Shown here in pieces: positions 1 to 46,744 of a stretch of 46,744 nt of DNA; position 1 is the stretch's first letter; the number at the start of each line of letters is the position of its first letter. The stretch comes from Vulcanimicrobiota bacterium (lineage in GTDB: Bacteria > Vulcanimicrobiota > Vulcanimicrobiia > Vulcanimicrobiales > Vulcanimicrobiaceae), in contig PLED01000067.1 of NCBI GenBank assembly GCA_003136355.1, positions 15,619 through 62,362 on the forward strand. Reading direction: 5' to 3'. Made by a program: the position numbers and the translations under genes. Under the pieces are notes generated by a model, which ran no database searches, had not been told where the DNA came from, and was given only the letters and a program-made list of their open reading frames with translations.

Positions 1-638
1 GCGATCTGCATGTAGCGCCCAAAGCCCGCGACCATCAGCAGTTGTTTCAACAATTGCGGCGACTGCGGCAGCGCGTAGAACGATCCCGGATGGAGGCGGC
101 TCGGCACTAAGAAGTCGCGCGCACCTTCGGGCGTCGACTTGATGAGCATCGGCGTTTCGATCTCGAGGAATCCGCGCTCGTCGAAAAAGTCGCGCATCGC
201 TTTGATCATCTTGTGGCGCAAGGCGATGTTGCGCTGCAGCGGCGCGCGCCGCAGATCGAGGTAACGGTACTGCATACGCAGGGTCTCGTCGACGTCGTCG
301 TCTTTGTTGACTTGGAACGGCGGCACCGCCGAACGGTTGATGACTTCGAGCTCGTCGACCGCGACCTCGATCTCCCCGGTCGGCAGCTTCGCGTTCTCGG
401 TACCCGCCGGACGGCGGCGGACGGTCCCGCGCACGCGGATCACGTCCTCGTGCCGCAGGCGCTCGGCTTCGCTGAAGCTGGCTCCCTGCGGATCGAACAC
501 GATCTGCGTGATGCCGTCGCGATCGCGCAGGTCGGCAAAGATCAAGCCGCCGTGATCTCGCCGGACGTTCACCCAGCCGGCCAGTTCGACGACTGCCTTT
601 TCGTCATTTGCGCGCAATGCGCCGCAAGAATATTTCAT
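1..638 (-). CDS. aspS: Aspartyl-tRNA synthetase, N-terminal part (cut by window edge)
   Basis: Charges tRNA(Asp), or tRNA(Asp/Asn) if non-discriminating, with aspartate in the cytoplasm. About 212 N-terminal residues are visible. They hold the OB-fold anticodon-binding domain ([20 protein letters not shown] near residues 20-39) and then the start of the class II catalytic core ([42 protein letters not shown]). The rest lies left of the window. The ATG at 638 shares an ATGA overlap with the stop of the upstream glycosyltransferase, so translation is coupled and this is the last visible gene of the operon that begins at hisS. In many bacteria aspS directly follows hisS; here eleven other genes separate them. 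Identification is secure. Confidence 0.96.
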
Positions 639-1525
639 AATGCGCTCTTGATTCCGGAAACGTAATAGTACTGCTGGATCAGGCTGCGCGCAAACTTCGA
701 CTGCCCGGCCCGTTTGTCGAAGTACCCCAGAAGCCACGGCATCTTGGTGAGCGCCGAGTGCAGCCCCAGAGAAACCGGCGTCATGCCGAGGTTGGCCATC
801 ACCTTGAAATCGGGATGCTTGCGATAAAAGCGCACCGTTGAACGACCGGCCAGCTTCATCTTCTCGACTTGGTCCTCATGGCCGACGTCTTGCCAGTGAT
901 AGTTCACCGCGCGCGGTTCATAGAGAATCGTGATGCCGGCTTTTTGCAGGCGGTACCCCAGCTCCAGGTCTTCGTGTCCGTATCCGGTGAACGATTCGTC
1001 GAAGGAGCCGACGCGCAACAGGTCGTCGCGCCGGACCGATGCATTGCCGGTCAAAAAGTACAGCCAACTCAACCGCTTGCGGCCCGGCGGATGCAGCGCG
1101 CCTCTTTTTTCGGGGTGATCGCGCTTCTCTTCGTAATCTTCGAACGACCGCACTTGCACTTCGAGGCCGACAACGGCGATATCGCGTTCCTTGCGGTGAT
1201 GGTCGAGATGGCGCGTGAGCAAGTCGGGCGACGCCACGATGTCCGAGTCGTTGAAGAGCACGACCGGGCTCCGCGCGCGCGCGATGCCGGCGTTGCGCGC
1301 CATCGCGCGACCGGAGTATGCGCCGGGCAGGTGCTCCACATTGGGATGAAGTTCGTGTACGCCCGCCATATACTCCGCGGTGCCGTCGTTGGAGTTGGAA
1401 TCGCAGACGAGCACCTCAAAACTCTCCGCGGGAAGATCTTGCGCGAGCAGCGATGGAATAACGTGGCGCAGCGTTTCGATCCGGTTGTACGTTGGCACGA
1501 CGACGGAAATCTCAGGCACGCGCAC
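635..1525 (-). CDS. Family 2 glycosyltransferase
   Basis: Predicted GT-A fold transferase that moves a sugar from a nucleotide sugar to an envelope glycan at the cytoplasmic face. It has 296 residues. The N-terminus [10 protein letters not shown] is the typical GT2 strand and nucleotide loop, a metal-binding DXD-like motif D93-S-D95 follows, and the C-terminal half has the [13 protein letters not shown] motif of the galactosyltransferase-like C-terminal subdomain. Start is GTG at 1525, overlapping the upstream GT9 gene by 14 bases; its stop overlaps the aspS start (ATGA). It is the most divergent of the three GT2 genes of the cassette. Donor and acceptor cannot be told from sequence; lipopolysaccharide core or O-glycan assembly is inferred from the heptose genes upstream. 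Confidence 0.88.
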
Positions 1526-2507
1526 CGAGCAGTTTCTCGACGCCTTGCAGCACGTCGTTTCGCAGCTGCGCGAGCGATCCGGGGTTTTCGTCGCGGGGCT
1601 TGCGCACCAGCACGCTCGGCACCTTATACGGCGACCATTCTTGTGAGTTCAAGTGGAAGTAGCGGTGTTCGAAAACAACGAGTGTCGGCCTGCGCATCGC
1701 GCTTGCGACGTGAGTCGCGCCCGTGTCCACCGTCACCACCACGCGCGCCCGTTCAAAAACCGCAGCCCAGCGATGAAACGGCAGCCCGCCAAGCACGATG
1801 TCGGCCGCTCGAGTCTCCGAGATCGCCGCGACGTACCGATCGCAGTCGGGCGCATACGTCACCACGATCGGAAGATCGAAGCGGTGCAGGTCGCCGAGCA
1901 GCTGCAGCGTGGATTCGAGCGTGCTGCCGTCGTTAAACCACCGTTTTCCTAAGTGAAAGACAATCGGATCCTCCGGGACGAACGCGACCGCGGCCCGATC
2001 TTCATCCGTAATGTCCAAACGCAAACGTTCGACGCGCTGCTTTGCGCCTCCAAGCGCGACCAAATCGAGCAGCTGATCGACTTCGTGCCGAACGCGCCGG
2101 CCCGGATCCTTTTCGCTTAACCGGGGGTCGGCTTCCGACGTCATCAGCACGTTAACGAACCGGCGCAACGTCAAACGCAGCAGATAGCGCCGTTCATAAG
2201 TATATCCTACGCGCGTATGTGCGTGCGTACCACCGGCGATTGCCAGGTCGGATGCAAGTGGCGCAAGCGCGATCGCCAGATCGGCGCGGCCGCGAAAGGT
2301 TGCGCCGAACAGCGCGGGCTGCATGCCGCTGGGAAAGTCCAGGAGTTCGTCGGCGTCGGTATTCCTTTCCATGATGACGCGGTTGTACGAGCTGCAGACC
2401 ATCGTCACGTGAGCGTCGGGGAACGAAGCGCGCACCGTTGCAATCGCGGGTGTCGAAAGGATCAGATCGCCGATCCGGTCGGTGCGGACGAGCACGATCC
2501 GCTTCAT
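1512..2507 (-). CDS. Heptosyltransferase-like family 9 glycosyltransferase
   Basis: GT-B fold transferase of the ADP-heptose:LPS heptosyltransferase family (331 residues). N-terminus MKRIVLVRTDRIGDLILSTP matches the family signature for the first Rossmann domain. The C-terminal donor-binding half has FHLGKRWFNDGSTLES and the VTVDTGATHVASAMRRPTLVVF stretch, equivalent to the usual (T/S)-(D/N)-(S/T)-G-x-x-H motif. ATG at 2507 overlaps the upstream GT2 stop (ATGA). ADP-heptose is the likely donor because gmhA, hldE1 and hldE2 are in the same operon. Whether it acts on lipid A-Kdo or on another acceptor is unknown; no kdtA or kdsA is visible. Confidence 0.88.
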   Translation of the reverse strand: MKRIVLVRTDRIGDLILSTPAIATVRASFPDAHVTMVCSSYNRVIMERNTDADELLDFPSGMQPALFGATFRGRADLAIALAPLASDLAIAGGTHAHTRVGYTYERRYLLRLTLRRFVNVLMTSEADPRLSEKDPGRRVRHEVDQLLDLVALGGAKQRVERLRLDITDEDRAAVAFVPEDPIVFHLGKRWFNDGSTLESTLQLLGDLHRFDLPIVVTYAPDCDRYVAAISETRAADIVLGGLPFHRWAAVFERARVVVTVDTGATHVASAMRRPTLVVFEHRYFHLNSQEWSPYKVPSVLVRKPRDENPGSLAQLRNDVLQGVEKLLGARA

Positions 2508-3406
2508 GAAGCGGCCTGCCGCGCACGCTCCAGCTCTTCGAAGTACGCCTCCGCCGCCAGTTTGCGCGCCGCTCGCAACTCGCGCCCGGTCAACGGGCGA
2601 TCGCCGCTCAGCGAACCCAAACTCAATCGCAACCGCCTCGCCGCTCCGGTTACGCGCGTCCAGCCGTGCAGTAAACGCTGCACGGGGTTATCGCCGGTCG
2701 CCAAATACGTGCGCCAGTGCGGGTGCAGCTTCGCCAGCTGCACGGCAGTGCGCGCCTGCGCGCGAGCTTGCCGCAGCATTTTTTCCACGTCTGCCGCCCG
2801 CGGGCGCGGTTTATAATGATAGACGAGCGCGCGCGGATTAAAGACCGCTTTCACACCGGCGAACCGCAAGCGCAATCCGACGTCGATATCTTCCCAGCCG
2901 TACTCGGCAAAATCTTCGTTGAAGCCGCCCACAGCGCGGAGCGTAGCGAGCGGCACCGAGACGTTGGTCGTCCAAAAATAATTGCCGCTGTAATTGCGCA
3001 AGCTCCAGACGGGCAGCGGTAAATCGTCGAAGTTCTCGACATTGATGGCGCCGCCGCGAACGATGGCGCGCGGACGACGCTCGTGGCCGCGCAGATGCTC
3101 TTGCACGAAATTCGGAAGCGGCAGCACGTCGTCGTCGATCAGTATGATGCGCTCGCCCGTCGAGCGCGCGAGTCCGGAATTCCGAGCCTTCGCCAAGCCG
3201 CCGTTGGGTCTGCTCACAACGGTGAACGGACACGTCGCGCGCGCTTGCGCCGCGGCAATCACGGCCGGCGTATCGTCGGTCGAGCCGTCGTTCACGAGCA
3301 CGACTTCGTACTCCGCAGGCGAAACGGTCTGTTCGAAGCACGCGTCGAGAACGCGGCCCAGCAAATGCGCGCGGTTGTACGTGCAGAGCTGGATCGTCGC
3401 CTTCAT
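2504..3406 (-). CDS. Family 2 glycosyltransferase
   Basis: A 300-residue GT-A enzyme. MKATIQLCTYNRAHLLGRVL is a standard GT2 N-terminus, D91-D92-D93 is the metal-binding DXD motif, and GGFNEDFAEYGWEDIDVGLR is the acceptor-side motif shared with the other two GT2 genes here. I chose ATG 3406 rather than an upstream in-frame start because it gives the family N-terminus and a perfect ATGA overlap with the stop of the upstream GT9 gene. The upstream extension would lie inside that gene. The last 70 residues are basic and helical, possibly for membrane association. Substrate unknown. Confidence 0.88.
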   Translation of the reverse strand: MKATIQLCTYNRAHLLGRVLDACFEQTVSPAEYEVVLVNDGSTDDTPAVIAAAQARATCPFTVVSRPNGGLAKARNSGLARSTGERIILIDDDVLPLPNFVQEHLRGHERRPRAIVRGGAINVENFDDLPLPVWSLRNYSGNYFWTTNVSVPLATLRAVGGFNEDFAEYGWEDIDVGLRLRFAGVKAVFNPRALVYHYKPRPRAADVEKMLRQARAQARTAVQLAKLHPHWRTYLATGDNPVQRLLHGWTRVTGAARRLRLSLGSLSGDRPLTGRELRAARKLAAEAYFEELERARQAAS

Positions 3407-4416
3407 GCAGCTGCGGACGCGCCGGTCAGCGACTCGATCGCGGCTATGATACGCGGCACGTCGAGATTGGCGATGCACGCATAGTCCGGGCACGTTTCTT
3501 TGCGTTCACCCGGACGGCACGGATAGGTCGCGCGTACGATCGCCGTGCGCTCGCCCAGCGGCGCCCAGCGATCCGGCGTATCGGTTTGAAACGGATAGAT
3601 GCCTACGGTCGGCGCGCCGCATGCCGCGGCGACGTGCATCGCGCCGGTCGTCACGCCCGCGAAAAATGCCGAGCGCCGCGCGATGGCACCGAACGAACCG
3701 ATCGTGGTTTTTCCGGCGATGGAGAAACCGCCGCCCCGCACCACGATGCCTTCGACGATGTCGCGATCGTCCTCGCTGCCGCTCACCAGCACCGGCAGAT
3801 TAAATCGCGCGGCGATCTCGCGCACGAGATTCGCCCATCCTTCGAGCGGCCAGATACCGCGCTCGCTCGCGATCGCGTTAGCAGGATGCACGAGCGCAAA
3901 TCCGCTGTGCCCCAGCCCGAGTTCGGCGCAAAGTGCTTCTGCCTCGCGTTCGTCTTGTTCCGACGGCTCGAAGCGCAGCACAGGCTTATCGGGGGGCACG
4001 ACCTCGAGCGCCCGCGCGTAGTCAAGCAGAATCTGCGACCAATGCGTCGTGATGTCGCCCTGTTCGCTCCGGACCGCAATCCGTTGCGTGAAGCGCCAAG
4101 AATAGAGCCGGTTCGCCTGCCCGACGCGTACGGGAATCTTCGCGAGCTGCGGTACGCGCGCCGTGTGCGGCGTCGCCCACGTCACGATCGCGGCGTCGTA
4201 CCCGCGCTGCCCCAGCGATTCGGCGAGCGCGCGTTCGTCGCGGCCGTCGTCGATAAGCACGGCATCCAAAACGGGCACGCGTTCGAGCGCCGGCCGGTGC
4301 GCCGGCAGCGTCAGGGCGTCGACGATTTCATAGCGCTGTTTCAGAGCATCCGCAACGATCGCCGCCATGAGCGAATCGCCGATTCCGCCGCCCGCGCAAT
4401 ACACCAGCGCCCGCAT
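3403..4416 (-). CDS. Heptosyltransferase-like family 9 glycosyltransferase
   Basis: Second GT9 enzyme of the cassette, 337 residues. MRALVYCAGGGIGDSLMAAI gives the N-terminal glycine-rich loop. The C-terminal domain shows ALVHPANAIASERGIWPLEGW and FFAGVTTGAMHVAAACGAPTVGIYP, the family's donor-phosphate region. It is separated from the upstream GT2 stop by 3 bases and overlaps the downstream GT2 start by ATGA. A cysteine-containing tail (YPCRPGERKETCPDYACI) resembles the conserved Cys-containing end of several heptosyltransferases. Acceptor specificity cannot be assigned. Confidence 0.87.
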   Translation of the reverse strand: MRALVYCAGGGIGDSLMAAIVADALKQRYEIVDALTLPAHRPALERVPVLDAVLIDDGRDERALAESLGQRGYDAAIVTWATPHTARVPQLAKIPVRVGQANRLYSWRFTQRIAVRSEQGDITTHWSQILLDYARALEVVPPDKPVLRFEPSEQDEREAEALCAELGLGHSGFALVHPANAIASERGIWPLEGWANLVREIAARFNLPVLVSGSEDDRDIVEGIVVRGGGFSIAGKTTIGSFGAIARRSAFFAGVTTGAMHVAAACGAPTVGIYPFQTDTPDRWAPLGERTAIVRATYPCRPGERKETCPDYACIANLDVPRIIAAIESLTGASAAA

Positions 4417-4419
4417 CCG

Positions 4420-5292
4420 CTAGGCCTTCGATTTCAACGCGCGCGCGAGTTCGACGGTGTAGATGCCGTCGAGCAGCTGCGAGCGCGCGAGTGCGCGCAA
4501 CGGGGCGGGCTTGCGCTCGTCGGTCGCGATTCCCGCATAGAGCGGCAGCATCCGTTCGAGCACGCGCGCGCGCAACATGTTCGCCGGATGCGCGCCCGTC
4601 GCCGAGCGCACGCGCAAACTCGAATCTTTCTGCACGAAACGCACGGCCATGCGCGCCTTCTCCAGCGCTTTGCGCATCTCCGACTCCAGCGACGCCTCGC
4701 CCGGCGGCTTGATGTGCCAAATGTACGCGCCCCACGCGAACTTCGATCGCAAACCGGCCCGGCTTAGGCGAACGCCGAGCTCGGTGTCTTCCCAGCCGTA
4801 CAGATGGAACTGCTCGTCGAACCCTTGCGTGGCCCGTAACGCCGTTCGCGGAATGGAAACGTTGCATGTGCAGAGCGCCGCGCGCGAATAGTTGGAAAGC
4901 ACCGGTTTGGGACGCTCGTGATACGACGGCACGTTCACGATTGGTCCGTTGACGATCAGATTGCTCGTCTCGTGCGCTGCGTCGTGAGCCGCCAGCCAGC
5001 CGGGCGGCGCGTAGACGTCGTCGTCGCAAAAGGCGACCAAATGGCCCTTCGCAACGTTGATGCCGCGGTTGCGTGCGGCGCCGCGATTGGGCCGCTCCTC
5101 AAAAACGTAGACGACCTCGAATGCCTGCTGGGTGCGCGCACGCTCGACGACCTGTGTCGTCGCATCGGTTGAGCCGTTGTCGACGACGATCACCTCGAAC
5201 GACGGCGCCCCAATCTGTTTGCCGAGCGACTCCAGCGCGCGATCCAGATACTCGGCGCGATCTTTGGTCGCGATGATGACCGACATCCGCAT
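4420..5292 (-). CDS. Family 2 glycosyltransferase
   Basis: A 290-residue GT2 enzyme. MRMSVIIATKDRAEYLDRAL starts the GT-A fold, D90-D91-D92 is the DXD motif, and QGFDEQFHLYGWEDTELGVR matches the motif of the gene at 2504. ATG 5292 is preferred over a longer in-frame reading because it sits one base after the TAG of the lpxB-like gene and restores the family N-terminus. An ATG two codons later (5286) is also possible. With the downstream GT9 it forms a GT2-GT9 pair that is repeated once further down the operon, suggesting tandem duplication. Confidence 0.88.
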   Translation of the reverse strand: MRMSVIIATKDRAEYLDRALESLGKQIGAPSFEVIVVDNGSTDATTQVVERARTQQAFEVVYVFEERPNRGAARNRGINVAKGHLVAFCDDDVYAPPGWLAAHDAAHETSNLIVNGPIVNVPSYHERPKPVLSNYSRAALCTCNVSIPRTALRATQGFDEQFHLYGWEDTELGVRLSRAGLRSKFAWGAYIWHIKPPGEASLESEMRKALEKARMAVRFVQKDSSLRVRSATGAHPANMLRARVLERMLPLYAGIATDERKPAPLRALARSQLLDGIYTVELARALKSKA

Positions 5293-5293
5293 G

Positions 5294-6508
5294 CTAAGCC
5301 TGCATCTCCAAAAGACTGCGCGCCATCCGGCGTGCGGCGCCGGCATGGTCGGCGTACAATTCGCGCAGTGCCTCCGACGACCCGGACAGGCGCGGTTTAT
5401 CTCCCCATAACTCAAGCGCTTCGCGAGCGACGCGCCCCGGAGTCAGCGTGCCGTGCAATTCGCGCACGATCTCGCGATTCGCATCGATGTTCGGCTGCGT
5501 GTGAAAACGGAAACGGCGCGCGACCGCGGTCACGACGATCTGTTTCAAACGCCGTCCCGCAAACGGAATGCGGTCGAGATACGTGAGCGGGCCGTTTATG
5601 GCGACGATCTCCGCCATATTGATCGGCGTGCATGACAATACCGGCGCTCCGATCGCCGCCAGCTCGATCACTTTCGTGCCGGGAATCGTCACGGTCAAAC
5701 GCGCACGCGCGGCGACAGCCAGCGAATTGCGCAGGATGGGAAATGTTTGCGTGCCGTCGAGTGATGCCAGCGCGGGTCCGTCGGGCGATTCGATCATTCG
5801 TCCGCGTTGGGAATACATGCGAGCGTCGCCGCCGGCTTCGACCGCCGAACGAACGGCTGCATTCGTGGTGAACGGTGAAATGCCGAACGCGATCGGCATG
5901 GCCGGATCTTCGCGGCGGATCGCGAGCGCCGCGGTGAAGAAAAACGGAATCAGTTGCTCGACTTCGTAGCGGCGCGATCCCGGCATAAACAGGATTCCGT
6001 CCGCCGGTGCGCCCGGTTCGGCTTCCGCCGAAGCTTCGGCGAGGGCGCCGTCGATCGCGAGGTTCCCGCTCACGGTAATGCGCTTGGGATCGAGTCCGTC
6101 TGCAATCAGCGCCGCCGCATTCTTGGCATCGACCGCAAAGGCTCGCTCGGTAAAGCGCGCGTACTTGCGGCGCGTGAAGCGATAGGTCGCAAACTTTCCG
6201 CCGGTTTTGCGGTGCAGGCGCGCCGCGTGCATCAAGTCCCCTCCGAGATAAAGCGTGACGTCGACCCGCTCGGGCAACCCGGCGATAGGCCGGCCCAGGA
6301 TCGTCTTCAGATACGTTTTCGCATCGTAGACGTGGGCCTGCGGAAAGAGGGCACGCACGAACTCGGGTTCCGCGCCGGTCGCGAAATCGTCGGGCACGTA
6401 GCAGACGTGCACCTCGGCGGCCGGCTCCAAAGCATAGAGCTCGCGCAGCAGCGGCCGCAGCCAGCCGGCGGTTTCACCCGGGCCGTTACAGGTAATGGCG
6501 ATTTTCAC
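5294..6508 (-). CDS. Lipid-A-disaccharide synthase-like glycosyltransferase
   Basis: A 404-residue GT-B protein of the LpxB-related group (GT19-like). N-terminus MKIAITCNGPGETAGWLRPL corresponds to the LpxB glycine-rich loop that binds the acceptor. ILFMPGSRRYEVEQLIPFF corresponds to the LpxB LLPGSRxxEI motif, and TVTIPGTKVIELAAIGAPVL to the nucleotide-sugar region SGTATLE. Classical LpxB is about 380 residues and carries SGT where this protein has PGT, so the exact reaction may differ from UDP-diacylglucosamine plus lipid X. Start is GTG at 6508 in a GTGA overlap with the hldE2 stop. No lpxA, lpxC, lpxD or lpxK is in view, so a role in lipid A is inference. Confidence 0.72.
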   Translation of the reverse strand: MKIAITCNGPGETAGWLRPLLRELYALEPAAEVHVCYVPDDFATGAEPEFVRALFPQAHVYDAKTYLKTILGRPIAGLPERVDVTLYLGGDLMHAARLHRKTGGKFATYRFTRRKYARFTERAFAVDAKNAAALIADGLDPKRITVSGNLAIDGALAEASAEAEPGAPADGILFMPGSRRYEVEQLIPFFFTAALAIRREDPAMPIAFGISPFTTNAAVRSAVEAGGDARMYSQRGRMIESPDGPALASLDGTQTFPILRNSLAVAARARLTVTIPGTKVIELAAIGAPVLSCTPINMAEIVAINGPLTYLDRIPFAGRRLKQIVVTAVARRFRFHTQPNIDANREIVRELHGTLTPGRVAREALELWGDKPRLSGSSEALRELYADHAGAARRMARSLLEMQA

Positions 6509-6972
6509 TCGCCGTAAGACTTCAATATGCGAGCGATGAGATCTGTCGTGCTGACGCCTTCAACGTGTGGAGCGAGTTTGATGACGCCGCCGTGCTGCAG
6601 AACCACGTCCCGCTCGGGCAGTTCTTCTTCCCGGTACTGAGAGCTTTTCACGTGCACGTCCGGACGAAGCTTGTCGATCAGCACTTCGGGCGTGCGCTCG
6701 CTGAACCCGACGACTGCATCCACGCTGCGCAGCGCGCTCAGCACGCGCGCGCGATCCGCGAACGGCACGATCGGCCGAGCCGGTCCTTTGATGCGCCGCA
6801 CCGAGTCATCTTCGTTCAAACCGACGATCAGTGCATCGCCTTGCTCGCGCGCCCACGCCAGATACTCCACATGGCCCGCATGCAAAACGTCAAAACATCC
6901 GTTGGTGAAGACGACGCGCTTGCCCGCCGCGCGTTGCTCCTCACGCCACGCCAAGGCGTCATCGAGGGTCAA
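6505..6972 (-). CDS. hldE2: D-glycero-beta-D-manno-heptose 1-phosphate adenylyltransferase
   Basis: Transfers AMP from ATP to heptose 1-phosphate, giving ADP-heptose (the HldE C-terminal activity, also called RfaE domain II). VVFTNGCFDVLHAGHVEYL contains the nucleotidyltransferase HxGH motif at residues 31-34; LNEDDSVRRIKGPARPIVP and ERTPEVLIDKLRPDVHVK are also typical. The best start is TTG at 6972, giving 155 residues and a TTGA overlap with the hldE1 stop. There is no ATG in a sensible position, and longer readings only run into hldE1. In E. coli the two HldE domains are fused; here they are two separate coupled genes. Confidence 0.92.
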   Translation of the reverse strand: MTLDDALAWREEQRAAGKRVVFTNGCFDVLHAGHVEYLAWAREQGDALIVGLNEDDSVRRIKGPARPIVPFADRARVLSALRSVDAVVGFSERTPEVLIDKLRPDVHVKSSQYREEELPERDVVLQHGGVIKLAPHVEGVSTTDLIARILKSYGE

Positions 6973-7940
6973 GTGGTCCGCTCCATGAGCGCGACGATCT
7001 CGGCGGCGGAAGCCGTCGCCGTTCCCAGTTTTTCGACGACCGCGCCGGCTGCAAAATTCGCGAGCTGCAGCGCGAGTTCGATCGGCGCGCCCGCCGCGAG
7101 CCCAAGCGAGAGCACCGCGGTCACCGTATCGCCCGCACCGCTGACGTCGTAAACGGTGCGCGCCACCGACGGAATATGCAACTTCTCGCCATCGCGGCCC
7201 AGCAATGACATGCCGTGTTCGCCGCGCGTAATCACGACGTAACGGCAGCGCAGCTCGCGCAGCAACGACTCGCCCGCGCGCTCGAGTGATGCGTCCGACC
7301 GGATCGCGATGCCCGTAGCCTGTTCGGCTTCTTGCGCGTTGGGCGCGACGCACGTGACGCCGGCAAAGAGTTCGAGGTTTTGCGGTTTGGGATCGGCGAC
7401 GACGATCGGACACGCCAGCGCCGCTTCGACGAGGTCGCGCGAGAAAAGCCCTTTGGCGTAATCGCTCAGGACCACTGCGTCGGCCGCGGCCGCCTCGCGC
7501 GCCACGATTTTCGCAAGTTTCAAACGATCGGCCGGGTCGAGCGGAGAGGTCGCTTCCCAATCCGCGCGCACGACCTGCTGGTTGTGCGCGACGACTCGCG
7601 TTTTGCGCGTCGTCGGGCGGTCTGAAATCGTCACCAGGCCCTCGCTGCCGATGCCTTCGTCGGCCAGCAAATCCGTGACGAAATGCGCGAAGCCGTCGGC
7701 GCCGACCGCGCCCACGAACGTCACCTTTGCGCCCAGTGCGCGCAAGTTATTGGCGACGTTCCCCGCGCCGCCCAGCGTGAACGAGTGATCGCTAACGGCA
7801 ACGACGGGCACCGGCGCTTCGGGCGAAATGCGCGAGACGCTGCCCCAAATCCATTCGTCGACCATGACGTCGCCGACCACGAGCACGCGCCGTTCGCGCA
7901 TCCGTTCGAAAAGTGTGCGCGCGTCGGGAGGCGCCAGCAT
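6969..7940 (-). CDS. hldE1: D-glycero-beta-D-manno-heptose-7-phosphate kinase
   Basis: PfkB/ribokinase-fold kinase that makes heptose 1,7-bisphosphate (the HldE N-terminal activity). It has 323 residues. Recognisable parts are VLVVGDVMVDEWIWGSVSRI, SPEAPVPVV, FTLGGAGNVANNLRALGAKV, VLSDYAKGLF and the catalytic anion-hole motif DVSGAGDTVTAVLSLG near the C-terminus. It lies 5 bases after gmhA and directly before hldE2. The 1,7-bisphosphate phosphatase (GmhB) that the pathway needs is not in the window. Confidence 0.95.
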   Translation of the reverse strand: MLAPPDARTLFERMRERRVLVVGDVMVDEWIWGSVSRISPEAPVPVVAVSDHSFTLGGAGNVANNLRALGAKVTFVGAVGADGFAHFVTDLLADEGIGSEGLVTISDRPTTRKTRVVAHNQQVVRADWEATSPLDPADRLKLAKIVAREAAAADAVVLSDYAKGLFSRDLVEAALACPIVVADPKPQNLELFAGVTCVAPNAQEAEQATGIAIRSDASLERAGESLLRELRCRYVVITRGEHGMSLLGRDGEKLHIPSVARTVYDVSGAGDTVTAVLSLGLAAGAPIELALQLANFAAGAVVEKLGTATASAAEIVALMERTT

Positions 7941-7945
7941 TTGCC

Positions 7946-8539
7946 CTAGACCTCGAAGATCATGCGCTGTTCGACGAGATCGCAGACGATATGCGCCATC
8001 GTCTGATGGACCTCTTGCACGATCGCGGAGTATCCGTCGGGGCCGAGCAGCACTAAATCGGCGGTGCGGCCGGCATCGCCGCCGCCGTTTCCGGTAAATG
8101 CGACCGTCACCGCGTCGCGCCGTTTGGCTTCTTCCAGCGCGAGCACGATATTTTTGGAACTGCCGCTCGTCGTCATCGCGATGACCACGTCGCCGGCTTG
8201 TACGAACGCTTCGACTTGGCGCGCGAAGACGTAATCGTAACCGAAGTCGTTGCCGATCGCGGTCAGCGCCGACGTGTTCACGCTGAGCGCTTCGCTATGG
8301 AGTCCCGGGCGCTCGCGCAAAAAGCGTCCGCTCAACTCGGCCGCCATGTGCTGCGCCTCCGCCGCGCTGCCGCCGTTGCCCATCCACAAGACTTTGTTGC
8401 CGCGGCGCAGCGCCTTCACGATCGCATCGGAGATAGCTTCTACTTGTCCGCGATAATGTGGTGCGTCTAAGATTCCGCGCCGGTCGGCGATCAGCTCGTC
8501 GTAACCGCGGCGCGCGCGGACGTCTATGGTTCGATCCAA
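7946..8539 (-). CDS. gmhA: Phosphoheptose isomerase
   Basis: Converts sedoheptulose 7-phosphate to D-glycero-D-manno-heptose 7-phosphate, the first step to ADP-heptose. The SIS-domain motifs [36 protein letters not shown] and [18 protein letters not shown] are clear, and length is normal at 197 residues. There is no ATG in frame near the N-terminus. I chose TTG at 8539, which overlaps accB by 16 bases and has AGGAA about 6 bases upstream. An ATA at 8527 would give an ATAG overlap with the accB stop and cannot be excluded. Confidence 0.93.
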
Positions 8540-8961
8540 AAGAGTTCCTGGCCGAGCGAAACGAGTTCGCCGTTCTCGGGAACGATGCGCGTCACGATGC
8601 CCGAATAGTCGCTGGTGATCTCGTTGAAAAGTTTCATGGCTTCGAGAATGCAAAGAACCTGGCCGGCTTCGACGCGATCGCCCTCTTTGACAAAAGACTC
8701 CGTATCGGGCGCGGCCGAGCGGTAAAAGACGCCGACGAGGGGCGCGGTCACCTTTTTGACGTTGGCGGATGCGGCCGGCGCCGAAGATGCCGCTGCAGGC
8801 ACGCCCGCGGCCGGTGCGGGCGCCGGAACTGCCGCGACGGGGGCTCCCGGCTCGCGCCGGACCAATTCGAAAATCGCGTCGCCCACCTTGACCTTGAGCG
8901 CGTCGAGATCGTTTTCGTGCATGATCTCGAGCAATTCTTTGAGGGTCTGCTGCTCGTCCAT
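8524..8961 (-). CDS. accB: Acetyl-CoA carboxylase biotin carboxyl carrier protein
   Basis: Carries biotin between biotin carboxylase and carboxyltransferase in the first step of fatty acid synthesis. It has 145 residues: N-terminal helical segment 1-40, an Ala/Pro-rich flexible linker (about 41-66), then the biotinyl domain with EAMKLFNEI, where K110 is the biotinylated lysine. The ATG at 8961 overlaps the TAA of hisS by one base (TAATG). accC, which usually follows accB, is missing here; gmhA follows instead, so the carboxylase subunit must be encoded elsewhere. Confidence 0.96.
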
Positions 8962-10229
8962 TACTCCCTCATTTCACCGAGGGCCTCAAGAGTATCTTTT
9001 CCGAAGGGCAGGGGCCGGTCCGTACGCGTCACCAGGTCGCGTAAAACGATCTGTCCTTCGGCCAATTCTTGCTCGCCCAGGATGAGCGCATAACGCGCGT
9101 TGTTGCGGTCGGCGAGCTTTAACTGCGCGAGCAGTTTCCGGTCTCCATAGTCGATGAAGATCGGCCAGCCGCTCGTGCGCCGGAGCGCGGCCACCAATGG
9201 CAGCAACGCTTGCAACGCTTGCGCTCCGATCGCAATCGCCTGCACGCCTTCGCGGCGCGCTTCCTCGTTGGTGCCGGCGGATTCGACCGCCCATAAGAAA
9301 CGCTCCAGCCCGAGCGCGAAACCCACAGCGGGAACATCGGGTCCGCCCAGCGATGCGACCAGTCCGTCGTACCGTCCGCCCGCGCAGATCGTATTCTGCG
9401 CCCCGAGCGCGTCGGAGCGAAACTCGAAAACGGTGCGCGTGTAGTAATCCAAACCGCGTACGATGTGTGAATCGGCTTCGTACGCTACGCCGTCGGCATC
9501 GAGCGCGCGTTTGACCCCGTCGAAATGGGCGCGGCATTCCGGGCACAAGAAATCCTCGAACGCGGGCGCGCTCGCGACGAGCTCGCGATCTTCAGAAGCC
9601 TTGCTGTCCAAGACACGCAGCGGATTGCGCTCGAGGCGGCGCTGCGAGTCGGCGCTGAGCGAGTCGCGATGCGGCAAAAAATGCGCGCGCAAAGCGTCGC
9701 GGTATTTGGGGCGGCAGTTTTCGTCGCCAATCGAGTTGAGCTTCAGCGTAACGCCTGCGATCTTGTAGGCTTGCAGCAGATCCCAAGCCAGCGAGATCAC
9801 TTCCGCGTCGGCTTCCGGCTGCGCGAACCCGGCGCACTCGATACCGAACTGATGCGACTGGCGGTAGCGTCCGGCTTGCGGACGCTCGTACCGAAAGATT
9901 GGGCCCAAATAGTACAGCCGCTGCGGTCCTTCGGTGAAGAGGCCGTGCTGCAGCGCGGCGCGCACGACGGGGGCCGTCCATTCCGGCCGCAGCGTCATGC
10001 TGCGGCCGCCCTTGTCGTCGAATGTGTACATTTCCTTTTCGACGATGTCGCTTGTCTCGCCGACTCCGCGCACAAAAAGCTCGGTCGATTCGAAGATGGG
10101 TGTGCGAATCTCGCCGTAGCCGTAACTGCGGGTCAGCGTGTGAACGTGTGCTTCGAGCTCTTGCCAGCGGCCTGACTGCGGCGGAAAAATATCTTGCGTG
10201 CCGCGCGGCGCCGCGAGCTTCGAAGGCAT
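8961..10229 (-). CDS. hisS: Histidyl-tRNA synthetase
   Basis: Class IIa synthetase that charges tRNA(His). It has 422 residues. Visible are [11 protein letters not shown] at the N-terminus, [19 protein letters not shown] and [12 protein letters not shown] (motif 2 region), [13 protein letters not shown], the histidine-specific [23 protein letters not shown], and motif 3 [14 protein letters not shown]. The C-terminal anticodon-binding domain (about 325-422) is present. ATG 10229 is the first gene of the long minus-strand operon; the 74-base gap to the divergent permease gene must hold its promoter, though I cannot point to clear -35/-10 boxes. Confidence 0.96.
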
Positions 10230-10303
10230 GGCGCAGTCTTTAAAAGGCGCTCGGGCCGGACCTGCCCCTAGCGTTCGGCGCCGCGGAACGTGATTGAGGA
10301 ATC

Positions 10304-11371
10304 GTGGTCAGCGCGATCGTCGTCAACGCCGCCGCGATTTTGCTCGAAAGCGTGCCGTTCATTCTCGCCGGAGCGATCTGCGCGCGAATTCCGCTGCGCT
10401 TGGGGCGGCGGATTGTTCCATATCTGGGCTGCGGATGCGGCGCGGGACCCTCGGCGCGTTCGCTTCCCGCGTTTGCCGCCGCGTGGATCGTCTTCGGTCC
10501 GCTGGTCGCAGCCGCTCGTCTTGGAGCGGCAGTCGCGGTCGAAAAGCTCGCCGGCAAGAACCGGTGCGAAGCTCACGACGATTCAATCCTCGGCGAACTG
10601 CGCGCCATCGTCCCCTTTGCGCTAGGCGGTGCCGCGCTGCTTCCGCTGATGCCGGCGATTGCGGGCGCGCATCTCCCGGTTGCCGCGGTCGCTGTAACCG
10701 CAGCGCTTACGGCGTTCGTCACGTCGCCGTGCGCTCTCGGTACGATCGGCGTGGCCGCGATCGCGCGCGGGATCGCCCCAGCCGCCGCGGCGGCGTTTCT
10801 CGGCGTCGCCGGCATTTTCGATCTCCGCGCTTGGTCGCGCCGGTCGGAGCAGTGCGCCGGCCACGACTGCATCGCGTACGCGCTCGCGTTTGCGGCGTGC
10901 GCGCTCGCGGCGGTTCGCGGAGGCGGAACGCTGGTCAATCCGCGATTCACACCGGCGCTCTGGATCTGCGCGATCGCGTGCGGTTATCTCGCGCACCGTT
11001 ACCGCACGCACGCGCGGCCGGCATTGCGAATCGGGCCGGCGATCATGCTTGCAGGGTGCGTCCTGGGTTCGCCCGCGCCGGTATATTACGCGACGCAAAC
11101 GACGCTCGCCGGCGCGTTTCCCGGCGAGCGGATCGATTTTACCGGCGCGGTGGTGCGGTCGGGAAACAAGACCGCGCTCGTGCGTTACGCGATAGCGTGC
11201 TGCCGCGCAGACGCCGCGCCCATCTCGATTCGTTTGGATACATCCGCCGCCGTTCGTTCAGGCTGGGCGCGTGCGTGGGGCACGCTCGTACTGCGCGATG
11301 GAGAACTGCGTTTGCATGCCGGCAAGATCGAGCCGGTGCAGGCGCCGGCGGATCCGTTCGTCTACCGCTAA
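10304..11371 (+). CDS. Fused YcgR/YcgQ-like permease (UPF0718 plus DUF1980 regions)
   Basis: A 355-residue polytopic membrane protein. The first 270 residues have several hydrophobic segments and a GCGCGAGPSARSLPA motif, recalling the C-x-C-x-x-x-P motif of UPF0718/ArsP-type permeases. The last 80 residues look like a small soluble beta domain: ACCRADAAPISIRL, then WGTLVLRDG, then KIEPVQAPADPFVYR. This matches the TIGR03943/DUF1980 (YcgQ) pattern of CC-ADA followed by P-x-x-P(Y/F)-x-Y. These parts are two adjacent genes in Bacillus; here they appear as one protein. Start GTG 10304 with GAGGA just upstream. Substrate unknown. Family assignment is from remembered motifs, moderate confidence. 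Confidence 0.6.
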   Translation: MVSAIVVNAAAILLESVPFILAGAICARIPLRLGRRIVPYLGCGCGAGPSARSLPAFAAAWIVFGPLVAAARLGAAVAVEKLAGKNRCEAHDDSILGELRAIVPFALGGAALLPLMPAIAGAHLPVAAVAVTAALTAFVTSPCALGTIGVAAIARGIAPAAAAAFLGVAGIFDLRAWSRRSEQCAGHDCIAYALAFAACALAAVRGGGTLVNPRFTPALWICAIACGYLAHRYRTHARPALRIGPAIMLAGCVLGSPAPVYYATQTTLAGAFPGERIDFTGAVVRSGNKTALVRYAIACCRADAAPISIRLDTSAAVRSGWARAWGTLVLRDGELRLHAGKIEPVQAPADPFVYR

Positions 11372-11760
11372 GTGCGAACCCGCGCTTCCAGTAACTCCAC
11401 GGGAATGCCGTTGGGATCTTCCACGAAAGCGAGTGCGCCGGCTCCGCTCGGCGACTTCTTCACGTCTTTGACGATCTTCACGCCCTGCTCTCGCAGCTGC
11501 GCGATGAAGGGCTCGAGCTTGCCGTCGATCTCGAGCGCTAGGTGTTCGTAACGGTTTCCGACTTCGTAAGGCGGGTGATCTTCGAGATCGTAGACGAGCT
11601 CGATATAGGCGTTCCAGTCGTTGCCGACAAAGGCCATGTCCGCGTTGCCCGGATAATGCAGCGGACCTTCGAGCAGCTTCAGCCCGAGTTTCTTGGTATA
11701 GAAGTCGATCGATTCTTGCATGTCGTTGACGAAAATCGATGTGTGCAGGTAGCGAGCCAT
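11368..11760 (-). CDS. Glyoxalase/VOC family protein, lactoylglutathione lyase-like
   Basis: A 130-residue vicinal-oxygen-chelate protein with two beta-alpha-beta-beta-beta modules. The four metal-site positions of glyoxalase I are all present: H6 (YLHTSIFV), E54 (AYIELVY), H73 (YEHLALEI) and E122 (IPVELLEA), and FVEDPNGIPVELL is typical. It could detoxify methylglyoxal with glutathione or another thiol; the thiol is not evident from sequence. Last gene of the fabF-rnc-smc-purH operon, 10 bases after purH. Its TAG overlaps the TAA of the convergent permease gene by 4 bases (CTAA at 11368-11371). Confidence 0.88.
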   Translation of the reverse strand: MARYLHTSIFVNDMQESIDFYTKKLGLKLLEGPLHYPGNADMAFVGNDWNAYIELVYDLEDHPPYEVGNRYEHLALEIDGKLEPFIAQLREQGVKIVKDVKKSPSGAGALAFVEDPNGIPVELLEARVRT

Positions 11761-11770
11761 TCCAGTTCTC

Positions 11771-13285
11771 CTAGTGCAGAAAGTAGCGGTGGCTGGAAAA
11801 GACGAGCGATACGCCGAGGCGATCGGCCGCCGCGATCACTTCGGAGTCGCGCATCGAACCGCCCGGCGCGATAACCGCCGTACAGCCGGCCTCCGCCGCG
11901 GCCTCAAGGCCATCGGCAAATGGAAAGAATCCGTCGCTGGCGCAGGCCGCGCCGCGCGCGCGCTTAGCAGCGCGCATCCCTGCGATCTGCACGGCGCTCA
12001 CGCGATTGGTTTGGCCGGCGCAAATACCCCGCGTGACGCCATCCTTGACGATCACGACGCCGTTGCTTTTTACGTGACGCACGACGTCCCAAGCCAGGGC
12101 CAAGTCGTGCCATTCCTGCTCGAGCGGACGGCGCGCGCTGACGACTTTCCACGACTCGGGCGCAAACCCGGGGTCTTCCTCTTCGGCGAGCACGCCGCCG
12201 AGCGCGCTGCGCAACTGCAATCCGCGCTGTAACGCATCGGGCATCTCCGGCGCGTAGCGCATGATGCGCAAGTTTTTCTTCTTTTTCAGCAGCTCCAGCG
12301 CGTCGGAAGCGAAATCCGGAGCCGCGACGATCTCCAGGAAAAACGGCGCGATCGTTTTTGCAGCGGATCCATCGATCGTGCGATCCGCCGCCAAAATTCC
12401 GCCGTAGGCTGAAACCGGATCCGCAGCCAGCGCTTCGCCGGCGGCTTTGTCGACGGTCGAACGCTGCGCAACGCCGCACGGCACGGTATGTTTGACGATC
12501 GCGGCGCGCGCGAATCGCTCGCGCTCCGAGCCAAATTCGGCGCCGAGCGGCGCGCGCGAGAGCAGCCGCAGCGTCGCATCGAGGTCGAGCAGGTTATTGT
12601 AGCTGAGCGCTTTGCCGTGCAGCTGCTCGGGAACGCGCGAAGACTCCAGGTAAAATGCCGCGCGCAGCTGCGGATTTTCGCCGTAGCGGAGCTGCTGCGC
12701 GAGCGGCATGGCTACGGTCAGCGCCCCGGGCAGTTCGGCTTGCTCCGATCCAGACTGCGATCCCAGTTGACGTGCGATCGCCGCATCATAGGCCGCCGTG
12801 ATTTCGAAGGCGCGCGCGGCCCAGCGTTTGCGCGCGGTTTCATCCGGGCCGCCGTTTTGCAGCGCGTCGAGGAATTCGCGATACTGCGACGGATCGCTGA
12901 GCACGGTGACGTGCGGATAGTTTTTCGCGGCCGCCCGCAGCAGCGCAACCCCGCCGATGTCGATATCGGGCAGCGGATAAAGATTAACGACTATTGTTGA
13001 AAAGGCGTGTATCGCGTACGTCCGCGCTTGCGCGCGGTGCCCTTCGTCGTCACGGTCGAAAAGAATCGCGCCGAGAATCTTTGGATGCAGCGTTTTGACG
13101 CGTCCGCTAAAGAGCGGCGGAAAGCCCGTGATCTCCTCGACATCGCGCGCTGTGATCCCGTCGCCTGAAAGCGCATCGCGCGTGCCGCCGGTCGCGTAGA
13201 TTTCGTGGCCGCGCTCGCAAAGCGCGCGCGCTACTTCGGCGGCGCCGGTGCGGTCGGAAAGCGAGAAGAGCGCAGCTTCAGGCAA
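11771..13285 (-). CDS. purH: Bifunctional AICAR transformylase/IMP cyclohydrolase
   Basis: Catalyses the last two steps of IMP synthesis. It has 504 residues: an N-terminal MGS-like IMP cyclohydrolase domain (ALFSLSDRTG, GRVKTLHPKI, VVNLYPL, AAKNYPHVTVL, about 1-130), then the AICAR formyltransferase domain (LRYGENPQLRAAFY, IVKHTVPCGVA, SAYGGI, FFPFADGLEAAAEAG, PGGSMRDSEVIAAAD). The usual KHTNPCG has Val in place of Asn. The start is TTG at 13285, overlapping smc by 8 bases, with a good GGAGG 6 bases upstream; no ATG or GTG is available there. Confidence 0.95.
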   Translation of the reverse strand: MPEAALFSLSDRTGAAEVARALCERGHEIYATGGTRDALSGDGITARDVEEITGFPPLFSGRVKTLHPKILGAILFDRDDEGHRAQARTYAIHAFSTIVVNLYPLPDIDIGGVALLRAAAKNYPHVTVLSDPSQYREFLDALQNGGPDETARKRWAARAFEITAAYDAAIARQLGSQSGSEQAELPGALTVAMPLAQQLRYGENPQLRAAFYLESSRVPEQLHGKALSYNNLLDLDATLRLLSRAPLGAEFGSERERFARAAIVKHTVPCGVAQRSTVDKAAGEALAADPVSAYGGILAADRTIDGSAAKTIAPFFLEIVAAPDFASDALELLKKKKNLRIMRYAPEMPDALQRGLQLRSALGGVLAEEEDPGFAPESWKVVSARRPLEQEWHDLALAWDVVRHVKSNGVVIVKDGVTRGICAGQTNRVSAVQIAGMRAAKRARGAACASDGFFPFADGLEAAAEAGCTAVIAPGGSMRDSEVIAAADRLGVSLVFSSHRYFLH

Positions 13286-16200
13286 TGGCGGCCTCCGCCG
13301 GCCGCTCCTCTTCGCGAAGTTCCGCGGAGACGATCGAGCTGATCCCCGCCTCGCGCATCGTCACGCCGTACAGCCGGTCTGCAAGTTCCATCGTCTGTTT
13401 GTTGTGCGTCACGATGACCATCTGCGACTCCGACGCGAGTTCGCGCACCATCTTTGAAAAGCGTTCGACGTTGGCGTCGTCCAGCGCGGCGTCGACTTCG
13501 TCGAGCAGATAGAACGGTGACGGACGCACTTTGATCAGCGCGAAGATCAGAGCCGCGGCGGTCAGCGCGCGTTCGCCGCCGGAAAGCGCGGCGAGCGGCA
13601 TCAGCTTTTTGCCCGGCGGCTGCACCGAAATTTCGATGCCCGTCTCCGAAAGATTCTCGGGATTGGTCTGCCACATGCGCGCTTCGCCGCCGCCGATGAG
13701 GCGCGCGTACATCTCGGTGAACGCGGCCGCCACCAGATCGAACGTTTCGTTGAACTGCGCCTGCGTCAGCTGTTCGATCTCCGCAATCGACTGCAGCAGC
13801 GTCTCGCGCGCTTTGGCCAAGTCGTCCATCTGCGCGCGTAAAAACTGCTCGCGCTGCGCGATCTCTTCGCGGTCGGCCTCTGCGTTAAGGTTCACGTTGG
13901 AGAGCCGTGCCAAGTCTTCGCGGAGTCGCGGAAGGTCGACGGCGATTTCGTCGGGCTCTTCTTTATAACGCTCCTCGACTTCGCGGCATTCTTCATCGGT
14001 CGCGGGATTTTGCGCGAACTGCGAGACAAGCATGCCCAGCTCGGCTTCGATCTCCGCCAGCCGCATGCGGTGCTGCTCGCCGCCGGCGGCGATGTCGCGC
14101 TCTTCGAGCTCCGCGGTACGTAAATCCGATTCCAGCTGCGTCACGCGATCCGACATCGTTTCGCGGTCGCGGCGCGCCGCTTCAAAGGCCGCATCGGTTT
14201 CACCGACCGCCGCGCGCAGCGTTTCCAGCTGTTTGGCCGCGTTCTGCACTTGATCGTTCAGGCCGGAGATGTCGGCATGCATCTGATCGCGCGCCGTGCG
14301 CGAGCGCTCGACGTTCGCATCGATAATGCCCAGGCGCGCTTTGGCGGCGTCGCGTTCCGCGCCGAGCGCCGCGTGGCGTTCGCGCAGATCGCCGGCCGCG
14401 CTCGCGGCCCGCGCTTGCGACTCCTCGGCCTTCGAGATCCGCTCGCGCGCTTCGCGCAGACGGCCCTCCAGGCGCGTTCGTTCGGCATCGTCGCTCTGCT
14501 CGGGCGCCTTCTCGAAGTCGCGTTCGCGCGTGCGCGCGCTATCCGCAGCCGACTGCATCTCTGCGATGCGCGCCTGCGCAGTTTCGAACTCTTTTTGCAT
14601 CCGCTCGACTTCGGCCGCCGCCGACGCCATCTCGCCGCGCACTTCGGCCAGCGACAACTCGGTGCGCGTGAAAAACTCTCGCGCCGTGTCGCGCCCTTCG
14701 ATCGCTTTGAGTGAGTGGTTGGCAGTGCGCTCGAGCTGCGTCTCGAGTTCGAGCAGATTCGCGCGCATCTCGTTCAGGCGTTCGCGCAGCGTTTGCGCTT
14801 GCGCGCGCCGCGAGAGAATCGAACGCTCGCGTTTGTAGCGGCCGCCGGTAATCGCGCCGCCGCCCGCAATCTGTTCGCCTGACAGCGTAACGATCGTGTC
14901 GCGGAACCCGCGGTTGCGCACGAGATCGATTCCGGTCTTGAGCGTATCGACCACGAGCACGCTTCCGACCAGGAAACGCACGATGCTTTCGTATTTGGGC
15001 TGCGTACGGACCAGCGTGTGCGCGTAGCCGACGATCCCGCTCGCGCCGCGCAAATCAGCGCCCACTTCGCGCCCGGTGCGGCTTTGCAGCGTATCGAGTG
15101 GAAGAAACGTCGCGCGGCCCACTTCCTTGACGTTAAGGTAATCGATCGCGCGCTCGGCGTCCTCGGACGTTTTCGTGATGATGTTGGAGAGCCGCGCGCC
15201 AAACGCCACGTCCATCGCACGCGCGTAACGCTCGTCGATCTCGATCACGTTGCTGACGACGCCTTCTATGCCGCGCAGTTCGCCGCGCTGCCACGCTTCG
15301 ACGATGGCGCGCGTGCCTGGCACGTGCCCTTCCATCGCATTTTCGAGCTCTTCTATGGTGTGCAGCCGCGATTGCGCGGCGGCGACTTCGCTGGAGTACT
15401 CGCGGTGCTCGGTCTGCGCGCGCGTTAAATCGGTTTGCGCTGCGACGGCGAGCTTCTCGGCGTCTTCGATCCGGCCGCGCGCGTCGACGAGTTGCGTTTC
15501 GAGAGCGTTGAGCTGCGCTTCGCGCTCGCCGTACCGGTGCGTGGCTCCGCCGGCCGCGATCTGCAATTTCTCCGACGCGTCGTGCGCGGCGCGCAGCTCG
15601 TTTTCGAGCCGTGCGCTTTCGGCGCGCGCGCTTTGGTATTGTGCGCGATGTTCGGCTTTGCGTTCGGCGCCGGCGGAAACCGCCGCCTCGACCTCGCGCA
15701 GCTTCGTGAAGATCTCGTCGAGCTCGCCGCGCGCTTGTGAGAGCGAGGTTTGCGCGGCGAGTTCGCTCTCGCGCGCTCCTTCGAGCTCCGCCTGCAGCGG
15801 TCCGATTCGCGCATCCAAACTCGCGAGCGTCGCTTCCAGACCTTCGCGTTCTTCGCGCACGCGCGCCGCATCTTCAGAGGTTTGCGTATCCTGCGCTTGC
15901 AGCGCTTCGCGCCGCGCCTGCGCTGCCGCGTACTCCGCTTCCAAGCGCGAAAGATCCGCGCGGACGGTTTGCGTCTTGGTGCGCAGATCTTCCAGCGTCA
16001 GCTCTTGGCGGTATGCGGCCGTGCGAGCTTCGGCGAGCTGCGCCCCCAGCGACGCCGCTTTGGCCGCGCCGGCCCCGCGCAGCTCTTCGTTGCGTTCGAG
16101 CTCGCCCTTGAGGTGCTCGCGTTCCGCGCGGCGCGAGACACTGGCACGAATGTAGGAGAGAATTTCGAGGTCGCGCACGCGCGCGCTGAGCTTACGGTAG

Positions 16201-16841
16201 CGTTTGGCGCGCCGCACTTGCGTGTCGAGCTCGGGAATGCGCCGCTCGAGTTCGACGATCAGATCGTTGATGCGGATCGCGTTCGCTTCGGTTTGTTCGA
16301 GCCTGCGCAGCGACTCGTTCTTGCGCGCCAAAAACTTCGCGATGCCGGCCGTTTCCTCAAAGAGCGCGCGGCGGTCGCTGGGTTTGCTCGTAAGGATCGC
16401 GTCGATCTGCCCTTGCGAAACGATCGAGTAGCTTCCCGGACCCAGTCCGGTGCCCATCAAGAGATCGTGCACGTCGCGCAGGCGCACCTGATTGCGGTTG
16501 ATATAGTACTCGATCTCGCCGGCGCGGTAAGCGCGGCGCGCGATCTCGACTTCGGTGAAATCGATCGGCAACCGGCCGTCACTATTGTCAAAAGTGATCG
16601 TCACCTCGGCCAAGCCCAGCGGCTTGCGCTTTTCGTTGCCGGCGAAGATCACGTCTTCCATCTTGCCCGAACGCAAGCTCTTGCTACTCTGCTCCCCGAG
16701 CCCCCAGCGGAAGGCGTCGATCAGATTGGATTTTCCGGAGCCGTTGGGGCCGACGACGGCGGTGATGCCGCTGCCGAATTCGAGCGTAGTAGGATCGGCG
16801 AAAGTCTTAAAGCCGAACGTTTTTATGCTCTTGAGTTTTAT
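13278..16841 (-). CDS. smc: Chromosome segregation protein SMC, apparent AUA start
   Basis: Condensin ATPase that organises and helps segregate the chromosome with ScpA/ScpB. From codon 16841 it has 1187 residues, the normal SMC length. Walker A is GPNGSGKS (about 31-38), long coiled coils run 160-500 and 670-1030, the hinge lies about 510-660, and the C-terminal lobe has LSGGERALTAAALIF and the Walker B YLLDEVDAALDDAN. No ATG, GTG or TTG exists between the upstream in-frame stop and Walker A. The codon aligned with the usual first Met of M-x-L-K-S-I is ATA, in an ATAA overlap with the rnc stop and with AGAGG 9 bases upstream. A caller limited to usual starts would begin near 16676 and lose the Walker A. 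Confidence 0.93.
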   Translation of the reverse strand: MKLKSIKTFGFKTFADPTTLEFGSGITAVVGPNGSGKSNLIDAFRWGLGEQSSKSLRSGKMEDVIFAGNEKRKPLGLAEVTITFDNSDGRLPIDFTEVEIARRAYRAGEIEYYINRNQVRLRDVHDLLMGTGLGPGSYSIVSQGQIDAILTSKPSDRRALFEETAGIAKFLARKNESLRRLEQTEANAIRINDLIVELERRIPELDTQVRRAKRYRKLSARVRDLEILSYIRASVSRRAEREHLKGELERNEELRGAGAAKAASLGAQLAEARTAAYRQELTLEDLRTKTQTVRADLSRLEAEYAAAQARREALQAQDTQTSEDAARVREEREGLEATLASLDARIGPLQAELEGARESELAAQTSLSQARGELDEIFTKLREVEAAVSAGAERKAEHRAQYQSARAESARLENELRAAHDASEKLQIAAGGATHRYGEREAQLNALETQLVDARGRIEDAEKLAVAAQTDLTRAQTEHREYSSEVAAAQSRLHTIEELENAMEGHVPGTRAIVEAWQRGELRGIEGVVSNVIEIDERYARAMDVAFGARLSNIITKTSEDAERAIDYLNVKEVGRATFLPLDTLQSRTGREVGADLRGASGIVGYAHTLVRTQPKYESIVRFLVGSVLVVDTLKTGIDLVRNRGFRDTIVTLSGEQIAGGGAITGGRYKRERSILSRRAQAQTLRERLNEMRANLLELETQLERTANHSLKAIEGRDTAREFFTRTELSLAEVRGEMASAAAEVERMQKEFETAQARIAEMQSAADSARTRERDFEKAPEQSDDAERTRLEGRLREARERISKAEESQARAASAAGDLRERHAALGAERDAAKARLGIIDANVERSRTARDQMHADISGLNDQVQNAAKQLETLRAAVGETDAAFEAARRDRETMSDRVTQLESDLRTAELEERDIAAGGEQHRMRLAEIEAELGMLVSQFAQNPATDEECREVEERYKEEPDEIAVDLPRLREDLARLSNVNLNAEADREEIAQREQFLRAQMDDLAKARETLLQSIAEIEQLTQAQFNETFDLVAAAFTEMYARLIGGGEARMWQTNPENLSETGIEISVQPPGKKLMPLAALSGGERALTAAALIFALIKVRPSPFYLLDEVDAALDDANVERFSKMVRELASESQMVIVTHNKQTMELADRLYGVTMREAGISSIVSAELREEERPAEAAIA

Positions 16842-17551
16842 TTCTTCTTGCCTCTACGAGCCCGCGCGAGCAGTAACTGCAGCGCTTCATGAGCGGCCTG
16901 CAGCTGCGCTATTTTTTTCGACTTTCCGGCCCCGGAACCCAGCACCCTATCGTTGAGAACGACTTCGGAGACGAAATGAGGCGCCTGCGGCGTGCCCGCC
17001 GATCGGTCGCGATAGACCGGCAGCTTGCGGTAGCGCTGTTGAGCGAGCGACTGCAGCAGCGATTTCGGGTCGGTGACGCCTTCGTCGGAGAGATCGACCA
17101 GCGCCATGTGCTGCTCTAAAACGAAGCGGCGCGCTTTCACTTCGCCGTAACGCCGGTAGAGCGTGCCGACGAATGCTTCAAATGCGTCGGCCAGGATCGT
17201 TGTGTTTTCGGCTCCGCCCGAGCGCTCCAATCCCGATCCCAGCTCGACCAAATCCGCAAAACCTAGGCGCAGTGCAGTCACCGCCAAAGCGCTGTCGCGC
17301 ACGATCGCGGCCTTGCGCGCGGTCAGCCACCCTTCCGAGGCGTTGGGATGCTCTTCGAAAAGCCAGCCCGCGGCGGCTAGCCCGACGACCGCGTCCCCCA
17401 GAAACTCCAGGCGCTCGTTGGAATGCTTGCGGCGCTCCCGCGCGGCGCTTTCATGGACGAAGGCTTGTTCGAACTCGGCGAGATCGGTCGGGGCGAGGTG
17501 GGCTTTCCGGAGCAGCGCGCGCAGCCGGCGGCGCCGCGCTTCCCCGGCCAT
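16838..17551 (-). CDS. rnc: Ribonuclease III
   Basis: Cleaves double-stranded RNA in rRNA and mRNA processing. It has 237 residues. The catalytic domain has the signature NERLEFLGDAVVGLAAAG (45 onward) and the second acidic cluster in ILADAFEAFVGTLY. The C-terminal dsRNA-binding domain runs from DPKSLLQSLAQQRYRKLPVY to AGKSKKIAQLQAAHEALQL, and the tail is Lys/Arg-rich. ATG 17551 overlaps the fabF stop by one base (TGATG). rnc followed by smc is a common bacterial order. It is also a candidate processor of the long RNA stem at 25298-25488. Confidence 0.96.
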   Translation of the reverse strand: MAGEARRRRLRALLRKAHLAPTDLAEFEQAFVHESAARERRKHSNERLEFLGDAVVGLAAAGWLFEEHPNASEGWLTARKAAIVRDSALAVTALRLGFADLVELGSGLERSGGAENTTILADAFEAFVGTLYRRYGEVKARRFVLEQHMALVDLSDEGVTDPKSLLQSLAQQRYRKLPVYRDRSAGTPQAPHFVSEVVLNDRVLGSGAGKSKKIAQLQAAHEALQLLLARARRGKKK

Positions 17552-18792
17552 CAGCGGACTTTGCCGAACACCAAGACGCTGTTGTGGCCGCCGAAACCGA
17601 AGGAGTTGGAAAGCGCCACGCGCACCGGCGCCTTGCGCGCCACGTTCGGAACGTAATCGAGCGTGCAGTCCGGATCTGGGACCTCGTAGTTGATCGTCGG
17701 CGGCATGACGTCGTTGTCCACCGCCAGCGCGCAGGCCACGCCTTCTATGCCGCCGGCCGCGCCGAGCGCGTGACCGTGCATGGATTTGGTCGAGCTGACC
17801 GCGACCTTCGTATCGGCTCCGAAGACGCGTTCGATCGCCTGCGACTCCGCGACGTCCCCTTGCGGCGTCGATGTGCCGTGCGCGTTGATGTAGTCCACGT
17901 CGCCTGGACCGATGCCCGATTGTTTCAGCGAACGGTTGAGCGCGAGCTCGACGCCCATGCTTTCCGGATCGGGAGCGACCAAGTTGTAGGCGTCGGCTGA
18001 TTGTCCGTAGCCGAGCATTTCGCAGTATATTTTTGCGCCGCGCGCTTTCGCGTGTTCGTATTCCTCGAGCACCAAAATGCCCGCGCCTTCGGCCAGTACG
18101 AAACCGTCGCGCTCTTTGTCGAACGGGCGGCTGGCGCGCGTGGGCTCGTCGTTTAGCGTCGAGAGCGCTTTCATCGAACAGAAGCCGCCGACGGCCAGCG
18201 GTGAAATCGTGGCTTCGGTTCCGCCCGCGATCATCGCGTCGCAGTCACCGAGCACCACGTAGTTGTATGCCGTGATAATCGCGTCGTTGGCGCTGGCGCA
18301 GGCGCTCGCGGCCGAAAAGAACGGACCGCGGAATCCGAACTGCATCGAGATGTGCGCGGCCGACGCGTTCGCCATCAGCATAGGAATGAAGAACGGCGTG
18401 ACCTTCGACCACGTGCCGTTCTTACTGGCGACATCGGAGTTGTGCCAGAACGTCAGGATGCCGCCGATGCCGGTGCCCAGTATCGCCCCGACTCTGTTCT
18501 TGAATTCCTGATCCTCAGGCAGCTTCGCGTCGGCGATCGCCTCGCGCGCCGCGACCAAAGCATATTGCGAGAAGCGGTCCATTCGGCGCGCCTCACGCCT
18601 GCCGATCAAACTGTCGGCGTCGAAGTCCTTGACCTCGGCCGCGAAGCGCGTCGCGAAGTCGCTGGCGTCGAATGCCGTAATGGGCCCGACGCCGCTTTCG
18701 CCTGCGACGAGGCGGCGCCAAAACTCTTGGGTGGTATTGCCCAGGGGCGTCACGGCCCCCAGACCGGTGACCACGACGCGTCGCTTTGTCAA
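17551..18792 (-). CDS. fabF: 3-oxoacyl-[acyl-carrier-protein] synthase II
   Basis: Elongating condensing enzyme of fatty acid synthesis. It has 413 residues, the normal FabF length. Thiolase-fold catalytic triad: C165 ([10 protein letters not shown]), H305 ([11 protein letters not shown]) and H341 ([12 protein letters not shown]). [14 protein letters not shown] and [15 protein letters not shown] are also diagnostic. The start is TTG at 18792 with CAGGAG ending 6 bases upstream; no ATG fits. It opens the operon fabF-rnc-smc-purH-VOC. acpP, which often precedes fabF, is not here; instead the divergent rpmA gene lies 102 bases away. Confidence 0.96.
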
Positions 18793-18855
18793 AACGGACT
18801 CCTGTTAGGGCGCGCCGAGCCGGGTACCTTTCGGGCTCCCCGGCCGCCGGGAGTC

Positions 18856-18885
18856 TTGCAGCGGCGGGCCCCGCTGTGCTATAGT
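18856..18885 (+). promoter_or_regulatory. Probable sigma70-type promoter of rpmA
   Basis: TTGCAG (18856-18861), an 18-base spacer and TATAGT (18880-18885) read as -35 and -10 boxes. The predicted transcription start near 18892 lies only about 3 bases before the rpmA ATG at 18895, and there is no Shine-Dalgarno sequence, so the mRNA would be leaderless or nearly so. An inverted repeat CAGCGG/CCGCTG (18859-18876) overlaps the -35 box and spacer and could be an operator. Confidence 0.55.
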
Positions 18886-18894
18886 GCTGCGGCC

Positions 18895-19173
18895 ATGTTC
18901 CTCTTCGACTTACAACTTTTCGCTTCCAAAAAAGGCGCCGGCTCGACCCGGAACGGCCGCGATTCGAACGCCCAGCGGCTGGGGGTCAAACGGTTTGGCG
19001 GCCAGGTCGTCATTGCGGGCAACATTCTGGTCCGCCAGCGCGGAACGCGCGTTTGCCCGGGCGAGAACGTCGGCATGGGCAAAGACCACACGCTCTTCGC
19101 ACTGGCCGACGGAGTCGTAGAGTTTGCGATGCACCGCAATCGCAAGCACATCCACGTGCGCGCGGTCGCCTGA
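18895..19173 (+). CDS. rpmA: 50S ribosomal protein L27 with cleavable N-terminal extension
   Basis: L27 reaches the peptidyl transferase centre with its N-terminus. It has 92 residues. [20 protein letters not shown] carries the hydrophobic extension ending in LQLF-A that Prp-type cysteine proteases remove in Firmicutes and relatives to expose ASKKG; the core [19 protein letters not shown] and [15 protein letters not shown] is standard. Neither rplU nor prp lies next to it, unlike the common rplU-prp-rpmA order. A Rho-independent terminator follows 24 bases after the stop. Confidence 0.96.
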
Positions 19174-19197
19174 AACCGCGGCGCGTCTCACCTGAAG

Positions 19198-19218
19198 AGG
19201 GCCTGCGGGTCCTTTTTT
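19198..19218 (+). terminator. Rho-independent terminator after rpmA
   Basis: A six-pair stem, AGGGCC with GGTCCT-type partner (one G-T wobble), encloses a TGCG tetraloop and is followed by a run of six T (19213-19218). It lies between rpmA and obgE, so obgE is either served by readthrough or by a promoter I cannot see in the short gap. Confidence 0.75.
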
Positions 19219-19228
19219 GTTTCACACC

Positions 19229-20491
19229 ATGCAATTCATAGACGAAGCCTCAATCGATGTGGCTGCCGGTAACGGCGGCAACGGCAAGGTCGCATGGCGG
19301 CGCGAGAAGTTCATTCCCAAAGGCGGACCCGCCGGCGGCGACGGCGGTCACGGCGGCAGTATCTATATGGAAGCGTCTCCGGAGCTTTCCACGCTTGTGG
19401 AGTTTCGCTTCAAGCGCCAGTTTTCGGCCGACTCCGGCAACGCCGGCGGCACCTCGAACAAGTCGGGACGCAGCGGCGAAGATCTCATTATCAAAGTGCC
19501 GCCCGGAACGCTGCTTTATCGTGGGGCCGAAGACGAACCGGAACACTTCTTTGCCGACCTCAGCACGCCCGGAGAGCGGATGCTCGTCGCCAAAGGTGGG
19601 CGCGGCGGCTTGGGCAATCAGCACTTCGCAACGAGCACGCGGCAAGCTCCGCGCTTTGCCGAAAAGGGCGAGCCGGGCGAACGCTTCCGCTTCCGCATGG
19701 AGCTGCGGCTGCTCGCCGATTGCGGAATTATCGGCGTTCCCAACGCCGGCAAATCGACGCTGCTGGCTTCGGTTTCGGCGGCCCGTCCGAAAATCGCCGA
19801 CTATCCGTTCACCACGCTCGAACCGCAGCTCGGCGTCGTCAGGATCTCCGATGAGGAGTCGTTCGTGTTGGTCGACGTCCCCGGTCTGATCGAAGGCGCG
19901 CATACCGGCGCGGGGCTGGGCGATCAATTTTTGCGGCACGTCGAGCGCACGCGCGTGCTGATCCATCTGCTCGACGGCGGAAAAGATCTCGACGAGATAT
20001 TGGCAGACAAGTCGACGATCGAAAAAGAGCTGCGCGCGTGGAACCCGCGGCTCGTTGAAAAGCCCGTGCTGCTGGCAGTTTCGAAACTCGATCTTCCGCA
20101 GGCGCGCGAGCGTCTGCGCGAACTGCGCGATCAGTTCCCGCATGTCTACGGCATTAGCGCGGCGACGCGCGAAGGCGTGCAAGAATTAATGTATGCCGCC
20201 GCGCGCGCGATCGCCGAAGCTCCGCCCGTTGAAGTCGCACCCGATAGCGCCGCCGTCATCAACCTCAAGCCGTCCGAGCCGTATTCCATTACAAAGGAAG
20301 ACGGCGTCTTCGTGATCGCGGGGGAGCGCGTGGAACGCCTAGCCGCCATGACCGACTTCGATTCAGATGAGGGTCTGGCACGCTTCGAACAGATTCTCGC
20401 CAAGATGGGCGTGGAGAAAAAACTGCGCGAGCTCGGCGCGGCCGAAGGAGACACCGTGCGCATCGGCCCATACGAGTTTTTGTACTCATAA
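19229..20491 (+). CDS. obgE: GTPase Obg
   Basis: Large-ribosomal-subunit assembly GTPase, also tied to stress responses. It has 420 residues: Gly-rich Obg fold (1-158) beginning MQFIDEASIDVAAGNGGNG, then the G domain with G1 GVPNAGKST (about 169), switch region PFTTLEPQLGVV and G3 DVPGLIEGA, and a C-terminal OCT domain ending GDTVRIGPYEFLYS. The G4 motif reads SKLD instead of NKxD. ATG 19229 gives the family N-terminus; an in-frame TTG at 19217 sits in the terminator T-run and is not chosen. No Shine-Dalgarno is seen. Confidence 0.96.
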   Translation: MQFIDEASIDVAAGNGGNGKVAWRREKFIPKGGPAGGDGGHGGSIYMEASPELSTLVEFRFKRQFSADSGNAGGTSNKSGRSGEDLIIKVPPGTLLYRGAEDEPEHFFADLSTPGERMLVAKGGRGGLGNQHFATSTRQAPRFAEKGEPGERFRFRMELRLLADCGIIGVPNAGKSTLLASVSAARPKIADYPFTTLEPQLGVVRISDEESFVLVDVPGLIEGAHTGAGLGDQFLRHVERTRVLIHLLDGGKDLDEILADKSTIEKELRAWNPRLVEKPVLLAVSKLDLPQARERLRELRDQFPHVYGISAATREGVQELMYAAARAIAEAPPVEVAPDSAAVINLKPSEPYSITKEDGVFVIAGERVERLAAMTDFDSDEGLARFEQILAKMGVEKKLRELGAAEGDTVRIGPYEFLYS

Positions 20492-20494
20492 TGC

Positions 20495-20530
20495 CCCTTC
20501 GACAAACTCAGGACTCCGGCGCTATGCGCC
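20495..20530. repeat. Widespread CTTCGACAA-CTCAGGA-type intergenic repeat plus hairpin
   Basis: The 49-base gap between obgE and nadD holds CCCTTCGACAAACTCAGGAC (20495 on), which resembles a short repeat I know from intergenic regions of many bacteria. Directly after it GGCGC-TAT-GCGCC (20518-20530) makes a perfect 5-bp hairpin. Only one copy is seen in this window, so its repeat status here rests on remembered similarity. Confidence 0.5.
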
Positions 20531-20540
20531 TCCGGCAATA

Positions 20541-21152
20541 ATGAAATTAGGAATTTTCGGGGGCACATTTGATCCCGTGCACAACCTGCATCTCTTCATC
20601 GCGGAGTCCGCGCGGCGCCTCGAAGATCTGGACCGCGTGATTTTCGTTCCGACCAATAACGTGCACTACCGCGAAAAACCCGCGGCCTCAGCCGAACAGC
20701 GTTACGACATGTTGAAGCTCGCGATCGCAACCAACGACCGTTTTGCGCTCGACCGCAGCGACTTGGAACCGGGTGCTACCGGATACACCGCCGACTTGCT
20801 GCCGCGGCTGCACGCGCAGTATCCCAGCGACAGCTTCGTCTTCGTGACCGGCGCCGACTCACTCGCCGAAAGCTCGTGGGTCAGGTTCGAGGAAGTGCTC
20901 GAATCGCTCGAAGCCTTCGTGATCGCGCCGCGTGCAGGCATCGCGGCCGACACGCTTTCCCGCGTGGTTTCGGCCGTTCCGGCCGCTTTACGCTCGCGCA
21001 TAAAAACGCTGAACCTGCCCGAAATGCCCGAAAGCTCGACGCTCATACGCGCGATGCTCGCACAAGGCAGATCGGCGCGCTACCTGGTACCCGAACCGGT
21101 GTGGGAGTACATCACCGTCAACAACGTCTACGGACCGCGCGATGAAGCGTAG
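20541..21152 (+). CDS. nadD: Nicotinate-nucleotide adenylyltransferase
   Basis: Adenylates nicotinate mononucleotide on the way to NAD. It has 203 residues. MKLGIFGGTFDPVHNLHL is the nucleotidyltransferase start, VIFVPTNNVHYREKP, FVFVTGADSLAE and the C-terminal PESSTLIRAML motif fit NadD. The [H/T]xGH motif reads HNLH: Leu16 replaces the conserved Gly. ATG 20541 restores the family N-terminus; the longer reading runs back through obgE. obgE-nadD is a common pair, often followed by rsfS, which is absent here. Confidence 0.93.
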   Translation: MKLGIFGGTFDPVHNLHLFIAESARRLEDLDRVIFVPTNNVHYREKPAASAEQRYDMLKLAIATNDRFALDRSDLEPGATGYTADLLPRLHAQYPSDSFVFVTGADSLAESSWVRFEEVLESLEAFVIAPRAGIAADTLSRVVSAVPAALRSRIKTLNLPEMPESSTLIRAMLAQGRSARYLVPEPVWEYITVNNVYGPRDEA

Positions 21153-21531
21153 ATTCGTTTTCGCGTTGCTCGGCGCAGCGCTAACAGGATGCGCGAGCGG
21201 CCCCGTGACCGTTGAGAAAGCCATGGGACTCTGCGCGCGCGGCGTGCCCGCTGTTGAGGTGACGGCAAACGGATCCGTTGCGCGCCTGCTGGGCAGTTAT
21301 TCATCGGCAAACGGAACGCATGAGGGTTTTTTACTGCGCAGCAACGCCCTGATGATTCGTATCGAAAACAACACGACGATCACCGGACAGATTCCGCTTT
21401 CGAAAGGCGAAACGGTTTCGCTGCAAGGACAGTACGAGTGCAACGACGGCGTGATCCACTGGACGCATCACGATCCGCGCGGACGTCACCTGGGCGGCTT
21501 CATCGAAGCCGGAGGAAAGATCTACCGTTAG
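21142..21531 (+). CDS. DUF3465-like lipoprotein
   Basis: A 129-residue predicted lipoprotein. The signal peptide MKRRFVFALLGAALTGC has a lipobox LTGC with the lipidated cysteine at 17. The C-terminal half, with GQYECNDGVIHWTHHDPRGR and then HLGGFIEAGGKIY, matches the HWTHHDPxGRH signature I associate with DUF3465. The family fold resembles small beta-barrel domains; no function is known. It overlaps nadD by 11 bases and ends before maf, so it is probably co-transcribed with both. Confidence 0.8.
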   Translation: MKRRFVFALLGAALTGCASGPVTVEKAMGLCARGVPAVEVTANGSVARLLGSYSSANGTHEGFLLRSNALMIRIENNTTITGQIPLSKGETVSLQGQYECNDGVIHWTHHDPRGRHLGGFIEAGGKIYR

Positions 21532-21538
21532 GATCATT

Positions 21539-22102
21539 TTGGCGAGCGCGTCGCCGCGCCGCTTGGAGTTGCTGCAGTCGCTCGGCTTGGATGTCCAGGT
21601 CGAACCGAGCGGGTATCACGAACCCGAGCGCGCCGAACTTTCTCCTCGCGATCTCGCGCTCGACCATGCGCGCGCGAAGTGCGAAGCCGTCGCGATGCAC
21701 TTTCCCCACGAAGTCGTGGTCGCCGCCGATACGGTCGTCGACGTTGACGGAACCGCGTACAACAAACCGCGCGACGTAGCCGATGCGCGCCGCATGCTGT
21801 CCGATCTGAGCGGCCGCACGCACGTCGTTCACACGGCGCTGGCAATTTCCGCCGCGGGCAAGATCGTGCTCGAAAGCGAGAGCACGCGCGTGACGTTCTT
21901 CCAGCTGGAGCCTGGCGAAATCGACCGGTATATCGAAAGCGGCGAACCCTTCGACAAGGCCGGCGGCTACGGGATTCAGGCGCATGGCGCCTCGCTGGTG
22001 GAGCGGATCGACGGCGATTTTTACACGGTGATGGGCTTCCCGCTGGCCCGATTCGTACGAACGCTCCGCCGGTTGGGATTTGTCTTGCCGATAACGAATT
22101 AG
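21539..22102 (+). CDS. maf: Maf-like nucleotide pyrophosphatase
   Basis: Maf proteins hydrolyse nucleoside triphosphates (dTTP/UTP or modified nucleotides) and are linked to cell division control. ASASPRRLELLQSLG, AADTVVDVDG, KPRDVADARRMLSDLSG and GEPFDKAGGYGIQAHGA are diagnostic. I report the TTG at 21539 (187 residues), which has AGGA 5 bases upstream. It cuts the first strand, though: in-frame codons ATC-ATT-TTG just before would give the family-typical M-I-L-A-S-A-S-P-R-R if ATC 21533 were the start. It sits between the lipoprotein and mreC. Confidence 0.92.
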   Translation: MASASPRRLELLQSLGLDVQVEPSGYHEPERAELSPRDLALDHARAKCEAVAMHFPHEVVVAADTVVDVDGTAYNKPRDVADARRMLSDLSGRTHVVHTALAISAAGKIVLESESTRVTFFQLEPGEIDRYIESGEPFDKAGGYGIQAHGASLVERIDGDFYTVMGFPLARFVRTLRRLGFVLPITN

Positions 22103-22135
22103 CAGAGTCCCTACTCGGCAGGGGAGTTTTTAGCT

Positions 22136-22939
22136 ATCTTTACTTATCGGGACGAACGTAGGCTTTTCGCGGTACTCGGGGTGATTATCGCGGCGGCGCT
22201 TGTCGCGCTGCTGCAGGTGACCGCGGCGCGCACCGGCACGCCCAGCCCGCTGACGGCCATCGCGACCACGCTCGGAATCGGCATCGAAGCCGGCGCTTCC
22301 AACGCCGTCGGCGCCGTGCGTTCGGGCGGCCGGACCGCGCTGAGCCTCCCGGCCCTGCGGGCGCAGAACGCCGCGCTGAAGTCAGAAAACGTGCAGCTGC
22401 AGCGGGAGAACGCACGCCTACATGAAGCCCTGGCAGCTTCGAACAGTCAGCTCGCCGTTCAGCCGCAGCTCCAGAGCTATGCGGGGGCGATCGAGGCGCG
22501 CGTGATCGGCTTCCCGCCCGAGGGCGGCATCCAAACCGTAACGATCGACAAAGGCACGCGCAGCGGCGTGGCGCGCGACGACGGCGTGCTTGCCGGTCCG
22601 GGCGTCATCGGGCGCGTGATCGAAGCGTCGCCATTCACCAGCCAAGTTGCACTGCTCACGGATTTCACGAGCACGATTCCGGCGCTCGTGCAGCGCGGCC
22701 GCTATTGGGGCATCGCGCGCGGCAACGCCGACTCGGTGCGGCTCGAATATGTTTCGCAAGACGCGCAATTGCGTCCCGGCGACAAAGTCGTCACGGCCGA
22801 AGCGCGCTCATTCCATTCCGGCGCGCTGCTCGGAACGATCGTCAAGATCGAACGCGACTCCGCACTCTATCAAACGGCGATCGTGAAACCGGCGGTCGAC
22901 TTCTCGACGCTCGACCGCGTTGTCGTCCTTCCGCGCTAA
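22136..22939 (+). CDS. mreC: Rod shape-determining protein MreC, apparent AUC start
   Basis: Elongasome scaffold that links MreB filaments to PBP2/RodA in the periplasm. From 22136 it has 267 residues: short cytoplasmic FTYRDERR, one membrane segment (LFAVLGVIIAAALVALLQVT), a coiled coil (ALRAQNAALKSENVQLQREN), then the beta-barrel periplasmic domain (VIGFPPEGGIQTVTIDKG, PGVIGRVIEA, PGDKVVTA, VDFSTLDRVVVL). The only ordinary start, GTG 22181, cuts the membrane helix and removes the positive flank. ATC 22136 has AGGGGAG 9 bases upstream and gives a normal N-terminus. No mreB is adjacent. Confidence 0.88.
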   Translation: MFTYRDERRLFAVLGVIIAAALVALLQVTAARTGTPSPLTAIATTLGIGIEAGASNAVGAVRSGGRTALSLPALRAQNAALKSENVQLQRENARLHEALAASNSQLAVQPQLQSYAGAIEARVIGFPPEGGIQTVTIDKGTRSGVARDDGVLAGPGVIGRVIEASPFTSQVALLTDFTSTIPALVQRGRYWGIARGNADSVRLEYVSQDAQLRPGDKVVTAEARSFHSGALLGTIVKIERDSALYQTAIVKPAVDFSTLDRVVVLPR

Positions 22940-23462
22940 ACCTCAAGAAACTCCGTTTGCGGGTCCCTATTGGTGGCAAGCCGCTATTTTTTTGGCGATC
23001 GCGCTGCTCGCGCAGATCGAGCTCATGCATTTCCTCACGTGGCGTCACGCCGAGCCCAGTCTGGTTTTGGTTGCCGTCGTGTGGTATGCGCTGCGCACCG
23101 ACCTCCGGCGCGCGGTTGTTTTCGGACTGATCGCGGGCGCGTGCGAAGATATTTTAGACGGAGCGCTGACCGACGCGGCAACGGGCGGCGGCTGGACTAT
23201 CGCTACGACGGGCACCGCGCTGTTGGTCGGTTCGCTCTCGCAAGGTTTTTTTGCGGACTCGATTCCGGTGCTGACCGCAGCGGTCGCAATTGGAACGCTG
23301 GTCCGGCGCCTGATCTTTTGGAGCGTGCTTTCGCTGGAGGGGTATCCGCGCGGCTACGCCGGCATTCACGCGCACCAAGCCATCTGGGAAGCGCTTATGA
23401 ACGCGGCAATCGCCGCGACCTTGATGCTGGTTTTGCGTCTTGTGGAGCGGCGTAAAGCGTGA
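22920..23462 (+). CDS. mreD: Rod shape-determining protein MreD-like membrane protein
   Basis: A 180-residue integral membrane protein with about five hydrophobic segments, standing between mreC and mrdA, the standard place for mreD. Residues such as LVLVAVVWYALRTDLRRAVVFG and FGLIAGACEDILDGALT resemble the MreD GFxxGLxxD region. TTG 22920 is the best start available and overlaps mreC by 20 bases; no ribosome-binding site is obvious. Assignment relies on hydropathy, motif and context together. Confidence 0.8.
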   Translation: MSSFRAKPQETPFAGPYWWQAAIFLAIALLAQIELMHFLTWRHAEPSLVLVAVVWYALRTDLRRAVVFGLIAGACEDILDGALTDAATGGGWTIATTGTALLVGSLSQGFFADSIPVLTAAVAIGTLVRRLIFWSVLSLEGYPRGYAGIHAHQAIWEALMNAAIAATLMLVLRLVERRKA

Positions 23463-25309
23463 TGTACCGCCGCAAACCAGCGTGGGAACGATCGACGTGG
23501 CGGATTGTGGTCTTCGCCTTCATCGTCGCGCTCGCGCTCATCGGCTTGTTCGCGCGGCTTATTCAGGTGCAGCTCGTGCAAGGCGACGCGTTTCGCGCGG
23601 CGGCTCAGGAAAATCAGATCAGGCTGATTCCGGTTGCCGCGCCGCGCGGCTCCATCGTTGATCGCAACGGCAATCCCATCGTCCGCAGCCGGCCGTCATT
23701 CGTCGTCGCCGTCATTCCGTCGGAGCTGACCGATCTGACAACCGAGCTCAAGAGCGTGTCGCAAGCCATCGCCGTTCCGGTCGAAAAATTGCGCTTCCAA
23801 CTCTTCAACCATCACGGCGTCAGTTACAAGACGTTCGACGAATTGGACGCAAACGAGCCGTACGGCCCCGTCATCATCGCCAGCGATCTCTCCGTACAGC
23901 AGGTCGTCAAACTGACGGAACTGCTTGTCGATCTGCCGGGCTTCGACGTCGAAGCGCAAGCCGTGCGCGACTATCCGTACGGCCCGCAAGGTTCGGCGTT
24001 CGTCGGTTACGTTGGGCAGATCAGCGAAGACGAGTACAAGGCGCTGCGCAATCTCGGTTACTCGCCCAACGACGTGATCGGCAAAGACGGACTCGAGTAC
24101 ACCTACGATCGTTACTTGCGCGGCGAACCCGGCGGACAGCGCGTTGTCGTCGACGCGCAAAGCCAAGTCGTGCCTGGGATAAAACTTCCCGCCAAACAGC
24201 CCGTTGCAGGCGATACGCTCGTGCTCAACATCGATTGGCGGCTGCAGCGCATTGTCGAACGCGCGCTGGCCAACGGCATCCATTCATGGGCGGGCAGCCG
24301 CTCAGGCGTTGGCGGGGCCGTGGTCGTCGAGGATCCTTGGACGGGCGCGATCCGCGCTATCGCGAGTTATCCGAGCTTCGACCCGAACGCGTTCGCATCG
24401 AACGACTACAAAAAAATAGCGCACTATCTCATGGCAGCTCCGCCGGCGCTATTCAATCGTGCGATCGGAGCGGGGACACCTACCGGGTCCACTTTCAAAA
24501 TGGTAACGGGATCCGCCGCGCTCACAACCGGCGTCGTTAAAGTCAACGAGCCCGTCTACGACAGCGGCGCGTGGAACTGCGGTGGCGCGATCTTCCGTGA
24601 CTTGGCCTCCGGAGGTTTAGGCTCGACGGGATTCGTGCGCGCGCTCGCCGCGTCTTCGGACGGATATTTCTTTCAAATGGGCTGGCGTTTAGGTAACGCG
24701 CGCTTGCGCAAGTACGCGCTGGCGTTCGGGCTCGCCGCGAAAACCGGCATCGATCTTCCGGGTGAATTCGAAGGCAACTGGCCGACGAATGCATCGATGC
24801 TCAAAAGTTCCGGCCTTCCTTTGGAACCGTCCGACGTTTGCAGCTTAGCGATCGGCCAAGGCGCGATGCAAGCCACGCCTCTGCAGATGGCAAACGTGGA
24901 GTCCGCCGTAGTCAACGGCGGCACACTTTACCACCCGCATATCGTCGGCGAGATTCGCGATCCGAACGGACGCGTGGTGAAACGCTTCGCGCCACAGATC
25001 ATCCGCCAGGTTCCCGTAACGCAGGACGCGCTCAAAGCCGTGCGTCAGGGCATGGATGAAGTAACCGATCCGGGCGGCACCGCCTACGGCTTGGCGATTA
25101 CGGGCTTACCCTATGGCGGAAAGACCGGCACTGCCGAAACCGCCGGCGGATCGGGACCGAACACGACGTGGTTCGTCGCGTACGCGCCCGCCAAACACGC
25201 AACGATCGCCATGGCGGTCTTCGTTGATCGTTCCGGCGGCTACGGCGCGCAGGTCGCAGCGCCGATCGCGCGCGCGATCATGGTGCAGTATTTCCATAAA
25301 AAACCCTAG
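23459..25309 (+). CDS. mrdA: Penicillin-binding protein 2 (elongasome transpeptidase)
   Basis: Class B PBP that cross-links peptidoglycan during elongation. It has 616 residues: membrane anchor about 18-40, dimerisation/pedestal domain to about 250, transpeptidase domain after that with SxxK at S344-T-F-K347 (TGSTFKMVTG), SxN-type motif SSD near 398, and K555-T-G (GGKTGTAETAGG). The junction GTGATG allows a GTG start at 23459 (GTGA overlap with mreD) or ATG at 23462. rodA, the usual partner, is not adjacent. Its last codons AAA-AAA-CCC-TAG are part of the left arm of the long structured element downstream. Confidence 0.95.
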   Translation: MMYRRKPAWERSTWRIVVFAFIVALALIGLFARLIQVQLVQGDAFRAAAQENQIRLIPVAAPRGSIVDRNGNPIVRSRPSFVVAVIPSELTDLTTELKSVSQAIAVPVEKLRFQLFNHHGVSYKTFDELDANEPYGPVIIASDLSVQQVVKLTELLVDLPGFDVEAQAVRDYPYGPQGSAFVGYVGQISEDEYKALRNLGYSPNDVIGKDGLEYTYDRYLRGEPGGQRVVVDAQSQVVPGIKLPAKQPVAGDTLVLNIDWRLQRIVERALANGIHSWAGSRSGVGGAVVVEDPWTGAIRAIASYPSFDPNAFASNDYKKIAHYLMAAPPALFNRAIGAGTPTGSTFKMVTGSAALTTGVVKVNEPVYDSGAWNCGGAIFRDLASGGLGSTGFVRALAASSDGYFFQMGWRLGNARLRKYALAFGLAAKTGIDLPGEFEGNWPTNASMLKSSGLPLEPSDVCSLAIGQGAMQATPLQMANVESAVVNGGTLYHPHIVGEIRDPNGRVVKRFAPQIIRQVPVTQDALKAVRQGMDEVTDPGGTAYGLAITGLPYGGKTGTAETAGGSGPNTTWFVAYAPAKHATIAMAVFVDRSGGYGAQVAAPIARAIMVQYFHKKP

Positions 25310-25488
25310 CTCTTAAATATAAGGCTCGCCCACGCACCGGTTCGCACGGCTCTGAATTCACCGCGAAGCCATGGATGGCGAGAGCGGTCTGAATTCAGGA
25401 GCGCAGACGGGCACATGGACGTGCCCGGCAAGTGTCCGTGAGAACCGGTGTGTGGGCGGGCCTTATTGTAAGAGGCTGAGGGTTTTTT
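25298..25488 (+). ncRNA. Long structured RNA/terminator with two ANGGAN hexaloops (candidate CsrA-type sponge)
   Basis: Seen in sequence: A6 at 25298-25303 pairs with T6 at 25483-25488 as the end of a 17-bp outer stem with two single-G bulges (25474, 25478). After a small internal loop a 25-bp stem (25319-25343 with 25442-25466) has only two non-Watson-Crick pairs, both G-U on the plus strand. A G-A mismatch and 5 more pairs follow. Inside are two hairpins. One at 25352-25398 has a GA-rich internal loop and GCC-AUGGAU-GGC; the other at 25408-25427 is GGGCAC-AUGGAC-GUGCCC. Both loops are ANGGAN closed by C-G, the CsrA/RsmA site shape. It overlaps the ends of mrdA and the convergent gene, so it is at least a bidirectional terminator. 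Confidence 0.72.
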
Positions 25489-25867
25489 CGATCCGTTCCG
25501 CACGCGCGCCGGGATGGCGCTTGACGTGCGCGCGCACGCGCTCGGCCGCACCGCGCTTTTCGAGAACGTGTGCAGCCGCGAGCGCGACCGGTTCGGACGG
25601 ATCGTCTAGCGCGTGTACGAGCAATCCGTCGGCGCGTTCGTCATGCAAATCGGCAACGGCAAAGACCAGGTCGCAGCGCGCAGCTTCCGAGAGTGTCGCG
25701 AATTCTTCGCCCGCCTGCGCGGTCCAAGCGGTGTCGGGCTTCCACGGATCGTTCGGCGGCAGCTCCGGCTCTTCGATCGCTTTGCGCTCCGGCGAGAGCC
25801 ATGCATACAAGCCAACGCAGATCGCGACGGCGACGATGATCAGCAGTACGATGACGAGCGCGTTCAC
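25463..25867 (-). CDS. Small membrane-anchored protein with HEAT-like helices
   Basis: A 134-residue protein. Residues 4-22 (LVIVLLIIVAVAICVGLYA) form one membrane segment at the N-terminus, followed by an acidic-proline linker (EEPELPPNDPW) and a helical region (ARCDLVFAVADLHDERADGL, DDPSEPVALAAAHVLEKRGA) that looks like one or two HEAT-type repeats. GTG 25867 makes a GTGA overlap with the stop of the large repeat protein, so the two are translated together and probably work together. Its stop lies in the right arm of the structured element. No family recognised. Confidence 0.7.
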   Translation of the reverse strand: MNALVIVLLIIVAVAICVGLYAWLSPERKAIEEPELPPNDPWKPDTAWTAQAGEEFATLSEAARCDLVFAVADLHDERADGLLVHALDDPSEPVALAAAHVLEKRGAAERVRAHVKRHPGARAERIEKTLSLLQ

Positions 25868-28800
25868 GCGCGCGTGGAAATCTGCGCGCAAACCACGTTG
25901 AGCGCCGCGTCGAGCACCGGATAGGGGCGCCGCTGGAGCGCGTCGATGAAAGCGGTTTCGTCGACGCCGGCCAGATCGTCGAGCGACGTGATGAGCATGC
26001 GCCGGTAGTTCGCTTCGGCGTCGGATTCGCTTGGCATCAGTCGCGCGAGCGCCGCCCACGGCAGCGCTGTTGCCAGCGGTGCGGCTTCCAAGCGCGCAGC
26101 CAGTGCGCGTAATTCGCCCGCATCGCAAGCTCCGCGCAACATCGTGGCGCCGCTCGAAAGTGCCGGCTGCCCCGGACCGAGTGCGTTCAACAGCGCGACG
26201 ATCCCCGCGCGCGTTCCGGAGCTTTCTAGGTCGCGCGGCGCGATCACGTAATTCGGCAGGCGCAACTTAATGAAGAGCCGGTCGAGCGTCTCGCGCAGAG
26301 CGTCGCGAACTTCTTCGAGCGCGGCTTCATTTGAAGAGCCCGCCTCGTCGGGGAAAAACGCCCGCAGTGCAAACATGTGACACGTCAATCCACCGAAATG
26401 CGCTTCGGAAAGAAACTTTAGCGTCCGGTCTAAACGGTCGCGATCGAAAACCGCAACCGTTTCGACGACGTGCGCCTCGTCGTCGTCGCCGGCGTGTCCG
26501 TTGCCGCTCGACCCGAGCGAAAGTACCGACGTTACCGAAGTTTCGCCGCGCGCGACCGGCATCGCCGGCGGCAGCTGAACGAAACGCTCGTTGACATCGG
26601 GCAGCGCGCGCTGTCCGCCCGCAAACGCCGGACCCAACATGCCATCCAACCCGAACGGCAGTCCCGCGATTGCGTTAGCGAAAACCGGCGAGCAGCGGAC
26701 CTTTAGTTCGGGCGCGGCGATTTCGTCCAAACGTTCGCCGTCATAAGAAATGCGCGCAGTGCGAATAAGCGTTTCGCCCGAAGACAATCCGTTGTGCACG
26801 ACTTCGCGCCACGAGATCGCCGCCTCGACTCCGGGGTCGACGTCGCTCAGCATGATGCCCTGTTCGCTCGTGAGCGGAGACTGCGCGCCAATGTCGCGCA
26901 CGGACAGTTCGTTCACGGTCGTGCTGTTCGGAACGTAGATGAGCTCATCGAGCGAATCGATGGAGATTTTGACGCGCCGTGCCGGTCCGTCGCCGCCGTT
27001 GCGCACGTGCAGCACGAATTCGACTTCGTCGCCAGCATCGGCAACGTCGGCTGGTTCGCTGTGCAGCGTGCCGACGGAGAAGTTCGGTTCCGCGGTAGTG
27101 ACGATCGTGAGCCGCGTCAGCTGCACCGGCAGCATCGCGTCGGCTGTAAGCACTGACTCTATCGTCACCGGATACGCTTTGGCCAAGCTGCGCAAAAGGC
27201 GAATGCCGAGCTTCGCTTCAACCGTTCCACCCGGTCGGATCTCGCCGAAGAGCAGTGCCGACCGCTCGCGTGTCGCGCCTTCGACGCTTTCCAGGCGCGC
27301 TTCCGGCGACACGTACAAACGCAGACGCACGTTGTTGGCGATGTCGGTGCCCTCGTTGCGCAAGCGCACATGCACTTCCACGAGCTGATTGGGGCGGAAG
27401 ACGTCGTCTTGCACGAGCTGCAGCTGCGATGTTTCGGCCGAGAACGCCGGATGCGACTCGACGCGCCAATTCGCTTCACCCAAAACGACCTCGCCCGCCT
27501 CACGCGCGTGCATCGACCCGCCTAAACGGATATCGCTGCGGTTAGCGTAGGGCGTGCGCACGCGCGCGCGCACGGTCAGGCGGCGTGACGTGTACGGATC
27601 GATTTTTCCCAAGTCGACTTCATCGCGATCCATTTGTAAACGCACGGTCTTATCGAAGACGCGGACTTCGTCCAGCGCCGGATCGAGCACTAAGTGCAGC
27701 CGCGCGTCGGTCGCCGGCGCGCTGCCGTCGTTGCTCAACAGGATCGTGGCTTCGCATTCGTCGGACGGTTGAACCGAGCTGCCGCCGACGCGCACGATGC
27801 GGTTGTGGCGCGCGGAGAAACGCGGCTGCGAACGCACTACCGCCGAGCATTCGAAGTTGCGCTCGCCTTCGGGTGCCCAATTCAGTTTCGCGCGAACCGG
27901 CAGCGACGTTCCGTCGGCAATCGGCGAAAGCACCGCACCTTCGGCCACGAACTCGACGCCTTCGCGCGCGCCGATCGCTCCAAGATCGAAGGTGAGACTC
28001 TCTTTCTTGCGTTCGCGCAGCGGCTGTCCGTCGATGCGGAAACTTCCCCGCACCGGCATCACGTGGTCCGGAAACTCCAGCGTGAGCGACACGTTTTCCG
28101 CGGTGGTCGTGCCCGCGTTAAATGCAACTGCCCGCACGACGATGTGTGAGCCCGGCGTAACGTCGTACTCCGGTTCGACGGTGACCGATGTGCGGTCGTC
28201 TTCAAAATCGGCTTGCGCGCGCACGGTCAAACTCGCCGGATCGACCGCGAACGCCGCCGTTTCTTGCGATGCGATCTGCGCGCGAGCGACGATAGCGGTT
28301 CCGTCGGCGAGCGGATCGTCGACGCGCACGCGATACTGCAGCGTTACCGTGGCGCTGGCCGGCAGCGACGGCGCAACGATCGGAGCATGCACGCGATCGA
28401 ACGACGCCAGCAGCTCCCGTTCGAACTCGCGCCCGTTGACGCGGGCGGAATTCGGGACGTAACTCGTATGTTCGGGAATGGGCGCGACGACGACGACATC
28501 GTGCGCGCTGGATTCGCCCGCGTTGTGAACGCGGACCGTAACGTTTGCTTCGCCTCCCGGCGCGGCGCCGCCGGAGGCGCCATGACGCGTTTCGATCGCG
28601 ACGTTGGTCAGCGCATTTTCCAGTGCCGGCCGGCTGTGAGCGACCAAGCGGACGACGTTCGATCCCACCGGAGCGAGCTCGAACGCGGCGACCGCGGCCT
28701 GCAACTCGACGGTGGAACCATTTTCGATCGCACCCGCGACGCTGTACGCAATGTCGATGCGACGCTCTTCGGCGGGCGCGACATCGCCGATCTGCGCCCC

Positions 28801-29070
28801 GGCACGCGCGAGCAGCGGTGAGCTCCCTTGCTCGTCGTCGAGCGCCTCTTCGTCGAGCTTACCGCTTCCGACGAGATAGACCAATCCTTCGGGGAGATTA
28901 AAACGTACGCGCACGCCGGTTGCCGGCGCGCCGCCCTGGTTACGGAACGTGAACGTTGCGCGCACGGTCATTCCAGGTTCCAACTCGCGCTCAGGCGAAA
29001 CGACGAGGGTTCGTAGACCCTCGGGAAGCGTCGGTGTACCCGGCGCAAACACGTCCGTCAGGGTGCGCAT
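25864..29070 (-). CDS. Large protein with six DUF11/CARDB-like Ig repeats, no signal peptide
   Basis: A 1068-residue protein. From about residue 25 to 790 six units of roughly 115-125 residues repeat the pattern of a beta-sandwich with a central N-x-G-x-x-x-A motif: FRNQGGAPATGVRV, VHNAGESSAHDVVV, AFNAGTTTAENVSL, LSNDGSAPATDARL, LRNEGTDIANNVRL, VRNGGDGPARRVKI. Units end with phrases like YVPNS. A linker follows, then a 250-residue alpha-helical C-terminal domain I do not recognise. DUF11 repeats are normally on exported surface proteins, yet the N-terminus (MRTLTDVFAPGTPTLPEGLR) has no signal peptide or membrane segment. Coupled to the membrane-anchored gene downstream. Function unknown. Confidence 0.75.
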   Translation of the reverse strand: MRTLTDVFAPGTPTLPEGLRTLVVSPERELEPGMTVRATFTFRNQGGAPATGVRVRFNLPEGLVYLVGSGKLDEEALDDEQGSSPLLARAGAQIGDVAPAEERRIDIAYSVAGAIENGSTVELQAAVAAFELAPVGSNVVRLVAHSRPALENALTNVAIETRHGASGGAAPGGEANVTVRVHNAGESSAHDVVVVAPIPEHTSYVPNSARVNGREFERELLASFDRVHAPIVAPSLPASATVTLQYRVRVDDPLADGTAIVARAQIASQETAAFAVDPASLTVRAQADFEDDRTSVTVEPEYDVTPGSHIVVRAVAFNAGTTTAENVSLTLEFPDHVMPVRGSFRIDGQPLRERKKESLTFDLGAIGAREGVEFVAEGAVLSPIADGTSLPVRAKLNWAPEGERNFECSAVVRSQPRFSARHNRIVRVGGSSVQPSDECEATILLSNDGSAPATDARLHLVLDPALDEVRVFDKTVRLQMDRDEVDLGKIDPYTSRRLTVRARVRTPYANRSDIRLGGSMHAREAGEVVLGEANWRVESHPAFSAETSQLQLVQDDVFRPNQLVEVHVRLRNEGTDIANNVRLRLYVSPEARLESVEGATRERSALLFGEIRPGGTVEAKLGIRLLRSLAKAYPVTIESVLTADAMLPVQLTRLTIVTTAEPNFSVGTLHSEPADVADAGDEVEFVLHVRNGGDGPARRVKISIDSLDELIYVPNSTTVNELSVRDIGAQSPLTSEQGIMLSDVDPGVEAAISWREVVHNGLSSGETLIRTARISYDGERLDEIAAPELKVRCSPVFANAIAGLPFGLDGMLGPAFAGGQRALPDVNERFVQLPPAMPVARGETSVTSVLSLGSSGNGHAGDDDEAHVVETVAVFDRDRLDRTLKFLSEAHFGGLTCHMFALRAFFPDEAGSSNEAALEEVRDALRETLDRLFIKLRLPNYVIAPRDLESSGTRAGIVALLNALGPGQPALSSGATMLRGACDAGELRALAARLEAAPLATALPWAALARLMPSESDAEANYRRMLITSLDDLAGVDETAFIDALQRRPYPVLDAALNVVCAQISTRA

Positions 29071-29151
29071 GACCGTCCGCGAGTCTTCGCCGCAAGCACA
29101 ACGGCCCCTTGACGCATTACTGACCTCTTAGCGAAAGGTTTGCACTGTAAG

Positions 29152-30342
29152 ATGCTCGCAACGAAAGCCGATCGTTTCGCCGAAGCCGTGTCGCGGCTCG
29201 GATCGGAAAGCGCCTTCGAAGTTCTTGCGCGCGCTCGGGCGCTTGAAGCGCAAGGCAAGCGTGTGGTGCATATGGAGATCGGCGAACCCGATTTCGATAC
29301 GCCCGATCACATCAAGGAAGCGGGCATCCGTGCGATCCGCGAAAACCACAGCCATTACACGCCGTCGCAAGGCATACTCGAACTACGCGACGTCGTTGCG
29401 GCCTACGCGTCGAAGTTTCGCCACATCGAACCTTGGACTGCGGAAAACGTTGTGCTTTCGCCCGGCGCCAAACCGATCATCTGGAACATCCTCAGCGCGC
29501 TGCTCAGTCCCGGCGACGAATTCGTCTACTTCGATCCCGCCTACCCTGCGTACGCGTCGTGCGCCAACTACTTGGGGGCGAAGACGGTACCGATTCCGCT
29601 GTTGGAAGAAAAGAATTGGCGCATGGACTTGGACGAGCTCGAGCGCCGCGTCTCGGACCGCACGAAAGCCATCATGATCAACTCGCCGCACAACCCGACC
29701 GGCGGCGTGCTCACCAAAGAAGATCTCGAGCGGATCGCGGCGATGGCGCAGCGCCACGACTTCGTGGTCATATCCGATGAAATTTACAGCCGCAACTTTT
29801 ACGACCGCGAGTTCAACTCGATCGTCAGCGTTCCAGGTATGCGCGACCGCACGATCGTCATCGACGGCTTTTCGAAGGCGTACGCCATGACCGGCTGGCG
29901 CTTGGGCTACGCGATCATGGCGCCCGAATATGCCAAGTACGTGACGCTCTTCAATAATAATACGTTCTCGTGCGTCGCCAGCTTCGTGCAACAGGCCGGT
30001 ATCGCCGCGCTGACCGGCGACGATGAGCCCGTCGTGCGCATGAACAATATTTTCCGCGAGCGCCGGGACGCGTTGATCAACGGAATCAACAAGATCGACG
30101 GCATGTCGTGTACAATGCCCGAAGGCGCGTTTTACGCCTTCCCTAACGTCACGAAAATCACGTCGGATGACAAGGCGCTCGCAGCATATCTCTTACAGGA
30201 GTCGGGCGTTGCGTGTCTGGGCGGCTCCGCTTTCGGCGCCGCCGGCAAAGGCTATCTGCGCTTCTCCTACGCCGCCTCGCTCGACGACATTCATTACGCA
30301 CTCGAACAGATGGCGCTGAAAATACCGCAATTTAAGGGTTAG
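29152..30342 (+). CDS. Class I/II PLP-dependent aminotransferase, aspartate aminotransferase-like
   Basis: Fold-type I aminotransferase of 396 residues. Visible are IGEPDFDTPDHIKEAG, HYTPSQGILELRDVVA, the cofactor-site NSPHNPTGGVLTKEDLE, VISDEIYSRNFYD, the Schiff-base lysine K242 in DGFSKAYAMTGWRLGY, and the substrate-carboxylate arginine region near the end (LRFSYAAS). Closest to the AspC/alanine-type subgroup I-gamma; the exact amino donor cannot be fixed. ATG 29152 is chosen; a TTG at 29140 in frame is possible. The 81 bases to the divergent repeat-protein gene contain TTGACG (29109-29114), but I do not see a convincing -10 partner. Confidence 0.92.
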   Translation: MLATKADRFAEAVSRLGSESAFEVLARARALEAQGKRVVHMEIGEPDFDTPDHIKEAGIRAIRENHSHYTPSQGILELRDVVAAYASKFRHIEPWTAENVVLSPGAKPIIWNILSALLSPGDEFVYFDPAYPAYASCANYLGAKTVPIPLLEEKNWRMDLDELERRVSDRTKAIMINSPHNPTGGVLTKEDLERIAAMAQRHDFVVISDEIYSRNFYDREFNSIVSVPGMRDRTIVIDGFSKAYAMTGWRLGYAIMAPEYAKYVTLFNNNTFSCVASFVQQAGIAALTGDDEPVVRMNNIFRERRDALINGINKIDGMSCTMPEGAFYAFPNVTKITSDDKALAAYLLQESGVACLGGSAFGAAGKGYLRFSYAASLDDIHYALEQMALKIPQFKG

Positions 30343-30360
30343 CGCGGCAAGTAGAGCATC

Positions 30361-31329
30361 GTGCCGGTAATTCTTACACAGCATTATTCGCCGGCAGATC
30401 GGATCTATGAGGACGCGGAGTTCTCACTGTATCACTACCCGAAGCAATATTTTAGCCGGGTCAACGCGTACGATCGGTTCATCTACTACCGCCCCCTCGG
30501 TAAGAGCGCCGCGCGTGCGGATTCAAAAACATACTTCGGTTACGGCATTCTAGGCCAATGGTGGCCCGATCCGGGACGAACCGACCACCGTTTCGTTCCG
30601 ATAATTCAAGGCGACGCTTTTCCGCGGCGCGTGCCGATGATGGATTCTCGCGGCACATATTATGAGACCGAAATGGCTACGCCGCCGGCCTTTCAGTCGG
30701 CCGTGCGATCCATCTCAGAGACGGCCTATTGGAAGATCCTTGCCGCGGCGGATACCAGCGCTCTTGGCGTTTCCCTTTCGCCAAACACGGAAGCAATCGC
30801 CGCACAACCCTACGCGGCCGTAGCGGGCGCGCCTGTCGACAAGTTCCGATCGACGACAACCATTCCGCCAGGCGCCGGATATCAGCCGAGTGGTGATAAC
30901 CGCTTAAACGTTTATGAGTCTGCAGCATTGCAAGAGCGAGCGCGGGCCGATCACCAACGCGTTCTTCAACTCGTGCAACACGAGGTATTAAAGCGCGGGG
31001 GAACTACCTGGTACAACAACAACATCGACCTGTATGCGCGGATCGGGGAAACTCGCATGCTCATAGAGGCGAAGAGCCTACTGGACGTGAGGGCTGCTGT
31101 CGACAGAATGCGCTATGGGATTGGACAACTAGCGGACTACGAATATCGATATAGAGCGGAGCTCGAATCACCGCAAAAGGTCCTGGCATTCGGCTCCCCG
31201 CCCGATGCCGCCACAAGTTGGATTGGTCCGCTGCTCGAAGACCAGCGAATTGCCCTGATCGCAAACGCTGGAGAAAACCTACAACCTCTAAACGAAATCG
31301 CGCGCGCGCTTTCGATTTTTAAGGAATGA
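30361..31329 (+). CDS. Probable EVE-like plus PD-(D/E)XK nuclease (modification-dependent restriction candidate)
   Basis: A 322-residue protein in two parts. Residues 1-105 (LYHYPKQYFSRVNAYDRFIY, YFGYGILGQWWPD, FPRRVPMM) resemble EVE/PUA-like domains that read modified bases. Residues 188-322 hold a PD-(D/E)XK nuclease core: D223 in NNNIDLYARIG, E236-A-K238 in MLIEAKSL, and Q256-x-x-x-Y260 in GIGQLADYEYRY. This suggests a stand-alone enzyme that cuts modified, for example phage, DNA. No methylase or partner gene is nearby. Its base composition and codon use look less GC-rich than its neighbours, consistent with transfer. Start GTG 30361. The domain calls come from motif reading only. Confidence 0.62.
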   Translation: MPVILTQHYSPADRIYEDAEFSLYHYPKQYFSRVNAYDRFIYYRPLGKSAARADSKTYFGYGILGQWWPDPGRTDHRFVPIIQGDAFPRRVPMMDSRGTYYETEMATPPAFQSAVRSISETAYWKILAAADTSALGVSLSPNTEAIAAQPYAAVAGAPVDKFRSTTTIPPGAGYQPSGDNRLNVYESAALQERARADHQRVLQLVQHEVLKRGGTTWYNNNIDLYARIGETRMLIEAKSLLDVRAAVDRMRYGIGQLADYEYRYRAELESPQKVLAFGSPPDAATSWIGPLLEDQRIALIANAGENLQPLNEIARALSIFKE

Positions 31330-31330
31330 G

Positions 31331-32413
31331 ATGAGGAGATTCGGGCTAATCGCCTGCCTCGCGATAATCGCTTGCGGCGTTAGGACCTTCGCAAGCGCGG
31401 CGACGTTTCTGTCGCCGGTCGAGGGAAACTACACGATTCCCAACTTCAAGTTCGACGACGGTGAAACGCTGCCCGAACTGCGGATTCATTACTACACGCT
31501 GGGCACGCTGCGGACCGACGCAAGCGGACATTCCAACGCTGTTCTCATTATGCACGGAACCGGCGGCTCGGGAAAGCAGTTTCTTACTCCGCCTGAACGT
31601 TTTGCCGGAGTACTCTTTGCGCCGGGCGGTCTGCTCGACGCAAGCAAGTATTTCATCATTCTTCCCGACGATATCGGACACGGCCAGTCGAGCAAACCGA
31701 GCGACGGCCTGAGCGCCAAGTTTCCGCACTACGACTACCACGACATGGTGATCGCGGAGCATGCGCTCGTGAGCGACGAACTTCACGTCGACCATTTGCG
31801 CCTGGTGATGGGAACATCAATGGGATGCATGCATAGCTGGATGTGGGGAGAGGCGTACCCGACGATGATGGACGCGCTCATGCCGCTGGCCTGTCTGCCA
31901 ATCGAAATATCCGGGCGAAACCGAGTCTGGCGCGACATGGAGATGGATCTCATCACGAGTTCGCCGGATTACAACAACGGCAATTACACTACCGAGCCCT
32001 CCGGGCTGAAAGCGGTCAACGACATCACGTGGTTCGTCGGCAGCGCACCACTGTACGATCAGTCGATTATGCCGACCCGTGACACCGCCGACGCTTATTT
32101 TAAATCGAGGCTCTCGCAAATGCCCGCCGGCGAAGACGCGAACGACGTGCTGTATCAGGTCGCGTCGTCCCGCGACTACAACCCCAAAGCCTTACTCGGG
32201 TCGATTCAGGCGACGGTCATGGCGGTGAACAGCGCGGACGATCAAATCAATCCACCGGAACTTCACATCGTGGAACGCGAGATCGGTAAAGTCAAGCACG
32301 CCAAGTTCGTCCTTCTGCCAATTACATCGCAAACGCGCGGGCACGGAACGCACACGCTGCCGTTGGTTTGGCAAAAATACTTGGCGCAGCTGCTAACGCA
32401 AACGGCGCACTGA
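31331..32413 (+). CDS. Exported alpha/beta hydrolase, MetX-like
   Basis: A 360-residue alpha/beta hydrolase related to homoserine O-acyltransferases. A signal peptide (about residues 1-23, ending TFASA) places it outside the cytoplasm, which does not fit methionine synthesis. The core has LIMHGTGGSGKQF, IILPDDIGHGQSSKP, the nucleophile elbow G-T-S163-M-G-C, an Asp in NSADDQIN and the catalytic His in RGHGTHTLP. A secreted esterase or acyltransferase is likely; substrate unknown. It starts one base after the nuclease stop, and its 3' end overlaps the convergent small membrane gene by 21 bases. Confidence 0.85.
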   Translation: MRRFGLIACLAIIACGVRTFASAATFLSPVEGNYTIPNFKFDDGETLPELRIHYYTLGTLRTDASGHSNAVLIMHGTGGSGKQFLTPPERFAGVLFAPGGLLDASKYFIILPDDIGHGQSSKPSDGLSAKFPHYDYHDMVIAEHALVSDELHVDHLRLVMGTSMGCMHSWMWGEAYPTMMDALMPLACLPIEISGRNRVWRDMEMDLITSSPDYNNGNYTTEPSGLKAVNDITWFVGSAPLYDQSIMPTRDTADAYFKSRLSQMPAGEDANDVLYQVASSRDYNPKALLGSIQATVMAVNSADDQINPPELHIVEREIGKVKHAKFVLLPITSQTRGHGTHTLPLVWQKYLAQLLTQTAH

Positions 32414-32578
32414 GAAACCCACGAGAATTCCGAGCACAAAAAGGACGACAGCCCCACATGTGATCGCGATGTAGCCGATCCAGGCCGACGGCGTGCGCAG
32501 TGTAAGAAATACGATCGTCGCGAGAACGAACATGGTGAGCAGAAAACGCAAGAGCACCGCCGCGGAATGGACGACCAT
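32393..32578 (-). CDS. Small two-helix membrane protein
   Basis: A 61-residue hydrophobic protein with two membrane segments (AAVLLRFLLTMFVLATIVFL and AITCGAVVLFVLGILVGF) and an Arg-rich end (VRRLR). ATG 32578 is 5 bases after the stop of the similar-sized gene upstream, so both probably form the tail of the dacB operon. No homology recognised. Its reality rests on hydropathy and spacing. Confidence 0.5.
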   Translation of the reverse strand: MVVHSAAVLLRFLLTMFVLATIVFLTLRTPSAWIGYIAITCGAVVLFVLGILVGFSVRRLR

Positions 32579-32583
32579 GGAAA

Positions 32584-32781
32584 CTAGTGCTCGATCTTCA
32601 TTCCGAAGGTAATACCGTAGACCAGAAGAGCCGCAATCGCCAAAGCGAGGCTCACAAAAGCCAGCCAATCCGATACGTTCGGGGCTGGACGAACGAACGT
32701 ATTTATGAGCCCGAGAATAATCGCCATTGCTAGGAGGCCTTGAAAAAGTCTCGTAAATCTCGTCAGAATTCTATGGTGCAT
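32584..32781 (-). CDS. Small two-helix membrane protein
   Basis: A 65-residue protein beginning MHHRILTRFTRLFQG, with two membrane segments (LLAMAIILGLINTFV and WLAFVSLALAIAALLVYGI). ATG 32781 overlaps the dacB stop by 11 bases. Similar in size and layout to the next gene downstream, and possibly a diverged pair. Function unknown. Confidence 0.5.
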   Translation of the reverse strand: MHHRILTRFTRLFQGLLAMAIILGLINTFVRPAPNVSDWLAFVSLALAIAALLVYGITFGMKIEH

Positions 32782-34312
32782 ACAAATACGTTGCTGTCGC
32801 AAGTGCGCCGTTGATCTGACCAGAGACGCGGCTGGCGTCCTGACCGTGCGGTACCGCGAGATTGTTTATGTAATAACAAAACGCGATGTGCCGCCCGGAT
32901 GCGGTCGTCATATATCCGGCGAGACCCTTGCCCGAAACTAAGACGCGCCGGTTGAGCGCATCGCCTCCGCTCCACGTCCCGGTCTTGGCGTGGACCTTTC
33001 CGCGCGCCGGCGAGTTGTTCGCGATATTGAAGAGCGTGCCGTCCACGCCGAGGATCGGCAGCGCTGTATAGAGCGCCTGAAAGTACGGCTGGGTGCGAAG
33101 ATACGCAAGGTAGTGCACCATGTACTGCGGTTCGATGAAAGCGAAACCGCCGAGACCGTCGTTTTGCACGATTTGCGTCGTATCGAGCCCCGCACGCTGC
33201 ATGAAACCGCGTTCGAGATCGAAGCCGGCCTGAAGCGTATGTTTGGGCGACCATAGGTACGGCATGATCGACGCATGCAAGTTGTCGCTCACTTTGAGGG
33301 TGACTTTCACGTCTTGGCTCAGCGGTGGTGAAACGTGCGCCGCGATAACATTCGGACCGGTTTCCGACGCCGACAGCGGTATTGCATCCGCGCTCGTGTT
33401 TTGCACGGCGACGGCGCGCGTTTGTAGCGCCGCCGTAAGCGTGACTTCTGCAAATCGCGCCGGCGACGGAACGTCGTACGCGTAAAGTATGGACGGCGAT
33501 CCAACCGGCAGCGACCCGACGATGGAAACCGTTCGCATTCCGACTGAATCGGCTTGGTCGCTGGGAATCGAGACCGTACGATCAGTATGCGCGGCGCCGG
33601 TCGTGGCCTTGTTGACGAACGTGACGTACGGAGTCTGCGGCGAAACTGCCAGCGTTACGGGATCGCCCGGGCGCGCGCCGGGACTTACGGTGACATCCAC
33701 GATGTTGTCGTTGACGACAATCGGTGAAACGACAACACCGGTTCCTGATTCGGGATAGCCGCCCTGGAAGAGCGAGTCGTCCACGATAACGCGGCCCGTG
33801 ACGGCTTTCACGCCATGCGCCGCGATCTGCGCCGCGAGGTCATCGATGACCGCCAACGGGTTTCCAGGCACGGCTTTCGTGTCGGGCGATCCGTCGTACG
33901 AGTGGTCCTCATTTTCGAATGAAAGTGTGCCGTCGGGTTGTATGCGTCCGGAAAGATTCGGGTCGCCCGAAGCTTGGAGAATGACGTCGCCTTGCAATAT
34001 GCCGTTCGAATCGATCGGTCCGGTGCGGTATATATTCGTCGTGAAACGATAATCCGGACCAAGAAGCGCGAGCGTTGTCCCTTCGGTCAGCAGTTTTGTC
34101 GTAGAGGCAGCCACAAAAAAGCGCTGTGCGTTCAACTCGTATACCATTTTGCCCGCATCGAGATCGTAGATCGCGATCCCAAACTGCGTCTGCGGATATC
34201 GATGGACGATTGCTTGTAGCTCCGCCGGGAGCGCCGGCTTGGCGAGGGCCGGAAGAACCGAAGTCTTAGCTACGCAGCAGAGTATCGCGGCAAAAATAAG
34301 CGAGCGCTTCAT
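32771..34312 (-). CDS. dacB: D-alanyl-D-alanine carboxypeptidase/endopeptidase, PBP4 type
   Basis: Class C (S13) penicillin-binding protein of 513 residues. A signal peptide (MKRSLIFAAILCCVAKTSVL to about residue 24) sends it to the periplasm. Active-site motifs: S70-T-T-K73 (FVAASTTKLLTEG), S-D-N in KVSDNLHASIMPYLW, and K-T-G in VHAKTGTWSGGDALN. Between them lies the large inserted domain typical of PBP4 (about 95-290). It trims or cleaves peptidoglycan cross-links. ATG 34312; 89 bases separate it from the divergent formate dehydrogenase, and a perfect inverted repeat lies at 34325-34338. Confidence 0.93.
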   Translation of the reverse strand: MKRSLIFAAILCCVAKTSVLPALAKPALPAELQAIVHRYPQTQFGIAIYDLDAGKMVYELNAQRFFVAASTTKLLTEGTTLALLGPDYRFTTNIYRTGPIDSNGILQGDVILQASGDPNLSGRIQPDGTLSFENEDHSYDGSPDTKAVPGNPLAVIDDLAAQIAAHGVKAVTGRVIVDDSLFQGGYPESGTGVVVSPIVVNDNIVDVTVSPGARPGDPVTLAVSPQTPYVTFVNKATTGAAHTDRTVSIPSDQADSVGMRTVSIVGSLPVGSPSILYAYDVPSPARFAEVTLTAALQTRAVAVQNTSADAIPLSASETGPNVIAAHVSPPLSQDVKVTLKVSDNLHASIMPYLWSPKHTLQAGFDLERGFMQRAGLDTTQIVQNDGLGGFAFIEPQYMVHYLAYLRTQPYFQALYTALPILGVDGTLFNIANNSPARGKVHAKTGTWSGGDALNRRVLVSGKGLAGYMTTASGRHIAFCYYINNLAVPHGQDASRVSGQINGALATATYLYAP

Positions 34313-34324
34313 TCACGGGTCTTG

Positions 34325-34338
34325 GTCCGCTCGCGGAC
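34325..34338. promoter_or_regulatory. Inverted repeat between dacB and fdhA
   Basis: GTCCGC-TC-GCGGAC is a perfect 14-base palindrome in the 89-base divergent gap. It could be an operator or a short hairpin in one leader. No known regulator site is recognised, and GC-rich DNA makes such repeats fairly frequent. Confidence 0.25.
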
Positions 34339-34401
34339 GAAGCCCTGCGCCGCCGCACACTGGCGGAATTCCGGGTAAGAACGGCGCAGAACCGCAAAAG
34401 C

Positions 34402-37400
34402 ATGAATGATCGCGCACTTTGGCCTGTCTTGCGCCAAGCCGGCGGAAAAGATCCGCTGGCGCTGGGTTCTGCCGCCCAGTCGCAGCGAACCGCCGATTGG
34501 AAAGCGCGCACCGCCGGCGCCAAAGTCGTCAAGTCGATTTGTCCGTACTGCGCAGTCGGCTGCGGACAAAAGGTCTTCGTTAAAGACGAAAAGATCGTGC
34601 AGATCGAAGGCGATCCTGACAGTCCGATCTCGCGCGGCCGGCTGTGCCCCAAAGGTTCGGCCACCCTCTCGCTCGTCGAAAGCCCGCTGCGCGAATATCA
34701 CGTCAAGTACCGGCGCCCGTTCAGCACGCACTGGGAAGAGCTACCGCTCGAACGCGCGATGGAGATGATCGCCGATCGCGTTCTCAAGACGCGGCGCGAA
34801 ACGTGGGAAGCCAAAGACGACGACGGCAACACACTCAACCGCTGCTACGGGATCGCGCACCTCGGCGGCGCGACGCTGGATAACGAAGAGAATTACCTGA
34901 TGAAAAAACTCTACACGGCGCTGGGCGTCGTGCAGGTTGAAAATCAGGCCCGATTATGACATAGCTCGACGGTTCCCAGTTTGGGAACCTCGTTCGGACG
35001 CGGCGGCGCGACGACGTTCCAGCAAGACCTGCAGAATTCCGACTGCATCGTGATCATGGGATCCAACATGGCCGAGAATCATCCGGTCGGATTCCAGTGG
35101 GTCATGGAAGCTCGCGAACGCGGTGCACAGGTGATTCACGTCGACCCGCGCTTCACGCGCACCAGCGCCGTCGCCACCAAGCACGTGCCGATTCGCGCGG
35201 GCAGCGACATCGCATTCTTGGGCGGCATCATTCACTACATCCTCGAGAACGATCGCGCGTTCAAAGAGTACGTTGTCAACTACACCAATGCGCCGGTCAT
35301 TTTGCGGGAGGATTTCAAGGACAGCGAAGAGCTCGACGGCTTCTTCTCGGGCTGGCACCCCGACACGAACGGCTATACGTTCGAAACGTGGCAGTACAAA
35401 GGCATGCAGATGCACGGCGCGGCCGGCCAGCGCGAAGATCAATCGTTGCTAGCTAAGGTACCAGGCCTCAAGCCAGGTGAAGACGCGCTCAAGAACGGCG
35501 AGCCGCCGAATATGGATAAAACGCTACAAGATCCGCGCTGCGTCTACCAGGTTCTCAAACGCCATTACGCACGTTACACGCCCGAAACTGTCGCGCGCAT
35601 CTGCGGCACCGATCCACAGCACGTCATCGACGTCGCCGAAGCGCTCTGCGCCAACAGCGGACGCGAGCGCACGTCGGCATTTTGTTATTCGGTTGCGTGG
35701 ACGCAGCACACGACCGGCGTGCAGACAATCCGCGGCGCGGCAATCATTCAGCTGCTGCTGGGAAACATCGGCCGGCCGGGCGGCGGCATTCTCGCGCTGC
35801 GGGGTCACGCTTCGATTCAAGGCTCAACCGATATTCCTACTTTGTTCAACTTACTGCCCGGATACGTTCCGATGCCGCACGCGCTCGCGCACGATGATCT
35901 CAAAGACTTCATCGAATCCGAAGGCGCGAAGACCGGCTCATGGGGCAACATGGACAAGTACATCGTCAGTCTGCTCAAAGCGTGGTTCGGCGAGCGCGCG
36001 TCCGAGAAAAACGATTTTTGCTTCGATCTGTTGCCGCGCATCAGCGGCGATCATTCGACGTACCGCAGCATCATGGGCATGCTCGACGGCACCGTCAAAG
36101 GTTTCTTTTGCATCGGCGAAAATCCGGCGGTCGGCTCGGCGAATTCCGGGCTTCACCGCCGCGCGATGGCGAATCTCGATTGGCTGGTCGTGCGCGACTT
36201 CAGCGAAATCGAGAGCGCCTCGTTTTGGTACGACGCGCCGGAGATCGAGTCCGGCGAGCTGCGCACCGAATCGATTCCCACCGAAGTTTTCTGGATGCCG
36301 GCGGCTGCGCATACCGAAAAAGACGGCTCGTTCACCAACACGCAGCGCCTGCTGCAGTGGCATCACAAGGCGGTCGAACCGCTAGGCGACGCGCGCTCGG
36401 AGTTGTGGTTTTATTATCACTTGGGCAAACGCATCAAAGAAAAGATCGCGCAGCAGGAAGAGCCGTTCTCCGAGCCGGTTGCATTCCTCACGTGGAACTA
36501 TCCCGAAAAGGGCGAGACGTCCGATCCCGATGCGCAGGCCGTGCTGCGCGAGATCAATGGCTGGGATGCAAGCGGCAAGGCGCTTTCGGATTCCAACAGC
36601 CTCAAATCCGACGGCAGCACCGCGTGCGGATGCTGGATCTACTGCGGCTGCTTCAAAGACGAAGTCAATCAAACCGCGCGGCGCAAACCTGGAACGGAAC
36701 AGAGTTGGGTTGCTCCCGAGTGGGCGTGGGCGTGGCCGGCAAACCGGCGCATCATTTATAATCGCGCGTCCGCCGACCCGCAAGGCAAGCCGTGGAGCGA
36801 ACGCAAGAAATACGTGTGGTGGGATGAGGAGAACGGTGAGTGGACCGGTCACGACGTCCCAGACTTCAACAAAACCAAGCGTCCCGATTACATTCCGAAG
36901 ACCGGTGCGAAAGCTGAAGATGCGATCGCGGGCTGGCATCCGTTCGTCATGCAAGACGACGGCTTGGGATGGCTATTCGTTCCGGCCGGCATCGTTGACG
37001 GGCCGCTCCCGGTTCATTACGAACCGCACGAATCGCCCGTGCAAAATGCGCTCTATTCGCAGCAGGCCAATCCGTGCCGTCAAGAATTTCCGCGCACGTT
37101 TAACGAATCGAATCCTTCGCCGAGCGATGAGCACGGCAACGTCTTTCCGTTTGTGCTGCACACCTACAGGCTCACCGAACATCACACCGCCGGTGGTATG
37201 AGCCGCACTGTCCCGCACCTGAGCGAGCTCCAGCCGGAGTTTTTCTGCGAGGTGAGTCCGGAATTGGCGCAGCTGCGCGGACTGACGCACCGTGACTGGG
37301 CGACGATCTTCACTTCGCGCGCCGTCGTCGAAGCGCGCGTCATGGTGACCGATCGCGTGAAACCGATGCACGTTGACGGAAAAACGCTGCACTCAGTCGG

Positions 37401-37608
37401 CCTTCCCTATCATTGGGGCTCGCGCGGCTTGGTGACCGGCGACTCGGCCAACGATCTCCTGGGCATCACGCTCGATCCGAACGTGCACATCCAAGAAACA
37501 AAAGGGTTGACGTGCGACATCATCTCCGGGCGCCGCCCGCGCGGAAAAGATGTTCCGGGCTTCATGAATGCCGTGCGAACGCGGTCACATCTGGAAAACC
37601 GAACGTGA
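34402..37608 (+). CDS. fdhA: Formate dehydrogenase catalytic subunit, selenocysteine-containing
   Basis: Oxidises formate to CO2 at a molybdenum or tungsten bis-MGD centre. Read through the UGA at 34957-34959 it has 1068 residues with Sec186 in ENQARL-U-HSSTVP. A [4Fe-4S] site is formed by C47, C50, C54 and C82 (SICPYCAVGCGQ, GRLCPKGS). Both sides of the UGA belong to one conserved protein, and a SECIS hairpin follows. There is no TAT signal at the N-terminus, as in actinobacterial relatives, so it probably faces the cytoplasm. The beta gene overlaps by GTGA. selA, selB, selC, selD and fdhD are not in the window. Confidence 0.95.
34957..34989 (+). promoter_or_regulatory. UGA selenocysteine codon and bacterial SECIS hairpin
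   Basis: TGA at 34957-34959 is followed after 11 bases by GGTTCCCA-GTT-TGGGAACC (34971-34989), a perfect 8-bp stem with a GUU apical loop. The 11-base spacing equals that in E. coli fdhF, and GU in the apex is the SelB-contact feature. It lies fully in coding sequence. Confidence 0.93.
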
Positions 37609-38426
37609 GCGATTTCATCGACCTGACGTCTGCAGCCGCCGAATCAGCGACCTACGGCGCGGATGAGCGCGACCGCATGGGCTTCTTCACCGACACCACG
37701 CTCTGCATCGGCTGCAAAGCCTGCGAAGTCGCGTGCAAGGAATGGAATCGACTCCCGAGCGACGGCTACGAATTCACCGGCGAGTCGTACGACAACACCA
37801 AAGAGTTGAGCGGCAACACCTGGCGGCACGTCGCCTTCGTCGAACAGATGGAGCCGGAGCGCGAGACCGGCCGCTGGCTCATGGAATCCGATGTCTGCAA
37901 ACATTGCACGCATGCAGGATGCCTTGACGTTTGCCCGACCGGCGCGATCATCCGCACAGAGTTCGGTACGGTCGTCATTCAAGACGACATCTGCAACGGC
38001 TGCGGCTACTGCGTGGTTGCGTGTCCCTTCGGCGTGATCGGCGAGAAGCAAGAGGATCACACGATGGGCAAATGCACGCTGTGTTACGATCGGCTGAAAG
38101 TCGGCGAGCAGCCAGCGTGCGCAAAAGCGTGTCCGACCGAATCGATTCAGTACGGCGTCGTCGACGAATTGCGCGAACGCGCCGAAAAGCGTTTGGAAAA
38201 GGTGCAGCAAAAGTTCGAAGGCGCGCAGCTTTACTTAAATGATCCGAACGACGGCATCGGCGGCGGCGGTTCGCTCTTTCTGCTGCTCGACAAACCGCAG
38301 GTCTATGGACTTCCACCCAATCCCATCGTGCCGACCAAAGATCTTCCGCAGCGCTGGCGCACGGCCGGCATCGCGGCGGCAGCGTTGTTCGGCGCAGTCG
38401 TTCTCTGTGCGGTGTCGCGACGATGA
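37605..38426 (+). CDS. fdhB: Formate dehydrogenase iron-sulfur (beta) subunit
   Basis: Passes electrons from the catalytic subunit to the membrane subunit through four [4Fe-4S] clusters. It has 273 residues. Cluster motifs: CIGCKACEVACKEWN (C33, C36, C39, C43), CKHCTHAGCLDVCP, CNGCGYCVVACPFGV, and CTLCYDRL with QPACAKACP. A C-terminal membrane helix (TAGIAAAALFGAVVLCAV) anchors it, as in FdnH/FdoH. GTG 37605 gives a GTGA overlap with fdhA; a longer reading upstream would run inside fdhA and is rejected. Confidence 0.95.
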   Translation: MSDFIDLTSAAAESATYGADERDRMGFFTDTTLCIGCKACEVACKEWNRLPSDGYEFTGESYDNTKELSGNTWRHVAFVEQMEPERETGRWLMESDVCKHCTHAGCLDVCPTGAIIRTEFGTVVIQDDICNGCGYCVVACPFGVIGEKQEDHTMGKCTLCYDRLKVGEQPACAKACPTESIQYGVVDELRERAEKRLEKVQQKFEGAQLYLNDPNDGIGGGGSLFLLLDKPQVYGLPPNPIVPTKDLPQRWRTAGIAAAALFGAVVLCAVSRR

Positions 38427-39304
38427 GTGAGGGCTATTACGGCCGCCCGATCGTCAAGCCGCCGGCGTGGACGGATCTCATTCCGACCTACTTCTTCGCA
38501 GGCGGATTAGCCGGCACGGCCGCGACGCTCGCGTTCGCGGAACGAACCGCGCGTAACGATCGGCTCGCGCGGACGATGATCTTAGGCGCAGCAGCCGGAT
38601 GCGCGGTCAGCGCGTTCTGTTTGATCGCCGACTTAAAAAAACCCGAACGCTTCGTCAACATGCTGCGCGTCGTCAAGCCGACGTCGCCGATGAGTGTCGG
38701 CGTCTATATCTTCTCCGCGTTCAGCGGCTCGGTGTTTATCGCCGCGGGTTCCGAGGTAACGGGAATCGCTCGACCCGCCGGACGTTTCTTTGAAGCGATC
38801 GCGGGACTCATTGGGCCCGTCATGTCCGTTTACACCGCTGTTCTGGTGGGCGACACGGTCATGCCGGCGTGGTATCTGCCGCGCAAGACGTTGCCGGGAC
38901 TTTTTGCCGCAACATCGGCGGCGAGCGCAGGTGCGTGGGGGTTGCTCTTCGCATCCGCGCGCGACAGCGGTTCGGCGCGCCGCTTAGCGCTTGTGGGCGG
39001 TACCGCGATGGTCGCGATATTGCAAGCGTTGCATCACGAGATTGGTCCAGCTCAAGCGCAAGCATACTCGCAGGGCGAAGCCGGCGCGCTCGCCCGGTCG
39101 GCCCGGCTGCTCAACATCGGCGGCATCGTCTGCGCGGCGCTCGGGAAAAACTCCAACGCCATCTCAAAAATCGCCGGCGCGCTGCTGCTGGCGGGTGGCC
39201 TCACCGAACGCTTCGCCGTCTATCGAGCGGGCTGCGCCTCAGCAAAAGATCCGATGTATGTACTGGAGTCGCAGAAAGCTAGTTCAGCTTCATCGCGCGT
39301 TTGA
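38423..39304 (+). CDS. NrfD-like membrane subunit of formate dehydrogenase
   Basis: A 293-residue polytopic membrane protein of the NrfD/PsrC family (about eight hydrophobic segments), with IPTYFFAGGLAGTAATLA near the N-terminus and LIADLKKPERFVNMLRVVKP, both typical of the family. It probably hands electrons to the quinone pool in place of the cytochrome b gamma subunit of FdnI type; I see no obvious haem-ligand pattern. ATG 38423 overlaps fdhB (ATGA). Its last 26 bases overlap the convergent trpS gene. Confidence 0.9.
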   Translation: MSEGYYGRPIVKPPAWTDLIPTYFFAGGLAGTAATLAFAERTARNDRLARTMILGAAAGCAVSAFCLIADLKKPERFVNMLRVVKPTSPMSVGVYIFSAFSGSVFIAAGSEVTGIARPAGRFFEAIAGLIGPVMSVYTAVLVGDTVMPAWYLPRKTLPGLFAATSAASAGAWGLLFASARDSGSARRLALVGGTAMVAILQALHHEIGPAQAQAYSQGEAGALARSARLLNIGGIVCAALGKNSNAISKIAGALLLAGGLTERFAVYRAGCASAKDPMYVLESQKASSASSRV

Positions 39305-40283
39305 CGCCGTCTAACGTTTGTGCGGCGATCTCGCGCGCGCGAGCCGTCCCTTCGGAGATAACCTTTTCAACATAGGTTTCATCAGCCGCGAACATTGTGC
39401 GGCGCTCGCGCAACGGGCGTAAGAATTCGTTGAGCGCTTCGGCAAAATCGCTCTTGTCTTGCACGCAGCCAAGCGCGCCCGAGCGGCAGTCGCGTTCGAC
39501 GATCGGCACGTGCGCCGGCTTTACGAATTTCCAGAGATGGAAAACCGGGCAGATCTCGGGCCGTCCCGGATCGTTGCGGCGGACTTTCAGCGGATCGGTT
39601 ATCATGCGGCGGACTTTTTCGGTCGTCGTGGCTTCGTCGTCCGACAGCGCGATAACGTTGTCATACGATTTGCTCATCTTGCGCCCGTCGATGCCCGGCA
39701 CTTCGGGAAACTCCGAAAGCATCGCCTTGGGCTCGACCAAGATCGCGTCGCCGGCGCCGTAGAGGTAATTGAACCGGCGCACGACCTCGCGCGCGAACTC
39801 CAGATGCGCGACTTGGTCCTTCCCGACCGGGACAACTTCGCCGCGAAAGATCGCAATATCGCACAGCTGCAGCAGCGGATACCCCAAAAAGCCGTAGGTT
39901 GCAATTTCCGCTCCGAGCGCCTCGATCTGCCCTTTGAACGTCGGCACGCGTTCGAGCCATGAGATCGGCGTGATCATTCCGAGCAAGACCTCGAGCTCGG
40001 AGATTTCCGGGATGCCGGATTGCAGGTAGAACGTGGATTTCTGCGGATCGACGCCGGCGGCGAGCCAGTCCACGACCATCGAGTTGCGCGCGTCGCGGAT
40101 CGACTGCGGATCGGCGAAGGCAGTCGTGAACGCGTGCAGGTCGGCGATTTCGAAAAATGCGTCGGCCGTATCGCAATACTTCACCCATTGCGTCAGCACG
40201 CCGACATAATGCCCGAGGTGCAGGTTGCCCGTCGGGCGCATGCCCGACATCACGCGCGGACGTTTCGCAGTTGCGGTCGCCAT
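39279..40283 (-). CDS. trpS: Tryptophanyl-tRNA synthetase
   Basis: Class Ic synthetase that charges tRNA(Trp). It has 334 residues. The HIGH-type motif is in GMRPTGNLHLGHYVG (residues 14-28) and KMSKSYDNVI is near residue 200; SGIPEISELEVLLGM and GYPLLQLCDIAIFRGEVVPV are typical. ATG 40283 shares one base with the thiD stop (TGATG); longer readings run back through thiD. Last gene of the minus-strand operon, convergent with the formate dehydrogenase genes. Confidence 0.96.
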   Translation of the reverse strand: MATATAKRPRVMSGMRPTGNLHLGHYVGVLTQWVKYCDTADAFFEIADLHAFTTAFADPQSIRDARNSMVVDWLAAGVDPQKSTFYLQSGIPEISELEVLLGMITPISWLERVPTFKGQIEALGAEIATYGFLGYPLLQLCDIAIFRGEVVPVGKDQVAHLEFAREVVRRFNYLYGAGDAILVEPKAMLSEFPEVPGIDGRKMSKSYDNVIALSDDEATTTEKVRRMITDPLKVRRNDPGRPEICPVFHLWKFVKPAHVPIVERDCRSGALGCVQDKSDFAEALNEFLRPLRERRTMFAADETYVEKVISEGTARAREIAAQTLDGVKRAMKLN

Positions 40284-41044
40284 CAGAACGCGGTTTGCAG
40301 TGGACCGAAGCGCGTACCTGCTTCGATTTTTGAACGCACGTAGGCGCGCGCGTTGGAAACCGCGGCCGGAAGCTCCCGTCCCAGCGCGAGTTCGCATGTC
40401 AGCGACATCGCCAAAACGCAGCCCGTTCCGCGCATCGATCCTGCCAGGCGCGATCCTTCGAAGGTTTCCGTGCCGCCGGCGGTCGTGAGGATATCGACCG
40501 GATCGCCCGCAAGATGCCCCCCCTTCACGAGCGCTGCGCGCGCGCCGGCGGCGACGAGCTGCGTTCCGGCTGTAATCATCGCTTCTCGATCGCGCAACGG
40601 TTTGGCGTGAAGCAACAGCGCGGCTTCGTCGAGGTTCGGCGTCACGATGACCGGCAGGTGCAGCAGCACGTCGCGCAATTCGTCGATGTAGGCGGCGTTC
40701 ATCCACAGCGCCTGACCCGTCGAGGAGCCCAGCACCGGATCCACGACAACGCACATTCCCGCGCGCGAGCGTAAAAAATCCGCAACCACGCGGACGTTCT
40801 CCGCCGATATCAACGCCCCGACGCGATACGCCGCAACGCCGGACGGAAGCGATTCGAGCTGCGCGCGCAGTATGCGGCCGGGAACCGGCAGCACCGCGGT
40901 CACGCGCTCGGCGTCCTGTGCGCTGATTCCCGCAACCGCCGTGACGTGCCCGACGCCGTATTCTGCGGCGACGCGCGCGTCGAGTCCGACTCCGGCAATG
41001 TTCCACGGATGCGTGGATCCGATCGACGCGACGATGACGCTCAT
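40283..41044 (-). CDS. thiD: Hydroxymethylpyrimidine (phosphate) kinase
   Basis: Phosphorylates HMP and HMP-P in thiamine synthesis. It has 253 residues and the ribokinase-like fold: VVVDPVLGSSTGQALW, VIVTPNLDEAALLL, ALVKGGHLAGDPVDIL and the anion hole SMRGTGCVLAMSL. The N-terminal substrate loop reads GSTHPWNIAGVGLDA instead of the common GSDPSGGAGIQAD, so binding details may differ from E. coli ThiD. ATG 41044 overlaps the thiE stop (ATGA). With thiE it gives half of the HMP branch; thiC and thiG are not in view. Confidence 0.88.
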   Translation of the reverse strand: MSVIVASIGSTHPWNIAGVGLDARVAAEYGVGHVTAVAGISAQDAERVTAVLPVPGRILRAQLESLPSGVAAYRVGALISAENVRVVADFLRSRAGMCVVVDPVLGSSTGQALWMNAAYIDELRDVLLHLPVIVTPNLDEAALLLHAKPLRDREAMITAGTQLVAAGARAALVKGGHLAGDPVDILTTAGGTETFEGSRLAGSMRGTGCVLAMSLTCELALGRELPAAVSNARAYVRSKIEAGTRFGPLQTAF

Positions 41045-41622
41045 GCGGCGTTCCATGCGCTGACCAAGGCAGCCGCCGCGGCGCGCGGATCGGCAGCGGA
41101 CGACAATGCAGAGATCATCGCGGCCATCGCAACGCCGGTCGCGCACACGTCGCGGAGATTCTCGGCCGCGATGCCGCCGATGGCCGCTACCGGGAGCGAC
41201 GTCGCCGCGCAAATGTCGCGAAGTCCGTCGAGCCCAATGGGAGCGCCCGCGTCACTCTTCGAGCGCGTTGCGTAGACGGATCCGGCGCCGATGTAATCGG
41301 CTCCGCCGGCTTGCATCACCCGCGCTTCGTCCACAGTCCCGCACGAAACGCCGATGATGCGATCGCCCAACGCGCGCCGGATCTCCGGCAGTGCATCGAA
41401 GCCGTTGTCGTCCGGACCCAGGTGCACGCCGTCGGCATCGAAGCGCTCCACCGCGCGCCAATCGTCATTTATAAGGAAGAGCGCATCGCAAGCGCGCGTG
41501 AGTTCGCGCAATGCCGTAGCCTGCGCCGGAACAATTCCGGTTTTCGCGCGATACTGAACGATCCGCACGCCGCCTTCCACAATTGCGCGCACCAGCCCGA
41601 GCGGATCGCCTTCCGCGTTCAC
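41041..41622 (-). CDS. thiE: Thiamine-phosphate synthase
   Basis: Joins HMP-PP and thiazole phosphate into thiamine phosphate. TIM-barrel signs: GGVRIVQYRAK, LFLINDDWRAVERFDADGVH, HLGPDD, IIGVSCGTVDEA, YIGAGSVYATRSK and LPVAAIGGI. GTG 41622 gives 193 residues but removes the first strand. In-frame codons upstream read RLRGIYAI before the GTG, which is the normal N-terminus, yet no ATG, GTG or TTG exists before the parB stop region; CTG (RGIYAI just after) or an ATC further up would be needed. The start is unsettled. Confidence 0.9.
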   Translation of the reverse strand: MNAEGDPLGLVRAIVEGGVRIVQYRAKTGIVPAQATALRELTRACDALFLINDDWRAVERFDADGVHLGPDDNGFDALPEIRRALGDRIIGVSCGTVDEARVMQAGGADYIGAGSVYATRSKSDAGAPIGLDGLRDICAATSLPVAAIGGIAAENLRDVCATGVAMAAMISALSSAADPRAAAAALVSAWNAA

Positions 41623-41648
41623 GATCGCGTAGATGCCGCGCAGCCGTT

Positions 41649-42518
41649 CTAGTCTGATTCGAGCAACAGCTCCGCGATGCGAATGAGTTCGGATTCGTCG
41701 GAATACTTGATCTCAATCGTTCCGCCCTGATGCGACCTGCGCAGCGCGACCCGCGTTCCGAGCCGGCGCCGCAGGCGATCTTCGAAGTCGCGATCGTCGG
41801 GGGAGCCGCTGCGCACGGGAGCTTTGCCGGTTGTGGGCGGCGATTGGAGGCGCGCGACGATGCGCTCGAGCGCGCGAACGCTGAGCCCGTCACTTGCGAC
41901 GCGACGCGCGAGCTGCAAGCGCGCGTTTTCGGGCGCGCCGAGCAGCGCCTTAGCGTGCCCCGAGGTCACGTTGCCTTCAGCAATCATGGCCTTAATCGAC
42001 TCCGAAAGCGTCAGGATGCGCAGGGCGTTGGTGACCGACGGCCGGCTCTTTCCTAAACGCTTCGCGACTTGCTCTTGCGTAAAGTTATGCGATTCGATCA
42101 AATCGGCAATGCCGGCGGCTTCTTCCAGCGCGTTCAGATCTTCGCGCTGCAAGTTCTCGACGATCGCAACTTCCAGGCTTTCGCGATCGTCACTGCGGCG
42201 CACGATCGCCGGAATGCCCGAGCGTTGCAAGGCGGCGCAGGCACGCCAGCGACGTTCGCCCGCTATCAGCTCGTAAGAATCGCCGCGCTCGCGAACCAGA
42301 ATGGGAACGAGCACGCCAAGTTCGGCGATCGACGCCTGCAGTTCGGCCAGCCCTTCGGCATCGAAACGCTTGCGTGGCTGATGCGGGTTTGGACGAATGC
42401 GATCGATCGGAATCTCGCGGATGCCTTCGGCCATCGAAGCGGGCGCTGCCGTCGTTCGTGCGTCGCCGAGCAATGCGCCCAGCCCTCGCCCGAGGCCGCG
42501 TTTGGGAGCGCTGCTCAT
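41649..42518 (-). CDS. parB: Chromosome partitioning protein ParB
   Basis: CTP-dependent clamp that loads at parS and spreads. It has 289 residues: N-terminal SSAPKRGLGRGLGALLG (ParA-stimulating basic segment), the conserved IRPNPHQPRKRFD, the CTPase box with GERRWRA (GERRxRA), ENLQREDLNALEEA, the HTH region FTQEQVAKRLGKSRPSVTNA, and a C-terminal dimerisation region (ELIRIAELLL). ATG 42518 overlaps parA (ATGA). The parS-like sites at 44725-44740 and 45029-45044 are its likely targets. Confidence 0.96.
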   Translation of the reverse strand: MSSAPKRGLGRGLGALLGDARTTAAPASMAEGIREIPIDRIRPNPHQPRKRFDAEGLAELQASIAELGVLVPILVRERGDSYELIAGERRWRACAALQRSGIPAIVRRSDDRESLEVAIVENLQREDLNALEEAAGIADLIESHNFTQEQVAKRLGKSRPSVTNALRILTLSESIKAMIAEGNVTSGHAKALLGAPENARLQLARRVASDGLSVRALERIVARLQSPPTTGKAPVRSGSPDDRDFEDRLRRRLGTRVALRRSHQGGTIEIKYSDESELIRIAELLLESD

Positions 42519-43315
42519 CGCGCCACCGCTGCGGCTTCCGCCGCAAGCATCTCTGCCGCCAGTGCCATGTACGCTTGCGCGCCGCGCGATTTCAGATCGA
42601 ACAGAATCACCGGTTTGCCGTACGACGGCGCTTCCGAAAGGCGAATGTTGCGCGGAATTTGCGTCTTGAACATTTGCTGTGGAAAGTAGGCGTTGAGCTC
42701 TTCGAGCACTTCCATCGCAAGCTTCGTCCGGCCGTCGAACATGGTCACCAGTACGCCGGTCACGAGCAGGCCGGGATTGAGCGCTTCTTGCACGCGGCGC
42801 ACCACGTTCGTCAGCTGCGACAAGCCCTCGAGCGCATAGTATTCGGCCTGCACCGGGATGATGATCTCGCGCGTTGCGGTCAGCGCGTTGATGGTCAGCA
42901 AGCCGAGCGACGGCGGGCAGTCGATGAGCACGAAATCGTAAGCGCCCGCAATCGGCTCGACGACACCCTTGAGCCTGTTTTCGCGCGAGAGCGCGGAGAC
43001 CAGTTCGATTTCGGCACCGGCCAGATTGATCGTCGCGGGAATAATTTGCAGCCCGGGAATTTCGGTTTCGCACAGCACTTCGTCGATCGATGCGAAGTGC
43101 ATCAGCAGATCGTAAATGTCGCGCTTGATTGCGGCTTTATTGATGCCCAGTCCGGTCGTTGTATTGCCTTGCGGATCGAGGTCGACCACGAGCACGCGTT
43201 TGCCGAGCACCGCGAGCGCCGCGCCGAGATTCACCGTCGTTGTGCTCTTGCCGACACCGCCTTTTTGATTGACGAGTGCGATGATTCGCGACAGTGTGGA
43301 CTCCTTAGCTTGCAT
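42515..43315 (-). CDS. parA: Chromosome partitioning ATPase ParA
   Basis: Deviant Walker ATPase that drives origin segregation with ParB. It has 266 residues from the ATG at 43315. Walker A is QKGGVGKSTT (17-26), then VLVVDLDPQGNTTTGLG, VLIDCPPSLGLLTINAL and EYYALEGLSQL. An internal CTG at 43294 is a strong alternative start: AAGGAG lies 6 bases upstream of it, and it gives the textbook ParA N-terminus (S-R-I-I-A-L-V-N-Q-K-G-G), while the ATG has no ribosome-binding site. The gene overlaps cca by 11 bases from the ATG. Confidence 0.95.
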   Translation of the reverse strand: MQAKESTLSRIIALVNQKGGVGKSTTTVNLGAALAVLGKRVLVVDLDPQGNTTTGLGINKAAIKRDIYDLLMHFASIDEVLCETEIPGLQIIPATINLAGAEIELVSALSRENRLKGVVEPIAGAYDFVLIDCPPSLGLLTINALTATREIIIPVQAEYYALEGLSQLTNVVRRVQEALNPGLLVTGVLVTMFDGRTKLAMEVLEELNAYFPQQMFKTQIPRNIRLSEAPSYGKPVILFDLKSRGAQAYMALAAEMLAAEAAAVAR

Positions 43316-44693
43316 CGCGCTGCGCGTCCAAGTAGGTTTCCAAAAGCCGTTGCAGCGTGCCGGGCTCGTTACGCTCGGGCTGTTCGGTGACCTGCTCGAA
43401 GAGCTCGCGCAACGCCTCGCCGACGCGTGTATCGCCCGCAAACCCCTGTGGCGCCAGGCCTTTTCGCACCATCGCCGCGATCACATCGCTTCCGCCAATC
43501 TGAAGATCCGCGACGGAAAAGGCCGGCTTACGCGCGACTTCTTCATGCACGCGTGCCTGAAAACGCTCGTTCGAATCGTCGCGCTTGGGCAGCCCGCTTC
43601 CCGCAATGTCGGCCGCGCGGACGGCGAACTGCCGGTCCAGATTCTCGGGTCCGATACGCCTGATGAAACGGCGCAGAGCCGGATCGGAGAGCTCGGGATC
43701 ACCCACATACATGTGCTGGCGTATTAAATGCGTGACGCGGTCAACGACATCGTTCGAAAAACGCAAGCGTCCGAGCATATCCCGCGCCATATCGGCGCCG
43801 ACTTGCTCGTGGCGGTAAAAGTGCGGGCCGTCCTTCGTTCGCGGCTTCCCGACGTCGTGTAAAAGCGCGGCCAAACGCACGACCAGGTCGCCGGGCGGCG
43901 AGGCATCGAGCGTCGCCAGGCTGTGGCGGTAGCAGTCGTAGGCGTGCCATTGATTCTGCTCGACGCCCACACCCTCGAGGATCTCCGGCCAAACATGCTG
44001 CAGCACGCCTGTTTCCCGTAAGAGCTCGATGCCGATCGACGGCTTGCGCGCGAGCGTCAAAAGTTTCGTAAGTTCGTCGGCCATGCGCTCGGCCGAAACG
44101 GTCGCGATAGCCGGCGCGGCCGCCGTCATCGCCGCACGCGTACGCTCCGTCGGCGTGTATTCGAAGCGTGCCGCGAACTGCGCGGCGCGCAGCATGCGCA
44201 GCGGATCTTCGTCGAAGGCGCGCTCGCTCAGAATATCGATTCGTCGCGCACGGATGTCAGATTGGCCGCCATGCGGGTCCACTATCTCGCCCGAAGGCAG
44301 CGCGCGCGCGATCATGTTCATGCGAAAGTCCCGCCGGCCGAGGTCGTCCTCAAGCGAAACGTCCGGGCCGCTCTCGACTTCGAATTCGCGGTGGCCCGCG
44401 CCGGTCGACCGCTCTCGCCTGGGTAGCGAAATGTCCACCGTAACGCCTTTGATGGTTACTTTGAGAACCGAGAACGAGGCTCCGACGAGGTCTACTCGGC
44501 CCAAGACCTCGAGTCGCTTCTGCAGTTCGCCTACCGGCAGGCCGGTGACGACGTAGTCGAGGTCCTTCGCGTCCAGGGCGAAGCCATCGATCTCTGCGCG
44601 CAGCTCATCCCGCACCCGACCGCCGACAGCATAAAGCGAGCCGGCAGGGAGGGCGGCAGATAGAGCGCGATCGATGTCGAGGAGCTGTGGCAT
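43305..44693 (-). CDS. cca: CCA tRNA nucleotidyltransferase/poly(A) polymerase family, with HD domain
   Basis: Class II nucleotidyltransferase that adds or repairs CCA ends. It has 462 residues: head domain with YAVGGRVRDEL (22-32) and DLDYVVTG (catalytic Asp pair), RRDFRMNMIA, the neck motif DEDPLRMLRAAQFAARF, then a long C-terminal HD domain (LAALLHDVGKPRTKD, YRHEQVGADM). It stands between rsmG and parA, where soj/parA normally follows directly. ATG 44693; in-frame upstream sequence is intergenic. CCA-adding against poly(A) specificity cannot be settled by eye. Confidence 0.9.
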   Translation of the reverse strand: MPQLLDIDRALSAALPAGSLYAVGGRVRDELRAEIDGFALDAKDLDYVVTGLPVGELQKRLEVLGRVDLVGASFSVLKVTIKGVTVDISLPRRERSTGAGHREFEVESGPDVSLEDDLGRRDFRMNMIARALPSGEIVDPHGGQSDIRARRIDILSERAFDEDPLRMLRAAQFAARFEYTPTERTRAAMTAAAPAIATVSAERMADELTKLLTLARKPSIGIELLRETGVLQHVWPEILEGVGVEQNQWHAYDCYRHSLATLDASPPGDLVVRLAALLHDVGKPRTKDGPHFYRHEQVGADMARDMLGRLRFSNDVVDRVTHLIRQHMYVGDPELSDPALRRFIRRIGPENLDRQFAVRAADIAGSGLPKRDDSNERFQARVHEEVARKPAFSVADLQIGGSDVIAAMVRKGLAPQGFAGDTRVGEALRELFEQVTEQPERNEPGTLQRLLETYLDAQRDAS

Positions 44694-44724
44694 CAGCGAC
44701 TATGAGAGTACCATGGGCAAGCAA

Positions 44725-44740
44725 TGTTCTACGGGGAACG
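44725..44740. promoter_or_regulatory. parS-like ParB-binding site (weaker copy)
   Basis: TGTTCTACGGGGAACG. Its reverse complement, CGTTCCCCGTAGAACA, differs from the site at 45029-45044 at two positions and shares the unusual CCCCGT centre. It lies upstream of cca, in the parAB neighbourhood. Confidence 0.6.
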
Positions 44741-44808
44741 TCCGGCGAGAATAGGTGCTACCATGAATCTATGGCTCGCGGTCTGAAACTCACGAGCAGC
44801 AATTAGAA

Positions 44809-45000
44809 GTGGGGCTGCTTCCAGTTCTTATCTTCAGCCTCGTAGCCGCGACGGTGACGACGCTTTTCCTTCGGGCCTATTGGAATAATCTCTGGGCGCG
44901 CACCGCGCTGATCGTCGTTCTTGTCATCTCCTTTGGCATAGCCGTGCTGACCGGCTCGGCTGTCCTTTATACGTTAACCTGTTCACCAGTTTGCATGTAG
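44809..45000 (+). CDS. Small two-helix membrane protein (possible)
   Basis: A 63-residue hydrophobic reading frame starting GTG 44809, with segments LPVLIFSLVAATVTTLFL and ALIVVLVISFGIAVLTG separated by a short basic-aromatic loop (RAYWNNLWAR). It lies in the 357-base gap between cca and rsmG, on the opposite strand to both, flanked by the two parS-like sites. Hydropathy supports a real protein; no family or ribosome-binding site is recognised. Confidence 0.4.
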   Translation: MGLLPVLIFSLVAATVTTLFLRAYWNNLWARTALIVVLVISFGIAVLTGSAVLYTLTCSPVCM

Positions 45001-45028
45001 CCCCGGGCAGAGGCCCTGCCTGCTAAGA

Positions 45029-45044
45029 TGTTCCCCGTGGAACA
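45029..45044. promoter_or_regulatory. parS-like ParB-binding site
   Basis: TGTTCCCCGTGGAACA is one base away from the perfect palindrome TGTTCCACGTGGAACA and close to the bacterial parS consensus TGTTTCACGTGAAACA. It lies 6 bases beyond the rsmG stop, in the gidA-gidB-parA-parB neighbourhood where parS is usually found. Confidence 0.85.
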
Positions 45045-45050
45045 TTGCCG

Positions 45051-45683
45051 TTAGCCGCCGAGGGGTCGCTTCTGGGCAACTCCAGACCGGCGGGGAAAGC
45101 GTCCGGGGGTAGGGCCGGTCTTCCGAATCAGGACCAGCCGCCTTTCGCCATCTAGCTGGACCTCCGACTCAACCTTACACGCCGACTCCCCGGCGGCTAA
45201 CGAAAGCGCCTCGGCTTCTCCAGGCTCCGCCGGTCCGCGCTGCAAGACTGCCAGGCCGCCAGTGGCCAGGAACGGCGCGGCTAACTCAAGTGCTGCGGGG
45301 GCGGAGGCGACGGCGCGGATCGTGGCGCTCTGGAATTGCTCCCGCCATAGCGGGTCGCGCCCCGCATCCTCCGCGCGCGCGCTGACGACACGGATGTTCA
45401 GGCCTAACGCTTCGATCGTCTCGGTCAGAAACCTGGCCTTTTTTTGGGTCGCCTCGAGCAAGACCGTCTCGGCTCCGCTAGTAATCGCCACCGGGATTCC
45501 GGGGAGGCCGGCGCCGCTGCCGATGTCGATGTACGGGGCCCGGATATACAGCAGCACCGTCAGGCTGTCAGCAATGTGCGGCGCGAACTCAGCCTCAGTC
45601 TTGGCGCCCGTAAGGTTGAACTGGGCGTTTGCCGCGAGTACCAGCCGGGTGTAGAGGGCGAGCCGCTCTTCCTCCGCGCTCAC
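45051..45683 (-). CDS. rsmG: 16S rRNA (guanine527-N7)-methyltransferase
   Basis: SAM-dependent methylase of G527 in 16S rRNA. It has 210 residues. [19 protein letters not shown], the SAM-binding [17 protein letters not shown] (51-66), [12 protein letters not shown] and the C-terminal [15 protein letters not shown] are diagnostic. GTG 45683 makes a GTGA overlap with mnmG. mnmG-rsmG next to parAB marks an origin-proximal cluster in many bacteria. Confidence 0.96.
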
Positions 45684-46744
45684 GCGGGTTGAGGTTCGGC
45701 GCCCGCGTAGAGCGAGAGGATGGCGATATCCGCGGGCGTGACGCCGGGAATGCGCGAGGCCGCTCCTAACGTTGCCGGCCGCCGGAGAGCGAGCTTCTCC
45801 CGCGCTTCCCGCGACAATGCGCGCAAGCCGGCATAGTCGAGCGCGTTGGGCAGCGCCGCGCCCTCGCTCTTGGCCGCCTTTTCGATTGCAAGCTCTTCGC
45901 GGCGCACGTAACCCTCAATCTTTATTTCAATCGCCACGCGCTCGCCGTTGACACGCTCGACGTCGGGCGCCTGGTCGGCGATATTGGAGAATTCGATCTC
46001 AGGCCGTCGCAGCGCGTCCGCCAGCGTTGCGCCCGGACCCACCGCCGCTACCGATTTCGATACGCCTATACGAGTGGATACCAAGAAGTGCCGCGCATGC
46101 TCAAGCTCCGCGGCGCGAGCCTCGAAGCGCGCCCAAGCCGCGTCGCCGACCAGGCCGATGCTGCGCCCCACGGGCGTGAGGCGAAGATCGGCATTGTCGT
46201 GGCGGAGTAAAATGCGATGCTCGGCGCGTGAGCTCATCATGCGGTATGGTTCGTCGACGCCTTTGTTGACCAAGTCGTCGATCAGCACGCCGATGTAAGC
46301 CTGACTACGGCTTAAGCGCAGTTCCTCGCGTCCGAGTGCCGCTCGCGCGGCGTTAATTCCCGCGATCAAGCCTTGCGCGGCGGCTTCTTCATAGCCGGAC
46401 GTGCCGTTGAGCTGTCCACAATGATAGAGCCCGCGCACGCGCCGCGTTTCGAGCGTGTCGAAGAGCTCGGTTGGCGGCACCGAATCGTACTCGATGGCGT
46501 ATCCGGGGCGCAGCATCTCGGCGGACTCGAGTCCGGGAATGGACTGCAAGATGGCCACTTGCACTTCGACCGGAAGCGACGTGCTCATGCCATTGACATA
46601 AATCTCGTGGGTGTTCAGGCCCTCGGACTCGAGAAATAACTGGTGCGTAATTTTGTCGGGAAACTTGACGATCTTATCTTCAATCGACGGGCAGTAGCGC
46701 GGCCCGACGCCGGTGATCTGTCCGCTATAGAGCGGCGAGCGCGG
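45680..46744 (-). CDS. mnmG: tRNA uridine 5-carboxymethylaminomethyl modification enzyme MnmG, C-terminal part (cut by window edge)
   Basis: FAD enzyme that, with MnmE, modifies U34 of some tRNAs. About 354 C-terminal residues are visible; the FAD-binding N-terminus lies right of the window. Conserved parts are [76 protein letters not shown] and [18 protein letters not shown], with the C-terminal helical MnmE/tRNA-binding domain and IPGVTPADI near the end. It is read continuously to the window edge. Confidence 0.96.

Follow-up and report, generated by a model that had tools for sequence, protein, structure and literature searches.

A dispersed hairpin element distantly related to TwoAYGGAY RNA is a probable CsrA-binding decoy in Candidatus Eremiobacterota

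The 3' end of mrdA in a member of Candidatus Eremiobacterota lies within a 191-nt hairpin (positions 25298-25488 of the 46,744-nt stretch of DNA analysed here, referred to as the window), which is probably a decoy that binds CsrA. On balance, we favour the view that this hairpin is one copy of a TwoAYGGAY-like module that has spread as a palindromic insertion, and whose RNA would present two sites to CsrA and, jointly with the other copies, serve as a decoy or a local landing site. A preliminary description of the window had read the hairpin as a CsrA sponge belonging to the mrdA 3' end. The CsrA part of that reading is plausible and strengthened: csrA is present, the loops are conserved and the closest Rfam family had independently been proposed as a CsrA binder. 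The element is, however, not special to mrdA.

The window stems from a genome of 2.5 Mb (G000), in which the identities of mreC, mreD and mrdA were supported by Pfam (Table 1). Since the mrdA frame contains both the A6 run, which encodes the last lysines, and the stop codon, and since the convergent minus-strand ORF stops at 25463 within the 3' arm, the ends of both coding sequences form part of the outer stem. The hairpin begins with A6CCCTAGCTCTTA and ends with AGGGTTTTTT. RNAfold gave -120.5 kcal/mol for the plus strand (z -12, equalled by 0 of 200 shuffles) and a weaker -108.4 kcal/mol (z -12.5) for the minus strand. That is, the giant hairpin with AUGGAU and AUGGAC loops is real. Its closing stem comprises 18+25+5 = 48 pairs in the minimum-energy fold, close to the roughly 47 first counted, and the outermost 18 bp include A6 and U6. 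Within the 25-bp section, the two imperfect pairs are indeed G-U on the plus strand only and become A-C on the minus strand. In hairpin 1 the loop is presented as GCC-AUGGAU-GGC (25368-25379), which RNAfold draws as a UGGA tetraloop with an additional A-U pair, otherwise equivalent to the hexaloop. The match of the second loop to the ten-position CsrA/RsmE-type consensus was confirmed (ACAUGGACGU). A scan of 25000-25900 for sigma-70-like promoters found none.

Table 1. Features of the mrdA 3' region (window coordinates)
Feature	Position	Strand	Basis
mrdA / penicillin-binding protein 2, downstream of mreC, mreD	23459..25309	+	PF00905, PF03717
Host terminator stem, 5' arm (A6CCCTAGCTCTTA); final codons and stop of mrdA	25298..25315	+	Fold; equivalent arm lacking the insert in G002
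Putative inserted element, missing at the orthologous site of G002	25316..25461	+	G002 joins 25315 directly to 25462
25-bp outer stem of the element, 5' arm	25319..25343	+	Fold
Hairpin 1 with conserved GNA/GNGA internal loop	25351..25399	+	Fold, alignment of copies
Loop 1, CATGGATG, presenting the CANGGANG motif	25370..25377	+	Loop alignment
Hairpin 2, GGGCAC-AUGGAC-GUGCCC	25408..25427	+	Fold
Complete ten-position CsrA/RsmE-type site, ACATGGACGT	25413..25422	+	Sequence match
25-bp outer stem of the element, 3' arm, overlapping the stop codon of the convergent ORF	25442..25466	+	Fold
Host terminator, 3' arm with T6 run	25469..25488	+	Fold; T run broken (TTTCTT) in G002, G005, G006
Convergent ORF, no Pfam match	25463..26128	-	ORF call, Pfam search

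Comparison of orthologous sites points to an element that moves. In the sister species G002, a plain short terminator (CATAAAAAACCCTGACTCTTATTGTAAGAAGCTTAGAGTTTCTTCG) occupies the mrdA site and the 146 bp between 25315 and 25462 are absent. The sister species G006 carries the same element and G005 carries it with the core inverted, with AUGGAU and AGGAC as hairpin 2 loop variants in G005 and G006. In each of the four sister species possessing the mrdA site, the outer stem there resembles a terminator. The pattern is most simply read as insertion of the element into a pre-existing terminator loop, although a precise loss in G002 could have left it as well. At a second site (G005:C6), five sister species are empty and lack the whole hairpin including its ~30-bp arms, and at a third the core is flipped between G000 and G002. 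Neither of the two resolved sites (mrdA, G005:C6) shows a clear target duplication, with the borders left ambiguous by the palindromic flanks. The idea that the locus-specific arms are palindromes which pre-existed at the target applies to the outer host stem of the mrdA site, whereas G005:C6, where the arms are absent too, contradicts it. Since the inverted copy in G005 would place the loops on the transcript of the convergent gene, the element is unlikely to be linked specifically to cell-wall genes. With dispersed copies, an empty site in G002 and an inverted core in G005, the claim of an RNA peculiar to the 3' end of mrdA is not supported, and a unique mrdA sRNA is ruled out by the scattered related copies.

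We found about 100 related copies across Candidatus Eremiobacterota, all in draft genomes and many at contig ends. A covariance model of hairpin 1 (R1) matched 23 of 60 relatives (E<=0.01), and in the phylum 33 of 149 genomes contained matches (E<=0.001), with a maximum of 13 per genome. The genome of the window has five copies by model and a sixth (C45:14414-14585) detected via RF01731. Many scattered near-identical copies, as a sign of a MITE/REP-type element, had been named beforehand as evidence against the sponge reading; this outcome was partly found, in the form of scattered related copies. Most copies have a long outer stem, the sequence of which is locus-specific, and most lack a T run after the stem. 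By rough scoring of gene context, 22 of the 42 classifiable copies lie between convergent genes and 3 between divergent ones, a noisy measure that misclassified two known convergent sites and left half of the copies unclassified. Exact matches to a 23-base core were found outside the phylum as well, in Leptospiraceae, a Deltaproteobacterium, Marinobacter, Marinobacterium and other Proteobacteria, and these leptospiral and proteobacterial forms have a second GGA hairpin on the 5' side (GAACAUGGAUGUUC, CCCACAGGAUGUGGG, GGCCAGGGAUGGCC). A search for relatives of the proteobacterial form among annotated phages and plasmids found none, and a literature search judged by titles and abstracts yielded no relevant published use of GCCATGGATGGC.

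Several individual copies deserve mention. In G002 and G003, a copy immediately precedes a gene taken to be atpD from its translated start and appears to lie within the ATP synthase operon (L167 1501-1661; also L046, L115, L116, L108); related copies seem to occupy the same site in G006, G000 and G005. The sixth copy of the window's genome (L166 1501-1672) is free-standing; its loops are AUGGAU and AUGGAC, and a strong terminator, separate from the element, lies downstream. Of the copies in that genome, it is the strongest candidate for a stand-alone sRNA. A different REP-like repeat (CCCTTCGAC...CTCAGGA) has been inserted within hairpin 1 in G002 and G003 (L039, L050, L186), in L039 and L050 at the identical point after GCCATCCATG. 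An identical 340-base stretch bearing the motif was found in Marinobacterium litorale, Marinobacter lutaoensis and an IMG/VR viral contig (L064, L069, L071), which suggests recent transfer or contamination. At the end of G000:C37 (L003 1958-2238), a perfect palindrome with ~94-bp arms surrounds a copy; we excluded it as evidence, since it extends as far as the end of the contig and could be a fold-back created by assembly.

The loops were conserved in relatives while the stems changed with compensation, as had been asked of a CsrA ligand. In loop 1, the C, A, GGA and G of CANGGANG were invariant in all 55 distinct ungapped copies, an invariance that is partly ascertainment as the search model was trained on GGA-containing loops; the N positions varied (T/C/A and T/G/C). 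A shorter form, CAGGATG, in which the first N is missing, also occurs, and one copy (L140) lacks the A. In Pseudomonas putida, CANGGANG is the bound Rsm motif (PMC6849547). The inner stem GCC/GGC was replaced by GAC/GTC and GGC/GCC, that is, with compensation. Covariation greatly exceeded that of shuffled and slid controls in each of the two alignments examined: in the first, which was fitted to the structure, 73 cells had changed on both sides versus 21.7 in shuffles (score 0.333 versus 0.062), and the second, which was not, scored 0.569 versus 0.130. Long inverted repeats can, however, covary without selection through templated (quasi-palindrome) correction. The outer arms of three apparently orthologous copies (L102, L106, L114) differ yet stay complementary (for example, GCGGCCAGGCC/GGCCTGGCCGC versus GCCTTCGGGTC/GACCCGAAGGC). 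Hairpin 2 is the fairer test of GGA conservation because it lies outside the search model. GGA was present in 37 of its 79 best loops, versus 12.8% in shuffled sequence, and was kept on stems of unrelated sequence, among them CATTTTTACA/TGTAAAAATG and GGCGCGC/GCGCGCC. About half of the hairpin 2 assignments are without GGA, some by automatic mis-parsing and some by true loss (ACGAT, ACGAG, ATGAG).

The search for csrA, on which the CsrA reading had been staked, was positive. The genome of the window encodes a canonical CsrA (PF02599, 89 bits) with the key RNA-binding residues L4, R6, V42 and R44, as in the E. coli protein. A 59-aa ORF at L004 1489-1668 encodes an Eremiobacterota CsrA. A further CsrA-like match, sub-threshold at 25 bits, lies within a 159-codon open frame of the same genome (G000:C26; L005 1416-1532). 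Among high-quality genomes (completeness >=90%, contamination <=5%), csrA was present in all 22 that contain the element (E<=0.001) and in 42 of the 63 that do not; Fisher's test gave p 6e-4 by genome and 0.04 by genus, with genera collapsed by hand. As relatives are non-independent, this co-occurrence is no more than suggestive. One genome without csrA (G015, 97% complete) gave a single weak match (E 0.0016) with ACGAG as the hairpin 2 loop, and five more element genomes without a csrA match are all 56-86% complete.

We then compared the element with known RNA families. No Rfam family exceeded its cut-off in the window, and a search with TwoAYGGAY (RF01731) did not list the window copy at E<=10. 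The best sub-threshold matches to RF01731 were sister copies at 35.2, 34.4, 32.6 and 28.6 bits (gathering cut-off 43), three of which were also matched by our R1/R2 models. R2, a second model built with the subfamily of the window left out, recovered the window copy at E 1.8e-11, Leptospiraceae copies at E 5e-14 and 1.5e-12, and proteobacterial copies at E ~1e-7 to 3e-5. The architecture corresponds to that of TwoAYGGAY. Both AYGGAY terminal loops occur in the window (AUGGAU, AUGGAC), and the same pair in the C45 copy; they are enclosed by an outer stem, of 48 pairs here and long in most copies; and a tandem-GA-type internal loop, a TwoAYGGAY trait of one stem (PMC4333381), is recognisable by sequence as G-N-A opposite G-N-G-A, near-invariant in 55 rows. 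The shared architecture, at scores below formal membership, makes the element a putative distant relative. The TwoAYGGAY motif was presented without a function in 2010 by Weinberg (PMC2864571), and Gardner and Eldai (2014) proposed it as a CsrA-binding RNA (PMC4333381); in the literature searched we found no experimental test of this hypothesis.

From these data, we infer a module consisting of a long, poorly conserved outer stem around two hairpins with A(N)GGA(N) loops, which would have dispersed across Eremiobacterota in the form of a small palindromic insertion and, here, have entered the loop of a terminator common to mrdA and the convergent gene. Read-through from mrdA would produce the plus-strand RNA, the two loop sites of which could be held by one CsrA dimer. 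As each of the roughly six copies in this genome offers two sites, modest titration of CsrA would be possible; alternatively, CsrA may exert its effect on the carrier mRNA. More tentatively, the element could be mobile with a CsrA decoy as payload: it would spread, settle in gene ends and terminators and give rise to read-through transcripts that bind CsrA, so that titration is distributed over the copies instead of residing in one sponge gene.

Many copies, the empty sites at mrdA (G002) and G005:C6 (five sister species), and cores flipped at two orthologous sites would also be expected of a selfish palindromic repeat of the MITE/REP kind that has no CsrA role, its GGA hairpins being conserved for a moving enzyme or a DNA-binding protein that recognises the folded strand. 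We nevertheless regard this as rather doubtful, given that invariant and free loop positions coincide with the CANGGANG RNA motif, that hairpin 2 keeps its GGA on unrelated stems, that the element co-occurs with csrA and that the G-U pairs favour one strand as RNA. Conserved loop letters likewise go unexplained if the hairpin is a two-way terminator, or a protector of mRNA 3' ends, of convergent genes with incidental loops. Such a role would suit both the excess of convergent over divergent neighbours in our rough scoring and the terminator-like outer stem at mrdA in 4 of 4 sister species with the site, but most copies lack the T run after the stem and several lie upstream of atpD, apparently within an operon, which makes it very improbable.

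The same atpD copies, in G002 and G003 and in related form in G006, G000 and G005, bear on how CsrA would be used. Together with the type Cis-reg, which Rfam assigns to TwoAYGGAY, they argue for a cis-acting site at which bound CsrA controls the stability or translation of the carrier mRNA instead of being titrated. Insertion sites differ among species, however, and gene ends are preferred to gene starts in the rough scoring of context, so that an exclusively cis-acting site seems unlikely.

TwoAYGGAY has been an RNA of no known function, for which CsrA binding was put forward as a hypothesis in 2014 (PMC4333381). Our analysis places a relative of this RNA in an uncultured phylum, adds loop-specific constraint, covariation and a test of csrA co-occurrence for a TwoAYGGAY-like RNA, and shows such an element apparently inserted at the ends of genes. 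Were this confirmed, the element would represent a CsrA-binding RNA outside the Gammaproteobacteria and a route from repeats to regulatory RNAs.

With REP and MITE repeats, the element shares that it is short, dispersed and hairpin-forming and that empty sites exist; it differs in its strict loop motif and csrA association. The sponges CsrB/CsrC and RsmX/Y/Z contain many sites per RNA and have a dedicated promoter. They resemble the element in presenting GGA in hairpin loops and in the likely ligand CsrA, whereas here we found two sites per copy, several scattered copies and, by the sigma-70 scan of 25000-25900, no promoter-like site, which is not the organisation of a CsrB/RsmZ-type sRNA gene. 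For Bacillaceae-1 RNA (RF01690), CsrA binding was likewise proposed from two loop motifs (PMC4333381), but its match here is at chance level (12.6 bits, E 6.8). Closest is TwoAYGGAY (RF01731), with two A-Y-GGA-Y hairpins in a poorly conserved outer stem, a tandem-GA-type internal loop and the CsrA proposal in common; what sets the present element apart are its scores below the cut-off, its many dispersed copies with empty sites in Eremiobacterota, and the position of the window copy inside a terminator.
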